From Zavarzinia marina (lineage in GTDB: Bacteria > Pseudomonadota > Alphaproteobacteria > Zavarziniales > Zavarziniaceae): a stretch of 64,000 nucleotides of DNA. The position numbers and the translations under genes are program-made. Of the stretch, positions 1 through 64,000 are shown one piece after another. The stretch covers positions 310,001 to 374,000 of the forward strand of contig NZ_JAKGSB010000003.1 of the NCBI RefSeq assembly GCF_021568905.1. The letters run 5' to 3'. Below the pieces are notes generated by a model. It was given only the letters and a program-made list of their open reading frames with translations. It was not told the DNA's origin and searched no databases. Positions within the stretch are counted from its first letter, which is position 1; each line of letters begins with the position of its first letter.

Positions 1-667
1 AGAGCGGCGCGCCGAGGCCGGCGGGCACGCCCGAAGCGACGACTTCGATCACTGCCCCGACCGATGACCCGGCCTTGCGGACGGCGTCGAGATCCGCTTC
101 CCAGAGTTTCGCGGTCTCGGCGTCCGGGCAGAAGAAGGGATTATTGTCCACTTCCGCCCAGTCCCAGCGCGCGCGGTCGATCAGACGGGCGCCCACCTGG
201 ATCAGGGCGCCGCGAATGGTGACGTCCGGGCCCAGCACCTTGCGGGCGATGGCGCCGGCGGCGACCCTTGCCGCCGTCTCGCGGGCCGAGGAGCGCCCGC
301 CGCCGCGCGGATCGCGGATACCGTATTTGACCTGATAGGTGAAATCGGCGTGGCCGGGGCGGAAGGTCTTGGCGATCTCGGAATAATCCTTCGAACGCTG
401 GTCCGTGTTCTCGATCATCAGGCTGATCGGGGTGCCCGTGGTCAGGCCCTCGTAGGTGCCGGACAGGATCTTCACCTCGTCCGGCTCGCGGCGCTGGGTG
501 GTGAAGCGGTTCTGGCCGGGCTTGCGCTTGTCGAGAAAGCCCTGGATGTCCGCCTCGGTCAGGGGCAGGCGCGGCGGCACGCCGTCGACCACGCAGCCGA
601 GCGCCGGCCCGTGGCTCTCGCCCCAGGTGGTGACACGGAAGAGGTGACCGAAACTGTTGTGGGACAT
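1..667 (-). CDS. aroC: Chorismate synthase, C-terminus beyond left edge
   Basis: Chorismate synthase makes chorismate from EPSP using reduced FMN, the last common step of aromatic biosynthesis, in the cytosol. The frame is open from the ATG at 667 to base 1, giving the N-terminal 222 residues only. Visible family motifs are GESHG at residues 16-20, RPGHADFT at 103-110 and [11 protein letters not shown] at 121-131, which form the FMN/EPSP site. It lies downstream of fabI on the same strand, separated by about 140 bases containing a palindromic repeat, so the two may or may not share a transcript. The family is strongly conserved and the call is secure. Confidence 0.95.
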
Positions 668-704
668 GCCTTTGCTCGACCTCGGGACACTTGCATCAAA
701 AACG

Positions 705-796
705 CGTCGTCCCGGCGCAGGCCGGGACCTTTCGACGGGGAGGGCGTTTTTGGCGCCTTTGCTCCCCAAAGATCCCGGCCTTCTGCCTGGATGACG
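705..796. repeat. Palindromic intergenic repeat, family A, copy 1
   Basis: Two inverted copies of a GTCCCGGCGCAGGCCGGGAC-like palindrome flank a short spacer. The left arm reads CGTCGTCCCGGCGCAGGCC and the right arm GATCCCGGCCTTCTGCC followed by TGGATGACG. The same unit recurs near 4264, 20735, 25861 and 32051. This copy sits between fabI and aroC. It could form hairpins in the transcript; a function is not shown. Confidence 0.7.
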
Positions 797-809
797 ACTT
801 TCCTTTGTA

Positions 810-1628
810 TTAGATCACCGACAGATCCGGCGCGTCGGCGGCCTTCATGCCGACGACGTGATAGCCCGAATCGACGTGATGCACCTCGCCCGAGACGCCG
901 CGCGACAGGTCCGACACCAGATAGAGGCCGGCACCGCCGACATCGTCGATGGTGACGTTGCGCTTCAGGGGCGAGTTGTATTCGTTCCACTTCAGGATCA
1001 GGCGGAAATCGCCGATCGCGGAAGCCGCCAGGGTCTTGATCGGGCCGGCCGAAAGCGCGTTCACCCGGATCCCGTTCTTGCCGAGATCGACCGCGAGATA
1101 GCGCACCGAAGCCTCGAGCGCGGCCTTGGCGACACCCATCACGTTGTAATGCGGCATCACCTTTTCAGCGCCGTAATAGGTCAGCGTGATCAGGGAGCCG
1201 CCGTTCGGCATCAACGCTTCCGCGCGCTGGGCCACCGCCGTGAAGGAGAAGCACGAGATATACATGCTCTGCTTGAAGTTCTCCGGCGTCGTATCGACGT
1301 AGCGGCCCTTCAGCTCTTCCTTGTCGGAATAGGCGATGGCGTGGACCACGAAGTCGATCGTGCCCCATTTCTCCTTCAGGATCGCGAAGGTGGTGTCGAT
1401 CGACTCCAACTCGGCGACGTCACAGGGGATCACCAGATCATCCGGCGTGCCGACCTCGGCCGCCAGCGGACGGACGCGGCGCTCCAGCGCCTCGCCCAGA
1501 TAGGTGAAGGCGAGCTGACCACCCTGGGCGTGGATCGCCTTGGCGATACCCCAGGCAATGGAACGGTCGTTGGCGACCCCCATCACAAGTCCGCGTTTTC
1601 CAGCCATCAGGCCGGCGCCGTTCGACAT
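810..1628 (-). CDS. fabI: Enoyl-[acyl-carrier-protein] reductase (NADH)
   Basis: FabI reduces the trans-2-enoyl-ACP double bond in each round of type II fatty acid synthesis. The 272-residue length fits the family. The divergent SDR glycine motif [11 protein letters not shown] is at residues 17-27, and the catalytic tyrosine/lysine set is visible as Y151, Y161 and K168 (YNVMGVAK). The ATG at 1628 gives a normal N-terminus. A promoter with TTGAGG and TATAAT hexamers lies 35-70 bases upstream. aroC follows on the same strand. Confidence 0.96.
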
Positions 1629-1666
1629 AGGCTGATCTCCCTCAAGGCGGCACCTAAAGCGCGCGG

Positions 1667-1694
1667 ATTATAGACGTCTCCCGCGCCCCCTCAA
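1667..1694 (-). promoter_or_regulatory. Sigma-70-type promoter for fabI
   Basis: On the minus strand a -35 TTGAGG (1689-1694) and a perfect -10 TATAAT (1667-1672) are 16 bases apart, about 40 bases upstream of the fabI ATG. The perfect -10 stands out in this GC-rich context. Assignment is by hexamer match only. Confidence 0.65.
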
Positions 1695-1790
1695 GCGCGG
1701 CATGCCGCCATGCGAAAATGGCGCTCTTGCCCGGCTTGTGCTCGGCGCGGCGCCATGTTCCGTTGTCCGACCCGACTGGAGTGCCTGCCC

Positions 1791-2417
1791 ATGTCCGCCA
1801 CGTCCGATCTTCTGTCGTCCCTGGACGACGCCGCGCTGGCCGAGCGCGGCCCCTTCGCCCTCTTCGCCACGTGGTTCGACGAGGCGGGCGCGACGGAAAC
1901 CAACGATCCGAACGCCATGGCGCTGGCGACCGTCGATGGCGAAGGCCAGCCCTCGGTGCGGGTCGTCCTGATGAAGGGTTACGACGCGCGGGGCTTCGTC
2001 TTCTACACCAATTTCGAGAGCGACAAGGGCCGCGCCCTCCTGGGCCAGCCCAGGGCCGGGCTGAATTTCCACTGGAAGGGCCTGCGCCGCCAGGTGCGGA
2101 TCACCGGTCCGGTGGCCCCGGTCGAGGATGCCGAGGCGGACGAATATTTCGCCTCGCGTCCCCGTGATTCCCAGATCGGCGCCTGGGCCAGCGACCAGTC
2201 CCGCCCGCTCGCCGCCCGCGCCGACTTCGAGGCCCGCATCGCCGAGGTCGCGGCGCGCTACGAGGGGCGCGACGTGCCGCGCCCGCCCCATTGGTCCGGC
2301 TTTCGGGTGACGCCCGCGCGGATCGAATTCTGGCAGGACCGGCCGTTCCGCCTGCACGACCGGGTGGTCTTCACCCCCGATGGCCAGGGCTGGCGCGTCC
2401 ATCGCCTTTATCCCTGA
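1791..2417 (+). CDS. pdxH: Pyridoxamine/pyridoxine 5'-phosphate oxidase
   Basis: PdxH is an FMN flavoenzyme that oxidises PNP or PMP to pyridoxal 5'-phosphate, the last step of vitamin B6 synthesis and salvage. At 208 residues it has the family length and fold features: the FMN-binding stretch with [23 protein letters not shown] and the C-terminal dimerisation/active-site segment ending WRVHRLYP. I chose the ATG at 1791, with GGAG ten bases upstream, because the upstream in-frame extension (from 1710) is not family-like. It is divergent from fabI. Confidence 0.94.
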
Positions 2418-2487
2418 GACCGGTATCCCCGAGATCGGCGGCATCCGCCGCGCTTGAGGCGGCGCGGCGGATGGGTGATCATCGGGC

Positions 2488-3435
2488 ATGAGCGGAAATC
2501 ACACCATGACGGCCGGCGCGATGGCCGATGTCGCCGACGCCGCCCGGTCCATGCGCCGGGCGACCATGGTTTCGGTCGGCGTCGCCGTGGTGCTCATCGT
2601 CATCAAGACCGTCGCCTATGCCCTGTCGGGTTCGGTCGCCATCATGTCCAGCCTGGTCGATTCGGCGCTCGATGCGGCGGCATCGCTGGCGACGCTCTAT
2701 GCCGTCCATCAGGCGACCACGCCGGCCGACCGCGAGCACCGCTTCGGCCACGGCAAGGCGGAGGCGCTGGCCGGCCTCCTTCAATCCGCCATCGTCACCG
2801 GCTCCGGCGTCTTCCTGCTGTTCAAGGCGATCGACCGCATCGTGACGCCCGAGACGGTGGATCACGGCGCGCTCGGCATCGTGGTGATGGTGGTCTCCAT
2901 CGTGCTCACCCTCGGCCTCGTCACCTATCAGCAGCGGGTGGCGGCGCGCACCGGCTCCATCGCCGTGGCGGGCGACCGGCTGCACTACCTGGGCGATCTC
3001 CTGTCCAATGCCGGGGTCATCCTGGCCCTGGTGCTGGCCGGCGAATTCGGTTTCCTGCGGGCGGACGGCATCATCGCGCTCGCCATCGCGGGCGTTCTGT
3101 TGCATGGCGCCTGGGGCATCGGGCGCGGTGCCCTCGACATGCTGATGGACCGCGAACTGCCGGACGAGGAGCGGGCGCATATCATCGCCATCGTGAAAGG
3201 CCACGACCGCGTGCTGGCCTTCCACGACCTGCGCACGCGGCGTTCCGGCCTTTCGACCTTCATCCAGCTCCATCTCGTGCTCGATGCCGACATGGCGCTG
3301 CGCGAGGCCCATGAGGTCGCGGAGGCAGTGGAACGATCGCTGATCGAAGCCTATCCGGGGGCGGAGGTCATCATTCACGAAGACCCCGAGGGCGTCGATG
3401 AGCACGACGGCCATGCGGAGCGCATCGGCGTCTGA
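2488..3435 (+). CDS. Cation diffusion facilitator (FieF-like metal exporter)
   Basis: A CDF-family inner-membrane antiporter that exports divalent metals such as Zn, Fe or Cd against protons. The 315 residues contain about six hydrophobic segments and then a cytosolic C-terminal domain from about residue 215. The transport-site residues of the FieF type are all present: D58 and D62 (DSALD) in helix 2, H166 and D170 (HYLGD) in helix 5. The end is histidine/acid rich. It follows pdxH by 70 bases on the same strand. An alternative start is the ATG at 2506. Metal preference cannot be read with certainty, though the DD-HD set suggests Zn/Fe. Confidence 0.88.
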   Translation: MSGNHTMTAGAMADVADAARSMRRATMVSVGVAVVLIVIKTVAYALSGSVAIMSSLVDSALDAAASLATLYAVHQATTPADREHRFGHGKAEALAGLLQSAIVTGSGVFLLFKAIDRIVTPETVDHGALGIVVMVVSIVLTLGLVTYQQRVAARTGSIAVAGDRLHYLGDLLSNAGVILALVLAGEFGFLRADGIIALAIAGVLLHGAWGIGRGALDMLMDRELPDEERAHIIAIVKGHDRVLAFHDLRTRRSGLSTFIQLHLVLDADMALREAHEVAEAVERSLIEAYPGAEVIIHEDPEGVDEHDGHAERIGV

Positions 3436-3489
3436 TATGGTCGCGCCGAAGCCCCCGCGTTCCCCGGGGCACAGACGAAGCCCAGGCCC

Positions 3490-4236
3490 ATGCCCGTGAT
3501 CGAAAACGACCGCCGTACCCTGATTCTGACCGGTGCCAGCCGGGGGATCGGCCACGCCACCGTGAAGCGCTTCTCCTCCGCCGGCTGGCGGGTGATCACC
3601 CTGTCGCGCCAGCCCTTTCCCGAGAATTGCCCCTGGGCGGCCGGGCCGGAGGATCACGTCCAGATCGATCTCGCCGATATCGACGCCATGCCCCATGTGA
3701 TCGAGGAGATGCGCAGCCGCCTGATCGACGGAAGGCTCGACGCCCTGGTCAACAACGCCGGCATCTCGCCCAAGGGCGCGGGCGGCAGCCGGCTCGGCAC
3801 CATCGCCACGGACTACGAGACCTGGGACCAGGTGTTCCGAGTGAATTTCTTCGCCCCCGTCCTGCTGGCGCGCGGCCTGATGCAGGAACTCCAGGCCGCC
3901 CAGGGCGCGATCGTCAACGTGACCTCCATCGCCGGCTCCCGGGTCCATCCCTTCGCCGGTTCCGCCTATGCGACGTCCAAGGCGGCGCTGGCCGCCCTGA
4001 CCCGCGAAATGGCGGCGGACTTCGGGCCCCTGGGCGTTCGCGTCAACGCCATCTCGCCGGGCGAGATCGAAACCGCGATTCTCTCGCCGGGCACGGAAAA
4101 ACTGGTCGAGCAGATCCCGCTGCGGCGTCTCGGCTCCACCGCCGAAGTGGCCAAGGCGATCTATTTCCTCTGCACCGAACAATCCTCCTACGTCACCGGC
4201 GCCGAACTCCACATCAACGGCGGCCAGCACGTCTGA
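3490..4236 (+). CDS. SDR family oxidoreductase
   Basis: A classical short-chain dehydrogenase/reductase of 248 residues, cytosolic and NAD(P)-dependent. The cofactor motif TGASRGIG is at residues 14-21, NNAG at 88-91, and the catalytic S146, Y160 and K164 (YATSK) are intact. The C-terminus (YVTGAELHINGGQHV) is typical of 3-oxoacyl-ACP-reductase-like members. The substrate is not evident and no pathway neighbours help: it stands alone before a repeat-filled convergent gap with cobT. Confidence 0.85.
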   Translation: MPVIENDRRTLILTGASRGIGHATVKRFSSAGWRVITLSRQPFPENCPWAAGPEDHVQIDLADIDAMPHVIEEMRSRLIDGRLDALVNNAGISPKGAGGSRLGTIATDYETWDQVFRVNFFAPVLLARGLMQELQAAQGAIVNVTSIAGSRVHPFAGSAYATSKAALAALTREMAADFGPLGVRVNAISPGEIETAILSPGTEKLVEQIPLRRLGSTAEVAKAIYFLCTEQSSYVTGAELHINGGQHV

Positions 4237-4263
4237 GGGGGCGAAAGCGCCTTCTCGTCGCAA

Positions 4264-4345
4264 GATCCCGGCCTTCGCCGGGATGACGCTTGGGGGCGCC
4301 TCACCAATGTCTCGTCGCCCCGGCGAAGGCCGGGGCCTTCATCCG
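4264..4345. repeat. Palindromic intergenic repeat, family A, copy 2
   Basis: Two inverted palindromes, GATCCCGGCCTTCGCCGG plus GATGACG on the left and CGTCGCCCCGGCGAAGGCC on the right, lie between the convergent SDR gene and cobT. It matches the other family A copies. Confidence 0.75.
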
Positions 4346-4362
4346 GAGAGGGCGGTGCTTCG

Positions 4363-4460
4363 CCCCTCACCCGACCCTCTCCCCTGAGGGGCGAGGGCTT
4401 GGAGCGGGCTCGGACCGGACTCCCTCGCCCCGCTTGCGGGGAGAGGGTGGGGGTGAGGGG
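4363..4460. repeat. Intergenic repeat, family B, copy 1
   Basis: A repeat of about 98 bases with inverted ends: CGCCCCTCACCCGACCCTC at the left and GAGAGGGTGGGGGTGAGG at the right, with internal hairpins CCCCTGAGGGG and CCCCGCTTGCGGGG. It is nearly identical to units at 25967 and 60296. The inverted-repeat ends and internal hairpins look like a non-autonomous miniature mobile element, but no coding part is present. Confidence 0.75.
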
Positions 4461-4467
4461 TGGAGCC

Positions 4468-5490
4468 TCAGGCTTTGCCGTCGACGCCGGCTTCGGTGAA
4501 GCTCGCCATTTCGCCGTGGGTGCGGGCGGCGGCGCGGAGGAGGCTGGCGGCGACGGCGGCGCCCGAAGCCTCGCCAAGACGCATGCCGAGGTCGAGAAGG
4601 GGCAGGAGGCCGAGGCGGTCGAGCAGGCGGCGGTGCGCCGGCTCGGCGGAGCAATGGCCGGCAATGGCATGGTCCAGGCCGCCATCGCGGAGCAGTGCCA
4701 GGGGGGCGACGGCGGCCGTCGCGACATAACCGTCGAGGATCACGGGCACGCGGGCGTGGCGCGCGGCGATGCAGGCGCCCAGCATGGCGGCCAATTCGCG
4801 TCCGCCGAGCCGCCGGGCGAGGTCGAGGGGATCGTCGCTCTCCGTGCGGTGGAAGGCGGCGGCGCCGGCGACGGCGGCGATCTTGGTGGCGAGCACGGCG
4901 CCCGAGGCACCGGTACCGGGGCCTACCCATTCCTCCGCCGTGCCGCCGAAGAGACCGGCCGCGAGCGCCGCCGCCACCGTCGTATTGCCGATGCCCATCT
5001 CGCCGAGGCAGATGAGGTCGAGGCCCGGTTCGACCGTGGCGAAGCCGGCGGCGACGGCGGCGATGAATTCATCTTCGGACAGGGCAGGGGCGCTACGGAA
5101 ATCGGCCGTCGGGCGGTCGAGGTCGAGGGGCGTCACCACCAGATCGGCACCGATGGCGCGGGCGAGCGCATTGATGGCGGCGCCACCGTTGTCGAAATTC
5201 GCCACCATCTGCGCCGTCACGCTGGCCGGATAGGGCGAGACCCCGGCGCCGGCGATGCCGTGGTTGCCGGCGAAGACCGCGATCCGAATCGATTCGGCGC
5301 CCGGCCGTGCCCGGCCCTGCCAGCGCGCCAGATGGATCGCCAGATCCTCCAGCCGGCCGAGGGCACCGGGCGGCTTGGTCAGAACGGCGTCGCGGGCGGC
5401 GGCGGCACTGGCCGCGATTTCGTCGCCTTCGGGCATGGCCTGGATCAGCCGGCGGAGGCCGGCGAGATCGACGGGCGGTTTGATCGTCAT
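4468..5490 (-). CDS. cobT: Nicotinate-nucleotide:DMB phosphoribosyltransferase
   Basis: CobT activates 5,6-dimethylbenzimidazole to alpha-ribazole phosphate for the lower ligand of cobalamin. The 340-residue protein has the NaMN-binding GEMGIGNTT segment, the VGPGTGASG loop and the C-terminal SFTEAGV with the presumed catalytic Glu at about residue 333. The start ATG at 5490 is chosen because the frame continues upstream antisense to cobS, which is clearly not CobT. It is divergent from cobS, 72 bases away, so both late nucleotide-loop genes share a control region. I see no cobalamin riboswitch there. Confidence 0.95.
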   Translation of the reverse strand: MTIKPPVDLAGLRRLIQAMPEGDEIAASAAAARDAVLTKPPGALGRLEDLAIHLARWQGRARPGAESIRIAVFAGNHGIAGAGVSPYPASVTAQMVANFDNGGAAINALARAIGADLVVTPLDLDRPTADFRSAPALSEDEFIAAVAAGFATVEPGLDLICLGEMGIGNTTVAAALAAGLFGGTAEEWVGPGTGASGAVLATKIAAVAGAAAFHRTESDDPLDLARRLGGRELAAMLGACIAARHARVPVILDGYVATAAVAPLALLRDGGLDHAIAGHCSAEPAHRRLLDRLGLLPLLDLGMRLGEASGAAVAASLLRAAARTHGEMASFTEAGVDGKA

Positions 5491-5562
5491 GGCTAAAGCT
5501 GGCACGTTCTTGCAAAAGGGCCCCATGCTGTACCCCTTCGGGGCCGAGACAAGAAGCGACAA

Positions 5563-6372
5563 ATGCACGCCGACCAGCCCGCGCCGCCCACGCCACTCGA
5601 TGAATTCAAATTCGTGCTCGGCCTGTTCACCCGCCTGCCGGTGGGCAGGCCGCGCGAGATACCGGCCGCCCGTCTCGGCCGCACGGTCTGGTGCTTTCCC
5701 CTGGTCGGTGCCCTCGTGGGCGGGCTCGCCGCCCTCGGCGCCCTGATCGGGGCGGGCTTCGGGCTCGGCCCGTGGTCGGTGGCGATCGTCGCCATCGCCG
5801 TCGAACTGCTGGTCACCGGCGCCCTGCACGAGGATGGCTTCGCCGATGTCGCCGACAGTTTCGGCGGCCGTGACCGCGAGACGCGGCTTGCCATCATGCG
5901 CGACAGCCGGATCGGGGCCTTCGGCGCCGTCGCCTTGTGGCTGCTGCTGTCGGCGCGGCTCGTGCTGCTCGCCGGCCTTGCGGGGGCGGGTATCGGGGCG
6001 GGGGCGAGTATCGGGGCGGGGGCGGGCATCTGGACCCTGGTCTTCGCCCTGATCGGCGCCAATGCGGCGGCGCGCATCGCTTTGCTGATCCCCCTCGTAC
6101 TGCTGCCGCCGGCCCGCGCCGACGGCCTCGGCGCCGGGCTGGGCGAGCCGCCGCGCGAGGCCGGCGGGGCGGCCCTGGTCTATGGCATCGGTATCGGCGT
6201 GGTCTGTTTCGGCTGGGGCGTCTTCGCCGTCGCGGTCGCGGTTCTGTTCGCCGGTGTGGTCATGGCCATGGTCGGGCGCCAGAACCTCGGCGGGCAGACC
6301 GGCGATCTCCTCGGGGCGACGGCGGCGCTGAGCCTGCCGCTGGTCCTGCTCGCCGTGGGCGGAAATGGCTGA
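5563..6372 (+). CDS. cobS: Adenosylcobinamide-GDP ribazoletransferase
   Basis: CobS (CobV-type) is the inner-membrane enzyme joining adenosylcobinamide-GDP to alpha-ribazole (phosphate), the last step of cobalamin assembly. The 269-residue protein is very hydrophobic. It carries the family motifs ELLVTGALHEDGFADVADS, with the acidic catalytic/metal residues, and R-LAIMRDSRIGAFG. Residues 140-157 come from three tandem 18-bp units giving A-G-A-G/S-I-G repeats in a membrane segment. It overlaps the next gene by 8 bases and is divergent from cobT. Confidence 0.93.
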   Translation: MHADQPAPPTPLDEFKFVLGLFTRLPVGRPREIPAARLGRTVWCFPLVGALVGGLAALGALIGAGFGLGPWSVAIVAIAVELLVTGALHEDGFADVADSFGGRDRETRLAIMRDSRIGAFGAVALWLLLSARLVLLAGLAGAGIGAGASIGAGAGIWTLVFALIGANAAARIALLIPLVLLPPARADGLGAGLGEPPREAGGAALVYGIGIGVVCFGWGVFAVAVAVLFAGVVMAMVGRQNLGGQTGDLLGATAALSLPLVLLAVGGNG

Positions 6373-7009
6373 GGGGGGCATGGATATGGCCGTGGCGGCG
6401 CCGGCCGCCGGCGTCGTGCTCGGTCTGCTGGCGGGGCATGTCGCGCTCAGGGTGAACCGGCTGCTGGCGGCCCATCGCGCATTGGCCGTGCCCGGCCTCG
6501 GCTGGCTGTGGTGGGGGCTGTCCGGGCTCTATGGCGGCCTCGCGCTCTGGCGCTTCGGGATCTCGCCCCACGGCGCCCTGCTCGCGGTGCTCGGCGCCAT
6601 CGCCTTTGCCACCGCCGCCTTCGATTTCGCCCATCGCCGCATCCCGAACGACTGGTCGCTGGCGGTCGCCGCGCTCGGCCTTCTCGATGCGGCGCTTTCG
6701 GGGCGCGTGGTCGAGGCGCTGGCGGCGGGGATCGGCGGGGCGGCACTGCTCTGGGCCTTCGGGCGGCTTTACGGCATGATCCGGGGGCGGGATGGGCTCG
6801 GCCTCGGCGACGTGAAACTGGTTGTCGGGCTCGGCTTCTGGCTCGGGCCGATCGCGCTGATCTGGTGCTTCATGGCGGCCAGTCTGGTCACCGCGATCCT
6901 CGGGGCGGCGGCCCTCGTGATGCGGCGCCTGTCCGACGATCCGCCCTTCGGGCCCGGCCTGCTGGCGGCCGCGCTCGCGCTCGCGATCGCCGGCCCGCCG
7001 CCCTATTGA
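6365..7009 (+). CDS. A24 (prepilin peptidase-like) membrane protease
   Basis: A polytopic 214-residue protein with the two catalytic aspartates of the type IV prepilin peptidase family: D87 in DFAHRRIPN and D149 in GLGLGDVKL. The cysteine-bearing N-terminal methyltransferase half of PilD/GspO-type enzymes is missing, so it resembles the short CpaA/TadV-type peptidases. No pilus genes are near. It overlaps cobS by 8 bases, so it is co-translated with a cobalamin gene, which gives no obvious functional link. Confidence 0.82.
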   Translation: MAEGGMDMAVAAPAAGVVLGLLAGHVALRVNRLLAAHRALAVPGLGWLWWGLSGLYGGLALWRFGISPHGALLAVLGAIAFATAAFDFAHRRIPNDWSLAVAALGLLDAALSGRVVEALAAGIGGAALLWAFGRLYGMIRGRDGLGLGDVKLVVGLGFWLGPIALIWCFMAASLVTAILGAAALVMRRLSDDPPFGPGLLAAALALAIAGPPPY

Positions 7010-7033
7010 TGAAAGAAGAGGGAAGGAACCGTC

Positions 7034-7939
7034 ATGGCCGTCCAGATCCCCTATCGCCGCGACATGGCGTTCGAATACGGCCGCTTGGAGCCGGTGGCCC
7101 CCGGGCTTCGCCGCATCGTCGCGCAAAATCCGTCCGCCTTCACCTTCCATGGCACCGGGACCTATGTGGTGGGGGAGGGACGGGTGGCGGTGATCGACCC
7201 CGGCCCCGACGATCCCGCCCATATCGACGCCCTGCTGGCGGGCCTGGGTGGGGAACGGGTCAGCCATATCCTGGTCACCCACACCCATCACGATCATTCG
7301 CCGGGCGCCGCCCCCCTTCGCCAGGCAACGGGGGCGCCCACCTTCGGCTTCGGCCCCCATGGCGCCGGCAGGCCCGAGGCGGCGGGCCAGCAGGCGGTGG
7401 AGGGCGGCGACCTCGACTTCGTGCCCGACCGCCGGCTGGTCGATGGCGACGTGGTCGCCGGCCCCGGCTGGACCATCGAGGCGGTGCACACCCCCGGTCA
7501 CACTTCCAACCACCTGTGCTTTTCCTGGCGCGAGCCCAAGGTGTTGTTCACCGGCGATCACGTCATGGGTTGGTCGACCAGTGTCATCACCCCGCCCGAC
7601 GGCGACATGGGCGATTACATGGAAAGCCTGCGCCGCCTGCTTTCGCGTGACGAGGAAACCTATTGGCCGACCCACGGCCCCGCCATCATCGACCCGCGCA
7701 CCCATGTCGAAGCCTTCATCGCCCATCGCGGCGAGCGCGAGGCCCAGCTTCTCGGCCAATTGGCGGCAGGACCGGCGACGATCATGGACATGGTGCCCAC
7801 GATCTATGCCGGGGTCGATCCCGCGCTCTATCCGGCGGCGGCGCGCTCCAGCTTCGCCCATCTGCTGCATCTGCACGACCAGGGCAGGGTGCGGGCCGAA
7901 CCGGGGCCCGGCCTCGACGCCCGCTGGTCCCTGGCCTGA
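7034..7939 (+). CDS. MBL-fold metallo-hydrolase (LACTB2-like)
   Basis: A metallo-beta-lactamase-fold hydrolase of 301 residues. The zinc motif HTHHDH is at residues 83-88, with further ligands in the TPGHTSNH segment and the GDHVMG aspartate. A C-terminal winged-helix-like tail (about residues 230-300) matches the LACTB2/beta-lactamase-like-2 subgroup, some of which cleave single-stranded RNA. The substrate here is not known. It is 19 bases before the patatin gene and likely co-transcribed. Confidence 0.85.
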   Translation: MAVQIPYRRDMAFEYGRLEPVAPGLRRIVAQNPSAFTFHGTGTYVVGEGRVAVIDPGPDDPAHIDALLAGLGGERVSHILVTHTHHDHSPGAAPLRQATGAPTFGFGPHGAGRPEAAGQQAVEGGDLDFVPDRRLVDGDVVAGPGWTIEAVHTPGHTSNHLCFSWREPKVLFTGDHVMGWSTSVITPPDGDMGDYMESLRRLLSRDEETYWPTHGPAIIDPRTHVEAFIAHRGEREAQLLGQLAAGPATIMDMVPTIYAGVDPALYPAAARSSFAHLLHLHDQGRVRAEPGPGLDARWSLA

Positions 7940-7957
7940 AACCCCCGGCCCGAGACC

Positions 7958-9706
7958 GTGGACACGACCGCCGGGGCGCCCTGCCTGATCGACGGTATCG
8001 CCCTCTTCGCCGATCTCGATGCCGATGCAAGGCGGGACGTGGTCGATCACGCCGCCTGGTACAGCCTGCCGGGCGGCAGCCTGCTGTTCGCCCAGGGCGA
8101 GCCGGGCGACGCGCTCTACGTCCTGCTGCGCGGCAGTATCGCGGTCATGCGCGAGGCCCCGGACGGGGCGCGCCGGCGCATCGCCCGGGTCCGCGCCGGC
8201 GAAGTGGTGGGCGAAATGGCGCTGGTCAGCGGGCGCCCGCGTTCCGCCCATGCGGTGGCGGAACGCGACTGCGAGGTGCTGCGCCTCGACCGCCTGGCCT
8301 TCGAGCAATTGGTCACCCGCCATCCCAAATCCATGCTGCGCCTGACCCGGCAGATCGTCGCCCGGCTGGAGTTGCTGCACGAACATCCGGCCGGCGCGCC
8401 GCCCGATGGACCGCATTCGATCGTGCTGCTGCCGCTGGGCGGCGTGCGTGACTGCACGGGGCTTAGGCGCGACCTCGCCCGGGCGCTCCGCCTCTACGGC
8501 AAGGTCGCGGAGATCACCGAGGCGGAGGGCGCCGGCCATCAGACCGACTGGTTCCACGACATCGAGAGCGCCCATGATTTCGTGCTCTATCAGGCCGACG
8601 AAAGCGCCGGACCATGGAGCCTGCTGTGCCTGCGCCAGGCCGACCGCTGTCTGATCGTCGCCGGCGCCGACGATCCCGAACCGCGCCGCCGCCACCCGCT
8701 GGAAGATGTCGCCCATGAACGCGGCGTCGCCCTCGAACTCGTCCTTCTGCACCCGCCCGACCGGCTTCAGCCCGACGGCAGCGCCGCCTTCCTGGGCGGG
8801 CGGCCGCTCGCCCTGCATCATCATGTGCGCTCGGGCGTCTGGGGCGATGCCGCGCGTCTCGCCCGCCAGATGGCGGGCAAGGCGATCGGCCTCGTGCTGT
8901 CGGGCGGCGGCGCCAGGGGCTTCGCCCATCTCGGCGTGTTGCGGGCACTCGCCGAGGCGGGGATCGCCATCGACATGGTGGGCGGCAGTTCCATGGGCGC
9001 GATCGTCGGCGTCGGCGCGGCGCTTCATTGGGACGCCCATGACGCCGAGGCCCGGTTTCGCCGGGCCTTCGTCGACAGCGATCCGATGCGCGACTTCACA
9101 CTGCCCCTGGTCGCGCTCACCGCCGGCCGGCGGGTCACCCGGCGCCTGCGCGAAGCCTTCGGCGAGCGCCGGATCGAGGATCTGTGGCTGCCCTTCTTCT
9201 GCACCTCGACCAATCTGACCCGGGGCACGCTGGCGGTGCATCGCCGGGGCCCGCTGTGGCGCTGGCTGCGCGCCGGTGTCGCCATTCCCGGCGTCATGCC
9301 GCCCTGGGTGAACCCCGACGGCGAGATCTTCGCGGACGGCGGCGTCTTGGACAATCTGCCGGTCGGGCCCATGCGCGAGATGGGCCGGGGCCCGGTGATC
9401 GCGGTCGACGTGGGCGAGGCGGTCGCCTTCTCGGCGCCGGGCGCGCGGCCGGAGGAAACCTGGTTCGAGCGCCTGATCCTGCGCCGGCGCCCGCGCATGC
9501 CCGGCATCTTCGAGACTCTGCTGCGGGCCGGCACGGTGAAGACCCCGGCGGAGCGCCTGGCCGACCTCTGCCTGAAGCCGCCGGTCGAGGAGATCGACTT
9601 CCTGAACTGGCGCGCCTTCGAGCGCGCGATCGCCATCGGGCGCGACCATGCACGGGCGGAATTGCACCATGCGCCGGCAAGCATAACGGGCGCGCCACGC
9701 CCTTGA
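7958..9706 (+). CDS. cNMP-binding-domain patatin-like phospholipase (NTE family)
   Basis: A 582-residue fusion of an N-terminal cyclic-nucleotide-binding-like domain (about residues 15-135) with a middle region and a C-terminal patatin esterase domain. In the patatin part the oxyanion loop GGGARG is at 316-321, the nucleophile Ser345 in GSSMG, and the dyad Asp460 in ADGG. It has no signal peptide. This is the bacterial architecture related to neuropathy target esterase, expected to hydrolyse lysophospholipids or acyl esters at the membrane. The start is GTG at 7958, just after the MBL gene. Confidence 0.9.
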   Translation: MDTTAGAPCLIDGIALFADLDADARRDVVDHAAWYSLPGGSLLFAQGEPGDALYVLLRGSIAVMREAPDGARRRIARVRAGEVVGEMALVSGRPRSAHAVAERDCEVLRLDRLAFEQLVTRHPKSMLRLTRQIVARLELLHEHPAGAPPDGPHSIVLLPLGGVRDCTGLRRDLARALRLYGKVAEITEAEGAGHQTDWFHDIESAHDFVLYQADESAGPWSLLCLRQADRCLIVAGADDPEPRRRHPLEDVAHERGVALELVLLHPPDRLQPDGSAAFLGGRPLALHHHVRSGVWGDAARLARQMAGKAIGLVLSGGGARGFAHLGVLRALAEAGIAIDMVGGSSMGAIVGVGAALHWDAHDAEARFRRAFVDSDPMRDFTLPLVALTAGRRVTRRLREAFGERRIEDLWLPFFCTSTNLTRGTLAVHRRGPLWRWLRAGVAIPGVMPPWVNPDGEIFADGGVLDNLPVGPMREMGRGPVIAVDVGEAVAFSAPGARPEETWFERLILRRRPRMPGIFETLLRAGTVKTPAERLADLCLKPPVEEIDFLNWRAFERAIAIGRDHARAELHHAPASITGAPRP

Positions 9707-9738
9707 CAGCATGCCCGCCCGGGCCGAACTCTGATGCC

Positions 9739-10665
9739 ATGACGACAGACGATCGACCGGCCGCCACGCGGCTGACCCGCCGGGGCGTGCTCGCGCTCGA
9801 AGGCGCCGAAGTGACGGATTTCCTGCAGGGGCTGGTGTCCAACGACACCAAGCTGCTGACCCCCGAACACGCGCTCTTCGCCGCGCTGCTGACGCCCCAG
9901 GGCAAGTTCCTGCACGAGCTGATCATGGCCCGCGCGGGCGACAGGGTGCTGATCGACAGCGAGGCGGAGCGCCTGCCCGATCTTCAGCGCCGGCTGACCA
10001 TGTATCGTCTGCGCGCCAAGATCGACATCGCCCCGGCGGCCGACGCGGCGGTGATCGCCGTCTTCGGGCCCGGCGCGGCGGATGCTTTCGGCCTGGCGGC
10101 GACGGCCGGCGCCGCCCGTCCCCTCGACGGCGGTGCCAGCGCCTTCGTCGATCCCCGCGTCGCCGATCTCGGCGTCCGCCTGATCGGGCCGCAAGGGGCG
10201 GTCGAGGCGGCGCTGGCCGCCGCCGGCATCACCCCCGACGCGCCGGAGGAGGCTTACGACCGCCTGCGCATCGGTCTCGGCGTGCCCGACGGTTCGCGCG
10301 ACATCGCCGTCGACCGGGGCTTCCTGCTCGAGAATAATTTCGAGGAACTGCACGGCGTCTCCTTCACCAAGGGCTGCTATGTCGGCCAGGAGCTGACGGC
10401 GCGCACCAAGCACCGCGCGACGATCCGCAAGCGGCTCTATCGGGTCGAATTCGATCCCGCGGCCGAGGTGCCGGCGCCCGATACGCCGATTCTGCTGGGC
10501 GGGCGCGAGGCGGGGGCGATGCGCAGCGCCGTCGCCGGCGTCGGCCTTGCGGTCATGCGCCTCGAATATATGGATCCGGGGGCCGACGAGGGGCAGGTCT
10601 TCGTCGCGGGCGATACGGTCGTCCGGCCCAGCGCGCCGCCCTATCTGGCGGGGCCGGCGTCGTGA
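9739..10665 (+). CDS. ygfZ: Folate-binding protein YgfZ (Fe-S cluster assembly/repair)
   Basis: YgfZ is a GcvT-like folate-binding protein that helps maintain some Fe-S enzymes. The diagnostic motif KGCYVGQE, with its essential Cys, is at residues 211-218 and the protein has 308 residues. I use the ATG at 9739; longer in-frame versions run back into the patatin gene. The stop overlaps the GTG start of tag by 4 bases, so the two are translationally coupled. Confidence 0.92.
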   Translation: MTTDDRPAATRLTRRGVLALEGAEVTDFLQGLVSNDTKLLTPEHALFAALLTPQGKFLHELIMARAGDRVLIDSEAERLPDLQRRLTMYRLRAKIDIAPAADAAVIAVFGPGAADAFGLAATAGAARPLDGGASAFVDPRVADLGVRLIGPQGAVEAALAAAGITPDAPEEAYDRLRIGLGVPDGSRDIAVDRGFLLENNFEELHGVSFTKGCYVGQELTARTKHRATIRKRLYRVEFDPAAEVPAPDTPILLGGREAGAMRSAVAGVGLAVMRLEYMDPGADEGQVFVAGDTVVRPSAPPYLAGPAS

Positions 10666-11255
10666 CTGGCGGCCTGATCCTGCATGAGGACGGCAGGCAA
10701 CGCTGCCCCTGGTGCGGCACGGCGCCCGATTACATGGCCTATCACGACGAGGAATGGGGCGTGCCCGAACGGGACGGCCGAGCCCTGTTCGAGAAGCTGA
10801 TGCTGGATGGTTTCCAGGCCGGCCTCGCCTGGATCACGATCCTCAGGAAGCGCGACGGCTTCCGCCGCCGCTTCGAGGGGTTCGAGCCCAAACGCCTCGC
10901 CGAATGGGGCGAGGCGGAGGTGGCGGCGGCGCTGGCCGATGCCGGCATCGTGCGCCATCGCGGCAAGATCGAGGCAACCATCGGCAATGCCCGGGGTTAT
11001 CTGGAGATCGAGGCGCGCGAGGGCGATTTCTCGCGCTTCCTCTGGTCGTTCGTCGGCGGTGCGCCGATCGTGAATGCCTGGGAGACCATCGGCCAGGCCC
11101 CGACGGAGAGCGCGGAGGCCAAGGCGATGTCCAAGGCGCTGAAGCAATACGGCTTCCGCTTCGTCGGGCCGACCATCGTCTATGCCTTCATGCAGGCGGT
11201 CGGCATGGTCGACGACCATCTGGTCGGCTGTCACGCGAAGCGGGCCACGGCATAG
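10662..11255 (+). CDS. tag: DNA-3-methyladenine glycosylase I
   Basis: Tag removes 3-methyladenine from alkylated DNA. The 197-residue protein shows the family zinc site: C15 and H28 (AYHDEEWG) near the N-terminus and H185/C189 in DDHLVGC near the C-terminus. The N-terminus is about ten residues longer than in E. coli. It begins with GTG overlapping the ygfZ stop. With ada downstream it forms a small alkylation-repair neighbourhood. Confidence 0.93.
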   Translation: MTGGLILHEDGRQRCPWCGTAPDYMAYHDEEWGVPERDGRALFEKLMLDGFQAGLAWITILRKRDGFRRRFEGFEPKRLAEWGEAEVAAALADAGIVRHRGKIEATIGNARGYLEIEAREGDFSRFLWSFVGGAPIVNAWETIGQAPTESAEAKAMSKALKQYGFRFVGPTIVYAFMQAVGMVDDHLVGCHAKRATA

Positions 11256-11288
11256 GGACCTGCCGGATACGGCAGGAGGGGGGACAGC

Positions 11289-11768
11289 ATGGCGGAGGAT
11301 GCCTTACTCCGCGCGAGGACGGTCGAAGCGGGCGATATCTGGGCCTGCGCCGAAATCTTTCTCGACGCGCGGCGGCGCGCCAAGCCGCATGTTCCGGCCG
11401 ACCGTTTCGCCTTCGAGGACTTCTCGCTGGCGACGGCCGATCTCGATCTGATCGTGGCGGAACGGGGCGGCGACATCGTCGGCTTCGCCGGCTTCGACCC
11501 GCCGGCCAACGAGATCGACCTGCTCTTCGTCGCGCCCGCGGCGCAGGGTCGGGGTGTCGGCGCCCTGCTGCTGGCGGAAGCGACGCGGCGCCTGCGCCCC
11601 GGCGCCCATCTGCGCTGCGAGGCCAGCAACGGCGCGGTGCGCGCCTTCTATCGCGCCCAGGGCTGGGTGGAACTGGGCGAATCCTGGGGCGAGGTCGAAT
11701 TCATCCGCCCGAACCCCAGCCTGCTGCCGTTCCGCGCCATCCTCGCCGCGCCGCTTCTGGTGCGCTGA
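11289..11768 (+). CDS. GNAT family N-acetyltransferase
   Basis: A 159-residue GCN5-type acetyltransferase. The acetyl-CoA pyrophosphate loop is visible as VAPAAQGRGVGALLL (motif A, Q/RxxGxG/A), followed by the beta-strand/helix pair SNGAVRAFYRAQGW that ends the fold. The acceptor is unknown. It lies 33 bases after tag on the same strand. Confidence 0.85.
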   Translation: MAEDALLRARTVEAGDIWACAEIFLDARRRAKPHVPADRFAFEDFSLATADLDLIVAERGGDIVGFAGFDPPANEIDLLFVAPAAQGRGVGALLLAEATRRLRPGAHLRCEASNGAVRAFYRAQGWVELGESWGEVEFIRPNPSLLPFRAILAAPLLVR

Positions 11769-11814
11769 ACCTCGCGGCTTGACAGGCGGCGGAGCCCCCG
11801 GCCCGAATGCTGCC

Positions 11815-12258
11815 ATGGACACACAGAACGACATCGACGCGGCGGAGGCGATTCCCGAGGGATTTCGCCGTCTGCCCTGGCGCAGCGGCTACGGCCTCGC
11901 CGTCGGTCCCCTCTACGAGCGCGCCGAGCCGGACGGCGGCTTCACCCGGGCGTTTCGGGTGGGGACGCATCACCTGAACACCCTGAACAACTGCCACGGA
12001 GGCATGCTGATGGGGTTCGCCGACGTCTCCTTCGGCCATGCCATCTCCCACCGCACGGGGCGGAACTGGATCACCGTCCGCCTGGTGCTGGACTTCATCG
12101 CGGGCGCGCCCTTCGGCGCCTGGGTCGAAGGGACCGGCAAGGTGGTGGCGGAGGACGGTGCCTTTCGCACCATCCAGGGAAGGCTCTGGACCGGCGATAC
12201 GCTGATCGCGACCGGCACCGGGATCTTCAAGGTCATCACGCTCCGCGACAAGAATTAG
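11815..12258 (+). CDS. PaaI-family hotdog thioesterase
   Basis: A 147-residue hotdog-fold protein of the PaaI/YbdB acyl-CoA thioesterase group. The typical NCHGGMLMGFADVSFGHA segment carries the active-site region, and the strand LVLDFIAGAPFGAWVEG follows. The ATG at 11815 is chosen over upstream in-frame codons that overlap the acetyltransferase gene. Substrate unknown. Confidence 0.85.
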   Translation: MDTQNDIDAAEAIPEGFRRLPWRSGYGLAVGPLYERAEPDGGFTRAFRVGTHHLNTLNNCHGGMLMGFADVSFGHAISHRTGRNWITVRLVLDFIAGAPFGAWVEGTGKVVAEDGAFRTIQGRLWTGDTLIATGTGIFKVITLRDKN

Positions 12259-12339
12259 AGCGCAAGAACAGGGCAGCCTGTCGCCCCGCCATCGCCGATG
12301 CTGGCCTTGTCGCGAACAGACCCTCGAGAGAAGCCCGCC

Positions 12340-13425
12340 ATGCCGACCGCCCTTTCCATCGCCCCCGCCCTCGACGAAGACGCCTGCTGGGCGCGCCTGA
12401 CCGGCGAGGCGGCGGCCGGGCCGGACTTCCTCTACGGCGTGGTCACCACCGGCGTGGTGTGCCGGCCCGGTTGCGCCTCGCGCCGGCCGAAGCGCGAGAA
12501 CACGCGATTCTTCGCCGACCTGGCCTCGGCCGAGGCGGCGGGCTTTCGCCCCTGCAAGCGCTGCCGGCCGGACCAGGCGGCGCCGGCCGCCGCCGCCCGC
12601 GCCGGGCAAGCGGTGGAGACCGCCTGCCGCCTGATCCGCGAGACCCTGGAAGCGGGGGAAGCGGCGCCGACCCTGGGGGCACTGGCCGAAGCCGTCCATC
12701 TCTCCCCCTTTCATTTCCAGCGCCTGTTCAAGCGCCTGACCGGCATGTCGCCCCGCGATTACGCCGCCGGCTGCAAGCAGGGCCGGCTGGTTGCCGCGCT
12801 GGCCAAGGGCGATCAGGTCGCGAGCGCCCTCTATGAAGCCGGCTATGGTGCGGTCTCGGACGCCTATCGCGCCGTGAAGCAGGCGACCGGGACGACCCCG
12901 GCCAAGCTCCGCGCAGGCGGTTTCGATCTCTACTGGGGCATCGTGCCCACGGTCTTCGGCCTGACCCTGGTGGCGGCGACCGAACGGGGCATCGCCGCCC
13001 TCTTCATGGGCGAGGACGAGGCGCTTCTGGCCGCCGATCTCGCCATGCGCTTCCCGAACGCCCGCCTGATCCGGGACGAAGGCCATATCGAACCCCTGCT
13101 GGCGGCGGTGGCGGCGCGGGCGGCGGAGCCGGATGCCGGCGGCGACCTGCCCCTCGACCTGCGCGGCACGGCTTTCGAGATTTCGGTCTGGCAGGCGCTG
13201 CGCGCCATTCCGATCGGCGAGACCAGAACCTATGGCGCATTGGCGGCGGCGATCGGCAAGCCCGGCGCGGCACGGGCGGTGGGCCGGGCCTGCGGCGCCA
13301 ATCCGGTCTCGATCCTGGTCCCCTGTCACCGTGCCGTCGGGGCCGACGGTTCCCTCACCGGCTATCGCTGGGGCACGGCGAGGAAGCGCCGGCTTCTGGA
13401 GATGGAGCGCGAGGCGGCATCCTGA
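12340..13425 (+). CDS. ada: Bifunctional Ada: DNA alkyl-transferase and AraC-type activator
   Basis: Ada repairs methylphosphotriesters and O6-methylguanine by self-methylation and, once N-terminally methylated, activates the adaptive response. The order is intact: N-terminal zinc domain with C41, C45, C72 and C75 (CRPGC and CKRC), an AraC-type helix-turn-helix around residues 95-185, and the MGMT domain ending in the acceptor C329 (VPCHR). 361 residues is full length. The ATG at 12340 fits the family; an earlier ATG at 12298 adds 14 unlikely residues. No convincing Ada box was found upstream. Confidence 0.94.
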   Translation: MPTALSIAPALDEDACWARLTGEAAAGPDFLYGVVTTGVVCRPGCASRRPKRENTRFFADLASAEAAGFRPCKRCRPDQAAPAAAARAGQAVETACRLIRETLEAGEAAPTLGALAEAVHLSPFHFQRLFKRLTGMSPRDYAAGCKQGRLVAALAKGDQVASALYEAGYGAVSDAYRAVKQATGTTPAKLRAGGFDLYWGIVPTVFGLTLVAATERGIAALFMGEDEALLAADLAMRFPNARLIRDEGHIEPLLAAVAARAAEPDAGGDLPLDLRGTAFEISVWQALRAIPIGETRTYGALAAAIGKPGAARAVGRACGANPVSILVPCHRAVGADGSLTGYRWGTARKRRLLEMEREAAS

Positions 13426-13481
13426 GGATCGCTCGCGCGGCCTCGATGTCGCGGCGTCATTCCGCCCCGCAACAAGAATGC

Positions 13482-13509
13482 TTGTTTGCTCTGGCCCCTT
13501 TTGTAATAG
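13482..13509 (+). promoter_or_regulatory. Candidate sigma-70 promoter upstream of the oxidase-subunit/pnt genes
   Basis: TTGTTT at 13482-13487 and TAATAG at 13504-13509 are 16 bases apart, in the only AT-rich stretch of the 232-base gap after ada. It would drive the small oxidase subunit and possibly the pnt genes. Confidence 0.4.
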
Positions 13510-13603
13510 TGCGCGCCTGAAAAAGGGGTCTGTCCGGGCCGGTGGCGCCGTCCATCGGCGGGGGCGGACAAACGAGAACATATTTGATCTGCACTCGGCG
13601 CCG

Positions 13604-13625
13604 GATTTTGGGTTGCGCCAAAATC
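13604..13625 (+). promoter_or_regulatory. Hairpin in the leader of the small oxidase subunit gene
   Basis: A perfect 8-base stem GATTTTGG / CCAAAATC with a 6-base loop lies about 30 bases before the ATG at 13658. There is no T-run, so it is not a terminator. It could affect mRNA stability or translation, but no role is shown. Confidence 0.4.
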
Positions 13626-13657
13626 TCGGATCGCTGGGGAACCTCGGGAACCACGCC

Positions 13658-13774
13658 ATGAACATGGACATCACCGAACATCGGAAGACCTACACGCTGT
13701 TCATGAGCCTGACCAAATGGGGGATCATCGGGACGATCGCCCTGCTGGTGCTCATGGCGATCTTCCTGCTCTGA
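13658..13774 (+). CDS. aa3-type cytochrome c oxidase subunit IV
   Basis: A 38-residue single-span protein. Its N-terminal EHRKTY, the LTKWGIIGTIALLVLMAIF membrane helix and its size match the bacterial aa3-type cytochrome oxidase subunit IV family (COX4_pro_2), a small inner-membrane accessory of the aa3 terminal oxidase. It is too short for most gene finders. An alternative start is the ATG at 13664. It lies 80 bases before pntAA on the same strand, and no other oxidase subunit is in the window. Confidence 0.8.
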   Translation: MNMDITEHRKTYTLFMSLTKWGIIGTIALLVLMAIFLL

Positions 13775-13854
13775 TGCCGCACGGGCGGGGGACCGGTCGT
13801 GTGCGGCCGGCCTCTCCGCCCCTTTCATTTCTTCCGCTCTAATCTGGGGGCCAG

Positions 13855-14991
13855 ATGAGGATTGCCATTCCAAGGGAGCGGCGGCCGAACGAAAAGCGTG
13901 TCGCCGCCTCTCCCGAATCCGTCAAGAAACTGATCGCGCTCGGCGCCGAGGTGGTGATCGAGGCCGGTGCCGGTCTCGATTCCGCGGTCACGGACGACGC
14001 CTTTTCCGCCGCCGGCGCCAAGATCGCGCCGGATGCGGCCTCGACCATCGCCGACGCCGACGTGGTGTTCCACGTCCAGCGCCCGATGCCCGAGGAACTG
14101 GCCTACTACAAGCGCGGTGCCATCCTCATCGCCGGCCTCAACCCCTATGCCGACCGCGACAGCGTGAAGGCCTATGCCGATGCCGGCATCGACGCCTTCG
14201 CCATGGAATTCGTGCCGCGCATCACCCGTGCGCAGTCGATGGACATCCTGTCGTCCCAGGCGAACCTCGCGGGTTACCGCGCGGTCATCGACGCGGCCTA
14301 TGAATATTCCCGCGCCATCCCGATGATGATGACGGCGGCGGGCACCGTCGCCCCCGCGCGCGCCCTGATCATGGGTGTCGGCGTCGCCGGCCTGCAGGCC
14401 ATCGCGACGGCGAAGCGCCTCGGCGCCATCGTCTCCGCGACCGACGTCCGCCCGGCCACCAAGGAGCAGGTGGAATCGCTTGGCGGTACCTTCGTCGCGG
14501 TCATGGACGACGAGTTCAAGAACGCCCAGACCGCCGGCGGCTACGCCAAGGAAATGTCCAAGGAATATCAGGAAAAGCAGGCGGCCCTGATCGCGGACAC
14601 CATCAAGAAGCAGGACATCGTGATCACCACCGCGCTGATCCCGGGCCGGCCCGCGCCGGTTCTGGTCTCGCCGGAAATGGTCGCCACGATGAAGCCGGGC
14701 TCGGTGATCGTCGATCTGGCGGTGGAGCAGGGCGGCAACTGCCCGCTGTCGCGCCCGGGCGAGATCGTCGTGACCGACAATGGCGTGAAGATCATCGGCC
14801 ACCTGAACGTGCCGAGCCGGACCTGCGTCGATTCCTCGCAGCTCTTCGCCAAGAACCTGCTGAACTTCATCACGCCGCTGGTCTCCAAGGAGACCCGGCA
14901 GCTTGCGATCGACTGGGAAGACGAGATCATCAAGGCTTCCATCCTGACCAAGGATGGCGCCGTGGTGCACCCCGCCTTCGCTTCGGCCTGA
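13855..14991 (+). CDS. pntAA: NAD(P) transhydrogenase subunit alpha, part 1
   Basis: PntAA is the soluble NAD(H)-binding domain (dI) of the proton-pumping transhydrogenase, which makes NADPH from NADH at the cost of proton-motive force. The 378 residues start with IPRERRPNEKRVAASPE and contain the GVGVAGLQAIATAKRLGA Rossmann loop followed by TDVRP. The alpha chain is split into pntAA and pntAB, as usual in alphaproteobacteria. A GGGGG stretch just before the ATG serves as ribosome site. First of three pnt genes. Confidence 0.96.
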   Translation: MRIAIPRERRPNEKRVAASPESVKKLIALGAEVVIEAGAGLDSAVTDDAFSAAGAKIAPDAASTIADADVVFHVQRPMPEELAYYKRGAILIAGLNPYADRDSVKAYADAGIDAFAMEFVPRITRAQSMDILSSQANLAGYRAVIDAAYEYSRAIPMMMTAAGTVAPARALIMGVGVAGLQAIATAKRLGAIVSATDVRPATKEQVESLGGTFVAVMDDEFKNAQTAGGYAKEMSKEYQEKQAALIADTIKKQDIVITTALIPGRPAPVLVSPEMVATMKPGSVIVDLAVEQGGNCPLSRPGEIVVTDNGVKIIGHLNVPSRTCVDSSQLFAKNLLNFITPLVSKETRQLAIDWEDEIIKASILTKDGAVVHPAFASA

Positions 14992-15004
14992 GGAGAGCTG
15001 GACC

Positions 15005-15304
15005 ATGGTCGATGATTTCATTTTCTTCCTCTCCATCTTCGTGCTGGCCGTCTTCGTCGGCTATTACGTCGTCTGGAGCGTGACCCCCGCCCTGCACACG
15101 CCGCTGATGGCGGTGACCAACGCGATCTCCTCGGTGATCATCGTCGGCGCCGTGATCGCGATCGCGGTGCCCGGCATTTCCAGTGCCAACTGGTTCTCGA
15201 AGATCCTCGGCTTCATCGCCGTGGTCTTCGCGGCGGTGAACATCTTCGGCGGGTTCATGGTGACCAGCCGAATGCTCGCCATGTACAAGAAGAAAGAGAA
15301 GTGA
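15005..15304 (+). CDS. pntAB: NAD(P) transhydrogenase subunit alpha, part 2
   Basis: The 99-residue membrane portion of the alpha chain (start of dII), with about three to four transmembrane helices and a basic tail ending KKKEK. The ATG at 15005 is preceded by AGGAGAG at 14992-14998. It sits 13 bases after pntAA and 10 before pntB, giving one operon. Confidence 0.95.
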   Translation: MVDDFIFFLSIFVLAVFVGYYVVWSVTPALHTPLMAVTNAISSVIIVGAVIAIAVPGISSANWFSKILGFIAVVFAAVNIFGGFMVTSRMLAMYKKKEK

Positions 15305-15314
15305 GGGGCTGACG

Positions 15315-16739
<1,425 letters not shown>

Positions 16740-16759
16740 GCCGAACGCTCGAAGACAAG

Positions 16760-16793
16760 GGGCCGCGCTGGCGACAGCGCGGCCCTTTTTCTT
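16760..16793 (+). terminator. Intrinsic terminator of the pnt operon
   Basis: Perfect 11-base stem GGGCCGCGCTG / CAGCGCGGCCC with a GCGA tetraloop (16760-16785), then TTTTTCTTT. It is a classic rho-independent terminator just after pntB. Confidence 0.92.
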
Positions 16794-16951
16794 TGGCGAA
16801 AGGGCGGGCAGGCGATAGGCTTTGCCCATGACTTTCACCGTTCACGGCGCATCGCCCCGCGCGGGCCTTCGAATTAGCCACCCGGCCTGATCCGTCGGGC
16901 CGGGTTCCGCTCGCCCTGAATCCCTGAACTGCGCCCGTTGAAAGTCCACCC

Positions 16952-17452
16952 ATGTCCGAAGACCCCCGCCGCGGGGCGATGCTGCACCTTCTGTGCGGCC
17001 GGGTCGCCGCCGGCAAATCGACCCTCGCCGCCCGCCTCGCCGCCACCGATCGGGCCATCGTCATCGCCGAGGATACCTGGCTGTCCCGGCTCTATGCCGG
17101 TGAAATCACCACGGTCGCCGCCTATGTGGAGCGCGCGGCGAGGCTTCGGGCCCTCATGGGGCCCCATGTCGCGGATCTGCTGCGGGGCGGGCTCTCCGTC
17201 GTGCTCGACTTTCCGGCCAATACGCCGGCCACGCGCGTCTGGATGCGCGAGATCGTCGAACGATCGGGCGCCAATCACCGGATGCATGTCCTCGATACGC
17301 CGATCGAGGTCTGCAGGGCCCGGATGCATGCGCGGAACGCCGCCGGGGCCCATGAATACGCCCCGACCGATGCCGAATTCGACCATATATCGAGCTTCTT
17401 CGTGCCCCCCGGAGCGGACGAAGGTTTCGACATCGTGATCCATCGGCCTTAG
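16952..17452 (+). CDS. AAA_33-type P-loop kinase-like protein
   Basis: A 166-residue small P-loop ATPase/kinase-like protein with Walker A GRVAAGKST at residues 16-24 and a lid-like arginine-rich segment RARMHARN near residue 125. It resembles the AAA_33 group of zeta-toxin/gluconate-kinase-like phosphotransferases, but no antitoxin or sugar genes are adjacent. Substrate unknown. It stands 160 bases after the pnt terminator, before tex. Confidence 0.75.
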   Translation: MSEDPRRGAMLHLLCGRVAAGKSTLAARLAATDRAIVIAEDTWLSRLYAGEITTVAAYVERAARLRALMGPHVADLLRGGLSVVLDFPANTPATRVWMREIVERSGANHRMHVLDTPIEVCRARMHARNAAGAHEYAPTDAEFDHISSFFVPPGADEGFDIVIHRP

Positions 17453-17515
17453 CGGCGTTCCCCCGCGCCCCGCCATGAATTATGGTCGCAGCCCCGAAAG
17501 AACAGGGTCCGATTC

Positions 17516-19825
17516 ATGAGCGCCGACACCCTTCGCATCGCCCGTACCATCGCCGCCGAGATCCTGGCGAAACCCGATCAGGTCAATGCCGCGATCGAGC
17601 TGTTGGACGGCGGGTCAACCGTGCCCTTCATCGCGCGCTACCGGAAGGAGGTGACCGGCGGGCTGGACGACACCCAGCTCCGCACGCTGGAGGAACGTCT
17701 CTCCTATCTGCGCGAACTGGCGGCCCGGCGGAAGACGGTGCTCGAGACGATCGAGGGCCAGGGCAAGCTGACGGATGAATTGCGCCGGAAGATCGAGACG
17801 GTGGAGACCAAGGCGGAGCTCGAGGACATCTATCTGCCCTTCAAGCCGAAGCGCCGCACCAAGGCGGAGATCGCCCGCGAGCGCGGCCTCGGCCCCCTGG
17901 CGGAGGCGATCCTGGCCGACCGCTCCATCGTGCCGCAGGAGGCCGCCACGGCCTATCTGGGCGAGGAGGTGCCGGACGTGAAGGCGGCGCTGGACGGGGC
18001 GCGCGACATCGTCATGGAGAAGATGGCGGAAGACGCCGATCTGGTCGGCAACCTTCGTGCCTACATGAAGGAGAACGCGACCATCCATGCCCGCCTGATC
18101 GAGGGCAAGGCGGAGGCGGGCGCCAAGTTCAGCGATTATTTCGACCACGAGGAACGCTGGACGAACGTGCCGAGCCACCGTGCGCTCGCCATGCTGCGCG
18201 GCCGTAACGAGGAGGTTCTCACCCTCGACATCGAGATCGACAAGGATCTGGACACGCCGGTGAAGCCTGTGGAGGCGCGCATCATGGGCGCCTTCGGCAT
18301 CGACCCCAAAGCCCCCAATGCGGCGGAGAAATGGCTGGGCGACGTGGCGCGCTGGTGCTGGCGGGTGAAACTGTCGCTGCATCTCTCCATCGACCTGATG
18401 AACGACATGTGCGAGCGGGCGGAGGAAGAGGCGATCCAGGTTTTCGCCCGGAACCTCAAGGATATCCTGCTGGCGGCGCCCGCCGGCTCCCGCGCCACCA
18501 TGGGACTTGACCCCGGCATCCGCACCGGGGTCAAGGTCGCGGTGGTGGATGGCACCGGCAAGCTGCTGGATACGGCGACCGTCTATCCCTTCCAGCCCAG
18601 GAACGATCTGCGCGGGGCCCAGGCGACGCTGGGCCATCTGATCCTGAAGCATGGCGTCGAACTGGTCGCCATCGGCAATGGCACGGCGAGCCGCGAGACC
18701 GACCGCATGGCGGCCGACCTGATCGCGGACCTGCCGGCGGAAAAGCGCCCGATCAAGGTCGTTGTGTCCGAGGCCGGCGCCTCGGTCTATTCCGCCTCGG
18801 CGCTGGCGGCGGCCGAATTTCCCGATCTCGACGTCTCGCTGCGCGGCGCCGTCTCGATCGCGCGGCGCCTGCAGGATCCCCTGGCGGAACTGGTGAAGAT
18901 CGAGCCGAAGTCGATCGGCGTCGGGCAATATCAGCACGACGTCGACCAGCACCGCCTGGCCCGGGCGCTGGATGCCGTGGTCGAGGATGCGGTGAACGCG
19001 GTCGGCGTCGACCTCAACACCGCTTCCGCTTCCCTGCTGTCGCGGGTCTCGGGTCTCGGCGCCTCGCTGGCGGAAGCGGTGGTTGCGCATCGCAACGCCC
19101 ATGGTCCCTTCGGCACGCGGAAGGACCTGCTGTCGGTCGCGCGCCTTGGCCCCCGGACCTTCGAGCAATGCGCCGGTTTCCTGCGCATTCCGAACGGTGC
19201 CGAGCCGCTGGACGCATCGTCGGTGCATCCCGAAGCCTATGGTGTCGCCAAGCGGATCGTCGCTGCCTGCGGCCGCGATCTGCGCAGCCTGATGGGCGAT
19301 GCGCGCCAGTTGAAGGCGCTCGATCCCGCCGATTTCGTGGACGAGCGTTTCGGCCTGCCGACCGTGAAGGACATTCTCGCCGAACTGGAAAAGCCGGGCC
19401 GCGACCCCCGCCCGGAATTCAGGACCGCCAGCTTCGCCGACGGCGTCGAGGAACTCACGGACCTGAAGCCGGGCATGATGCTGGAAGGCACGGTGACCAA
19501 TGTCGCCGCCTTCGGCGCCTTCGTCGACATCGGCGTCCATCAGGACGGTCTGGTTCACGTCAGCCAATTGGCCGACCGCTTCGTCAAGGACCCGTCGGAA
19601 GTGGTGAAGGCGGGCGACGTGGTGAAGGTGAAGGTGCTGGAAGTCGACGTGAAGCGAAAGCGCATCTCGCTCTCCATGCGGAAGGGCGAGGCGCCGCCCC
19701 GGCCCCAGGGACCGCGGGATCGCAACGACGGGCCGCGCCGCAACGCCATGCCGCCGAAGCGCGAGGAGCGCAGCCAGCAAGGCAGCCTGGGGGCCGCCCT
19801 GCTCGACGCCATGCGCCGGAAATAG
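17516..19825 (+). CDS. tex: Tex family RNA-binding transcription accessory protein
   Basis: Tex is a cytosolic nucleic-acid-binding protein (bacterial Spt6 relative) linked to transcription and stress fitness. The 769 residues follow the family order: N-terminal helical region, YqgF/RNase H-like domain ([17 protein letters not shown] near residue 325), helix-hairpin-helix pair ([17 protein letters not shown]), and the S1 domain near residues 645-720 ([21 protein letters not shown]). The tail is basic and low in complexity. Confidence 0.95.
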
Positions 19826-19864
19826 GTTCCTTCGCCGCCATTGCACTGCAACAGCTTTGGGCTA

Positions 19865-19895
19865 GGCTGCGGCTTTCTCGCAGGAAGCCGCAGCC
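19865..19895 (+). promoter_or_regulatory. Hairpin abutting the phnX start codon
   Basis: Perfect 11-base stem GGCTGCGGCTT (19865-19875) / AAGCCGCAGCC (19885-19895) with a 9-base loop, ending directly at the phnX ATG at 19896. The only Shine-Dalgarno-like AGGA (19882-19885) sits at the loop and top of the stem. The structure could hinder ribosome binding. This is inference from sequence; no T-run follows, so it is not a terminator. Confidence 0.55.
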
Positions 19896-20720
19896 ATGAC
19901 CGAAACGCCCTTCACCCACCTCAAGGCCGTCGTCTTCGACTGGGCGGGCACCATGGTCGATTTCGGTTCGCGCGCCCCCATGGGCGCCTTCGTCGAAGCC
20001 TATGGGCGGCTCGGCGTCGAGATTTCGATCGACGAGGCGCGGGGCCCCATGGGCCTGCCCAAACGTGCCCATATCGCCGCCCTGATGGCCGATCCCGCCA
20101 TCGCCGCGCGCTGGCGGGCGGCTCATGGCCATGCCCCGGGGGAGGCGGATATCGATGCCGTCTACGACGTCTTCGTCCCCCTCAACGAGGCGGTGGTGAC
20201 CGACTACGCCGACATGATCCCGGGCGCGGTGGAAACCGTTGCCACGTGTCGCGCGCGCGGTCTCAGGATCGGCTCCACCACCGGCTATGTCCGCAGCATC
20301 ATGGAACGCCTGACGCCCATCGCGGCCGCGGCCGGTTACGTGCCCGACAATCTGGTCTGCGCCGGCGATCTGGCGGACGGCCGTCCCGGCCCCCTGATGA
20401 TGTATCGCACCTTCGCCGACATCGGCGTCTTCCCGCCGGCGGCGGTGGTGAAGGTGGACGACACCGAACCCGGCATCCTGGAAGGCAAGGCCGCCGGCAC
20501 CTGGACCGTCGGCCTGTCGGTCTCCGGCAACATGGTCGGTCTCTCGCTCGCCGAATGGCAGGCGCTGGGCGCGGACGAACAGGCGGCGCGGCGCGCGGAA
20601 GCGGAGGCGAAGCACCGCGCACTCGGCGTCGACTATGTCATCGATTCGGTCGCCGATCTGATGCCGGTGCTGGACGCGATCGAGGCCCGCATGGCGAAAG
20701 GCGACGGGCCGTCGGCCTGA
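19896..20720 (+). CDS. phnX: Phosphonoacetaldehyde hydrolase
   Basis: PhnX (phosphonatase) cleaves phosphonoacetaldehyde to acetaldehyde and phosphate in 2-aminoethylphosphonate degradation. This HAD-fold protein has the nucleophile D15 in FDWAGTM, the family-specific Schiff-base lysine K56 in MGLPKRAHI, and the VKVDDTEPGILEG acidic motif. 274 residues is normal. No phnW transaminase or phosphonate transporter is near, so it is an orphan here. A stable hairpin abuts its start codon. Confidence 0.92.
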   Translation: MTETPFTHLKAVVFDWAGTMVDFGSRAPMGAFVEAYGRLGVEISIDEARGPMGLPKRAHIAALMADPAIAARWRAAHGHAPGEADIDAVYDVFVPLNEAVVTDYADMIPGAVETVATCRARGLRIGSTTGYVRSIMERLTPIAAAAGYVPDNLVCAGDLADGRPGPLMMYRTFADIGVFPPAAVVKVDDTEPGILEGKAAGTWTVGLSVSGNMVGLSLAEWQALGADEQAARRAEAEAKHRALGVDYVIDSVADLMPVLDAIEARMAKGDGPSA

Positions 20721-20734
20721 CGCCTCACGATATC

Positions 20735-20816
20735 TCGTCGCCCCGGCGAAGGCCGGGGCCTTGTCCAGGAAAGTTACCTTCTTCGTTACGATACCCCGGC
20801 CTGCGCCGGGATGACG
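20735..20816. repeat. Palindromic intergenic repeat, family A, copy 3
   Basis: CGTCGCCCCGGCGAAGGCC at the left and CCCCGGCCTGCGCCGGGATG plus ACGC at the right, between the convergent phnX and tetR genes. Same two-palindrome layout as the other copies. Confidence 0.75.
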
Positions 20817-20835
20817 CGCTTCCGTTCGGGGGAAA

Positions 20836-21507
20836 TCAGGCGGCGATGCCGTGGAGGATGGAGTCGATCGAGAGGGTGATCAGCGCGTCGGTCGCGGTCC
20901 ACTGGAAGTCGCCATGGGTGATCAGCAGGGACACGATGCCATGGCCGGCCGCCCAGACGATCTCGGCCAGGGTGCCGGCCTCCGCCGGCTTCAGGGCGCC
21001 GGCCTCGATCAGGCGGCGGATCTCGTCCTCCAGCAGGGCGAAGGCGCGCATGCCGAAGCTTTCTTCCTCCGGCGGCGGGGTGTCGCCGGGGCGCGCACGA
21101 TGACTGTGGTGAGACAATTTCTCGCGCTTCAGGCCGGCCAGCGGCGTCATGAAGACCAGGCGATAGACATCCGGATTGGCCAGGCCGAAATCGACATAGC
21201 CTCGCATCAGGTGGCGCAGGCGCGCGAAAGGCTCGTCCGTTGCCAGTGTCGCGGCCAGGGACGCCTCACTCGCCTCGATCAGGCCCAGGAAGAAGTCCTC
21301 GCAGACGGCGAGCAGCAGGGATTCCTTGTCGGCGAAGTGATGATAGATCAGCGTCGGCGTCACCCCCGCGCGGGCCGCGATGCGCCGCATGGAGACCTTC
21401 ACCACCCCCTCCTCGATGAAGAGCTGGCGCGCCGCCTCCAGGATCTGGCTGCGCCGCTGGTCGGCGGTCAGGCGCCGCCGGGGAGGGGAGTCGTGATCGT
21501 TCAACAT
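20836..21507 (-). CDS. TetR/AcrR family transcriptional regulator
   Basis: A 223-residue repressor with an N-terminal TetR helix-turn-helix (about residues 15-60: RRSQILEAARQLFIEEG, MRRIAARAGVTPTLIYHHF) and a C-terminal ligand/dimer domain. It is divergent from the RND efflux pair and shares a 68-base AT-rich control region containing a TAAC-N8-GTTA inverted repeat, so it very likely represses that pair and itself. Confidence 0.9.
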   Translation of the reverse strand: MLNDHDSPPRRRLTADQRRSQILEAARQLFIEEGVVKVSMRRIAARAGVTPTLIYHHFADKESLLLAVCEDFFLGLIEASEASLAATLATDEPFARLRHLMRGYVDFGLANPDVYRLVFMTPLAGLKREKLSHHSHRARPGDTPPPEEESFGMRAFALLEDEIRRLIEAGALKPAEAGTLAEIVWAAGHGIVSLLITHGDFQWTATDALITLSIDSILHGIAA

Positions 21508-21510
21508 GGC

Positions 21511-21553
21511 TTGACCCTACAGCGGAATGGAGTAATTTAACACTGTAAAGTTA
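21511..21553 (+). promoter_or_regulatory. Promoter and candidate TetR operator for the RND efflux genes
   Basis: -35 TTGACC (21511-21516) and -10 TAATTT (21533-21538) are 16 bases apart. The -10 overlaps the inverted repeat TAAC-ACTGTAAA-GTTA (21538-21553), and a further GTTAAC lies at 21559-21564. A repressor bound here would block the promoter. The site lies between tetR and the efflux genes. Confidence 0.55.
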
Positions 21554-21575
21554 TCACCGTTAACCGGAGGCGACC

Positions 21576-22742
21576 ATGCTCCCGCTCCAGAGCGCCGCGC
21601 GCCAGAGCGATACCGCCGACCGCAGGTCGGGCGCTGTCGGCCGTTCCCGCATCGGCCGCTCGGCGGTCCGCGTCGTGGCCGTGCTGGCGCTCACGGCGCT
21701 GGCCGCCTGCGGCGACGGCAAGGCCCAGTCCGCCGAAGGCACCGAGACGCCGCCCCGGCCCGTGGCCGTCGCCCCCGCGGTGCTGGCGCCCCATGCCGAC
21801 GACATCCGCGGCAGCGGCTTCGTCGCCTACAAGCGCGAGCTGGCGATGTCGTTCAAGATCGGCGGCGTGGCCAAGGATTTCTCGGTCGACGTCGGCGACA
21901 TCGTCGCCGCCGACCAGTCCCTCGCCGTGCTCGACACGGCGGAGATCGATGCCCAATGGCGCGAAGCGGTCGCCAATGTCGAGAAGGCGCAGCGCGACGT
22001 CGCCCGCGTCGCCCCCCTGGTCGAGAACGGCTATGCCTCCAAGGCGCGGCTGGATGATGCCCGCACCATGCTGAAGCTGGCCATCGCCGGGCGCGACAGC
22101 GTCGCCTTCAACCGCAGTCTGGCGGAAATCCGCGCCCCCGCCGCCGGCGTCATCCTGTCCCGCATGATCGAGCCGGGCCAGATCGTGCCCGCCGGTCAGC
22201 CCGTGCTCACCCTGGGCGACCGGGATTCGGGCCAGGTGGTCAAGGTCGGCATCGCCGACCGCGAAGTCGTGAAGATCGCCCTCGGCGACGTCGCCGAAGT
22301 GCGCCTGCCGGGGATCGAGACCCCCGCCGCCGCGCGCGTCAGCCGCATCGCGCCCAAGGGCGACATGCGCACCGGCGCCTTCATGGTCGAACTGTCGCTG
22401 GACGACGAAAGCCTCGTGGTGCCCTCCGGCCTCGTCGCCGAGGTGGCGATCCGCCCGAAGGCGGCCGGCGCCGCGCGCGTGGTGATGATCCCGGCCTCCG
22501 CCATCCTCGAAGGTTTCGGCGCCGAGGGCAGTGTCTATGTCGTCGACCCCGAAACCTCGTCCGTCGTGCGCCGCCGCGTCCTCTTCGGTTCGCTGTCCGG
22601 CGAGGACGTGATCATCCGCGACGGCCTCGCGCCCGGCGAACAGGTGGTCTCGGCCGGCGCCGGCTATCTGCGCGACGGCGATCCGGTCACCGTGACCGAC
22701 CAGGTGGCGCTGCGCGAAGGCGGCGCGGCCGCGGCGCGCTGA
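21576..22742 (+). CDS. RND efflux periplasmic adaptor (membrane fusion protein)
   Basis: A periplasmic adaptor of 388 residues linking an RND pump to an outer-membrane channel. The N-terminus has a long basic lead, a hydrophobic stretch and a lipobox ending LAAC (Cys45), so it is probably a lipoprotein. Barrel-sandwich and alpha-hairpin segments follow (residues about 75-185), then beta-barrel and membrane-proximal domains. It is 22 bases upstream of the pump gene. No outer-membrane factor is nearby. Confidence 0.88.
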   Translation: MLPLQSAARQSDTADRRSGAVGRSRIGRSAVRVVAVLALTALAACGDGKAQSAEGTETPPRPVAVAPAVLAPHADDIRGSGFVAYKRELAMSFKIGGVAKDFSVDVGDIVAADQSLAVLDTAEIDAQWREAVANVEKAQRDVARVAPLVENGYASKARLDDARTMLKLAIAGRDSVAFNRSLAEIRAPAAGVILSRMIEPGQIVPAGQPVLTLGDRDSGQVVKVGIADREVVKIALGDVAEVRLPGIETPAAARVSRIAPKGDMRTGAFMVELSLDDESLVVPSGLVAEVAIRPKAAGAARVVMIPASAILEGFGAEGSVYVVDPETSSVVRRRVLFGSLSGEDVIIRDGLAPGEQVVSAGAGYLRDGDPVTVTDQVALREGGAAAAR

Positions 22743-22764
22743 ACGGGCACAGGGGGGCAGGGGC

Positions 22765-25700
22765 ATGGGCAAGATCGGCGCCTTTTCCGTTCGTCAGTGG
22801 CAATTCACCCTGATCGTCTTCGCCATGCTGGCGGCCATGGGGGTCTCGGCCCTGTTCTCGATCCCGCGGGCGGAGGATCCGAGCTTTCCCATGCCCATCG
22901 TCTCGATCGTGGCGGTGCTGCCGGGGGCCGATCCCCTGGACATGGAGAAACTGGTCACCGACCCGATCGAGGACGCGGTCGCCGGCCTCGACGAGTTGAA
23001 GAAGATCGAATCCAAGTCGCGCGACGGTGTCGCCAGCATCGTCGTCGAATTCGACTGGAGCAGCGATCCCGAGCGGAAGTTCGACCAGGTCGTGCGCGAG
23101 GTGAATGCGATCCGCGGCACCCTGCCCGATGGTCTCGTCCGTCTGGAAATGAAGAAGATCAAGATCAACCTGACCAACTTCGTCCAGATCGCTCTGGTCT
23201 CCGACACCGCGCCCGCGCGCGAGCTGGAGGAGCGGGGCCGCACCCTGAAGGATCTGCTGGCCAGGGTCGACGGCGTGCTCGACACCGAAATGTGGGGCGA
23301 GCCGCGCACCGAAGTGCGGGTGGCGGCCGATCTCGGCCGGCTCGCCAGCCTCGGCATTCCCGTGTCCGCCGTCGCCGACGCCCTGAAGGCGGAAGGGGCG
23401 AGCGTGCCGATCGGTGCCGTCCATGCCGGCGCGCGCCGCTTCAACGTGAAGGCGACGGGTGATTTCGACACGCTGGACGATGTCGGCAATACGGTGATCG
23501 CGGCCCATGAAGGCACCGTCGTCAAGGTCCGCGACGTCGCCGAGGTGAGCTGGGCGGCGGATGAAGCCAACCACGTCGCGCGTTACAACGGCCATCCGGC
23601 GGTCTTCATCACGGCGAACCAGAAGGACGGCCAGAACGTCTTCAAGATCCGGGACGAGATCTACGCCCTTCTCGACGAATTCGAAGCCGAGTTGCCGCCC
23701 AACATCCACCTGGAACGCGGCTTCGATCAGTCGGTCTCGGTCCATCACCGCCTGTCCAATCTGTTCCGCGATTTCGCCATCGCGCTCGGCCTCGTGCTCA
23801 TCACCCTGCTGCCGCTGGGTTTTCGGGCCTCGATCGTGGTCATGATGTCGATCCCGCTGTCGCTGGCGATCGGCGTCACCGTGCTGCAGTTCTCGGGCTT
23901 CTCCCTGAATCAGCTTTCGATCGCGGGTTTCGTGCTGGCGCTCGGGCTTCTGGTCGACGATTCGATCGTGGTGACCGAGAATATCGCCCGGCATCTGCGC
24001 GAGGGCATGAACCGGACCCAGGCGGCGATCGCCGGCATGGACCAGATCGCCGTCGCCGTGCTCGGCTGCACCGCGACCCTGATGCTGGCCTTCGTGCCGC
24101 TGCTGTTCCTGCCCGAGGGCTCGGGCAAATTCATCCGCTCCCTGCCGGTCTCGGTGCTCTATACCGTCGGCGCCTCGCTCTTCGTCTCGCTGACCATCAT
24201 CCCCTTCCTCGCCAGCCGCATTCTCTCGCGCCACGAGGATCCGGAAGGCAATGCCCTGCTGCGCGCGATCATGAAGGGCATCCACACCATCTATCGCCCG
24301 CTGCTGCATGTCGCGCTGGGGCGGCCGCTGATCACCTGCCTGATCGCGCTGGCGCTCTTCGCCGGCTCGATCATGCTGGTGCCGCGCATCGGCTTCTCCC
24401 TGTTCCCGCCGGCGGATTCGCGCTGGTTCCTGGTCGACGTCGACCTGCCCGACGGCGCCCCCATGGCCGAGACCGACGCCGCCGTCCGCTATGTCGAGGG
24501 CGAGGTGCAGAAGATCGACGGCCTGAAGTGGGTGATGACCAACACCGGCCACGGCAACCCGCGCATCTTCTACAACATCATCCCGCGCGAGGAAGACCCG
24601 ACCCATGGTGCCGTCTTCGCCGAACTGGATCATTGGGACAGCCGCACCAGCCCCGCCATCATCGACGATCTGCGCGCCCGCCTCGACCTCTATCCCGGCG
24701 CCCAGATCGTGGTGCGCATCTTCCAGAACGGCCCGCCGATCGAGGCACCGGTCGCCTTCCGCATCACCGGGCCGCAGCTCGATGTGCTGAAGGATCTCGC
24801 CGGCCGCGTCACGCGCCTGGTCGAAGCGACCCCGGGCACCCGCGACGTGGTCAATCCGCTGCGCCTCGACCGCACCGATCTCGACCTCGGGGTCGACAGT
24901 GCCAAGGCGGCGGTGCTGGGCGTGCCGGCCGGGGCCATCGACCGGGTCGTGCGTCTTGCGCTGTCCGGCGAACAGGTCGCCAATTTCCGCGAGGCGGATG
25001 GCGACGACTATCCCGTCACCGTGCGCGCGCCCATGGCGACGCGGCATGATCTCACCGCCCTCGGCGCCATCTATGTCCCGACCGCGACGGGCTCCACCCC
25101 GCTCGCCAGCGTGACCGATCCGCGCTTCGAGGCGGGGCCGGCGCGCATCGACCGCTACGACCGCCAACGCTCGGTCACCGTCACCGCCCATGTGAAGACC
25201 GAGTACAATACGGAACGGGTGACCGGCGAGGTTCTGAAACAGGTGCGCGCGCTCGATCTGCCGCCGGGCTATCGCATCGCCGTCGGCGGCGAGACGGAGG
25301 CGCGCAAGAACAGCTTCGCCGGTCTCTCGGACGCCATCCTGGTCGCCGTTTTCGGCATTCTCGCCGTGCTGATCCTGGAGTTTCGCAGCTTCTCTTCCTC
25401 GGCGGTGGTCGCGGGCGTCATTCCGCTCGGCATCGTCGGCGGCCTGACCGCGCTTTACCTGACGGGTTACACCCTCAGCTTCACGGCGGTCGTCGGCTTC
25501 ATCGCCCTGATCGGCATCGAGATCAAGAATTCGATCCTGCTGGTCGACTTCACGACCCAGCTCCGGCGCCAGGGCGTCGGCCTGAAGGAGGCGATCGAAC
25601 GCGCGGGCGAGATCCGCTTCCTGCCGGTCCTGCTGACCTCCATGACCGCGATCGGCGGCCTGACGCCGCTGGCGGTCGAGGGGTCGGGGCTCTATTCCCC

Positions 25701-25848
25701 GCTCGCCATCGTCATCATCGGCGGCCTCGTCACCTCGACCTTCCTGTCGCGGCTGGTGACGCCCGCCATGTATCTCCTGCTCGCGCCGAAGAAACTGCCG
25801 GACGACGAGATGGAAGCCGGCGCGGTCAGCCCGGCGCCGGGGGAATGA
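22765..25848 (+). CDS. RND efflux transporter permease (AcrB-like, HAE1/HME type)
   Basis: A full-length 1027-residue inner-membrane RND pump. It starts GAFSVRQWQFTLIVFAML, has two large periplasmic loops and twelve predicted membrane spans, and the helix-4 proton-relay motif GLLVDDSIVVTENI with paired aspartates. The repeat-half motif GIEIKNSILLVDF is also present. Substrates cannot be read from sequence. It is likely under control of the adjacent TetR protein. Confidence 0.92.
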   Translation: MGKIGAFSVRQWQFTLIVFAMLAAMGVSALFSIPRAEDPSFPMPIVSIVAVLPGADPLDMEKLVTDPIEDAVAGLDELKKIESKSRDGVASIVVEFDWSSDPERKFDQVVREVNAIRGTLPDGLVRLEMKKIKINLTNFVQIALVSDTAPARELEERGRTLKDLLARVDGVLDTEMWGEPRTEVRVAADLGRLASLGIPVSAVADALKAEGASVPIGAVHAGARRFNVKATGDFDTLDDVGNTVIAAHEGTVVKVRDVAEVSWAADEANHVARYNGHPAVFITANQKDGQNVFKIRDEIYALLDEFEAELPPNIHLERGFDQSVSVHHRLSNLFRDFAIALGLVLITLLPLGFRASIVVMMSIPLSLAIGVTVLQFSGFSLNQLSIAGFVLALGLLVDDSIVVTENIARHLREGMNRTQAAIAGMDQIAVAVLGCTATLMLAFVPLLFLPEGSGKFIRSLPVSVLYTVGASLFVSLTIIPFLASRILSRHEDPEGNALLRAIMKGIHTIYRPLLHVALGRPLITCLIALALFAGSIMLVPRIGFSLFPPADSRWFLVDVDLPDGAPMAETDAAVRYVEGEVQKIDGLKWVMTNTGHGNPRIFYNIIPREEDPTHGAVFAELDHWDSRTSPAIIDDLRARLDLYPGAQIVVRIFQNGPPIEAPVAFRITGPQLDVLKDLAGRVTRLVEATPGTRDVVNPLRLDRTDLDLGVDSAKAAVLGVPAGAIDRVVRLALSGEQVANFREADGDDYPVTVRAPMATRHDLTALGAIYVPTATGSTPLASVTDPRFEAGPARIDRYDRQRSVTVTAHVKTEYNTERVTGEVLKQVRALDLPPGYRIAVGGETEARKNSFAGLSDAILVAVFGILAVLILEFRSFSSSAVVAGVIPLGIVGGLTALYLTGYTLSFTAVVGFIALIGIEIKNSILLVDFTTQLRRQGVGLKEAIERAGEIRFLPVLLTSMTAIGGLTPLAVEGSGLYSPLAIVIIGGLVTSTFLSRLVTPAMYLLLAPKKLPDDEMEAGAVSPAPGE

Positions 25849-25860
25849 TTTCAAGAGACT

Positions 25861-25942
25861 CGTCGCCCCGGCGCAGGCCGGGGCCCTTGTCCGAAGAGGG
25901 TGCCTTCTCGTTGTGAGATCCCGGCCCGCGCCGGGATGGCGG
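25861..25942. repeat. Palindromic intergenic repeat, family A, copy 4
   Basis: CGTCGCCCCGGCGCAGGCC at the left and GATCCCGGCCCGCGCCGGG plus ATGG at the right, directly after the RND pump stop. It lies beside a family B repeat, as copy 2 does. Confidence 0.75.
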
Positions 25943-25966
25943 ATGTTTTTTTGAGTGCGGCGTTTC

Positions 25967-26064
25967 GCCCCTCACCCAACCCTCTCCCCAAAGGGGCGAG
26001 GGCCTTTATGTCGCGCGCGGCGGACTCCCCCGCCCCGCTTGCGGGGAGAGGGTGGGGGTGAGGG
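25967..26064. repeat. Intergenic repeat, family B, copy 2
   Basis: Same layout as the 4363 unit: CGCCCCTCACCCAACCCTC at one end, GAGAGGGTGGGGGTGAGGGG at the other, with internal CCCCAAAGGGG and CCCCGCTTGCGGGG hairpins. It lies between the convergent RND pump and pirin genes. Confidence 0.75.
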
Positions 26065-26070
26065 GAATGC

Positions 26071-26943
26071 TCACGCAGGGGGCAGGGGGATGAATTCGGT
26101 CTCGCCGGGGACGGCGGGGAATTTGCCGTCCCGCCATTCCTGGCGCGCCCGCTCGATCATGGCCTTGTCGGAGGCGACGAAATTCCAGTGGATGTGACGT
26201 TCCCCATCCAGGGGGGCGCCGCCCAGCAGCATGGCGCGGGCACCGGTCTCGGCCCTGATGGTCACCGGCTGGCCCGGCGCGAAGACCGCCAGGGTGCCGG
26301 CGCCGACCTCGCCGTCGGGTGTCGTCACGCAGCCTTCGGCGACATAGGCCGCACGCTCCGCGTATTCGTCGGGCAGGGTGATGACGCCGCCCGGATCGAG
26401 CTTCGCCTCGACATAGAACAGCGGCGACGGCGTCTCGAGCGGGGATTCGACGTCGAAGGCGCGGCCCGCGATCACGGTCAGGCGCGCGCCCTGCTCGTAG
26501 ACCACGGGCAGCACGTCCTGGCCGACATGGGTGAAGAAGGGTTCGCTCTCCTCCATCGCCCGGGGCAGGGCGACCCAGGCCTGGACGCCGTGCAGATGGA
26601 CGGTGCCGCCCGGCGGATCCTCGGGCATGCGTTCGGAATGGGTGATGGCGCGACCCGCGCTCATCCAGTTCAATTCGCCCGGGCGGATCGGCTGGACGTA
26701 ACCCAGGCTGTCGCGGTGGACGATCTCGCCCGAGAACAGCCAGGTGACGGTGGCGAGGCCGATGTGGGGATGGGGCCGGACGTCGGCGATGCCGCGCGGT
26801 CCTGCGTCCACCGGCCCCATGTGGTCGAGGAAGACGAAGGGGCCGACATGGCGCCGGTCCGGCGCCGGCAGAATGCGCCGGACTTCGAAGCCCGGCGCCA
26901 GTTCCCGTCCGCGCCCCTCGATCAGCAGTTCGGTGACGGCCAT
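26071..26943 (-). CDS. Pirin family protein
   Basis: A bicupin pirin of 290 residues with the N-terminal metal-binding HPHIGLATVTW and HSERMPE motifs (His/His/His/Glu set). Some bacterial pirins have quercetin 2,3-dioxygenase activity, and others act as redox-linked regulators; which applies cannot be told. It lies downstream of the nitroreductase on the same strand, 23 bases apart, so the two are likely co-transcribed. Confidence 0.88.
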   Translation of the reverse strand: MAVTELLIEGRGRELAPGFEVRRILPAPDRRHVGPFVFLDHMGPVDAGPRGIADVRPHPHIGLATVTWLFSGEIVHRDSLGYVQPIRPGELNWMSAGRAITHSERMPEDPPGGTVHLHGVQAWVALPRAMEESEPFFTHVGQDVLPVVYEQGARLTVIAGRAFDVESPLETPSPLFYVEAKLDPGGVITLPDEYAERAAYVAEGCVTTPDGEVGAGTLAVFAPGQPVTIRAETGARAMLLGGAPLDGERHIHWNFVASDKAMIERARQEWRDGKFPAVPGETEFIPLPPA

Positions 26944-26966
26944 GCGCTTCCCCCTGACTTGCGCCC

Positions 26967-27638
26967 TCAGCCGCCGAGGAATGTGGCGAATTCCTCGAGC
27001 GGCGCACGTTCGCTGCGGAACCGGTTGATCGCGGCTTCGGGATCGCGATGGCCGAGCGCCATGCCCGCGAAGAGCATCAGATGGTCCGGGATCCGCAGAT
27101 GTTCGCCCAGGCTCTTATACCATATCGCCCAGGCTTCCTGCGCGCAGGTATCGAGACCGTATTCCCGGGCCAGCAGCATGATCGACTGCATGAACATGCC
27201 GAGATCGGCCCATTGGCCCTGCTGCATCTGGCGGTCGATGCAGAAGAAGAGGGCGGCGGGCGCGCCGAAGAATTCGAAATTCTGGGCGAATTGCACCAGG
27301 CGGCCGATCTTGTTCTCCCGTTCGACCCCGATCGAGGCGTAGAGCTGCTCGCCGACGCGCCAGCGCCTCGTGCGATAGGGCTCGGTCAGATCCGGGGGAT
27401 AGATGTGATATTCCGTGCCCTCGCCCTTCGGCGCGTCGGGCAGGCGATCGCGGATCAGGGTCTTGATCGCCTCCAGCGCGTCGCCGGTCGCGACATAGAC
27501 GTGCCAGGGCTGGAGGTTGCCGCCGGACGGCGCGCGCTTCGCGGTTTCCAGAATGGTGCGGATGGTCTCGGGCGCGACCGGCGTCGGCAGGAAACGGCGC
27601 ACGGACAGACGGCTGTCCAGGGCCTCGGATACCTTCAT
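26967..27638 (-). CDS. Nitroreductase family protein
   Basis: An FMN-dependent nitroreductase-fold oxidoreductase of 223 residues. The family N-terminus RLSVRRFLP with the FMN-binding RRF, APSGGNLQPWHVYV and the C-terminal LMLFAGMALGHRDPEAAIN are all present. The ATG at 27638 is preceded by GGGGAGG seven bases upstream. A perfect 22-bp palindrome begins 13 bases upstream of the ATG, suggesting tight control by a dimeric regulator not encoded nearby. Confidence 0.9.
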   Translation of the reverse strand: MKVSEALDSRLSVRRFLPTPVAPETIRTILETAKRAPSGGNLQPWHVYVATGDALEAIKTLIRDRLPDAPKGEGTEYHIYPPDLTEPYRTRRWRVGEQLYASIGVERENKIGRLVQFAQNFEFFGAPAALFFCIDRQMQQGQWADLGMFMQSIMLLAREYGLDTCAQEAWAIWYKSLGEHLRIPDHLMLFAGMALGHRDPEAAINRFRSERAPLEEFATFLGG

Positions 27639-27650
27639 GCTCAACCTCCC

Positions 27651-27672
27651 CTTACGTTGACGTCAACGTAAG
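27651..27672. promoter_or_regulatory. Perfect 22-bp palindrome, candidate operator
   Basis: CTTACGTTGAC followed by its exact inverse GTCAACGTAAG, with no spacer, immediately upstream of the nitroreductase-pirin genes. The symmetry and position fit an operator for a TetR- or MerR-type dimer. I cannot assign the regulator from this window. Confidence 0.7.
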
Positions 27673-27694
27673 TGACGGCACCGCCCGCGTCCAC

Positions 27695-28177
27695 TCAGTC
27701 CAGGATCTTGCCTTCGATGATGGACCAGACGCGGTCCGGCAGGGCGTCCTCGCCGGCGAGCGTGGTCTCGTGGCTGGTGCCGTCGCTCATGGTGACGCGG
27801 AAACGATGGTGGCCGAGGTCCTCGACCTCCGTCGGCGAGGGGCGGCCGTGGCTGCGCAGAATGGTGCGGTCCAGGCGCTTGCCGTTCACCGAGAGGGAGA
27901 CGGTGACGTCATGGGTGAGGGCGTCGGGGTCGCCGCAGTCGACGACATGGATCGCCATGATGCGCGTCCGGTCGGCATTGGAGTGCTCGGTCACCGTGCT
28001 CTCGTTGCAGGTGGCGTAGGAATAGATCGTCAGCCCGAGACCGAGGGCGAGGAGCCCGAAGGCCGGCACCCCCAGCACCAGGAAGACCACGCGGTTCCAA
28101 GGCGCCGGCAGCATGCCGCGGCCGATGAAGGCGACCAGCAGCGCAAGGCCGACAGCGAAGAGCAGGGCCATCAACAT
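27695..28177 (-). CDS. Hypothetical membrane protein
   Basis: A 160-residue protein I do not recognise. Two hydrophobic segments at the N-terminus (about residues 2-22 and 29-54) are followed by a soluble domain with two cysteines (near 58 and 80) and beta-rich sequence. It is 15 bases downstream of another hypothetical gene on the same strand. Codon use is ordinary for this genome. Confidence 0.65.
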   Translation of the reverse strand: MLMALLFAVGLALLVAFIGRGMLPAPWNRVVFLVLGVPAFGLLALGLGLTIYSYATCNESTVTEHSNADRTRIMAIHVVDCGDPDALTHDVTVSLSVNGKRLDRTILRSHGRPSPTEVEDLGHHRFRVTMSDGTSHETTLAGEDALPDRVWSIIEGKILD

Positions 28178-28192
28178 GGGAAGGGGCGGGGA

Positions 28193-28696
28193 TCAGGCGG
28201 CGGGCTGATAGGCAAGGGCGCGCTGGCGGTTGCGCTCGACCTGTTCGGCGCAGGTGCGGAACACGGCGGCAACGTCGGCGTCCTGGATATGGGGCAGGGC
28301 TTCCTGCAGGGTGGCGTGCAGCCAGGCCTGACCGCGCACGAAGAAGGCGATGCGATCGGCGCGTTCGGGCAGTTCCATGGCCCGGTCGAAGAAGCCGTTG
28401 GTGGCATCCGAAGGCTCGATCCCGCGCGCTTTCAGCACACGCGAGAGCTCCTGGATCCCGCGCGAGCAATCGGCCTGGATGTCCAGATACATGCCGCGCT
28501 TGTCCTGGCACGAGGCCCGGCAGGCGAAGACGGCGGCGACCTTGGCGCCGGCGCGGATCGATTCGATCAGCAGGTTGATCAGTTCGTCCAGCTCGGAATC
28601 GCTCAGCGGGCCATCGAAACAGGGGGACTTCAGACCGTCGGCATCGGCGGTCGGTTCGGAGTCGAGGCAAGGCCGTTCGCGTTCTGCTGAAGTCAC
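28193..28696 (-). CDS. Hypothetical helical protein (ferritin-like, DUF6306-type)
   Basis: About 167 residues from a GTG at 28696. The recognisable part, from about residue 30, is mostly alpha-helical (ELDELINLLIESIRAGAKVA, then an IQADCSRGIQELSR helix) and resembles small ferritin-like helical-bundle proteins of the DUF6306 kind; this is from general resemblance only. The start is uncertain because there is no ATG before the conserved part and the frame stays open far upstream. The membrane-protein gene follows after 15 bases. Confidence 0.55.
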   Translation of the reverse strand: MTSAERERPCLDSEPTADADGLKSPCFDGPLSDSELDELINLLIESIRAGAKVAAVFACRASCQDKRGMYLDIQADCSRGIQELSRVLKARGIEPSDATNGFFDRAMELPERADRIAFFVRGQAWLHATLQEALPHIQDADVAAVFRTCAEQVERNRQRALAYQPAA

Positions 28697-29101
28697 TTTG
28701 GCTGAAATCCCGTTTCTATGCGTTGCGCGGTGGCGGTCCTGCGGCGACGGCCCATCGCATTCGGCCGGCCCATCCCGAGGGCTCGCCCGTCGGACATGAT
28801 GCACCGGTCGGCTTGGGCGCGGCAGCATGTCCCGGCTGCAATTTCGAGCAATAAAGCACGAACCCTTCCGCGATCGTAGCCCACAAGCCATGCCCTGACC
28901 GAAGACCGCATATGCATACATCCGGGCCGGACCTGCCGGCCGGGCCGCATCCGGCCACGTTCGCCGGGGTGGCCCCCGGCCAATCGGGGGGTGGTCGGGC
29001 GTCTCGTTCCGGCGACAGTTGGGCTTCATGCCCCGGTCCGCGACCCGCGGGCCCACCCCAACGACAAACAGCACCGCGGCCGTCGGGACCGCCGGGAGGT
29101 G
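28697..29101. other. Gene-free stretch of about 405 bases
   Basis: This divergent gap holds no convincing gene. Short open frames on both strands overlap each other and have no family resemblance. It contains an AT-richer patch around 28840-28920 (with CAATAAAGC and CATATGCATACATC) that could hold promoters for either flank, and a GGGAGG ribosome site just before 29102. I see no clear hexamer pair. Confidence 0.5.
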
Positions 29102-30043
29102 ATGGTGAGGAGAGAGATCGTGACACTCGCGGTCGCCGCGTCGATGTCGGCCGTGGTCGCAAGGGCCAACGCCACGGAGATGGGCGGCGGCATCTATCCG
29201 AACGGCGCCGAGGGCCTCTATGCCAGCGCGCTGCCGCCCCCCGGCACCTATTGGCTCAATTACGTGATGTATTACGAGGCCGGCCGCTTCAACGACGGTG
29301 ACGGAGACGAACTGATCCCGGATTTCGAGCTTTCGGGAACCATCGAGGCCCTGCGCTTCGTCCACGTCACCGATCGAACACTCCTCGGCGCCACCTGGGC
29401 CTTTCAGGTCATCGTGCCGATCGTCCAGCTTTCGGTCGAGGCCGGCGGCGTGTCGGACAGCGCGGCGGGCCTCGGCGATCTCAACATCGATCCCATCGTT
29501 CTCGGCTGGCACGGCGAACGCATGCACTATGTCTTCGGGATCGATTTCAACATTCCGACCGCCGCCTATGATCCCCTGGCGCTCGCCAACATCGGCCGCA
29601 ACCATTTCAACATCGAGCCGATACTGGCCGTCGGCTATCTCGACCCGACGGGCCTCGAGCTCACCGCCAAATTCATGTACGACTTCAATTTCAGGAACGA
29701 CGAAGGCGCCGTGACGCCCTTCAATCCGACCGGCGCCGGCTATCGCTCCGGTCAGGAATTCCATGTCGACTTCGGCGCGGGCTGGAACTTCGGAAGCTGG
29801 GAGGCCGGCGTCGCGGGCTATTACTACGTGCAGACCACGGGCGACGAAATCGACGATCCGGTCGCCGATGCCGCGCTCGATGCCTTGTTCGACGGCTTCA
29901 GGGGCGAGGTGCTGGCGATCGGACCCTCGGCCCGCCTGGCGGTCGACGGCTTCCAGATGATCGCGACCTGGCAGCACGAAGTGTTCAGCGCCTACAAGCC
30001 GGAAGGCGACCGCTTCTGGTTCAAGACGGTGCTGCGCTTCTAG
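29102..30043 (+). CDS. Outer-membrane protein, MetA-pathway phenol degradation family
   Basis: A 313-residue protein with a Sec signal peptide (hydrophobic core LAVAASMSAVVA, likely cleavage after ANA near residue 24) followed by beta-strand-rich sequence ending in a terminal phenylalanine (WFKTVLRF), typical of outer-membrane barrels. The ATEMGGGIYPNGAEG start and overall pattern match the SphA/Phenol_MetA_deg transporter-like family seen in aromatic degraders. GGGAGG lies just upstream of the ATG at 29102. No aromatic operon is adjacent. Confidence 0.75.
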   Translation: MVRREIVTLAVAASMSAVVARANATEMGGGIYPNGAEGLYASALPPPGTYWLNYVMYYEAGRFNDGDGDELIPDFELSGTIEALRFVHVTDRTLLGATWAFQVIVPIVQLSVEAGGVSDSAAGLGDLNIDPIVLGWHGERMHYVFGIDFNIPTAAYDPLALANIGRNHFNIEPILAVGYLDPTGLELTAKFMYDFNFRNDEGAVTPFNPTGAGYRSGQEFHVDFGAGWNFGSWEAGVAGYYYVQTTGDEIDDPVADAALDALFDGFRGEVLAIGPSARLAVDGFQMIATWQHEVFSAYKPEGDRFWFKTVLRF

Positions 30044-30113
30044 CCGGGGCGGCCCGCCGGCGCGACATGCGGAGGACTTGACGCGGCGCCCGCGAGGGGG
30101 TCACTTGGCGGCC

Positions 30114-30737
30114 ATGCGATACCAGAAGCCCATCCTCATCGTCGCCGGCCTCGTCGTGATCGCCGTGCTCACCCTGATCAGCCTGAACACGATCGACCGG
30201 CGCCTGGCGGGCGACGGCACGACCGTCGAGGGGGGGCCGCCGGACCACGAACTGGCCGGCGCCGTGGGCGGTCCCTTCAGCCTGATCGACGGCGACGGCA
30301 AGCCGGTCACCGAGAAGAGCTGGCCGGGGAAATATCTGCTGGTGTTCTTCGGCTTCACCTTCTGCCCGGACGTCTGTCCGACGACGCTGGCCGACATGTC
30401 GGAGACGCTGCGCCTGCTGGGGCCGGCGGCGGACCGGATCCAGCCCCTCTTCGTCACCGTCGATCCGGAGCGCGACGGCGCGGCCGAGATGAAGGAATAT
30501 ACGTCCTCCTTCGATCCGCGCATCACGGGCCTGACCGGTTCGCGCGCGCAGATCGACGCGGTGCTCAAGACCTATCGGGTCGTCGCGGTACGCCGGGGCG
30601 AAGGCGACGACTACACGATGGATCATTCCGCCCTGCTCTATCTGATGGGGCCGGACGGCCATCTGAAGCAGGTCTATGCTCACGACATGGAGCCGAAGGC
30701 GATGGCGGATTCGCTCCGCGATCTGGTGGGCGGCTGA
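30114..30737 (+). CDS. SCO1/SenC family copper chaperone
   Basis: A membrane-anchored periplasmic thioredoxin-fold protein for copper delivery to the CuA site of cytochrome oxidase. An N-terminal transmembrane helix (about residues 6-24) precedes the Sco motif C84-P-D-V-C88 and the distal copper ligand H171 in MDHSALLY. 207 residues is standard. The aa3 oxidase subunit IV gene at 13.7 kb shows the organism has a matching oxidase. Convergent with folC, with stops 4 bases apart. Confidence 0.92.
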   Translation: MRYQKPILIVAGLVVIAVLTLISLNTIDRRLAGDGTTVEGGPPDHELAGAVGGPFSLIDGDGKPVTEKSWPGKYLLVFFGFTFCPDVCPTTLADMSETLRLLGPAADRIQPLFVTVDPERDGAAEMKEYTSSFDPRITGLTGSRAQIDAVLKTYRVVAVRRGEGDDYTMDHSALLYLMGPDGHLKQVYAHDMEPKAMADSLRDLVGG

Positions 30738-30741
30738 CGCC

Positions 30742-32031
30742 TCAGCCGTTCGCCGCCAGCACCCGCCCGGCGAGATAGAGCGAACCGCAGATCAGCACCC
30801 GGGCACCGGATCCCGCCAGCGCGGCCGCACGCACGACGGCGGCCGTCAGACCGTCGGCCGGCTCGGCGACGAGGCCCGCCCGTGTCGCCGCCTCCGCCAC
30901 CTCGGCGGCGGGGCGCGACGCCGCTTCCCCCTCGATGGTCACCGCGACGACGGGCGGCAGCAGCCCCACGTAAGCACCGAAGAAACCGGCCGCATCCTTG
31001 GTCGACAGCAGCCCGGCGACGAGGGCCAGGGGCCTTTCGTCCGCCTCGGCCATGGCGCCGAGGGTCGCGGCCAGGGCGCGCGCGGCATGGGGATTATGAC
31101 CCCCGTCCAGCCAGAGTTCGGCGCCCGCCGGCAGCGCGTCCACCAGGGGGCCGTGGGTCAGACGTTGCAGGCGGGCCGGCCATTCGGCCCGGGTCAGGCC
31201 ATCGGCGATCGCCGTTTCCGGCAGGTCGAGGAGGAGGGCGGCGGCGACCGCACCCGCCGCATTCTCGATCTGATGCCGGCCCGACAGGGCGGGGCGGGGC
31301 AGGTGCCAGTCCGCATGACCGGCCCCCGAAAAGAAGAAACCGCCGTCGGGCGCTTCCCGCACGGTGAAATCGGCGCCGGCGACGATCAGCGGCGCGTCCA
31401 GAATATCGGCGCGCTCGCAGAAGACGGTCAGGGCTTCCATCGGCTGGGGGCCGATCACGGTGGGCACGTCGGGCTTCATGATGCCCGCCTTTTCCCCCGC
31501 AATGGTTTCGATCGACGAGCCGAGGAATTCCTTGTGGTCGAGATCGACGGGGGTGATCACCACGACCTGCGGCCGCGCCACCACATTGGTCGCGTCCAGC
31601 CGCCCGCCCAGCCCGACCTCGAGCAGCAGGAGATCGGCCGGCACGCGGGAGAAGGCGAGCAGGGCCGCCGCCGTCGTCACCTCGAAGAAGGTGATCGGGG
31701 AATCGCCGTTGGCGCGCTCGCATTCCTCCAGAAGCGCGGTCAGGTCGGCTTCGGGGATCAGGTCGCCGGCAAGGCGGATGCGTTCGTTGAAGCGCACCAG
31801 ATGAGGCGAGGTATAGGCATGGACGCGCAGCCCCGCCGCCTCGGCCATGGCGCGCAGATAGGCGACGGTCGAGCCCTTGCCGTTGGTGCCGGCGACATGG
31901 ACCACCGGCGGCAGCGAACGCTCGGGATGGCCGAGCCGGGCGAGCAGGCGCTCCATCCGGCCGAGGGACAGGTCGATCTTCTTCGGGTGCAGCCGGGTCA
32001 GGCGGTCGAGGACGGCGTCGCTGGTGGTCAT
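30742..32031 (-). CDS. folC: Bifunctional folylpolyglutamate/dihydrofolate synthase
   Basis: FolC adds glutamate to dihydropteroate and folates. The 429-residue Mur-ligase-like protein has the P-loop GTNGKGST at residues 48-55, the LLLEVGLGGRLDATNVV segment and the C-terminal glutamate-ligase domain. It is the distal gene of the accD-folC pair common in proteobacteria. A family A repeat separates it from accD. Confidence 0.94.
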   Translation of the reverse strand: MTTSDAVLDRLTRLHPKKIDLSLGRMERLLARLGHPERSLPPVVHVAGTNGKGSTVAYLRAMAEAAGLRVHAYTSPHLVRFNERIRLAGDLIPEADLTALLEECERANGDSPITFFEVTTAAALLAFSRVPADLLLLEVGLGGRLDATNVVARPQVVVITPVDLDHKEFLGSSIETIAGEKAGIMKPDVPTVIGPQPMEALTVFCERADILDAPLIVAGADFTVREAPDGGFFFSGAGHADWHLPRPALSGRHQIENAAGAVAAALLLDLPETAIADGLTRAEWPARLQRLTHGPLVDALPAGAELWLDGGHNPHAARALAATLGAMAEADERPLALVAGLLSTKDAAGFFGAYVGLLPPVVAVTIEGEAASRPAAEVAEAATRAGLVAEPADGLTAAVVRAAALAGSGARVLICGSLYLAGRVLAANG

Positions 32032-32050
32032 GATGGACTATTCGTCGAAA

Positions 32051-32112
32051 GGCCCCGGCCTTCGCCGGGGCGACGCTCCAGGAATGCCGTCATCCCGGCG
32101 AAGGCCGGGATC
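32051..32112. repeat. Palindromic intergenic repeat, family A, copy 5
   Basis: GGCCCCGGCCTTCGCCGGGG plus CGACG at the left and CGTCATCCCGGCGAAGGCC plus GGGATC at the right, in the accD-folC gap. Unlike copies 2-4 it lies between two genes of the same direction. Confidence 0.75.
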
Positions 32113-32128
32113 GCGTCGAAGCCGGGGC

Positions 32129-33034
32129 TCAGACCGTCGGCTGTTCAGCTTCCGGCGCCGGCAGGGCGACGGGCACGGGCACCGGCTTCTGGTTGGTCAT
32201 CAGGCCGATGATCCGGGCAAGCTTGGCCTTCAGGTCCTTGCGCGGCACGACCATGTCGATGATGCCGTGTTCCAGCAGATATTCGGCGCGCTGGAAGCCT
32301 TCGGGCAGTTTCTCGCGGATCGTCTGTTCGATCACGCGCTGGCCGGCAAAGCCGATCAGGGCGCCCGGCTCGGCGATCTGGATGTCGCCCAGCATGGCGA
32401 AGGAGGCGGTGACGCCGCCGGTGGTGGGATCGGTCAGGACGACGATATAGGGCAGCCCGGCGTCCCGCACCATTTCGACCGCGACGGTCGAGCGCGGCAT
32501 CTGCATCAGCGACAGGATGCCTTCCTGCATGCGCGCACCGCCCGCCGCCGTGACGACGATCAGCGGCACGCCGTGGTCCACGGCGCGTTCCGCCGCCGTC
32601 ACCAGCGCCTCGCCGACCGCAAGGCCCATGGAGCCGCCCATGAAGGCGAAATTCTGCACCGCGATGACGACGCCCAGGCTGTCCATCGTGCCATAGGCGA
32701 CGGCCATGGCGTCGCTCTGACCGGTCTTGGCGCGGGCATCCTTCATGCGCGCGACGTAACTCTTCTCGTCCTTGAACTTCAGGGGGTCCGCCGGCACCTC
32801 GGGGATCGGCACCAGGGTGAAGCCGGGGTCCATCAGCAGGGCGATACGGTCATCGAGGCCGAGACGCATGTGGTAACCGCAATGGTGGCAGACCTGATGG
32901 TTCTCGGTCAGCTCGCGGTGGAACAGCATCTGGTCGCAGCCGGGGCATTTGGCCCACAGGTTGTCGGGCGTTTCGCGGCGGACGAAGGCGGCGCGGATCT
33001 TGGGCCGGACGACGTCGTTCAACCAATTGGCCAT
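32129..33034 (-). CDS. accD: Acetyl-CoA carboxylase carboxyltransferase subunit beta
   Basis: AccD with AccA forms the carboxyltransferase that makes malonyl-CoA. The zinc ribbon is C30/C33/C49/C52 (CPGC and CHHC), followed by the crotonase-like carboxyltransferase core ([25 protein letters not shown]). The ATG at 33034 gives the standard [13 protein letters not shown] start and 301 residues. It lies 34 bases after trpA. Confidence 0.96.
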
Positions 33035-33068
33035 GGGCTTGCTCCGGACGCTTTCTGCGGACTGTCGT

Positions 33069-33901
33069 TCAGGCGGCGCTGCGCCGCGCGCCGCGAACGC
33101 CTTCCGCCAGGGTGGCGACGAAGGCATTGACGCGGGCGGCGAGGTCGGGGCCGGAAAGCCCCTCGGCGGCGGCCGTGCCGATCATGGAGACGACGGCGCT
33201 GCCGACCACGGCGGCATCGGCGGTGGCGCCGATGGCGGCGGCCTGTTCCGGCGTGCGGATGCCGAAGCCGACGGCGACGGGCAGGTCGGTATGGCCCTTC
33301 AGCCGGGTCACGGCGGCGCTGACGGCCGCCGTGTCGGGCGCGGCCGAGCCGGTGATGCCGTTGATCGAGACGTAATAGACGAAACCCGATGTGTTGCGCA
33401 GCACGGTCGGCAGGCGCGCCTCGTCGGTGGTCGGCGTCGCCAGGCGGATGAAGGCCAGATCCTCGGCCATCGCCGGCAGGCAGAGTTCGGGATCTTCCTC
33501 GGTCGGCAGGTCGACGACGATCAGGCCGTCGATGCCGGCCATCTTGGCATCGGTCAGGAAGGCCGCTACGCCATAGGAATAGATCGGGTTGAAGTAACCC
33601 ATCAGGATGATCGGCGCCGTCGCGTCATCCTCGCGGAAGCGGCGCACGAGGTCGAGCGTCTTCCGCAGCGTCTGGCCGCCGTTCAGGGCGCGCAGCCCGG
33701 CGGCCTGGATCGCAGGGCCATCGGCCATGGGATCGGTGAAGGGCATGCCCAGTTCGATGAGGTCGGCGCCCGCCGCCGGCAGGCCCTTGATCACTTCCAG
33801 CGAGGTTTCGAGATCGGGATCGCCGGCGGTGACGAAGACCACGAGGCCGGGCCTGCCCTCTTCCTTCAGGGCGGCGAAACGGGCTTCGATACGGGCGACG
33901 G

Positions 33902-33905
<4 letters not shown>
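33069..33905 (-). CDS. trpA: Tryptophan synthase alpha subunit
   Basis: TrpA cleaves indole-3-glycerol phosphate and channels indole to TrpB. Catalytic E51 ([11 protein letters not shown]) and D62 (MADGPAIQ) are present, and the phosphate loop [11 protein letters not shown] is near residue 215. 278 residues. Its start overlaps the trpB stop by 4 bases, the usual coupling of partner subunits. Confidence 0.96.
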
Positions 33906-35128
<1,223 letters not shown>

Positions 35129-35130
35129 GA

Positions 35131-35778
35131 TCAACCCTCGAACTGCGCCCGTGCCGCCGACAGAAAGGCGGCGATCAGGCCGATATCCTTCACCCCCGGC
35201 GCGCTTTCGACGCCGCTCGACACGTCGACCGCCGAGGCACCGGATGTACGGATCGCGTCGGCGACAGTGTCGGGCCTCAAGCCTCCCGCCAGAAACCAGG
35301 GCCGCGACCACCGTTCCCCGGCGATCAGGCCCCAGTCGAAGGCAAGTCCGTTGCCACCGGGAAGGCCCTTCTTAGGCGCTTTGGCGTCGAGGAGCAACAG
35401 GTCGGCGGCGGCTTCGTAGCCATGGGCCCGGGCGACATCGCCCGTTTCGGCGATACCGACCGCCTTCATGACGGGCAGGCCGAAGCGCGCACGGATCGCC
35501 GCCACCCGTTCCGGGCTCTCCCTGCCGTGGGCCTGGAGGATGCGCACCGGCGCCTCGGCCAGGATCGCGGCGATCGTGTCGTCGTCCGCATCGACCATCA
35601 GGGCGACGGGGGTGACGCTGTCCGGCAGGCGCGCGATCAGGCGGCCCGCCACGGCCGGCGCGACGTTGCGGGGCGAACGGGGGAAGAACACGAAGCCGAC
35701 ATGGCTCGCGCCATGGGCGACGGCGGCATCCACCGTCTCCGGCGTGCTCAGCCCGCAGATTTTCACGAAACCCGTCAT
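35131..35778 (-). CDS. trpF: Phosphoribosylanthranilate isomerase
   Basis: TrpF isomerises phosphoribosylanthranilate in tryptophan synthesis. The beta/alpha barrel has the general base Cys8 in [17 protein letters not shown], the acid Asp in LLLLDAK and the phosphate-binding [14 protein letters not shown]. 215 residues from the ATG at 35778. The trpFBA order with accD-folC is the classic alphaproteobacterial arrangement; trpE, trpD and trpC are elsewhere. Confidence 0.95.
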
Positions 35779-35786
35779 GGCGCGGA

Positions 35787-36890
35787 CTATAGCATCCCGC
35801 CGGCGGCCCAGCGTTGCAGGCTGGCGATATCTCCGTCGCCGTCGAGATGGGCCGCCACCCGCTCGCCCACCAGGGGACCGAACTTGAAGCCGTGGCCGGA
35901 ACAGCAGGACAGCACCAGCGCCCGCTCCACGGGCCGGATCGCGAAACGCTCCCCTTCCGTCACGGTATAGAGGCAGGTCTTGGCTTCGAGGATGCGGTAG
36001 TCGTCGAAATCGCGCAGCCGGCGGCGGGCGGCCTGCCAGATCGTGCGGGCTTCCTCGGCGCTCGCGCCGCGCCGGGCTTCCGGATCGTCGGGACCGCCGG
36101 CCATGCGATGATCGCCGACCTTCAAGCCATAGCCGTCGACCGGCGGCACGGCATAGAAACTCTCGTCCGGCTGGAGTTCCAGCAGCATGGGCCCGGCGGC
36201 CCAGGCGGCGCGCCATTTTTCGGGCACCTTCGCATAGGTCACGACCTGGCGGACGGGGCGCAGCGTCGCGGCCAGATCGGGGATCAGCCGGGGCGTCCAG
36301 ACCCCGGCCGCGACGACCAGGCGGTCGCCCTCGATGCGGCGGCCGTCGGCAAGTAAGGCGGCGGCGCGGGCGGGATCGAGATCGGTGACCGCCACGCCTT
36401 CGATCAATTCGCCTCTGGCCCGCACGAGATCGCCGAGACCGCCGACGATGCGGTCCGCCAGCAGGGCACCGCCGCTCGGCAGCCACAGGGCGTCGATCGC
36501 GGCCTCGGCCGACAGCATGGGAAAGCGCCGATCCAGTTCGGCCGGCGACAGGCGCTCGTAGCCGATGCCGAGCCGGTCGAGGGAGGCGGCGGACAGATCG
36601 GCCCAGTCGCCCGGCGCGAAATGATGGGCCAGGGTTCCGGTCTCGACGTAATGGCGGCGGCCGAGATCGCGCCAGACCCCGTCCCAGGCGGTAAAGGCGT
36701 CGCCGATCATGGCGGCATAGCCGTCCAACTCGCCGTAGGGGTAACGGATCAGCCGGTGGCGATCGACGGAGGAGGCCAATGGGTCGGGCACCCGGCCCTG
36801 TTCGATCACGGTGACCGCGTGGCCCCGGGCGATGGCGGCGCGGGCGACCGAAAGGCCGTAGAGCCCGCCGCCGACGATGACGAGTTTCAT
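35787..36890 (-). CDS. FAD-dependent oxidoreductase (SolA/DAO type)
   Basis: A 367-residue DAO-fold flavoenzyme. The FAD fingerprint VGGGLYGLSVARAA is at the very N-terminus, and the C-terminal CCSGHGFKFGP matches the covalent-flavin cysteine region of sarcosine oxidase/N-methyltryptophan oxidase proteins. Likely a secondary-amine or N-methyl amino acid oxidase; the substrate is not certain. It is 8 bases upstream of trpF and overlaps the cyclodeaminase gene by 4 bases, so it is embedded in the trp transcription unit. Confidence 0.85.
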   Translation of the reverse strand: MKLVIVGGGLYGLSVARAAIARGHAVTVIEQGRVPDPLASSVDRHRLIRYPYGELDGYAAMIGDAFTAWDGVWRDLGRRHYVETGTLAHHFAPGDWADLSAASLDRLGIGYERLSPAELDRRFPMLSAEAAIDALWLPSGGALLADRIVGGLGDLVRARGELIEGVAVTDLDPARAAALLADGRRIEGDRLVVAAGVWTPRLIPDLAATLRPVRQVVTYAKVPEKWRAAWAAGPMLLELQPDESFYAVPPVDGYGLKVGDHRMAGGPDDPEARRGASAEEARTIWQAARRRLRDFDDYRILEAKTCLYTVTEGERFAIRPVERALVLSCCSGHGFKFGPLVGERVAAHLDGDGDIASLQRWAAGGML

Positions 36891-37867
36891 GAGGTCACGC
36901 TGCGATGAAGGAAGGCGGCGCCGGCGAGGTCTTCGAGCGCGGTGCCGACGGATTTGAACAGGGTGATCTCCCCGGCGTCACGCCGGCCGGGGTGCCGCCC
37001 GGCGGCGAGTTCGGCGAGGTCGGCGGCGATGTCGCCCGGCCCGATCACCCCGCGCCCGATGGGATCGGCCAGGTCGCCCGCCTCGTGCAGGGCGCCTTCG
37101 CGGGTATCGACGAAGAGCGTGGCGCGGGCCACCGCATCGTCGTCCGCCTCGCGCATCTCGGGCGTGAAGCCGCCGATCAGGTCGACATGGGTGCCCGGTT
37201 GCAGCCAGGCACCCCGGATCAGCGGCGTCCGGCTCATGGTGACGGCACAGACGATATCGGCCGCGCGCACGGCGGCCTCCAGATCCGCGATGGCCTCGCC
37301 GCCCGGCGTGGCGGCGGCGAGCGCGCGGGCCTTGTCCGGGTTCCGGTTCCAGACGAGCACGCGGGCGAGGCCCGGCCGGACGGCGCGGTGGGCTTCGATC
37401 GCATGGGGCGCCAGATTGCCGGCACCGACCATCAGCAGGGTCGCCGCGTCCGGCCGCGCCAGATGGCGGGCGGCCAGGGCCGAGGCGGCGGCGGTGCGCC
37501 GGACCGTCAGGGCGGAGCCGTCGACGGTCAGCAGGGGGCGGCCGGTCACGGCATCGAACAGGACATAGAGACCGATCACCGAATCGAGACCGCGCGCGCC
37601 ATTGCCCGGGGCCACCGTGACCAGCTTCACGCCGCTGTAGCCGCCGGCCTCGAAGGCCGGCATGACCAGAAAGATATTGGTCGCGCCCGCACCGTCGTTC
37701 ATGGGGTAGTGACCGCGCAGCGGCGCCTCGATCCGGCTGGCGGCGAAAGCATCGCCCAGCGCGTCGATCAGGGCCGGATAGGCAAGCGCGGCGCGTGCCG
37801 CCGCCGCGCCCAGATGGCGCGGTCCCGCTTCGTCCTCGGGTCCGGCCGGGGCGGCCGATGCGGTCAT
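36887..37867 (-). CDS. Ornithine cyclodeaminase/mu-crystallin family protein
   Basis: A 326-residue NAD(P)-dependent OCD/mu-crystallin fold protein, with VGAGNLAPHAIEA as the Rossmann loop and the family segments KLVTVAPGNGARG and MSRTPLI. Members include ornithine cyclodeaminase, ketimine reductases and amino acid dehydrogenases, so the reaction is open. Start and stop overlap the neighbours (lapA stop and oxidase start) by 4 bases each. With the flavoenzyme it forms an amine-metabolism pair between lapA and trpF. Confidence 0.85.
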   Translation of the reverse strand: MTASAAPAGPEDEAGPRHLGAAAARAALAYPALIDALGDAFAASRIEAPLRGHYPMNDGAGATNIFLVMPAFEAGGYSGVKLVTVAPGNGARGLDSVIGLYVLFDAVTGRPLLTVDGSALTVRRTAAASALAARHLARPDAATLLMVGAGNLAPHAIEAHRAVRPGLARVLVWNRNPDKARALAAATPGGEAIADLEAAVRAADIVCAVTMSRTPLIRGAWLQPGTHVDLIGGFTPEMREADDDAVARATLFVDTREGALHEAGDLADPIGRGVIGPGDIAADLAELAAGRHPGRRDAGEITLFKSVGTALEDLAGAAFLHRSVTS

Positions 37868-38268
37868 GGCAGGGTGGCGGGCACTTGGGTGGCCGGTAAC
37901 GGGGCGGCTGCCGGCGCGGTGGCGAGGCCGGCGCCGCCGTGAACCGTGATGGCGGTGCCCGGCGCGGGCGCAGCTTCGGCCGGCGCCGTCTTCTGGGCGG
38001 TGGCGAGGTCGCGCTCGACGATCTTCACCCGGCGCTTCAGGACGCGGCGGCGCTTCAGGCCGGCACCCCAGGCGACGGTGCCGCCGATCAGGATGCCGAT
38101 GATCAGGGCGCCGAACAGGGCGATGAACAGGGGAACCTCGACGCCGTTGCCGGCCGTCGCCGTGTTGAACGGGTCGAACGACAGCACGACCGGGCGCCGG
38201 TTGGCCAGCGCCAGGGCGACGACGACGATGATCACGGGCAGGGTGATCAGCAGGTTGCGGAGTTTCAT
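37864..38268 (-). CDS. lapA: LapA-domain inner-membrane protein
   Basis: A 134-residue protein with two transmembrane helices (about residues 5-24 and 45-68) and a cytosolic coiled-coil-like then Ala/Pro-rich tail, the lipopolysaccharide assembly protein A domain architecture. The position next to ihfB and before trpF matches alphaproteobacterial synteny. The role in LPS assembly is by family only. Confidence 0.8.
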   Translation of the reverse strand: MKLRNLLITLPVIIVVVALALANRRPVVLSFDPFNTATAGNGVEVPLFIALFGALIIGILIGGTVAWGAGLKRRRVLKRRVKIVERDLATAQKTAPAEAAPAPGTAITVHGGAGLATAPAAAPLPATQVPATLP

Positions 38269-38339
38269 ATCTCGATCCTTGCTTCCGGTCGATCCAGGTC
38301 GTGCTCGGTCCTGGTCTCTATCGATCGGGCGGCCGGCGG

Positions 38340-38675
38340 TCAGCCCTCGGCGCGCTTGCCTTCGCTGGCGGGGGTATCGTCTTCCTGATCCTCGCCGTCG
38401 ACGTTGAGCCGTTCGCGGAGTTCCTTGCCGGTCTTGAAGAAGGGCACGAATTTCTCCGCCACCTCGACCGCTTCGCCGGTGCGCGGGTTGCGTCCGGTGC
38501 GGGCCGGCCGGCTCTTCACCGAGAAGGCACCGAAGCCCCGGATCTCCACCCGGTCGCCGCGCGCCAGGGCGTCCGCCACCTCCTGAAAGATGGTGGAGAC
38601 GATCCTCTCGACATCGCGTTGGTACAGATGGGGGTTGGCGGCGGCGAGGCGCAGGATCAGTTCAGACTTGATCAT
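38340..38675 (-). CDS. ihfB: Integration host factor subunit beta
   Basis: A histone-like DNA-bending protein. The 111 residues comprise the HU/IHF fold with the DNA-intercalating arm [14 protein letters not shown], plus an acidic C-terminal extension of about 18 residues. [11 protein letters not shown] is the usual start. It dimerises with IhfA for nucleoid structure and, notably, for looping at sigma-54 promoters such as the one upstream of rsr. Confidence 0.94.
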
Positions 38676-38702
38676 GGCCCGGAAATCCCCCGCATTCAGC
38701 CG

Positions 38703-39599
38703 TCAATCGAGCCGAGGGTGCCAAACCGAGGTCAGCCCGTCAAGGGTAAGCCATTTAGGAACAAAGGCTTTTCCGCTCAGGATGGTGTCCAGATCGAAAT
38801 CCTCGGCCTCGACGTCGATCACCGGCGTGCCCGCCGGCAGGCCCTTTTCGTCCCGCAGCCAGGCGAGGATTTCCGTCTCGGCCCCGAGGGCGTCGACGAG
38901 TTTGAGGTCGAGCGCCTGGCGGCCGGTGAAGATGCGCCCGTCGGTCACCCGGGCGAGCGATTCGCCCGAAAGCCCGCGGCGTTCCGCCACCAGGCCCTTG
39001 AACCAGGTGAAACTGTCGTCGATCACGCCCTGCAGGGCCGCTTCCGCCGCTGGCGACATGGTCTCGAAGGGGGAGGGGGCGGCCTTCAGGGGCGCGGACT
39101 TGATCTCGTTCATGGCGATGCCGACCTGATCCATCAGCTTCGAGAAGTCGGGCGCCTGGATCAGCACGCCGATGGATCCGGTCAGCGACGTCTCATAGGC
39201 ATAGATCCGGTCCGCCGCCGTCGCGATCAGATAGGCGGCGGAGGTGCCGAGAGTGCCGATCGAAGCCACCACGGGCTTCTTGTCCGCGAGCTGGCGGATC
39301 GCCTTGAAAAGCGCCTCGCCGCCGACGGTGGTGCCCCCGGGGCTGTCGATCTCCAGAATGACGGCGCTGACCAGATCGTCCTCGGCCAGGCGCCTCAACA
39401 GTTTCACCTGGTCGTCGTCGGCGACGATGACGCCGGCAATCGTCACCCGCGCGACATGGGGGCGCAGGCTGCCGTCGAAGGCGGCGGGCACCAGCACGAC
39501 CGCCAGCGCCACCAGTGCGAGCAGGGCCAGGAGGCGCCACCGGCCGAGGCGCCGGCGCAGCATGCGGCGGTCGAGCAGAAGGTCGTCGGTGCCGCTCAT
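38703..39599 (-). CDS. sppA: Signal peptide peptidase SppA (36K-type)
   Basis: A membrane-anchored S49 protease that degrades cleaved signal peptides. One N-terminal transmembrane helix (about residues 20-42) is followed by the serine/lysine-dyad domain: SPGGTTVGGEALF, TLGTSAAYLIA with the nucleophile Ser, and ETSLTGSIGV. 298 residues is the short, single-domain form. The ATG at 39599 is preferred over one at 39668 because it places the basic segment just before the membrane helix. Confidence 0.9.
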   Translation of the reverse strand: MSGTDDLLLDRRMLRRRLGRWRLLALLALVALAVVLVPAAFDGSLRPHVARVTIAGVIVADDDQVKLLRRLAEDDLVSAVILEIDSPGGTTVGGEALFKAIRQLADKKPVVASIGTLGTSAAYLIATAADRIYAYETSLTGSIGVLIQAPDFSKLMDQVGIAMNEIKSAPLKAAPSPFETMSPAAEAALQGVIDDSFTWFKGLVAERRGLSGESLARVTDGRIFTGRQALDLKLVDALGAETEILAWLRDEKGLPAGTPVIDVEAEDFDLDTILSGKAFVPKWLTLDGLTSVWHPRLD

Positions 39600-39883
39600 G
39601 TCCAGAACTCCGATGGCGTCCATCCCCTGGCGAGGCGCCGAGGTTAGCCGCAAGTCCCCATCCGGCAAACGATTTTTCCAACCCGCCGCGCCTCGGGCGC
39701 GACAAATCGTCCGGTCCTCCCAATATTCGCATCGTCTTTCGGGCGTGGGGGCAATTGTCGCGCCCGAAGCCCGCGCAACTCATGACTCTTTGTCACATTG
39801 GGGTATGTTGTCTCCAAAATGAATGCAACTTCCGGCGGGGCTTTCAGGCGCCGGACGTTGCGAGACAAGAGGAGAGTTGTGCG

Positions 39884-40027
39884 ATGCTTGCTTATCTGCC
39901 GGCCTCGTCCGTCAGCCTGTCGGGCTATGTCCATCAGGTCGTCCAGTTCATCGACACGGGCCCCGGCTATGTCGTCACCGTGACCGCGGTTTTCCTGATC
40001 TGGCTGGCGTGGCGCAGTTTCATGTGA
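39884..40027 (+). CDS. Small single-span membrane protein, unknown
   Basis: A 47-residue open frame with a strong AGGAG ribosome site before the ATG at 39884. It has a hydrophobic C-terminal half (YVVTVTAVFLIWLAW) ending RSFM. I do not recognise a family. It stands alone between the sppA operon and the DJ-1 gene in the direction of the latter. Good ribosome site and membrane span argue that it is translated. Confidence 0.5.
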   Translation: MLAYLPASSVSLSGYVHQVVQFIDTGPGYVVTVTAVFLIWLAWRSFM

Positions 40028-40145
40028 CGGCCGGGCGATCCGCCGCCGTGTCGTGTAGTAGGCGCCTAATACCCGTCGCCGTTCGCGCCGTCCTACCATC
40101 GGTCCGGGCCGGAACAACGAGAACCGGCCGTGACGGGAGGACAAG

Positions 40146-40739
40146 ATGAGCGGCCAGAAGATCCTGATGATCGTCGGCGATTTCGTCGAGGACTACGAGA
40201 CCATGGTGCCCTTCCAGGCGCTTCAGGCCTGCGGCCACCGGGTGGACGCGGTGTGCCCGGGCAAGGCGGCGGGTGACACGGTGGCGACCGCGATCCATGA
40301 TTTCGAGGGCGACCAGACCTATTCCGAAAAGCCCGGCCACAAGTTCGCCCTGAACGCGACATTCGCCGAGGTCGATCCCGCGGCCTATGACGCCCTGGTG
40401 GTGCCGGGCGGCCGGGCGCCCGAATATCTGCGCCTGAACGGCGACGTGCTCGCCCTCGTCCGCCATTTCTTCTCGGCCGGCAAGCCGGTCGCCGCCATCT
40501 GCCACGGGCCGCAGCTCCTGGCCGCCGCCGGTGTCCTGAAGGGGTGCCGCGTCTCGGCCTATCCCGCCTGCGCGCCCGAGGTGGAGCTGGCCGGCGGCGC
40601 CTTCGCCGAAATCCCGGTCGACGGCGCGATCACCGACGGCAATCTGGTGACGGCCCCGGCCTGGCCCGCCCATCCCGCCTGGCTCGCCCAGTTCATGGCC
40701 GTGCTCGGCAAGGGCGCGGCCGCCCAGGCGGCGGAGTAG
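40146..40739 (+). CDS. DJ-1/PfpI family protein
   Basis: A 197-residue class I glutamine-amidotransferase-like protein. The nucleophile elbow AICHGPQLL has C119-H120, and the acidic partner region GDFVEDYE is near residue 14. Such proteins include PfpI/YhbO proteases and deglycase-like enzymes, so the exact activity is open. GGGAGG precedes the start. Confidence 0.86.
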
Positions 40740-40808
40740 GCCGGAAGGACTTGGCGCCGGGCGCTTCGCGGGCGTAGCCTCGCGGAAAGGCAAAAGGGGA
40801 GGAAGACG

Positions 40809-41159
40809 ATGTGCAGACTCTTCATCGGCGCCGATCCGTCGCTCTGGGCCAGCCGGGCCAAATCGCTCCGCCTCGGCGGCATGGTCACCAGCATCCGGCT
40901 GGAAGATTATTTCTGGCGTATCCTGGAAGAGATCGCCGCCCGCGACGGCCTGACCGTGAACCGCCTGATCGCGCGCCTGCACGACGAGGCGGTCGATGCG
41001 GGCCACGACCCGGGCAATTTCACCTCGTTCCTCCGGGTCTGCTGCGCCCGTTATCTCGGCCTGCTCGCCGCCGGCGAACTGCCGGCGGGCCGGCCGATCC
41101 GCAGTCTCGACGCGGCCGGCATCCTGGCGCGGGAAGAGGCGGGGCTTCTGTCCGCCTGA
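40809..41159 (+). CDS. Ribbon-helix-helix domain protein
   Basis: A 116-residue protein of the RHH_4 type common in alphaproteobacteria. The MCRLFIGADPSLWASRAKSLR lead is followed by SIRLEDYFWRILEEIAARDGLTVN, the ribbon strand and two helices that bind DNA as a dimer. No toxin is adjacent, so it is more likely a stand-alone regulator than an antitoxin. Confidence 0.78.
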   Translation: MCRLFIGADPSLWASRAKSLRLGGMVTSIRLEDYFWRILEEIAARDGLTVNRLIARLHDEAVDAGHDPGNFTSFLRVCCARYLGLLAAGELPAGRPIRSLDAAGILAREEAGLLSA

Positions 41160-41232
41160 TCCGCGCCGTTCTTTCCGTTTGGTGAAGACGGGGGCTTGCG
41201 CGTAGACATGCCCTCGTTTCGAGAAACGGGAG

Positions 41233-41550
41233 ATGTCCATGGCCCAGGACGACGACGAATACGTCTATGACGAGGCGACCGGCGAATGGCGCCCGGCGTC
41301 GGAGATGGCGGCCGAGGCCGCCGCGACGGCCGGTCCGGTCGAGGTGCGCGACGCCGCCGGCAACATTCTGGCCGATGGCGATTCGGTCGCCCTGGTCAAG
41401 GATCTGAAGGTGAAGGGCACCAGCCAGACCCTGAAGCAGGGCACGGTGATCAAGTCGATCCGCCTGACCGCCGACCCCGAAGAGATCGACTGCCGCTTCG
41501 AAGGCATCAAGGGCCTCGTGCTGCGCACGGAATTCGTGCGCAAGCGCTGA
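41233..41550 (+). CDS. YjdM/PhnA-like protein lacking the zinc ribbon
   Basis: A 105-residue protein whose C-terminal half (DAAGNILADGDSVALVKDLKV to LRTEFVRKR) matches the KOW-like domain of YjdM, formerly called PhnA and linked loosely to alkylphosphonate use. The usual N-terminal four-cysteine zinc ribbon is absent; instead there is an acidic start with EYVYDEATGEWRPA. No other phosphonate gene is near. Alternative start: ATG at 41239. Confidence 0.78.
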   Translation: MSMAQDDDEYVYDEATGEWRPASEMAAEAAATAGPVEVRDAAGNILADGDSVALVKDLKVKGTSQTLKQGTVIKSIRLTADPEEIDCRFEGIKGLVLRTEFVRKR

Positions 41551-41638
41551 GCGCCGATTTCCCCGCGCGGCCCGGCCGGGGCTCCGCTAGACTGCCCTCC
41601 GGGGACGGGTGGAAAGCCCGGGCGAGGGGGGGAAGGAC

Positions 41639-42523
41639 ATGGCGGCAAGACCGGCCGACAACCTGGCGATCGTCATCGCCTACGGGCTGTGCGTGGCGGC
41701 GGGGGCCGCCGTCCTCTACGGTGCCGGCCTCCATGGTGTAGGCCTGCCGGCGCCCTGGGATGCCCTGGCGGCGGATGTCGTCGCCACCCTGGTGATCTTC
41801 GGTTTCAGCCGGGCCTATGGCAATTCCAGCTTCTACGACGCCTATTGGAGTGTGATTCCGCCCCTGCTGGCGGTCCATTGGTACGCGACGGGGGGCGACG
41901 CGATCGACGGTCTGCGCGCGCTGGCGGTGATCGTGCTGGTCGTCCTGTGGGGCATCCGGCTGACGGCGAATTGGGCCATCCATTGGGGCGGCCTGGGCCA
42001 TGAGGACTGGCGCTATCCGCTGGTGCGCCAGCGCGCGGGCAAGGCCGCCATCCTCGCCGATCTCTTCGGCATCCATCTGTTCCCGACCGTGCAGGTCTTC
42101 CTCGGATGCCTGCCGGTCTACGCCGTCATGAATTTCGGCCGGGCGCCCTTCGGCCTTCTCGACGCGGTGGCGGTCGCCGTCACCCTGGGCGCCATCGCGA
42201 TCGAGACCGTCGCCGATCGCCAGCTTCACGCCTTCGTCGCGAGGAAGCAGCCGGGCAGCTTCATCCAGAGCGGGCTCTGGGCCTGGTCGCGCCACCCCAA
42301 TTATTTCGGCGAGATGAGCTTCTGGTGGGGCCTCATGCTCTTCGGCCTTGCCGCCGCGCCGCAATTCTGGTGGTGGATCGCACCCGGCGCCCTGGCCATG
42401 ACCGCCATGTTCCTTTTCGCCAGCATTCCCTTCATGGACCAGCGCAGCCTGGAGCGCCGCCCCGGCTTTGCCGACTACATGCGCCGCACCTCCGCCCTCG
42501 TCCCGCTGCCACCGAAGCGATAG
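41639..42523 (+). CDS. DUF1295 family membrane protein (steroid 5-alpha-reductase-like)
   Basis: A 294-residue polytopic protein with about seven hydrophobic spans. The C-terminal motif SGLWAWSRHPNYFGEM is the cofactor-binding signature shared with steroid 5-alpha-reductases, ICMT and related enzymes. DUF1295 proteins are presumed membrane oxidoreductases or methyltransferase-like enzymes. GGAAGG precedes the ATG at 41639. Substrate unknown. Confidence 0.82.
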   Translation: MAARPADNLAIVIAYGLCVAAGAAVLYGAGLHGVGLPAPWDALAADVVATLVIFGFSRAYGNSSFYDAYWSVIPPLLAVHWYATGGDAIDGLRALAVIVLVVLWGIRLTANWAIHWGGLGHEDWRYPLVRQRAGKAAILADLFGIHLFPTVQVFLGCLPVYAVMNFGRAPFGLLDAVAVAVTLGAIAIETVADRQLHAFVARKQPGSFIQSGLWAWSRHPNYFGEMSFWWGLMLFGLAAAPQFWWWIAPGALAMTAMFLFASIPFMDQRSLERRPGFADYMRRTSALVPLPPKR

Positions 42524-42561
42524 GATCGTGACGTCGCGTCCGCCTGTCTCACGTGACGAAA

Positions 42562-42637
42562 CCGGCGGATCTTGTTTCGCCGGATAAAAGCCTTAAATGA
42601 TAAGAAGTTTGCATTCTGACGAATGCATACGGCTTAT
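42562..42637. other. Structured AT-rich intergenic segment downstream of rtcA
   Basis: The 274-base gap between DUF1295 and rtcA (convergent) holds an AT-rich, hairpin-rich stretch. One hairpin is CCGGCG/CGCCGG (42562-42583). Another is TGCATTC-TGAC-GAATGCA (42610-42627), which sits inside a wider ATAAG/CTTAT pairing (42600-42637). It contains GACGAATG on the plus strand, like the Ro-binding signature of the nearby Y-like RNAs. It could be 3' UTR structure or a separate small RNA. Confidence 0.35.
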
Positions 42638-42751
42638 CCCATTGCACCGAGCGACGGGCGCCGGCGAAACGGCGGTACAAGCCGATGCGGCGTCCGAGGT
42701 CCCCATCCACCAGGCATAAGGGCTCACTGAAAACTTGGGGGTCGGGGCGGG

Positions 42752-42790
42752 CGCGGACCGGGATCGACGATCCCGGTCCGCGTTCCATTT
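42752..42790 (+). terminator. Long perfect hairpin between convergent DUF1295 and rtcA
   Basis: CGCGGACCGGGATC pairs with GATCCCGGTCCGCG around a three-base loop (42752-42782), then TTCCATTTT on the plus strand. It ends plus-strand transcripts most plausibly. On the minus strand no T-run follows, so for the rtc operon it would act at best as a 3' stabilising hairpin. Confidence 0.6.
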
Positions 42791-42797
42791 TCGCCGC

Positions 42798-43811
42798 TCA
42801 GATCCGTCGCGCGAGATGGGTGCCGTCGTCCTGCGCGGCGAAGGTCCAGCGCTGGCCCGTAAAGCGGGCGATCACATCCGCCGCCGTCAGGCTGTGCCGG
42901 CTCGGCTTCACCGTGGTAAAGGCGCCGCCGCCGGCGAGCGCGAAGGGCAGCAGCAGTTGGTCCGCCAGATAGGGGCCGGCGAAAGCCGCCGAGCCGATGA
43001 AGCCCGCCATGCGTTGGGCCGCCGTCTTGGCCAGCGACTGGGCCGAGGTGCCGATCTTGCCGAAACCCGTCACAATCTCCGTTCCCCGTTCGAAAGCGGC
43101 CTCCAGCAGCAGCACGTTGCCCGGTCCGCGATCCGCGGGCAGTTCATGCGTGGCGAAGGCCTCTTCCGGCCAATCCAGGAACCGCCGCGCCGTCTCGATC
43201 TCGCGCGTGACGATGTCGAACGGCAGGCCGGCGATCAGCGCCGTCGCCGATACGGAGAGGGGCGCGCCGCGATCGAGGCAATCGACCGGGGACAGCGGCG
43301 CGGGCGCGATCTCGATCTCCACCCGGCCGCCGCCGCGCGGATAGAAGCCGTGGCGTATCAGCCGGGCCGTGACGCGGGGACCCAAGCGATTCAGCACCGG
43401 CAGGAAACAGCGATCGATGAAATCGAAGGGCGGCGCCTGCATATTGTGGGTGCCGCCCTCGAGCACGAGGCGCGACGGCGCGCCCGCCATCACCAGCGGC
43501 ATCAGCACCGTCTGCAGCACGAGGCTGGTCGAGCCCGCGGTGCCGACCGCGAAATGATAGTCGCCCGCGCGGACGGTGCCGGGGTGGAAGGTGATTTCGG
43601 ACGCCCCGACGGCCGCGCCGTCACAGGTCGCATCGGCGATGGCGCAGGCAGCCTCCACCGCGGTCAGATGCTGGCGCATCAGGCCCGGCTTTTCGCGGCC
43701 GCCCCGAATATTGGTGATCCGGAAGGGCTGGCCGGTCGCGAGCGACAGGGCGAGCGCATTGCGCACCACCTGCCCGCCGCCTTCGCCTTCGGCCCCGTCG
43801 ATCGTGATCAT
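42798..43811 (-). CDS. rtcA: RNA 3'-terminal phosphate cyclase
   Basis: RtcA uses ATP to convert RNA 3'-phosphates to 2',3'-cyclic phosphates (and can adenylylate 5' ends), working with RtcB in RNA repair. The 337-residue protein has the family GEGGGQVVRNALALS start, FYPRGGGRVEIEI, ADQLLLPFALA, and the nucleotidylated His306 in PSRHSLT (E. coli His309). AGAGGAC precedes the ATG. It lies 31 bases after rtcB and is the last gene of the sigma-54-dependent rsr-RNA-rtcBA unit. Confidence 0.95.
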   Translation of the reverse strand: MITIDGAEGEGGGQVVRNALALSLATGQPFRITNIRGGREKPGLMRQHLTAVEAACAIADATCDGAAVGASEITFHPGTVRAGDYHFAVGTAGSTSLVLQTVLMPLVMAGAPSRLVLEGGTHNMQAPPFDFIDRCFLPVLNRLGPRVTARLIRHGFYPRGGGRVEIEIAPAPLSPVDCLDRGAPLSVSATALIAGLPFDIVTREIETARRFLDWPEEAFATHELPADRGPGNVLLLEAAFERGTEIVTGFGKIGTSAQSLAKTAAQRMAGFIGSAAFAGPYLADQLLLPFALAGGGAFTTVKPSRHSLTAADVIARFTGQRWTFAAQDDGTHLARRI

Positions 43812-43842
43812 GATGTCCTCTAAATGGGCGGCGTGAAGGGCC

Positions 43843-45069
43843 TCAGCCCTTCACGCACACCACCTGCTTCAGGGTGTGGACGATCTCCACCAGATCGGCC
43901 TGGGCGGCCATCACGGCTTCGATCGGCTTGTAGGCCTTGGGCGTTTCGTCGATCACGCCCGCGTCCTTGCGGCATTCGACGCCTTCGGTGTCGTGGATGT
44001 GTTCCTCCAGCGTCACCTGGCGCTTGGCCTCGTGGCGGGACATGACGCGTCCCGCGCCATGGCTGCAGCTGTCGAACGCCTCGGCGTTGCCGAGACCACG
44101 CACGATGAAGGACTTCGCCCCCATCGAGCCCGGAATGATGCCCATCGCCCCCTTGGCCGCGCGCACCGCGCCCTTCCGGGTCACGAGCACGTTGGCGCCG
44201 AAGTGGTTTTCCCGCGCCACGTAATTGTGGTGGCAGTTCACCGCCTCCAGCTCGGCGTCGAAGGGCTTGGCGATCCGGCCGCGCAGCGCCCGGATCACAT
44301 TGGTCATCATCGTCCGCCGGTTCAGCGCGGCGAAATCCTGGGCCCATTCGACCGCCTCGACGTAATCGTCGAAATGGTCGGTCCCTTCCGGGAAATAGGC
44401 CAGATTCTCGTCGGGCAGATTGACGAACCACTTCCGCATATCCTGCTTCGCCAGCTCGATGAAGAAGCTGCCGATGGCATTGCCCACCCCGCGCGAGCCG
44501 GAGTGGAGCATGATCCACACCCGCTGCTCGGTATCGAGGCAGATCTCGATGAAGTGATTGCCGGTGCCCAGCGTCCCCAGATGCACGAGGCTGTTCGCCT
44601 TCTTCAGCCGGGGATACTTGGCCGCGATCCGGTCGAAACGATCGGCCAGCGTCGCCCAGGCGGCGACGATCTCGGGGCCGGGATCGCCCCAGCTTCCGTT
44701 GTCGCGCTTGCCCCGGCCGACGGCGCGGCCATGGGGCACGGCCTGCTCGATCGCCGAACGGATGCCTTCCAGACTGTCGGGCAGATCCATCGCCGTCAGC
44801 GAGGTCCGCGCCGCCATCATGCCGCAGCCGATGTCGACGCCGACCGCCGCCGGAATCACCGCGCCCTTGGTCGGGATCACCGAACCCACGGTGGCGCCGA
44901 TGCCGACATGGACGTCGGGCATGGCCGCCATGTGGCGGTAGATGAAGGGCATCCGCGCCGCATTGGCGAGCTGTACCCGCGCCTTGTCGTCGACCGGCAC
45001 GCCCTTCGTCCACATCTTGATCGGCACGCCGCCTTCGACGTGCTGGATGTCGTAAGTCTTCTCGGTCAT
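43843..45069 (-). CDS. rtcB: RNA-splicing ligase RtcB (GTP-dependent 3'-5' RNA ligase)
   Basis: RtcB joins 2',3'-cyclic-phosphate or 3'-phosphate ends to 5'-OH ends, for instance after tRNA cleavage by toxins. Manganese ligands D79/C82 are in GVDIGCGMMA and the guanylylated His337 is in SHGAGR, exactly the E. coli number; the 408-residue length also equals E. coli RtcB. I chose the ATG at 45069, with GTGAGG just upstream. An in-frame open stretch to 45348 crosses the tRNA-like RNAs and is not protein. Confidence 0.96.
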   Translation of the reverse strand: MTEKTYDIQHVEGGVPIKMWTKGVPVDDKARVQLANAARMPFIYRHMAAMPDVHVGIGATVGSVIPTKGAVIPAAVGVDIGCGMMAARTSLTAMDLPDSLEGIRSAIEQAVPHGRAVGRGKRDNGSWGDPGPEIVAAWATLADRFDRIAAKYPRLKKANSLVHLGTLGTGNHFIEICLDTEQRVWIMLHSGSRGVGNAIGSFFIELAKQDMRKWFVNLPDENLAYFPEGTDHFDDYVEAVEWAQDFAALNRRTMMTNVIRALRGRIAKPFDAELEAVNCHHNYVARENHFGANVLVTRKGAVRAAKGAMGIIPGSMGAKSFIVRGLGNAEAFDSCSHGAGRVMSRHEAKRQVTLEEHIHDTEGVECRKDAGVIDETPKAYKPIEAVMAAQADLVEIVHTLKQVVCVKG

Positions 45070-45105
45070 GGCTGACCTCACTTGTCCTTCTCTGTCGTGC
45101 CTCCA

Positions 45106-45211
45106 CGCGACGACCAGCGATTGGCGAGACATTTCTCCCATGGCTCTCGCCATGAGGGGAGGATTCGAACCTCCTGACTGCCTAAATGTAGTCCCGCCGG
45201 CATTCGCCGCG
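45106..45211 (-). ncRNA. YrlA-like Y RNA, element 4 (minimal tRNA-like form)
   Basis: About 106 nt, 5' end near 45211, just upstream of rtcB. Outer stem CGCGGCGA/TCGTCGCG, internal loop ATGCC, and inner stem GGCGGGAC/GTCTCGCC are shared with its siblings. Inside, ACATTT/AAATGT pairs, followed by a perfect tRNA T-arm GGAGG-TTCGAAT-CCTCC (45158-45174) and an acceptor-like hairpin ATGGC-GAGA-GCCAT with a GNRA loop. D-arm and anticodon arm are missing. Boundaries are the ends of the outer stem, not mapped ends. Confidence 0.75.
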
Positions 45212-45222
45212 CTTCGGCTCGG

Positions 45223-45346
45223 ACTGGCGACGACGGAGGGCGAGACGGTGCCTGAGCTATCCGGTTGCCCGGAGGTGGAGTTGAACCACCGCCTCCCACA
45301 CGGATGTGGGCGCTCTGTCCAAGTAGTCCCGCCGGCATTCGCCAGC
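45223..45346 (-). ncRNA. YrlA-like Y RNA, element 3 (circularly permuted tRNA mimic)
   Basis: About 124 nt, 5' end near 45346. Outer stem CTGGCGA/TCGCCAG, loop ATGCC, inner stem GGCGGGAC/GTCTCGCC. The core reads as a tRNA cut open in the D-loop. TTGGACAGAGC comes first, then a CCCACA-TCCG-TGTGGG arm in place of the anticodon arm, a variable loop AGGC, the T-arm GGTGG-TTCAACT-CCACC (45274-45290), a short acceptor TCCGG-GCAA-CCGGA, and finally TAGCTCAG, whose GCTC pairs with GAGC to close the D-stem. No anticodon and no CCA end. Confidence 0.8.
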
Positions 45347-45357
45347 ATCGAAATGGT

Positions 45358-45491
45358 CCATGGCGACCAGGCATATGGCGGACATGCCTCACTCTAGCGC
45401 GAAGCTAGCGACCGTTTTGCCGGCCCGACAGGCGTCGAACCCGCGACCCGGGGAGTGACAGTCCATGTAGTCCGCCAGGCATTCGCCATGG
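45358..45491 (-). ncRNA. YrlA-like Y RNA, element 2 (divergent)
   Basis: About 134 nt, 5' end near 45491. Outer stem CCATGGCGA/TCGCCATGG (9 bp), loop ATGCC, inner stem TGGCGGAC/GTCCGCCA, a compensated variant of the sibling stem. Inside, CACTC/GAGTG pairs, and there is a T-arm GCGGG-TTCGACG-CCTGT with two wobble pairs (45428-45444). Two further hairpins follow: GGCCG/CGGTC and CTAGC/GCTAG. The tRNA-like core is the least regular of the four. Confidence 0.7.
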
Positions 45492-45504
45492 GGTTAGGGG
45501 GGGG

Positions 45505-45662
45505 GATCGTGGCGACGAGAGACGGCGAGACGCGGCCCTTAAGCTACGTGTCGGCGGCGGGGTTCGAACCCGCATCTCCCCATGCCCTTGCGGGCGTCGG
45601 GGCGCTTTACTCGTCGGGCCTCGCGGTTGTGACGTGTAGTCCCGCCAGCATTCGCCACGATC
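45505..45662 (-). ncRNA. YrlA-like Y RNA, element 1 (extended tRNA mimic)
   Basis: About 158 nt, 5' end near 45662, starting 8 bases after the rsr stop. Outer stem GATCGTGGCGA/TCGCCACGATC (11 bp), loop ATGCT, inner stem GGCGGGAC/GTCTCGCC, plus an extra GGCCC/GGGCC pairing. The core has D-stem halves AAAGC and TAGCTTAAG (permuted order), an enlarged arm with a GCCC-GCAA-GGGC tip in place of the anticodon, T-arm GCGGG-TTCGAAC-CCCGC (45557-45573), and almost no acceptor stem. Confidence 0.78.
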
Positions 45663-45669
45663 CCTGTTC

Positions 45670-47217
45670 TCAAACCTCCGTCTGTTCGACGATCCCGACC
45701 CAGTCGCGCGTCTCGCCCGAGACGAAGCGCGCGATCACGTCGAAGACCGCGTCGGAGAACCCTCCGACATTCAGAATTTCCGGCCGTCCGGTCGCCTGGG
45801 CGGTGCCATAGGGCTGGATATCGATGCAGACGAGTTTCGCCTGCGGGTTCCGTTTCACGATCCGTTGCCATTCCAGCATCGTCGCCGTGGCGCCGTACCG
45901 CGTGGCATCGACCCAGGACTGATTGTCCGAGACGATGACCACCAGATCGACCTCCGCCTTCTCGTCGGCCAGCAGGGCGAGCGGCGCCGAGACATTGGTC
46001 CCGCCACCATTCAACGCCGCCAGACGCGCCGTATTGACCGCAAGACGGTCATCCGGGGGCAGGGCGACCGGATATACCGTGGTGCCGAAGGGCAGCACGC
46101 GGGCCTGCCGGTTGGTGCGCAGCATGGCCGCCGCGAACAGCGCGGCGACATCGATGCAGGTAACCTTGGACGTGGCGCCCTTGCGGTAACCCGTCGCCGG
46201 CGAATGCATCGACCCCGAAACATCGGGGCAGACCACCACGCGGCCCGGCACTTTCGGCACGGCACGCAGCGAGAACTCCAACGCCTCCTCCAGCGCCGCC
46301 TGAACCGCCAGCGGCACACCGTTCGAGACCTGACCCAGCGCCATCATGAGCTGATAGGGCAGGGGCCGGACCTTGTGCAGCGTGTCTTGATCCGCGAGCC
46401 TTTCGGCCACGCGTTCCAGTACCCGCTTCTCCTCCAGCACGCCATTGCGCGCCAGGGTGTTCAGATTCATGCGCAGCGCCTGCCACCCCATCCGCTCCGA
46501 AAGCTCGCACCATTGCGCCGTGGTCAGCGGGAAGCTGGTCAGCCATTCGAAGGGCACGGGCGGCAGCGGCAGCGTGCCGTCGCGCTTCCAGGCCTCGAAG
46601 GCGGCGATCTCCGCCGGCAGGGCGGCGACGTCGTAGGGACGGTCCAGCAGCCAGCCGTAGAAAGCCTTCCGCACGGCGTCCGCCGGCTTGGGGTGGACCA
46701 TCTTCACGATGTCCGCCAGGCTCGGATCGCCACCGGTCGCGGCGGCCATCAGGTCGCGCATCGAGGCCCGCTCCAGCCAGTTCTGCACCAGGCGCTTCGG
46801 CCGCGTGCCCAGCGACTTCCTCCCGACCTGACCCGACCGCATGATCTGCACGAAATTGCGCAGCATGCGGCCATTGTCGATCACCCGGCCGAAGACGCGA
46901 ACCGCGAGGTCGGGATCGGCGACGGTCAGATAGGCGGTCAGCAGGGTCGGCATATCCTTCATCGCGCCCGACGTCCGCGCATAGACCGCCGCCTTGGCGA
47001 CGAACAGCGGGTCGAGCTTGCGGGCGGCCTCCAGCACGTCGGCAAGCTGCGTCTCGGCGCCGGCATAGAACGTCTCGGACAGGGTGCCGGTCGCCGCCAG
47101 TTGGGCGAGCTTGGCGGCCGGCGCATAGTCATAGGCCTGCGCCCCCGCGCGGTTCCGCGTGTCGGTGCTCGGCAGCAGCATGGCCACGGCGCTCGCGAAC
47201 AATCCCTTGTTGGCCAT
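45670..47217 (-). CDS. rsr: Ro60 ortholog Rsr (TROVE and VWA domains)
   Basis: Rsr is the bacterial Ro60: a HEAT-repeat ring (TROVE, about residues 15-320) that binds Y RNA and misfolded RNA, closed by a von Willebrand A domain with the MIDAS motif DVSGS (D332, S334, S336). 515 residues is typical. Known partners are Y RNAs and exoribonucleases such as PNPase. AAGGAG precedes the ATG, and a sigma-54 promoter lies about 85-110 bases upstream. The gene heads the operon rsr-four RNAs-rtcB-rtcA, the same order as Salmonella rsr-yrlBA-rtcBA. Confidence 0.95.
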   Translation of the reverse strand: MANKGLFASAVAMLLPSTDTRNRAGAQAYDYAPAAKLAQLAATGTLSETFYAGAETQLADVLEAARKLDPLFVAKAAVYARTSGAMKDMPTLLTAYLTVADPDLAVRVFGRVIDNGRMLRNFVQIMRSGQVGRKSLGTRPKRLVQNWLERASMRDLMAAATGGDPSLADIVKMVHPKPADAVRKAFYGWLLDRPYDVAALPAEIAAFEAWKRDGTLPLPPVPFEWLTSFPLTTAQWCELSERMGWQALRMNLNTLARNGVLEEKRVLERVAERLADQDTLHKVRPLPYQLMMALGQVSNGVPLAVQAALEEALEFSLRAVPKVPGRVVVCPDVSGSMHSPATGYRKGATSKVTCIDVAALFAAAMLRTNRQARVLPFGTTVYPVALPPDDRLAVNTARLAALNGGGTNVSAPLALLADEKAEVDLVVIVSDNQSWVDATRYGATATMLEWQRIVKRNPQAKLVCIDIQPYGTAQATGRPEILNVGGFSDAVFDVIARFVSGETRDWVGIVEQTEV

Positions 47218-47313
47218 CGTCCAACTCCTTCATCCCGGGGGCGACCGGCTCGATCCGGCCGCCCCCCATTCCGTCCGCCGGCGGCGCCTTCGCCTGACCG
47301 ACGCTGGATGATC

Positions 47314-47329
47314 TGCAGAAGGCATGCCA
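47314..47329 (-). promoter_or_regulatory. Sigma-54 (RpoN) promoter of the rsr-rtcBA operon
   Basis: Minus-strand TGGCATG-CCTT-CTGCA matches the -24/-12 consensus TGGCACG-N4-TTGCA in 10 of 12 fixed positions, with the invariant GG and GC ten bases apart. Transcription would begin near 47303, leaving an 85-base leader before rsr. RtcR next door is a sigma-54 activator, so the match has independent support. Confidence 0.85.
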
Positions 47330-47376
47330 ATCCCGATGATGATCGGTGAGTTTTCTATAAGTTATTGAAATTGAAC

Positions 47377-47432
47377 GGATAATAATTTTCCAGGCGAGAT
47401 GATGGCATTTGGCCGAATGGAAAAATAATATC
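47377..47432. promoter_or_regulatory. Candidate RtcR upstream activating sequence
   Basis: An inverted repeat GGATAATAATTTTCC (47377-47391) / GGAAAAATAATATC (47419-47432), 12 of 14 positions matching, with a 27-base spacer. It lies 50-100 bases upstream of the -24 element, the usual distance for a sigma-54 enhancer. A related GGATTTTATCC is at 47443-47453. The whole gap is strikingly AT-rich for this genome. Confidence 0.55.
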
Positions 47433-47466
47433 GATTAAGATCGGATTTTATCCTATTATCTAAATT

Positions 47467-49068
47467 ATGAAACCGCTGACCGTGATCGGATTCCTGGGCT
47501 CCACCCTCGATGCCAGCAAGTTCGGGCCGTCGCGCTGGAACAAGTGGCGGCCGACGGTCGGCCTTGCCATGCATGACGATCTGCGGGTCGACCGGCTGAT
47601 CCTGCTGCATGGCAAGGCGCACGACCGGCTGGCGGCCTATGTGACGGAAGACGTGCGTGCTGTCTCACCCGAGACGTCGGTCGATCTGCGCCGCCTCGAC
47701 TTCAAGGATCCTTGGGATTTCGAGGAGGTTTACGGCACCTTGCTCGACTTCGCGCGGGGCCAGGCCTTCGATCCCGAGGCGGAGGACTATCTGATCCACA
47801 TCACCACCGGCACCCATGTGATGCAGATCTGCCTGTTCCTCCTGACCGAGGCGCGCGACCTGCCCGGGCGCCTGCTCCAGACCCAGCCGTCGCGCGGGGA
47901 GATCAGGCCGGCCGGCAGCTACAGCATCATCGACCTGGACCTGTCGCGTTACGACAGTATCGCCACCCGTTTCGCCGCCGCCAGCGCCGAGAGCGCGTCC
48001 TTCCTCAAGTCCGGCATCGAGACCCGGAATGGCGCCTTCAACCGCATGATCGACGAGATCGAGCGCGTGGCGCTGCGCTCCCGCGCGCCGGTTCTGCTGA
48101 TGGGCCCGACCGGCGCGGGCAAGAGCCAGCTCGCTCGACGCATTCACGAATTGAAGCGCCTGAAGCATCAGGTCGCCGGCAGCTTCATCGAGGTGAATTG
48201 CGCGACCCTGAAGGGCGACAATGCCATGTCCGCCCTGTTCGGCCACCGGAAAGGGGCCTTTACCGGCGCCGTCTCGGATCGGCCCGGGCTGTTGCGCGCG
48301 GCCGACCGGGGCATGCTGTTTCTCGACGAGATCGGCGAACTCGGCCTCGACGAACAGGCGATGATTCTTCGCGCGATCGAGGACAAGCGTTTCCTCCCCG
48401 TCGGCTCCGACAGGGAGGCGGCATCGGATTTTCAACTGATCGCCGGCACCAACCGTGACCTGGGCGAAGCGGTTTCGGCCGGCGCCTTCCGCGAGGATCT
48501 CTATGCCCGCCTGAACCTGTGGACCTTCCGCCTTCCCGGCCTCGCCGCCCGGCGCGAGGACATCGAGCCCAATCTCGACTACGAGCTCGACCGTTTCGCC
48601 GAACGGGAAGGAGACCGCGTCAGCTTCAACAAGGAAGCCCGCCAGCGCTATCTCGCCTTCGCCACCGCCCCCGATGCCTCCTGGCCCGGCAATTTCCGCG
48701 ATCTCGCCGCCAGCATCACGCGCATGGCGACCCTCGCGCCCCGGGGCCGCATCGATACCGAGACGGTCGACGTCGAAATCGCCCGCCTGCGCCGGCTCTG
48801 GTCCGGCCAGGCGCGGGCGGACGAAGCGGGCGCGGGCGACCTCCTGTCCGAATTCCTCACCGCGGATGCCCTTGCCGCGATCGACCGCTTCGACCGCGTT
48901 CAACTCGCCGATGTCATCCGCGTCTGCCGCGCCAGTCGTACCCTTTCCGACGCCGGCCGCACTCTCTTCAACGCCTCGCGCACCCGCCGCAGCACCGCCA
49001 ACGACGCCGATCGCCTGCGGAAATATCTGGCGCGCTTCGGCTTGGAATGGCGTGCGGTGGCCGGGTGA
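47467..49068 (+). CDS. rtcR: Sigma-54-dependent activator RtcR (CARF sensor)
   Basis: RtcR switches on the RNA-repair operon. The 533 residues comprise an N-terminal CARF-type Rossmann sensor (about 1-180), a AAA+ domain with Walker A GPTGAGKS (213-220), the sigma-54-contacting GAFTGA loop (263-268) and Walker B GMLFLDE (282-288), and a C-terminal Fis-type helix-turn-helix. In enterobacteria the CARF domain responds to RNA ends bearing 2',3'-cyclic phosphate from damaged tRNA. It is divergent from rsr. No Shine-Dalgarno is visible: the 20 bases before ATG are AT-rich, hinting at low basal translation. Confidence 0.95.
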   Translation: MKPLTVIGFLGSTLDASKFGPSRWNKWRPTVGLAMHDDLRVDRLILLHGKAHDRLAAYVTEDVRAVSPETSVDLRRLDFKDPWDFEEVYGTLLDFARGQAFDPEAEDYLIHITTGTHVMQICLFLLTEARDLPGRLLQTQPSRGEIRPAGSYSIIDLDLSRYDSIATRFAAASAESASFLKSGIETRNGAFNRMIDEIERVALRSRAPVLLMGPTGAGKSQLARRIHELKRLKHQVAGSFIEVNCATLKGDNAMSALFGHRKGAFTGAVSDRPGLLRAADRGMLFLDEIGELGLDEQAMILRAIEDKRFLPVGSDREAASDFQLIAGTNRDLGEAVSAGAFREDLYARLNLWTFRLPGLAARREDIEPNLDYELDRFAEREGDRVSFNKEARQRYLAFATAPDASWPGNFRDLAASITRMATLAPRGRIDTETVDVEIARLRRLWSGQARADEAGAGDLLSEFLTADALAAIDRFDRVQLADVIRVCRASRTLSDAGRTLFNASRTRRSTANDADRLRKYLARFGLEWRAVAG

Positions 49069-49244
49069 CGCCCGACGGTCGGCGATCGGCGGCGGGAAAC
49101 ACTCCTCTCATTCCGTCGCGAAAAATATATTCTGGGTTGTGTCATTCCCGGAAAAAAATCGAAAACATGTGGGGTAATCACCTTCTTCAACGATCGAGAA
49201 CGTCGGGGGTATCTCTTCAATCGACATGCTGATGGGAGGAAGGC

Positions 49245-49454
49245 ATGGCAGACTCGGATACCCCTCAAGCGCGCCTGCCGCGCGGCGCCATTCCGTCGCC
49301 GCGCTGGGCGCTCGCCGCGGCCAGGCCGTTCGTGCGCGACACGGCGCTGGCGGTGCCGCCGAACTTCCTGATGTGGCCCGGCCAGCTGCTCGCCGCCACG
49401 GAGGAAGCCTGGGTTCGCGACCCGACCACCATCGTCCGGGACGCCGACCGCTAG
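49245..49454 (+). CDS. Small hypothetical protein
   Basis: A 69-residue open frame with a strong GGGAGGAAGG ribosome site before the ATG at 49245. The sequence is Pro/Ala/Arg-rich (PRGAIPSPRWALAAARPFVR) with no recognised domain or membrane span. It lies 176 bases after rtcR, past an AT-rich stretch, and is convergent with the AraC gene. Probably real given its ribosome site; function unknown. Confidence 0.5.
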   Translation: MADSDTPQARLPRGAIPSPRWALAAARPFVRDTALAVPPNFLMWPGQLLAATEEAWVRDPTTIVRDADR

Positions 49455-49494
49455 CGCGGCCGCGGCACCCGTCGCGGGCGGGTGCCGATCCGGT

Positions 49495-50322
49495 TCAGGC
49501 CGCGGCCGGCCCGGACCGGCCCGCGTGCCGCTCCGCCATATAGCGTCCCGGCGAGGTGCCGAGGACTTTCCGGAACATCGTCGCGAAACTCGGCACGCTC
49601 TCGTAGCCGAGATCGGCGGCGACCTGCTGGATCGTGGCGCCGCCGGCCAGCCGGTTCACGGCCAGCATGACACCGAACTGCTGGCGCCAGCGCCCGAAAC
49701 TCATGCCGGTTTCCCGGCGCACGCGCCTCGCCAGGGTTCGCCCGCTCATGCCGGCACGCTTCGCCCAGGCCGCCAGCGGCTCGCGGTCCGCCGGCGCGGC
49801 CAGCATTTCGTCGAGGATCGCGCGCAGGCGGGCGTCCGCCGGCATCGGCAGGTGCAGATCCTCGACCTTCGCCGCCGCGAGCTCGTCGAGCAGCACCGCC
49901 ACCAGCCGCGAATTGGCGCCGCCCTCCTCGTAGAGCGCGGGCAGATGCGCGGCGCGGACGAGAAGTTCGCGGAGCAATGGCGTCACCGAGACGGCACGGC
50001 AGGCGTCGGGCAGGGCCGCGTTCACCGTCGGATCGACGAAGGCGTTGTAGCCTTCGAGCGGGCCCTCGATCCTGATCGCATGGAGCGCGCCGCCGGGAAT
50101 CCAGAGAGCGCTGCGCGGCGGCACGCTCCACAGGCCGCCCTCGACCTCGCATCGAAGGGCGCCCTGCTGCACCAGGATGATCTGCCCCTTCGCGTGGCGG
50201 TGGGGGGCCAGTTCGACGCCGCGAAAATCGGCCGAGGCGAAACCGAAGGTCACGACTGAGCGGGGCAGTTCGTCGGGGTCGACCCATTCGGCTTCGTCGG
50301 GCGGTGACGTCAGGATCGGCAT
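49495..50322 (-). CDS. AraC family regulator with cupin sensor
   Basis: A 275-residue regulator. The N-terminal cupin (about residues 30-130; ELAPHRHAKGQIILVQQGALR) would bind a small ligand, and the C-terminal AraC double helix-turn-helix (about 165-265; MSGRTLARRVRRETGMSFG, VAADLGYESVPSFATMFRKV) binds DNA. It is divergent from the methyltransferase gene across an AT-rich gap, so it probably controls the methyltransferase and flavin reductase genes. Confidence 0.88.
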   Translation of the reverse strand: MPILTSPPDEAEWVDPDELPRSVVTFGFASADFRGVELAPHRHAKGQIILVQQGALRCEVEGGLWSVPPRSALWIPGGALHAIRIEGPLEGYNAFVDPTVNAALPDACRAVSVTPLLRELLVRAAHLPALYEEGGANSRLVAVLLDELAAAKVEDLHLPMPADARLRAILDEMLAAPADREPLAAWAKRAGMSGRTLARRVRRETGMSFGRWRQQFGVMLAVNRLAGGATIQQVAADLGYESVPSFATMFRKVLGTSPGRYMAERHAGRSGPAAA

Positions 50323-50469
50323 GCTGCGCCTTCGAAAGGATCATGATATTGGCCGGATTGAATAATATTATGTCATGCTTTCGAAATGACGCCAAGTTCC
50401 GGCCCGCCTATCCTCGCCCTGCACCTGTCGGGGGCTTCGGTGGCTTTCGCGTCTTTGGAAGGATGTGGC

Positions 50470-51165
50470 GTGAACACGTTGGACAGCGGACCGGTGACCC
50501 GGGTTCTGGATCGGCTCCATCGGGAGGGCGAGGTCGCGGACGGCCGCTATTTCGCGGAGGTCGGGGCCGCGATGGCGGCGTCCGGCGCCACGCTGGAACA
50601 GACGGCGGCGGGCCTGATCGCGGCGGAGCGGCTGGACTATCGGGCGGTCTGCAGTGACCATGCCGATCATTTCCTCAACGTCACGCGGGCCTGCGGCCGT
50701 TTCCTCTACATGATCGCCCGGGCCTGCCGGGCTGTCCGGATCGTCGAATTCGGCACGTCGATGGGCGTCTCGACGATCTATCTCGCGGCGGCGCTGCGCG
50801 ACAATGGCGGCGGCCACCTCGTCGGTTCCGAGTTCGAGCCCGCCAAGGCCTCGCGGGCGCGCGCCAATCTGGACGCGGCGGGGCTTGCCGATCTGGTCGA
50901 CATCCGTGAAGGCGACGCCCTCGATACGCTCGAAGACGTCGGCGGGCCGGTCGATCTCCTGCTGCTCGACGGTGCCTTCGCGCTCTATCTGCCGGTCCTC
51001 AGAATGATCGAGCCCGGGTTGCGGCGCGGCGCCGTGATCCTCGGCGAAAACGCCTTCGATCCCGGCTATCTGGACTATGTCCGCGACGGCGCGAATGGCT
51101 ACGCTTCGCGGCCGCTGCCGATCGATGAGGGCCGCGGCAACGAATTCACCGTCAGGACCCTGTGA
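50470..51165 (+). CDS. O-methyltransferase (class I SAM-dependent)
   Basis: A SAM-dependent methyltransferase of the catechol/caffeoyl-CoA O-methyltransferase type. The SAM motif is VRIVEFGTSMGVSTIYLA, followed by the acidic GSEFEP and the post-motif VDLLLLDGA. From the GTG at 50470 (GGAAGG upstream) it has 231 residues. A longer frame from ATG 50386 adds 28 residues and cannot be ruled out. It overlaps or abuts the flavin reductase gene. Confidence 0.82.
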   Translation: MNTLDSGPVTRVLDRLHREGEVADGRYFAEVGAAMAASGATLEQTAAGLIAAERLDYRAVCSDHADHFLNVTRACGRFLYMIARACRAVRIVEFGTSMGVSTIYLAAALRDNGGGHLVGSEFEPAKASRARANLDAAGLADLVDIREGDALDTLEDVGGPVDLLLLDGAFALYLPVLRMIEPGLRRGAVILGENAFDPGYLDYVRDGANGYASRPLPIDEGRGNEFTVRTL

Positions 51166-51173
51166 GGCTCGCG

Positions 51174-51911
51174 ATGGCATCGACCGAAACCCCCGCCGCC
51201 AGGGCTCCCGGCCGGCTGAACCAGGCGCTCCTGCGGCTCCTGATGAAGCGCGCGACGATCGCCGCGATCGAAGACCTGGCCCCGGATTTCCGCCTGATCA
51301 CCCTCGAGGGCCCGGCCCTTCGGGACGTTGCCTGGATCCCCGGCCAGAAGGCACAGATCGCCATGGGCTCCGCCTTCGTCACGCGGACCTATACGCCGAT
51401 GGACTGGGACGCGGGACGCGGCCGCAGCCGCCTCCTCGGCTTCATGCATGGCGACGGGCCGGGCGCCGCCTGGGTCCGCGGGCTCGCGCCCGGTGCGGCC
51501 TGCGATGTCTTCGGCCCGCGCCGCTCCCTGGACGTCGGGGCCGTTGCGGGGCCGCTCGCCGTCTTCGGCGACGAAACCTCGATCGGCCTCGGCCACGCGC
51601 TGTCGCGCCAGGACGAGTCCCGTCGGGTGTCCTGCCATTTCGAGGTCGGGGATGTCGAAGCCTGCCGCGCCGTCGCGGCCCATCTCGGTCTCGGCGATGC
51701 CCGGCTGTTCGCCCGCACGGCCGGCGACGGCCATCTGGCCGGGATGGAAGCCGCCCTGCCGGCCCTCGCCGCCACCGGCGCCGCCTTCGTCCTGACCGGC
51801 AAGGCCGGCACCATACAGCGCCTGCGCCGGGCCCTGAAACGCCACGCCGTCCCCGCCGCCCGCATTTCCACCAAGGCCTATTGGGCCCCGGGCAAGACCG
51901 GGCTCGACTGA
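51174..51911 (+). CDS. Siderophore-interacting protein/ferric reductase (SIP-type FAD protein)
   Basis: A 245-residue FAD-binding protein of the ViuB/SIP family, which reduces ferric siderophores in the cytosol. The FAD motif is TRTYTPMDW (RxYT), followed by FMHGDGPGAAWV and the NAD-binding-like C-terminal half with FGDETSIGL; the tail AYWAPGKTGLD is typical. ATG 51174 has TGAGG upstream; a GTG at 51162 overlaps the methyltransferase stop. No siderophore transport genes are adjacent. Confidence 0.85.
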   Translation: MASTETPAARAPGRLNQALLRLLMKRATIAAIEDLAPDFRLITLEGPALRDVAWIPGQKAQIAMGSAFVTRTYTPMDWDAGRGRSRLLGFMHGDGPGAAWVRGLAPGAACDVFGPRRSLDVGAVAGPLAVFGDETSIGLGHALSRQDESRRVSCHFEVGDVEACRAVAAHLGLGDARLFARTAGDGHLAGMEAALPALAATGAAFVLTGKAGTIQRLRRALKRHAVPAARISTKAYWAPGKTGLD

Positions 51912-51980
51912 CGGCGGCCCGCCACCTCCGAAAGCGATCCGGGCACGCCATTGTCGGCGCGCGCGGACCTCGAAACAGTC

Positions 51981-52006
51981 GGGGCGCGCCATCGCTGGCG
52001 CGCCCC
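51981..52006 (-). terminator. Hairpin at the 3' end of rpsA
   Basis: Perfect 10-base stem GGGGCGCGCC / GGCGCGCCCC with a 6-base loop, followed on the minus strand by GACTGTTT. The T-run is weak. It lies about 35 bases after the rpsA stop, between convergent genes. Confidence 0.6.
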
Positions 52007-52041
52007 GTGTCCTTCCGCCTGAGCGGACAGATGTTCGAGGA

Positions 52042-53748
52042 TTACTCCTCGTCGGCTTCCGCCTCCGCCTTGGCGCGGGCCTTGGACATGGCCGCACCCA
52101 GGATGTCGCCGAGGGAGGCGCCGCTGTCGGACGAACCGTACTGGGCGACCGCTTCCTTCTCTTCCTCGATCTCGCGCGCCTTGATGGAGAGCGAGAGCTT
52201 GCGGGTGGCACGATCGACGTTGGTGATCTTGGCGTCGATCTTGTCGCCCACGGCGAAGCGTTCCGGACGCTGGTCCTGACGGTCGCGCGCCAGGTCGGCA
52301 CGGCGGATGAAGCCGCGCAGGCCATCCTCGCCCACCTCGACCTCGACGCCGCCGTCGTTCACTTCGACCACGGTGCCGGTGACGACCGAGCCCTTGCGCA
52401 TTTCGTTGGCATTGGCCAGCGGGTCGCGCGCGAGCTGCTTAACGCCGAGCGAGATGCGCTCCTTCTCGACATCGACGTCGAGAACCACGGCACGCACCAT
52501 GTCGCCCTTCTTGTAGTCCTGGATCGCCTGTTCGCCAGGACGGTTCCAGTCGAGGTCGGAGAGGTGGACCATGCCGTCCACACCGCCGTCGAGACCGATG
52601 AACAGACCGAATTCGGTGATGTTCTTGACCTCGCCCTCGATCTCGGTGCCCTGGGGATGCATGGCGGCGAAGGCCGACCACGGGTTCTCCAGGCACTGCT
52701 TCAGGCCGAGCGAGATGCGGCGCTTGTTGGCGTCGACCTCGAGCACCATCACTTCCACTTCCTGCGAGGTGGAGACGATCTTGCCCGGGTGGACGTTCTT
52801 CTTGGTCCAGCTCATCTCGGAGACGTGGACCAGACCCTCGACGCCCGGCTCCAGCTCCACGAAGGCGCCGTAGTCGGTGATGTTGGTCACGCGGCCGAGG
52901 AACTTCACGCCCATCGGATACTTGGCGGCGACACCATCCCACGGATCCGCGAGAAGCTGCTTCATGCCGAGCGAGATGCGCTGGGTTTCCGGGTTCACGC
53001 GGATGACCTGGACCTTCACGGTCTGGCCGATGGTCAGCGCCTCGGACGGGTGGTTGACGCGGCGCCACGCGATGTCGGTCACGTGCAGCAGGCCGTCCAC
53101 ACCGCCCAGGTCGACGAACGCACCATAGTCGGTGATGTTCTTGACCACGCCTTCCAGGATCTGGCCTTCCTTGAGGTTGGCGACCAGTTCCGAGCGGGCC
53201 TCGGCGCGGGTCTCCTCGAGGACGGCGCGGCGCGACACGACGATATTGCCGCGGCGACGGTCCATCTTCAGGATCTGGAAGGGTTGGGGCACGCCCATCA
53301 GCGGGGTGATGTCGCGCACCGGGCGGACATCGACCTGGCTGCCGGGCAGGAAGGCCACGGCGCCCGAAAGGTCGACGGTGAAACCGCCCTTGACGCGGCC
53401 GAAGATCACACCCTCGACGCGCTGGCCGTTCTCGAACGCGCGCTCCAGGATGGTCCAGGCTTCCTCGCGGCGGGCCTTCTCGCGGCTGATCACCGCTTCG
53501 CCCATCGCGTTTTCCATGCGCTCCAGATAGACCTCGACGATGTCGCCGGGCTTCAGTTCGGCCTTCTGGCCGGGAGCAGCGAATTCCTTCAGCGCGACCC
53601 GACCCTCGGCCTTCAGGCCGACGTCGATCACCGCGAAATCATTCTCGATCGAAACGACACGCCCTTCGATCACGGTACCTTCGAGAGAATTGGCGGTCCC
53701 GAAGGACTCTTCCAGCATCTCCGCGAAATTCTCTTTGAACTCGGTCAT
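52042..53748 (-). CDS. rpsA: 30S ribosomal protein S1
   Basis: S1 binds mRNA at the 30S platform for initiation. The 568 residues consist of six S1 repeats (first near residue 25: GTVIEGRVVSIENDFAVIDVG; later repeats with the NITDYGAFVDLG/NITEFGLFIGLD pattern) and an acidic tail rich in Ala/Glu. The ATG at 53748, giving MTEFKENFAEML, has AGGAG nine bases upstream and is the family start. It is downstream of cmk, the conserved aroA-cmk-rpsA order. Confidence 0.97.
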   Translation of the reverse strand: MTEFKENFAEMLEESFGTANSLEGTVIEGRVVSIENDFAVIDVGLKAEGRVALKEFAAPGQKAELKPGDIVEVYLERMENAMGEAVISREKARREEAWTILERAFENGQRVEGVIFGRVKGGFTVDLSGAVAFLPGSQVDVRPVRDITPLMGVPQPFQILKMDRRRGNIVVSRRAVLEETRAEARSELVANLKEGQILEGVVKNITDYGAFVDLGGVDGLLHVTDIAWRRVNHPSEALTIGQTVKVQVIRVNPETQRISLGMKQLLADPWDGVAAKYPMGVKFLGRVTNITDYGAFVELEPGVEGLVHVSEMSWTKKNVHPGKIVSTSQEVEVMVLEVDANKRRISLGLKQCLENPWSAFAAMHPQGTEIEGEVKNITEFGLFIGLDGGVDGMVHLSDLDWNRPGEQAIQDYKKGDMVRAVVLDVDVEKERISLGVKQLARDPLANANEMRKGSVVTGTVVEVNDGGVEVEVGEDGLRGFIRRADLARDRQDQRPERFAVGDKIDAKITNVDRATRKLSLSIKAREIEEEKEAVAQYGSSDSGASLGDILGAAMSKARAKAEAEADEE

Positions 53749-53908
53749 TCTCAGCAGTCTCCTAACAATTCTTACCGGCCTGCCGGTTGTCTCCGGCGGT
53801 CTTCCCCCTACCCGAATACGGGTTTTCTCCCCGGGGGCACGCATGACAAAAAGCACGGGAACCACGGACTTCCCGCCCAGGCCCCCCGCGTTTCGGGATC
53901 ACGCCTGT

Positions 53909-56007
<2,099 letters not shown>

Positions 56008-56024
56008 TCACTGGGAGGACGACC

Positions 56025-56522
56025 TTGGCCAAACCGGAATGGGGCGTGAAGCGGCATTGCCTGTCCTGCGGTGCACGCTTTTACGACATGGGCCGCGACC
56101 CGATCGTGTGTCCGAAGTGTGAAGCGGTGTTCGAGCCCGAAGCCGCCCTGAAGGTCCGTCGCTCGCGGCCCGACACCAAGGCCGCCAAGGCGAAGGCCGC
56201 CGCCGCAGCCGCCGCCGCAGTCGTCGAGGACGAGGATTCGGAGGACGAGGACGTCGACGACGAGGATGCGGACGGCGATTCCGACGACGAAGAAGATGAT
56301 GACGACGGCATCGACGAGCTGGACGGCGACGAGGAGGACATCATCGCCGACGGCGGTGACGACGACGAGGATGGCGACGGCGACGATATCGACGTCGAGG
56401 ACGCCATGGACGACGACGATGACGATGATTCGATTCTCGACGACGACGATGACGACGACGAGAATCTGGAGGACGTGGTCGACGCCGATCTGGACCTCGA
56501 CGACGACGACAAGGACCGCTAA
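56025..56522 (+). CDS. TIGR02300 family acidic zinc-ribbon protein
   Basis: An alphaproteobacterial family of unknown function. The 165 residues begin with a zinc ribbon (C12, C15, C29, C32 in CLSC and CPKC, with the family FYDMGRDPIVCP), then an Ala/Lys linker and about 95 residues of nearly pure Asp/Glu with some Gly/Ile/Leu. It starts at TTG 56025 with GGGAGGAC upstream. It is divergent from aroA and 104 bases ahead of tRNA-Ala, the standard neighbourhood in this class. Confidence 0.88.
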   Translation: MAKPEWGVKRHCLSCGARFYDMGRDPIVCPKCEAVFEPEAALKVRRSRPDTKAAKAKAAAAAAAAVVEDEDSEDEDVDDEDADGDSDDEEDDDDGIDELDGDEEDIIADGGDDDEDGDGDDIDVEDAMDDDDDDDSILDDDDDDDENLEDVVDADLDLDDDDKDR

Positions 56523-56530
56523 AAAACTCT

Positions 56531-56559
56531 TGACCGGATCGCGGACTGCCCATAATGTC
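56531..56559 (+). promoter_or_regulatory. Sigma-70 promoter of tRNA-Ala
   Basis: -35 TTGACC (56531-56536) and -10 TAATGT (56554-56559) with an ideal 17-base spacer, about 70 bases upstream of the tRNA. A GC-rich segment follows the -10, as at stringently controlled stable-RNA promoters. Confidence 0.75.
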
Positions 56560-56626
56560 CGCGCTCCGCAGGGGACGCGCCCTCGCGAAAGCGAAAAGGT
56601 AGTGGAATCAGCGGGTTAGACGGTAT

Positions 56627-56702
<76 letters not shown>

Positions 56703-56718
56703 ACCGTCTGATGCAGAA

Positions 56719-56755
56719 GAAAGGGCGACCCCGACGGGTCGCCCTTCTTGCTTTT
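56719..56755 (+). terminator. Intrinsic terminator of tRNA-Ala
   Basis: An 11-base stem AAGGGCGACCC / GGGTCGCCCTT (56721-56746) and then CTTGCTTTT, 20 bases after the tRNA. Confidence 0.88.
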
Positions 56756-56768
56756 GGGGTGAGGCGCG

Positions 56769-57269
56769 ATGAGCGAGGCGAGCGGCCAAAAGGCCTTTCC
56801 GGTTTCCTGGGAACAGTTCCACCGTGACGCCCGCGCCCTGACCTGGCGCCTGACCGCGGGCGAGCGGACCTACAAGGCGATCGCCTGCATCACGCGCGGC
56901 GGCCTGGTGCCGGCGCTGATCGTCGCCCGCGAATTGAACATCCGCCTGATCGACACGATCTGCATCGCCTCCTACCACGACTACAAGGAACAGGGCGATA
57001 CGCTGGTGATGAAGGGCCTGGCGCCCGAACTGGCCGAACTCGCCGCCGACGGCGGCAGCGAGATCCTGCTGATCGACGATCTGGTCGACACCGGCAAGAC
57101 GGCGCGCATCGTCCGCGACATGCTGCCCAAGGCCCATTTCGCCACGGTCTATGCCAAGCCCATGGGCCGCCCCCTGGTCGATACTTTCGTGACAGAGGTC
57201 AGCCAGGACACCTGGATCTATTTCCCCTGGGACATGGGCCTCAGCTTCCAGCCCCCCATCGCGGGCTGA
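56769..57269 (+). CDS. gpt: Xanthine phosphoribosyltransferase
   Basis: Gpt salvages xanthine and guanine with PRPP at the inner face of the membrane. The PRPP-binding motif [14 protein letters not shown] is near residue 98-111, with ITRGGLVPA earlier and the C-terminal IYFPWDMGL. 166 residues. It starts immediately after the tRNA terminator. Confidence 0.92.
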
Positions 57270-58178
57270 TCAGCCTTCCGCCGCCAGGATCGCCGCCGCC
57301 GTCTGGTGCAGGATGGCGTGGCGGTCCGCCAGGGCTTCGACATCGTTCATATAGCCGCCGCCGATGACGGAAGCGACCGGCAGGCCGGCATGGCGCAGGC
57401 GGGCGATCACATGGCGGTCGCGGGCGGCGATGCCGGCGTCGGTCAGGGCGAGGCGGCCCAGGCGGTCCTCGGCGTGGACGTCGACGCCCGCATTGTAGAA
57501 GGCGATGTCGAAGGGGCCGGCGGCCAGCGCGGTTTCGAGGGCGGGGGCCAGGGCCGCCAGATAGGCGTCGTCGCCGGTGCCGGGGGCGAGGTCGACGTCG
57601 AGGTCGCTCGGTTCCTTCCGGACCGGGAAATTGGCGCCGCAATGGACGGATAGGGTGAAGACGTCGCCGTCGTCCGCGAAGATCGCCGCCGTGCCGTCGC
57701 CCTGATGGACATCGAGATCGACGATCAGGGCACGCTTGATCTTCCCCGCCGCCTGAAGCGCGCGGACCGCCACCGCGACATCGTTGAAGACGCAGAAGCC
57801 GGCCCCGGTCTCGGGCCTGGCGTGATGGCTGCCGCCCGCCGTGTTGCAGGCGACGCCGGCCCGAAGCGCCAGCCGCGCCGTCGCCAATGTGCCGCCGGAG
57901 GCGAGGAGGGCGCGGCGCGCGACCCCGGCATCGACCGGCAGGCCGATTCGCCGCGCGATCGCCGGCGGCACGCTCAGGGTCAGCACGGCATCGACATAGG
58001 CGGCATCGTGGACGCGGAGCAGGGCGTCCCGCGCAATCGGCGCCGGGACGTGCAGATGGCCGGGCCCGGCGAGGCCCAGGGCCTGCAGGCGCGCGAACAG
58101 GGCGGCGAATTTGCCCATGGGGAAGCGGTGACCTTCGGGCAGGGGCGGGGCATAGGCTTCATGGTGGACGACGGGCAA
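57270..58178 (-). CDS. Histone deacetylase-fold (acetoin utilisation/amidohydrolase) protein
   Basis: A zinc-dependent arginase/deacetylase-fold enzyme of about 302 residues. The active site shows GGSHHARPETGAGFCVFND (tandem His, general base), DLDVHQGDGTAAIF (zinc ligands Asp, His) and a C-terminal GGGYMND. Bacterial relatives include polyamine deacetylases and AcuC-like proteins. The start is unclear: the TTG at 58178 gives LPVVHHEAY, the usual N-terminus. An ATG at 58241 would overlap the start of the divergent FAH-family gene. Confidence 0.86.
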   Translation of the reverse strand: MPVVHHEAYAPPLPEGHRFPMGKFAALFARLQALGLAGPGHLHVPAPIARDALLRVHDAAYVDAVLTLSVPPAIARRIGLPVDAGVARRALLASGGTLATARLALRAGVACNTAGGSHHARPETGAGFCVFNDVAVAVRALQAAGKIKRALIVDLDVHQGDGTAAIFADDGDVFTLSVHCGANFPVRKEPSDLDVDLAPGTGDDAYLAALAPALETALAAGPFDIAFYNAGVDVHAEDRLGRLALTDAGIAARDRHVIARLRHAGLPVASVIGGGYMNDVEALADRHAILHQTAAAILAAEG

Positions 58179-58239
58179 TGGAATGCGCTTTTCTTGCGCC
58201 GGGGCCCGTTCGTCGGCTTCCTGTTCCCTGGAGATCGTC

Positions 58240-59088
58240 ATGAAGCTCGTCTCGTTCCTCGATGGTCAGCGTCTCGGCTATGGGGCGGTGAAGGATGGCG
58301 GGATCGTCGACCTCGGCGCCCGGCTCGGCGCCGACGCGCCGACGGTCAAGGATTGCATCGCCAACACCCTGGGCAAGGCCGGCGTCATGGTGGCGCGTTT
58401 CGCGCCCGATTTCGCGCTCGATCACGTCAGGCTGCTGCCGCCGGTGCCGACGCCTCAGAAAATTCTCTGCATCGGCGTCAATTACGCCGACCACGCCAAG
58501 GAGATGGGGCGCCAGCCGCCGCCCTACCCGACCGTCTTCACCCGCTTCGCCGATACGCTGGTCGCCCATGGCGACAGTCTGATCCTGCCCGTCAATTCGA
58601 CGCATTTCGACTACGAGGGCGAATTGGCGGTGATCATCGGGCGCCCGGCGCGCCATGTCCGCGCCGCCGACGCCATGGCCCATGTCGCGGGCTATGCCTG
58701 TTTCCAGGATGCTTCCGTGCGCGATTTCCAGCGCCACACAAGCCAGTTCACGCCGGGCAAGAATTTTCCGGGCACCGGCGGTTTCGGCCCCTTCATGGTG
58801 ACGGCCGACGAAGTGCCGGACCCCCACGCCCTGTCCCTGACGACACGGGTCGACGGCGTCCTCCGCCAGGAAGGCAATACCGGCGACATGATCTTCCGCA
58901 TCCCGGAGATCATCGCCTATCTCTCGTCCTTCACCACGCTGCATCCGGGCGACGTGATCGCGACCGGCACGCCGTCGGGCGTCGCCGCCGGGCAGGAGCC
59001 GCCGCCGTGGCTGAAAGCGGGCCAAAACGTGGAAGTTGAAATCGGACTGATCGGAACGCTCCGCAATTCCGTATCAGAAGAAGGATGA
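58240..59088 (+). CDS. Fumarylacetoacetate hydrolase family protein
   Basis: A 282-residue FAH-fold enzyme. The metal site is in THFDYEGELAVIIG, the catalytic region in DASVRDFQRHTSQFTPGKNF, and the C-terminal ATGTPSGVAAGQ is typical. Such enzymes hydrolyse or decarboxylate diketo acids in aromatic and sugar catabolism; the exact substrate is open. GGAG precedes the ATG at 58240. The IclR gene follows after 42 bases, pointing to a regulated catabolic role. Confidence 0.88.
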   Translation: MKLVSFLDGQRLGYGAVKDGGIVDLGARLGADAPTVKDCIANTLGKAGVMVARFAPDFALDHVRLLPPVPTPQKILCIGVNYADHAKEMGRQPPPYPTVFTRFADTLVAHGDSLILPVNSTHFDYEGELAVIIGRPARHVRAADAMAHVAGYACFQDASVRDFQRHTSQFTPGKNFPGTGGFGPFMVTADEVPDPHALSLTTRVDGVLRQEGNTGDMIFRIPEIIAYLSSFTTLHPGDVIATGTPSGVAAGQEPPPWLKAGQNVEVEIGLIGTLRNSVSEEG

Positions 59089-59130
59089 GGCCAAAGGTCG
59101 GACCTCGTCCCTCTTCTTGGAGGCACTGGG

Positions 59131-59997
59131 ATGAGCAGTCTCGATCGGATGTTGCGGATACTGGAACTCTTCGCGGCGGAGCGGCCGCGCTGGACGGTGG
59201 AACAGGCCATCGCCCGCACCGGCTATTCCCGTTCGACCATCTATCGCTATTTCAAGAGCCTGAGCGGCGCGGGCCTGGTTTCCGCCGGTGCCGACGGTGC
59301 CTACAGCCTCGGCCCGGCGGTGATCGGGCTCGACCGGCTGATCCGTCTCTACGACCCGCTGCTGGTGGCGGGCGGTCCGCAGATCACCGAACTGGCGCGG
59401 GCGACCGGCCTCGTCGCGGTGGTTGAATCCTTTCGTGACCAGGTGGTGGTGACCCATGTCGAGACGGCCCCCGATACAATAGCCCCCGATACGGCGGCCC
59501 CCGACAGGGCAGCCGCGGCCGGGCTTCAGCGCGGGCTTTCGGCCGGCATGCTGGACAGCGCGGCCGCCCGCGTCCTTCTCGCCTGCGAGAATGCGCGCCG
59601 GCTCCGCCGCTTCTACGACGTCTCGGCGCCCGCCGTGGCGCGGGCCGGCCTCGGTGCCGACTGGGGGGCTTTCCGCCAGTCGCTGCGCGTGCAGCGCCGG
59701 GTCGGCTTCGCCGTCCATGCGGGCGAGGGGCCGCTCGGCCATCTCCGGGTGGCGGTGCCAGTGTTCGGCGAGGGTGAACGCGTGGTCGCCGCCCTGGCCG
59801 CCCCCGCCGCCGAACGCGACGAAGCCCGCATCGGCGAGATCCTGCTGCGCGCCGCGCGCCGCATCTCGACCCGGATCCGGGATTACGTTCCGCCCGAGGA
59901 CGACGAGGAGACGGCCGAGGCCGCATCGTGGCGCCCGTCCGCCCCTGTCGGCAGTGGCGCGGCGCCGATCACCGCCGAAAGATTCAGGCTGGCGTAG
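59131..59997 (+). CDS. IclR family transcriptional regulator
   Basis: A 288-residue regulator with an N-terminal winged helix (about residues 1-60; TVEQAIARTGYSRSTIYRYF) and an IclR effector domain. Within the effector domain, codons near residue 110-127 form a tandem 15-bp repeat coding APDTI/APDTA/APDRA, an unusual insertion. It probably governs the adjacent FAH-family gene. Its last 115 bases overlap the antisense DUF952 gene. Confidence 0.85.
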   Translation: MSSLDRMLRILELFAAERPRWTVEQAIARTGYSRSTIYRYFKSLSGAGLVSAGADGAYSLGPAVIGLDRLIRLYDPLLVAGGPQITELARATGLVAVVESFRDQVVVTHVETAPDTIAPDTAAPDRAAAAGLQRGLSAGMLDSAAARVLLACENARRLRRFYDVSAPAVARAGLGADWGAFRQSLRVQRRVGFAVHAGEGPLGHLRVAVPVFGEGERVVAALAAPAAERDEARIGEILLRAARRISTRIRDYVPPEDDEETAEAASWRPSAPVGSGAAPITAERFRLA

Positions 59998-60254
59998 AGA
60001 TGGGGGAAGAGGTCGCCCCCGCGCGACACTTCCCATTTCAGCGCGGGGCCGAGGCGGGCCGTATCGACGGCGACCAGCCACAGATCCGTGGCCCCCGCGA
60101 AATGCTTGTCCAGCGTGCCCCGGACCTGATGCGCGGCCGAGAAATGGATGAAGCCGTCGGCGACATCGACCGCCGCGCCCGCGAAGGTGCCGGCGGCCTG
60201 GAACGTGTTCCAGGCCGTCTGGTCCATCACCTTGTAGACAATGGCGTCAGTCAT
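59883..60254 (-). CDS. DUF952 domain protein
   Basis: A 123-residue protein of the DUF952 family (IVYKVMDQTAWNTFQAAGTFAG, DVADGFIHFSAAHQV, LWLVAVDTARLGPALKWE, GGDLFPHLYASL), a small cytosolic fold of unknown biochemistry. The conserved part ends by about residue 100; the last 20 or so residues are low complexity and are what overlaps the end of the convergent IclR gene. Confidence 0.85.
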   Translation of the reverse strand: MTDAIVYKVMDQTAWNTFQAAGTFAGAAVDVADGFIHFSAAHQVRGTLDKHFAGATDLWLVAVDTARLGPALKWEVSRGGDLFPHLYASLNLSAVIGAAPLPTGADGRHDAASAVSSSSSGGT

Positions 60255-60295
60255 CGCCCGCTCCTGAATTAAAACGCGTCCTGGCAGTAGGATTA

Positions 60296-60400
60296 CCCCT
60301 CACCCCCACCCTCTCCCCGCAAGCGGGGCGAGGGAGCCTGCTCCGCGCTCGGTCAAAGCCCTTGCCCCTTTGGGGAGAGGGTTGGGTGAGGGGCGAAACG
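60296..60400. repeat. Intergenic repeat, family B, copy 3
   Basis: The inverse orientation of the 4363 and 25967 units: CCCCTCACCCCCACCCTCTC first, then CCCCGCAAGCGGGG, CCCCTTTGGGG and GAGAGGGTTGGGTGAGGGG. It lies between DUF952 and lysK, which face the same way. Confidence 0.75.
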
Positions 60401-60422
60401 CCGCTGCCGGGCGCTTTACCCC

Positions 60423-62036
60423 TCAGGCCGCGTCCTTGCCCGCCGCCAGGTCGCCGGCCAGGGCCTTGCGGATCAGGGCCGCCGAATTGGCGACGCCGAA
60501 CAGCGCGATGAAGGAGCCCATGCGCGGGCCCTGGGCTTCGCCGAACAGCACTTCGTAGCAGCATTTGAACCAGTCGCGCAGGCTGGCGAATTCGTAACGC
60601 TTGCCGATCTCGAAGACCTCGGTCTGGAGCGCCTCCGCGCTCTTGTCCGCGGGGTCGGCCTCGAGATGGGCGGCGAGGTCGGTCAGGGCCTTGGCCTCCA
60701 TCTCGCTCGGCAGGCGGAACCGGCGGTGCGGCTTCTCGTAGTCGCGGAAATAGGCGATGGCATGGCCGACCATGGCATCCAGCGCCGGCAGGTTCTCCGG
60801 CGTCGCCCCCGGGGCATAGCGCTGGATGAAGCCCCACAGCACCGCCTTGTCCTCGGAGGCGACGACACCGGCGAGGTTCAGCAGCAGGCCGAAGGTGATC
60901 GGCAGATCCACGACGGGCGGCGCGCCCGAATGGATGTGATAGACGGGGTTTTCGAGTTGCTTGGCCGCATCCTGACCCGGATAGGCGGCGAGATGGGCGA
61001 AGTAATCGTCCACCTGGCGCGGGATCACGTCGAAATAGAGCCGCTTCGCCGTCTTCGGCTGATTGTACATGAACAGCGACAGGCTTTCCGGGCTGGCATA
61101 GGTCAGCCATTCCTCGATGGTCAGGCCGTTGCCCTTGGACTTCGAGATCTTCTGGCCGTTCTCGTCGAGGAAGAGTTCGTAGTTGAAGCCGTCGGGCGGC
61201 AGGGCGCCCAGCGCGCGGCAGATCTTGCTCGACGTCTTCACATTGTCGATATGGTCCTTGCCCGACATCTCGTAGTCGACGCCGAGCGCCGCCCAGCGCA
61301 GCGCCCAGTCGGGCTTCCACTGCGCCTTGCAGCCGCCGCCGGTGACCGGGGTCTCGAATGTCTCGCCGGTCTCCGGATCGGTCCAGCGGATCAGGCCCTT
61401 GGCCGCGTCATGGCCCTCGATCGGCACCTGCATGACGATGCCGGTCTTCGGGTGGACGGGCAGGAAGGGGGCATAGGTCTGGCGCCGCTCGTCCCGAAGC
61501 GTCGGCAGCATGATCGCCATCACCTTGTCGTAGACTTCGAGCATGCGGATCAGCATGTCGTCCAGCCTGCCCTCGGCGTAATAATCCGAGGCCGAGGCGA
61601 ACTCGTATTCGAAGCCGAAATGATCGAGGAACGAGCGCAGCATCGCATTGTTGTGATGGCCGAAGCTCTCGAACTTGCCGAAGGGATCCGGCACCTTGGT
61701 CAGCGGCTTGCCCAGGTTCGCCTGAAGCAGTTCGCGCTGGGGCACATTGTCGGGCACCTTGCGCATGCCGTCCATATCATCCGAGAAGCACAGCAGGCGC
61801 GTCGGCACCTTGCCGTCCGTCAGTACGTGGAAGGCATGGCGCACCATGGTCGTGCGCGACACTTCGCCGAAGGTGCCGATATGCGGCAGGCCCGACGGAC
61901 CATAGCCGGTCTCGAACAGGATGTAGCCCTTGTCGAGAACCGCCGGGTGTTTCTCCATCCGCGCCAGCAGTTTCCGGGCCTCCTCGAAGGGCCAGGCACG
62001 GGCCTTCATCGCCAGCTCACGGATCTCGCTCGACAT
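60423..62036 (-). CDS. lysK: Lysyl-tRNA synthetase, class I
   Basis: Charges tRNA-Lys using the class I fold, the archaeal-type enzyme that replaces class II LysRS in many alphaproteobacteria. The HIGH-type motif is PHIG at residues 51-54 and the KMSKS-type motif KISKSKG at 296-302; a zinc-like GGGCKAQW segment is near 233. 537 residues is normal. It is the only aminoacyl-tRNA synthetase in the window. Confidence 0.95.
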
Positions 62037-62154
62037 TTCGCAGAACTCCTTGTTGCAGGCGTGTTCGTAAGGCGCGCGGACGGGAGCGTCAATGGGGCGG
62101 CGGTCCGACGATGCGCCTTGGTCGGGTTCGCGGAGCAGTGCCGATGTCGAGCCG

Positions 62155-62586
62155 TCAGATCTGTCCGCGCATTGGGTTGACCATTTCCAGCCCCTCGAAG
62201 TCCCGCTCGTTATCTGTCACCACTACACAACCGTTCGCTTCCGCCGTCGCGGCGATGATCATGTCGAGGGCGCTGCGGGGGCGGCCGGCGGCTTTTCCGT
62301 CCGCCATCAGTTGGGCCCAAATCAGCGCGGCATCAGCGTCGAAGGGAAGGATACGGCCGGCGAAGAGGGACTGCGGGCCTTCGGGGCCGGAGAACCAGGC
62401 TTCGAGCGCATCGCGCTTTCTGCCACGCGGCTTTTCCAGAATGCCACGCCTGAGTTCGGCGATGGTCAAGCTCGAGACGAATAGGGTTTCGTCATGCTGT
62501 ACGGCCATCCAGGCGAGCAGCGCGTCGGACGGCTGAGGCTTGACGACATTGCTGATGATATTGGTGTCGATGAGATAGCGGGTCAC
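62155..62586 (-). CDS. PIN-domain toxin, VapC type
   Basis: A 143-residue PIN nuclease. The acidic residues are placed as expected: D7 in IDTNIIS, Glu in AELRRGI, Asp in [10 protein letters not shown] and the VVTDNERDF end. VapC toxins cleave tRNA or rRNA in a magnesium-dependent way. The start overlaps the upstream antitoxin stop by 4 bases. The substrate is unknown; if it cuts tRNA, its products could in principle feed the RtcB repair system in this genome. Confidence 0.85.
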
Positions 62587-62882
62587 AGGTCGACCTCGCG
62601 GCCTTCGTTACGGTCGCGCTCGATATGAAGGTCGGCTCCCACCAGCGGCGAGCGGCGAAGGGCCGCCAGGATACCGCCGGCCTGTGGCGGTTCACCGGCG
62701 ATCGCCTGACCGACCACGGCGCGTAGGCGCGCCGCGTCGCGATCGTCTTCCGCCAGGCGGCGGGCAAAAGCGCGGATCAGGTCGCGGTCCGCGTCGCGGC
62801 CCAGGACTTCGAAACGGGCGAGCCCACGTGCACTGAGACGGGCACGATAGGCGTCGATGGCGCGCTTTTGCGACTTGCTCAC
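62583..62882 (-). CDS. Antitoxin partner of the PIN toxin
   Basis: A 99-residue protein from the GTG at 62882, with AGGAG upstream. The start VSKSQKRAIDAYRARLSARG is a short ribbon/helix DNA-binding-like region common in alphaproteobacterial VapB-type antitoxins, followed by a helical and then acidic toxin-binding tail. Overlap with the toxin gene and a clear promoter upstream support a toxin-antitoxin pair. Confidence 0.75.
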   Translation of the reverse strand: MSKSQKRAIDAYRARLSARGLARFEVLGRDADRDLIRAFARRLAEDDRDAARLRAVVGQAIAGEPPQAGGILAALRRSPLVGADLHIERDRNEGREVDL

Positions 62883-62908
62883 AGCGTACTCCTGAATTTC
62901 TAACCTGT

Positions 62909-62937
62909 AATATATCTGGGAATAGCCAACTGAACAA
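62909..62937 (-). promoter_or_regulatory. Promoter of the toxin-antitoxin module
   Basis: Minus-strand -35 TTGTTC (62932-62937) and -10 TATATT (62909-62914) with an ideal 17-base spacer, ending 27 bases before the antitoxin GTG. The segment is AT-rich against the genome background. Confidence 0.7.
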
Positions 62938-62995
62938 GCAATGGCCTCCGCCCGCGGCCTTCGCGTCAATCGTTTCCTCCCGCTATCATCCCTCG

Positions 62996-64000
62996 ATGTC
63001 CGAATCGTTTCCCGTGCCCGCCACAGACGTACTCGACATCCCCGCCCTGGTCGTGGGGGTGGGGCAGGCGGTCGTGGTGCATGGGGATGGGGAGGTCGAG
63101 GAACTCGGCCTCGGTGAAGCGGCACGGCGGGCGGCGCGGGCGCCCGTGCTGCTGGCCCATGGGCCGCTGACGGCGCGACGGCTCGATGTCGCGCGGTTCC
63201 GCTGTTTCGACATTCTCGAACTCTTCGCCTTCGTGCGGCCGGCGCAATTCTGCCTGCCGAGCCCGGCGGGGCTGGCGCTCGTCTTCGGCTTCGATGCGCC
63301 GCGCGATCTGGTGGAGGAGGCGATGGTGCTGCCGGCGGTCGCGGCGCGCCTGCTCGGCGAATTGCGCGAGGCGCGGGACGGGGCGGAGGCTGCCCGCGTG
63401 GCCTTCACCATGGGCCGGGCCGGGTGGCCCTGGGCGCCGCTGGTGTTGGCGGCGCTGGGGCGGGCCGACGGCGGCGAGGGGCGGGGGACCGGGCTCGACG
63501 TCTGGAACCGCCTGCCGGAATGGGAGGAGCCGCCGCCGGTGCCGCCGCCCCTCGGCGTGCCCGTGACGGGCGACGAGGCGCGTGCGGCGCTGGAGACCCT
63601 GAAGGGGCCGGGGGCGGAGGCGCGGCCGGCCCAGGGCGATTATGCCGCTTGCGTGGCGGAAGCTTTCGCGCTCCGTGACGTCGCCGGGGTGCCGCGCGTG
63701 GTGCTGGCCGAGGCCGGCACGGGCATCGGCAAGACGCTGGGCTATATCGCGCCGGCGGCGGTCTGGGCGCGGAAGAACCGGGCGGCGGTCTGGCTCTCCA
63801 CCTATACCAAGAACCTGCAGCGGCAGTTGGACCGGGAACTGTCGCGTCTCTATCCCGATCCGGCGGAAAAGGCGCGGAAGGCGGTGATCCGCAAGGGGCG
63901 GGAGAACTATCTCTGCCTGCTCAATCTCGAGGAAGTGGCGGGGCCGGGCGGCGTGGCGCCGGGCACCGATGCGGTCGCGGTGGGCCTCGTCGCGCGCTGG
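62996..64000 (+). CDS. ATP-dependent DNA helicase, DinG/XPD-like, C-terminus beyond right edge
   Basis: The first 335 codons of a superfamily 2 helicase; the frame stays open to the last base. A non-catalytic N-terminal region of about 230 residues precedes Walker A AEAGTGIGKT (238-247), followed by STYTKNLQRQL (motif Ia) and RKGRENYLC. The cysteine in that last segment is the expected first ligand of the Fe-S cluster of XPD/DinG helicases. The N-terminal extension is typical of the alphaproteobacterial family. The role is presumably DNA repair. Confidence 0.88.
   Translation, partial: MSESFPVPATDVLDIPALVVGVGQAVVVHGDGEVEELGLGEAARRAARAPVLLAHGPLTARRLDVARFRCFDILELFAFVRPAQFCLPSPAGLALVFGFDAPRDLVEEAMVLPAVAARLLGELREARDGAEAARVAFTMGRAGWPWAPLVLAALGRADGGEGRGTGLDVWNRLPEWEEPPPVPPPLGVPVTGDEARAALETLKGPGAEARPAQGDYAACVAEAFALRDVAGVPRVVLAEAGTGIGKTLGYIAPAAVWARKNRAAVWLSTYTKNLQRQLDRELSRLYPDPAEKARKAVIRKGRENYLCLLNLEEVAGPGGVAPGTDAVAVGLVARW

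What the first reader, a model, noticed from the sequence alone, without database searches (positions are those of the whole stretch)
45106..45662. Tandem array of four tRNA-mimicking Y-like RNAs between rsr and rtcB
Seen: within 560 bases on the minus strand, four units each have an outer stem ending GGCGA/TCGCC, a five-base loop ATGC(C/T), an inner 8-bp stem (GGCGGGAC/GTCTCGCC, or TGGCGGAC/GTCCGCCA in unit 2) and a tRNA T-arm with TTCRANY-type loop (45158, 45274, 45428 and 45557). Known: Salmonella has two Y RNAs (YrlA, YrlB) at this exact place in rsr-yrlBA-rtcBA, and YrlA has a tRNA-like domain. Inference: this genome expanded the Y RNA set to four distinct members, which may give Ro60 different partners or gates.
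Basis: partly seen in the sequence, partly recalled or inferred. Interest (0 to 1): 0.88.

Follow-up and report, generated by a model that had tools for sequence, protein, structure and literature searches.

The report
Ro60-linked RNAs built from rearranged tRNAs
Between two RNA-repair genes this bacterium carries four small RNAs of the kind that bind the Ro60 protein; each holds a tRNA-like body, and their relatives show that these bodies are tRNAs with the gene order rotated, cut open either in the D loop (a form not seen in the reference model) or in the anticodon stem with a real anticodon loop still present.

Summary
Four Y-RNA units (Y1-Y4) fill the rsr-rtcB gap; their Ro motif occurs exactly four times in the 3.95-Mb genome and nowhere else. 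"This genome expanded the set" is not supported: 87 related rsr loci carry 2-7 units (mostly 4-5), and a unit's nearest relative is in another locus in 370 of 377 cases. The units are old classes kept in order.

New here: the classes are different permutations of a whole tRNA. (B) YrlA type, Ro helix in the anticodon arm. (C) The 3' D strand lies upstream, so the cloverleaf is entered through the D loop: 88 of 92 units without a downstream D partner (shuffled 19.5%), with strong covariation; 60 of 79 alphaproteobacterial loci, none of 12 beta/gamma loci. (T) T-arm/acceptor minihelix. Many B units also keep a canonical anticodon hairpin (U33 50/53, A37 49/53) and, in alphaproteobacteria, an encoded NCCA end (34/54, shuffled 3.5%). 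Window: Y1 and Y3 are C, Y2 a decayed B with an Asp-type loop, Y4 T.

Likeliest role: Ro60-tethered tRNA baits in an operon switched on by cut tRNAs. The function is inferred. The primary Y RNA papers were not readable here, so novelty is provisional.

The parts
45507..45660 (-). Y1: Y RNA of class C1 (cloverleaf entered through the D loop; long anticodon-position arm; no clear capped acceptor)
   Evidence: Ro motif; RF02553 27.0 bits; covariation of 9 orthologues in A3
45604..45607 (-). Y1 3' D strand AAGC, lying upstream of the T-arm
   Evidence: pairs with GCTT at 45541-45544; pair types GCTT/AAGC and GCTC/GAGC across orthologues
45557..45573 (-). Y1 T-arm
   Evidence: T-stem pairs in A3
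45358..45491 (-). Y2: Y RNA of class B (YrlA type), decayed: weak T and D arms, broken acceptor
   Evidence: best RF02553 score of the four, 36.6 bits; rotation does not give an ARAGORN tRNA; alternative minimum-energy fold
45452..45464 (-). Y2 anticodon hairpin GGA-CTGTCAC-TCC; loop identical to that of the genome's own tRNA-Asp(GTC)
45222..45347 (-). Y3: Y RNA of class C2 (complete cloverleaf entered through the D loop; acceptor capped by GCAA; anticodon arm with a non-anticodon loop)
   Evidence: 14-sequence alignment A2, covariation; R1 115.5 bits, a training sequence; called tRNA after rotation with the acceptor padded
45312..45315 (-). Y3 3' D strand GAGC, upstream of the anticodon and T arms
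   Evidence: pairs with GCTC at 45254-45257
45274..45290 (-). Y3 T-arm
45105..45212 (-). Y4: Y RNA of class T (T-arm plus acceptor capped by GAGA; no D or anticodon arm)
   Evidence: RF02553 32.8 bits; fold z -3.06
45673..47217 (-). rsr (Ro60 orthologue)
   Evidence: Pfam vWA_Ro60 3.5e-19, TROVE 2.5e-7
43843..45069 (-). rtcB (RNA ligase), starts about 36 nt after Y4
   Evidence: Pfam RtcB 4.9e-127
42798..43811 (-). rtcA (RNA 3'-phosphate cyclase)
   Evidence: Pfam RTC 6.9e-73
47467..49068 (+). rtcR (sigma-54 activator with RtcR sensor domain), divergent
   Evidence: Pfam RtcR 6.3e-80, Sigma54_activat 4.8e-50
47314..47330 (-). sigma-54-type promoter TTGGCATGCCTTCTGCA upstream of rsr
   Evidence: sequence; a similar site upstream of rsr in 72 of 91 loci (44 of 1860 shuffled regions)

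Best explanation
The segment encodes four Y RNAs made with rsr and rtcBA from an RtcR/sigma-54 promoter. Each has a Ro60-binding helix (GGCGAATGC ... GGACTAC) carrying a module derived from a circularly permuted tRNA. The family comes in fixed classes: in B the Ro helix is inserted in the 5' strand of the anticodon stem (between tRNA nt 28 and 29), in C it is inserted in the D loop (between about nt 15 and 18), and in T only the T-arm and a capped acceptor remain. Shown by sequence: existence, classes, covariation, orthology, operon context. Inferred: Rsr binds each RNA and displays a tRNA body to tRNA-acting proteins in different orientations. The B type, with its anticodon loop, most likely serves as bait or competitor for the nucleases that cut tRNAs in the anticodon loop, the damage that turns the operon on through RtcR. 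The C and T types, with non-anticodon loops and capped ends, most likely act as uncuttable tethers or gates, for example to a 3'-5' exonuclease as in Deinococcus. My odds: Y RNA identity 0.95; permutation classes 0.9; bait role for B 0.35.
For: Motif 4 of 4 in the genome, control 0. RF02553 is the best family for all four. rsr, rtcB, rtcA and rtcR context; sigma-54 site. D-loop opening: of 213 units with a T-arm and 5' D strand, 121 pair downstream (5 of these also have an upstream partner) and 92 do not; of these 92, 89 have a partner upstream, 88 in tRNA D-loop context, against 19.5% shuffled. Covariation: C2 94.3% paired, 54 double-change cells against 16.6 shuffled, slid helices at most 53%; C1 95.4%, 23 against 7.4; B 98.4%, 83 against 23.3, with all three anticodon-stem pairs and both lower-stem pairs covarying. 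Anticodon hairpin at fixed register in 47 of 55 B units, 39 with Y32 U33 R37 (shuffled 10.6% and 0.67%); loop composition. NCCA in 34 of 54 against 3.5%. Rotated B units called tRNA with the expected anticodon 52 of 53; unrotated, wrong-order and shuffled 0. Literature: the operon is induced when tRNAs are cut in the anticodon loop, RtcR binds 5' tRNA fragments, and the authors suggest that the YrlA tRNA-like domain may competitively inhibit the nuclease (PMC7790460).
Against: No expression, Rsr-binding or cleavage data exist for this organism. In Salmonella YrlA is not cut by the RecA-dependent nuclease (PMC7790460), although the enterobacterial B unit examined here (L133) lacks the canonical anticodon hairpin. 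In the window the only B unit, Y2, is decayed: rotation does not yield a tRNA and its minimum-energy fold differs. Single-sequence folding is unremarkable for Y1 and Y3 (z -1.1 and -1.5). ARAGORN is permissive: forcing 20 nt before the T-arm onto B units with a short 5' segment still gives a 7-nt-loop tRNA in 35 of 57, and chimeric halves give 45 of 53, so those calls alone are weak.
Confidence: 0.55

Rival explanations
1. Interchangeable tethers: all units do the same job, linking Rsr to one partner such as PNPase, and copy number only raises the dose; class differences are drift.
For: All units share the same Ro helix; Deinococcus Y RNA tethers Rsr to PNPase (stated in PMC7790460).
Against: Classes stay distinct across orders: the nearest neighbour has the same class in 330 of 377 cases and lies in the same locus in only 7; unit order is conserved.
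Confidence: 0.25
2. B units are real permuted tRNA genes: RNase P and a 3' nuclease open the acceptor loop, a nuclease removes the Ro helix and the adjacent RtcB joins nt 28 to 29, giving a translating tRNA.
For: Complete cloverleaf, canonical anticodon loop, encoded NCCA; RtcB is a tRNA ligase; permuted tRNA genes of archaea encode CCA (PMC3978253).
Against: Acceptor stems stay nearly constant (26 of 29 are GGGCCCG, GGACCCG or GGGCCTG) while anticodons vary, and discriminators do not follow the anticodon; anticodons with A34 and UCA occur; beta/gamma B units lack NCCA; the inserted helix is the conserved Ro site shared with units that have no tRNA body.
Confidence: 0.05
3. Structured intergenic RNA that protects or separates the rsr and rtcB messages, with no free RNA product.
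For: Co-directional between rsr and rtcB; strongly structured.
Against: The Ro motif and tRNA tertiary signature (TTCRANY T-loop, D-loop G18 G19 context) are kept, which message protection does not need; the homologous Salmonella YrlA was probed as an RNA in its own right (PMC7790460).
Confidence: 0.1
4. Recent tandem duplication in this genome.
For: Four units share the Ro helix.
Against: Best own-locus match ranks 42nd to 135th of 376 for each window unit; related loci carry the same classes.
Confidence: 0.02

Closest known systems
YrlA / bacterial Y RNA (Rfam RF02553; Salmonella rsr-yrlBA-rtcBA)
   Same: Position between rsr and rtcB, Ro-binding helix, T, acceptor and D arms in permuted order (class B)
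   Different: RF02553 has no anticodon hairpin (it aligns as an insertion for Y2) and cannot represent class C, where the D strands pair across the cloverleaf; the window units score 27-37 bits against a gathering score of 69
Crystal structure of Salmonella YrlA (PDB 6CU1), described as a circular permutation of tRNA in PMC11472068
   Same: A tRNA permuted with the Ro helix in the anticodon region
   Different: Here there is in addition a second permutation point (D loop), and B units with a full anticodon loop and, in alphaproteobacteria, NCCA
Circularly permuted tRNA genes of red and green algae and archaea (PMC3978253)
   Same: 3' half before 5' half, short linker between the CCA side and nt 1; CCA encoded in the archaeal cases
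   Different: Here a Ro60-binding helix sits in the anticodon stem; no sign of splicing; anticodon not matched to the acceptor
Deinococcus Y RNA (Rsr-PNPase tether)
   Same: Rsr partner RNA
   Different: Not matched by sequence here; a different operon (known from the literature, not tested)

Membership tests
Bacterial Y RNA (Rsr-associated) | Encoded beside an rsr gene | tested here: met
   About 10 nt after the rsr stop codon; Pfam
Bacterial Y RNA (Rsr-associated) | Long terminal stem with the conserved Ro-side motif | tested here: met
   GRCGAATGC..GRACTAC in all four; outer and inner stems covary
Bacterial Y RNA (Rsr-associated) | tRNA-like domain in at least one member | tested here: met
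   Y1 and Y3 clear, Y4 partial, Y2 decayed
Bacterial Y RNA (Rsr-associated) | Bound by Rsr in the cell | not testable with these tools
   needs pull-down
Bacterial Y RNA (Rsr-associated) | tRNA modifications (pseudouridine, dihydrouridine) | not testable with these tools
   T-loops keep TTCRANY in most units; no chemical data
Rfam RF02553 (YrlA as curated) | Score at or above the gathering cut-off (69 bits) | tested here: not met
   27.0-36.6 bits; not filed under RF02553 as curated
Rfam RF02553 (YrlA as curated) | D-arm intact downstream of the acceptor | tested here: not met
   Y1 and Y3 have the 3' D strand upstream; Y4 has no D arm; Y2 has only a weak G.U-rich form
Circularly permuted tRNA gene | Complete cloverleaf with 7-nt anticodon loop after rotation | tested here: inconclusive
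   Met in 52 of 53 B units of related loci, not in window Y2
Circularly permuted tRNA gene | Matures to a charged tRNA | not testable with these tools
   acceptor identity does not follow the anticodon, which argues against it

The most novel reading that the evidence does not exclude
Alphaproteobacterial YrlA-type Y RNAs are whole permuted tRNAs with live anticodon loops and an encoded NCCA end. RNase P and 3' trimming open the acceptor, so that Rsr holds a two-piece tRNA whose anticodon is offered to anticodon nucleases; cutting it spares real tRNAs, and the adjacent RtcA/RtcB reset it. D-loop-opened and minihelix Y RNAs from the same array are uncuttable partners that hold Rsr or PNPase. 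Anticodon triplets change quickly because the nucleases do.
Probability: 0.2. Interest if true: 0.92.

Novelty: new variant of a known kind. Interest (0 to 1): 0.72.

Why it matters
The partners of bacterial Ro60 and the reason its RNAs imitate tRNA are open questions. If the classes hold up, one operon displays the same tRNA body on Ro60 in at least two geometries, and the B class carries the very loop whose cleavage switches the operon on. That turns a vague 'tRNA mimic' into a testable link between Ro60, anticodon nucleases and RtcB repair. It also shows that the public model (RF02553) misses or mis-models most members in alphaproteobacteria.

Tried and rejected
Chance repeats: rejected. 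Recent tandem expansion: rejected. Ordinary tRNA genes: ARAGORN finds none in the array. A covariance model of C2 (R1) as a genome-wide detector failed: below about 45 bits it rings on ordinary and tandem tRNA genes in most genomes (336 of 385), as RF02553 does weakly, so no genome-wide census was made. My first automatic classification used a wrong D-strand pattern and was discarded. The first C count forced pairing by selection; the claim rests on the unforced test and on MAFFT alignments. Manual rotation of window Y2 gave no tRNA. Congeners were of no help: 0 of 5 carry rsr. Chen 2014, Wang 2018 and Sim & Wolin 2018 are not held.

Full report
What is there. On the minus strand between rsr (45673-47217) and rtcB (43843-45069) lie four units of 108-154 nt. 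Pfam confirms rsr (vWA_Ro60, TROVE), rtcB, rtcA and the divergent rtcR. A sigma-54-type site, TTGGCATGccttCTGCA, lies at 47314-47330; a comparable site is upstream of rsr in 72 of 91 loci, against 44 of 1860 shuffled regions. The Ro motif GRCGAATGC-N3-8-GRACTAC occurs four times in the 3.95-Mb genome, all here; the reversed control occurs 0 times. RF02553 (YrlA) is the best family for all four but stays below its gathering score.

Not an expansion of this genome. None of 5 congeners and 6 of 385 class genomes (this one included) carry this rsr. One scan of genome contigs with an Rsr alignment gave 80 loci, the best of 573; with plasmid and genome loci this makes 377 units in 87 loci: 2 units in 5 loci, 3 in 16, 4 in 27, 5 in 26, 6 in 10, 7 in 3. 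A unit's nearest neighbour by global alignment lies in the same locus in only 7 of 377 cases and has the same class in 330. Window order C1-B-C2-T equals that of Sphingomonas L022. The sample is biased towards Rsr close to the query.

Two permutations. Of 377 units, 314 have a T-arm. Of 213 with a T-arm and a tRNA-like 5' D strand (TAGCTC-like), 121 have the 3' D strand downstream, so the D arm is intact and the molecule is entered through the anticodon arm, as in YrlA; only 5 of these also pair upstream. Of the 92 without a downstream partner, 89 pair upstream and 88 do so in D-loop context, against 19.5% after shuffling. Pair types are GCTC/GAGC, GCTT/AAGC and GCGC/GCGC. In these units the order is: 3' part of the D loop (GGTA), 3' D strand, anticodon-position arm, variable region, T-arm, acceptor hairpin, U8 A9, 5' D strand, AG. 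The cloverleaf is thus opened in the D loop. On an alignment made without structure, 94.3% of cells pair (81.8% shuffled), with 54 double changes against 16.6; slid helices fall to 53% or less. RNAalifold finds the same cloverleaf unaided. The C1 subclass (window Y1) gives 95.4% and 23 against 7.4 and has an extra helix next to the D stem (GGCCC/GGGCC here). Class C is in 60 of 79 alphaproteobacterial loci and in none of 12 beta/gamma loci (Fisher p 4e-7, with phylogeny ignored).

B units are more complete than the YrlA model. Comparison with the genome's own tRNAs showed that Y2 has the anticodon loop of tRNA-Asp(GTC), CTGTCAC. At a fixed distance from the T-arm, 47 of 55 distinct long B units have a 3-bp stem with a 7-nt loop, 39 with Y32, U33 and R37 (shuffled 10.6% and 0.67%); 13 different stems occur, and pairs 27-28/42-43 hold in 45 of 47. 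So the Ro helix is inserted in the 5' strand of the anticodon stem, between nt 28 and 29. Loop composition, counted over whole distinct units: U33 50/53, A37 49/53, positions 34-36 variable (1.5-1.65 bits). In the MAFFT alignment A4 98.4% of cells pair, with 83 double changes against 23.3. In alphaproteobacteria with a 7-bp acceptor and room for it, NCCA follows nt 72 in 34 of 54 cases (3.5% shuffled), then a linker of 1-45 nt leads to nt 1. Rotated into tRNA order, 52 of 53 are called tRNA with the expected anticodon; unrotated, wrong order and shuffled give 0. Caution: ARAGORN is permissive, since forced rotation of short B units also gives 7-nt-loop tRNAs in 35 of 57 and chimeric halves give 45 of 53; the hairpin claim rests on register, composition and covariation. 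Beta/gamma B units keep the hairpin (8 of 8) but no NCCA. C units keep a stem at the anticodon position, but the loop is usually 6 or 4 nt (long in C1) and lacks U33; 29 of 29 with a capped acceptor are read as tRNAs after rotation with a padded acceptor, mostly with no valid anticodon.

The window set. Y1 is C1. Y2 is a decayed B: anticodon hairpin GGA-CUGUCAC-UCC kept, T-stem with two G.U pairs, acceptor broken, no tRNA after rotation, another minimum-energy fold. Y3 is C2 with GCAA-capped acceptor. Y4 is class T: T-arm plus GAGA-capped hairpin (z -3.06).

Mechanism. Shown elsewhere: the Salmonella operon is induced when tRNAs are cut in the anticodon loop, RtcR binds 5' halves ending in 2',3'-cyclic phosphate, YrlA itself is not cut, and a competitor role was suggested (PMC7790460); YrlA is a circular permutation of tRNA by 3D comparison (PMC11472068); a review names only the D, T and acceptor arms as mimicked (PMC8394870). 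Inferred here: Rsr holds tRNA bodies by the elbow (C) or by the anticodon stem (B); B units with anticodon loops would be baits or competitors for anticodon nucleases, C and T units inert tethers or gates. Against decoding: acceptor stems stay nearly constant while anticodons vary, discriminators do not follow, and A34 and UCA anticodons occur.

Novelty. Bacterial Y RNAs, their place in rsr-rtcBA operons and permuted tRNA mimicry are known. The D-loop-opened class, the anticodon hairpins, the encoded NCCA and the ordered multi-class arrays are not in Rfam's model or in the papers readable here, but the three primary Y RNA papers were not held, so this is provisional.

Noticed in passing
window 47314-47330: Sigma-54-type promoter about 97 nt upstream of the rsr start, conserved in most related loci.
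   Followed up: yes
L091 (NZ_VCCH02000080.1): Record labelled 'Mycobacterium sp. KBS0706' carries an alphaproteobacterial rsr locus much like Inquilinus limosus (L067); probably mislabelled.
   Followed up: no
L133 (OR851267.1), H42 (OR845705.1): Short 'Salmonella/Escherichia phage' records that look like host rsr fragments; L133 has three Y units (one without T-arm, one B, one T type).
   Followed up: partly
Permuted tRNA-like covariance models ring weakly on ordinary and tandem tRNA genes, where neighbours read as a rotated tRNA; Rfam YrlA hits under about 45 bits are unreliable.
   Followed up: yes
class B units of related loci, e.g. L008_3, L037_3, L045_3, L048_3, L068_1: The linker between NCCA and nt 1 usually ends in TAT, CAT or TGC just before G1, across orders; possibly an RNase P site.
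   Followed up: partly
L012 (Shinella plasmid) 7373-8554: A second RtcB-family gene lies downstream of the rsr-Y-rtcB cluster.
   Followed up: no
L013 (Myxococcus phage Mx1) 3501-5150, 5784-5854: Phage Ro60 gene near an annotated tRNA-Gly gene; no unit with this Ro motif was found, so the annotated tRNA may deserve a look as a Y RNA.
   Followed up: no
L007 (viral contig) near 4859: A single Ro-motif match (GCCGAATGC..GGACTACA) lies about 140 nt upstream of a viral rsr gene.
   Followed up: no
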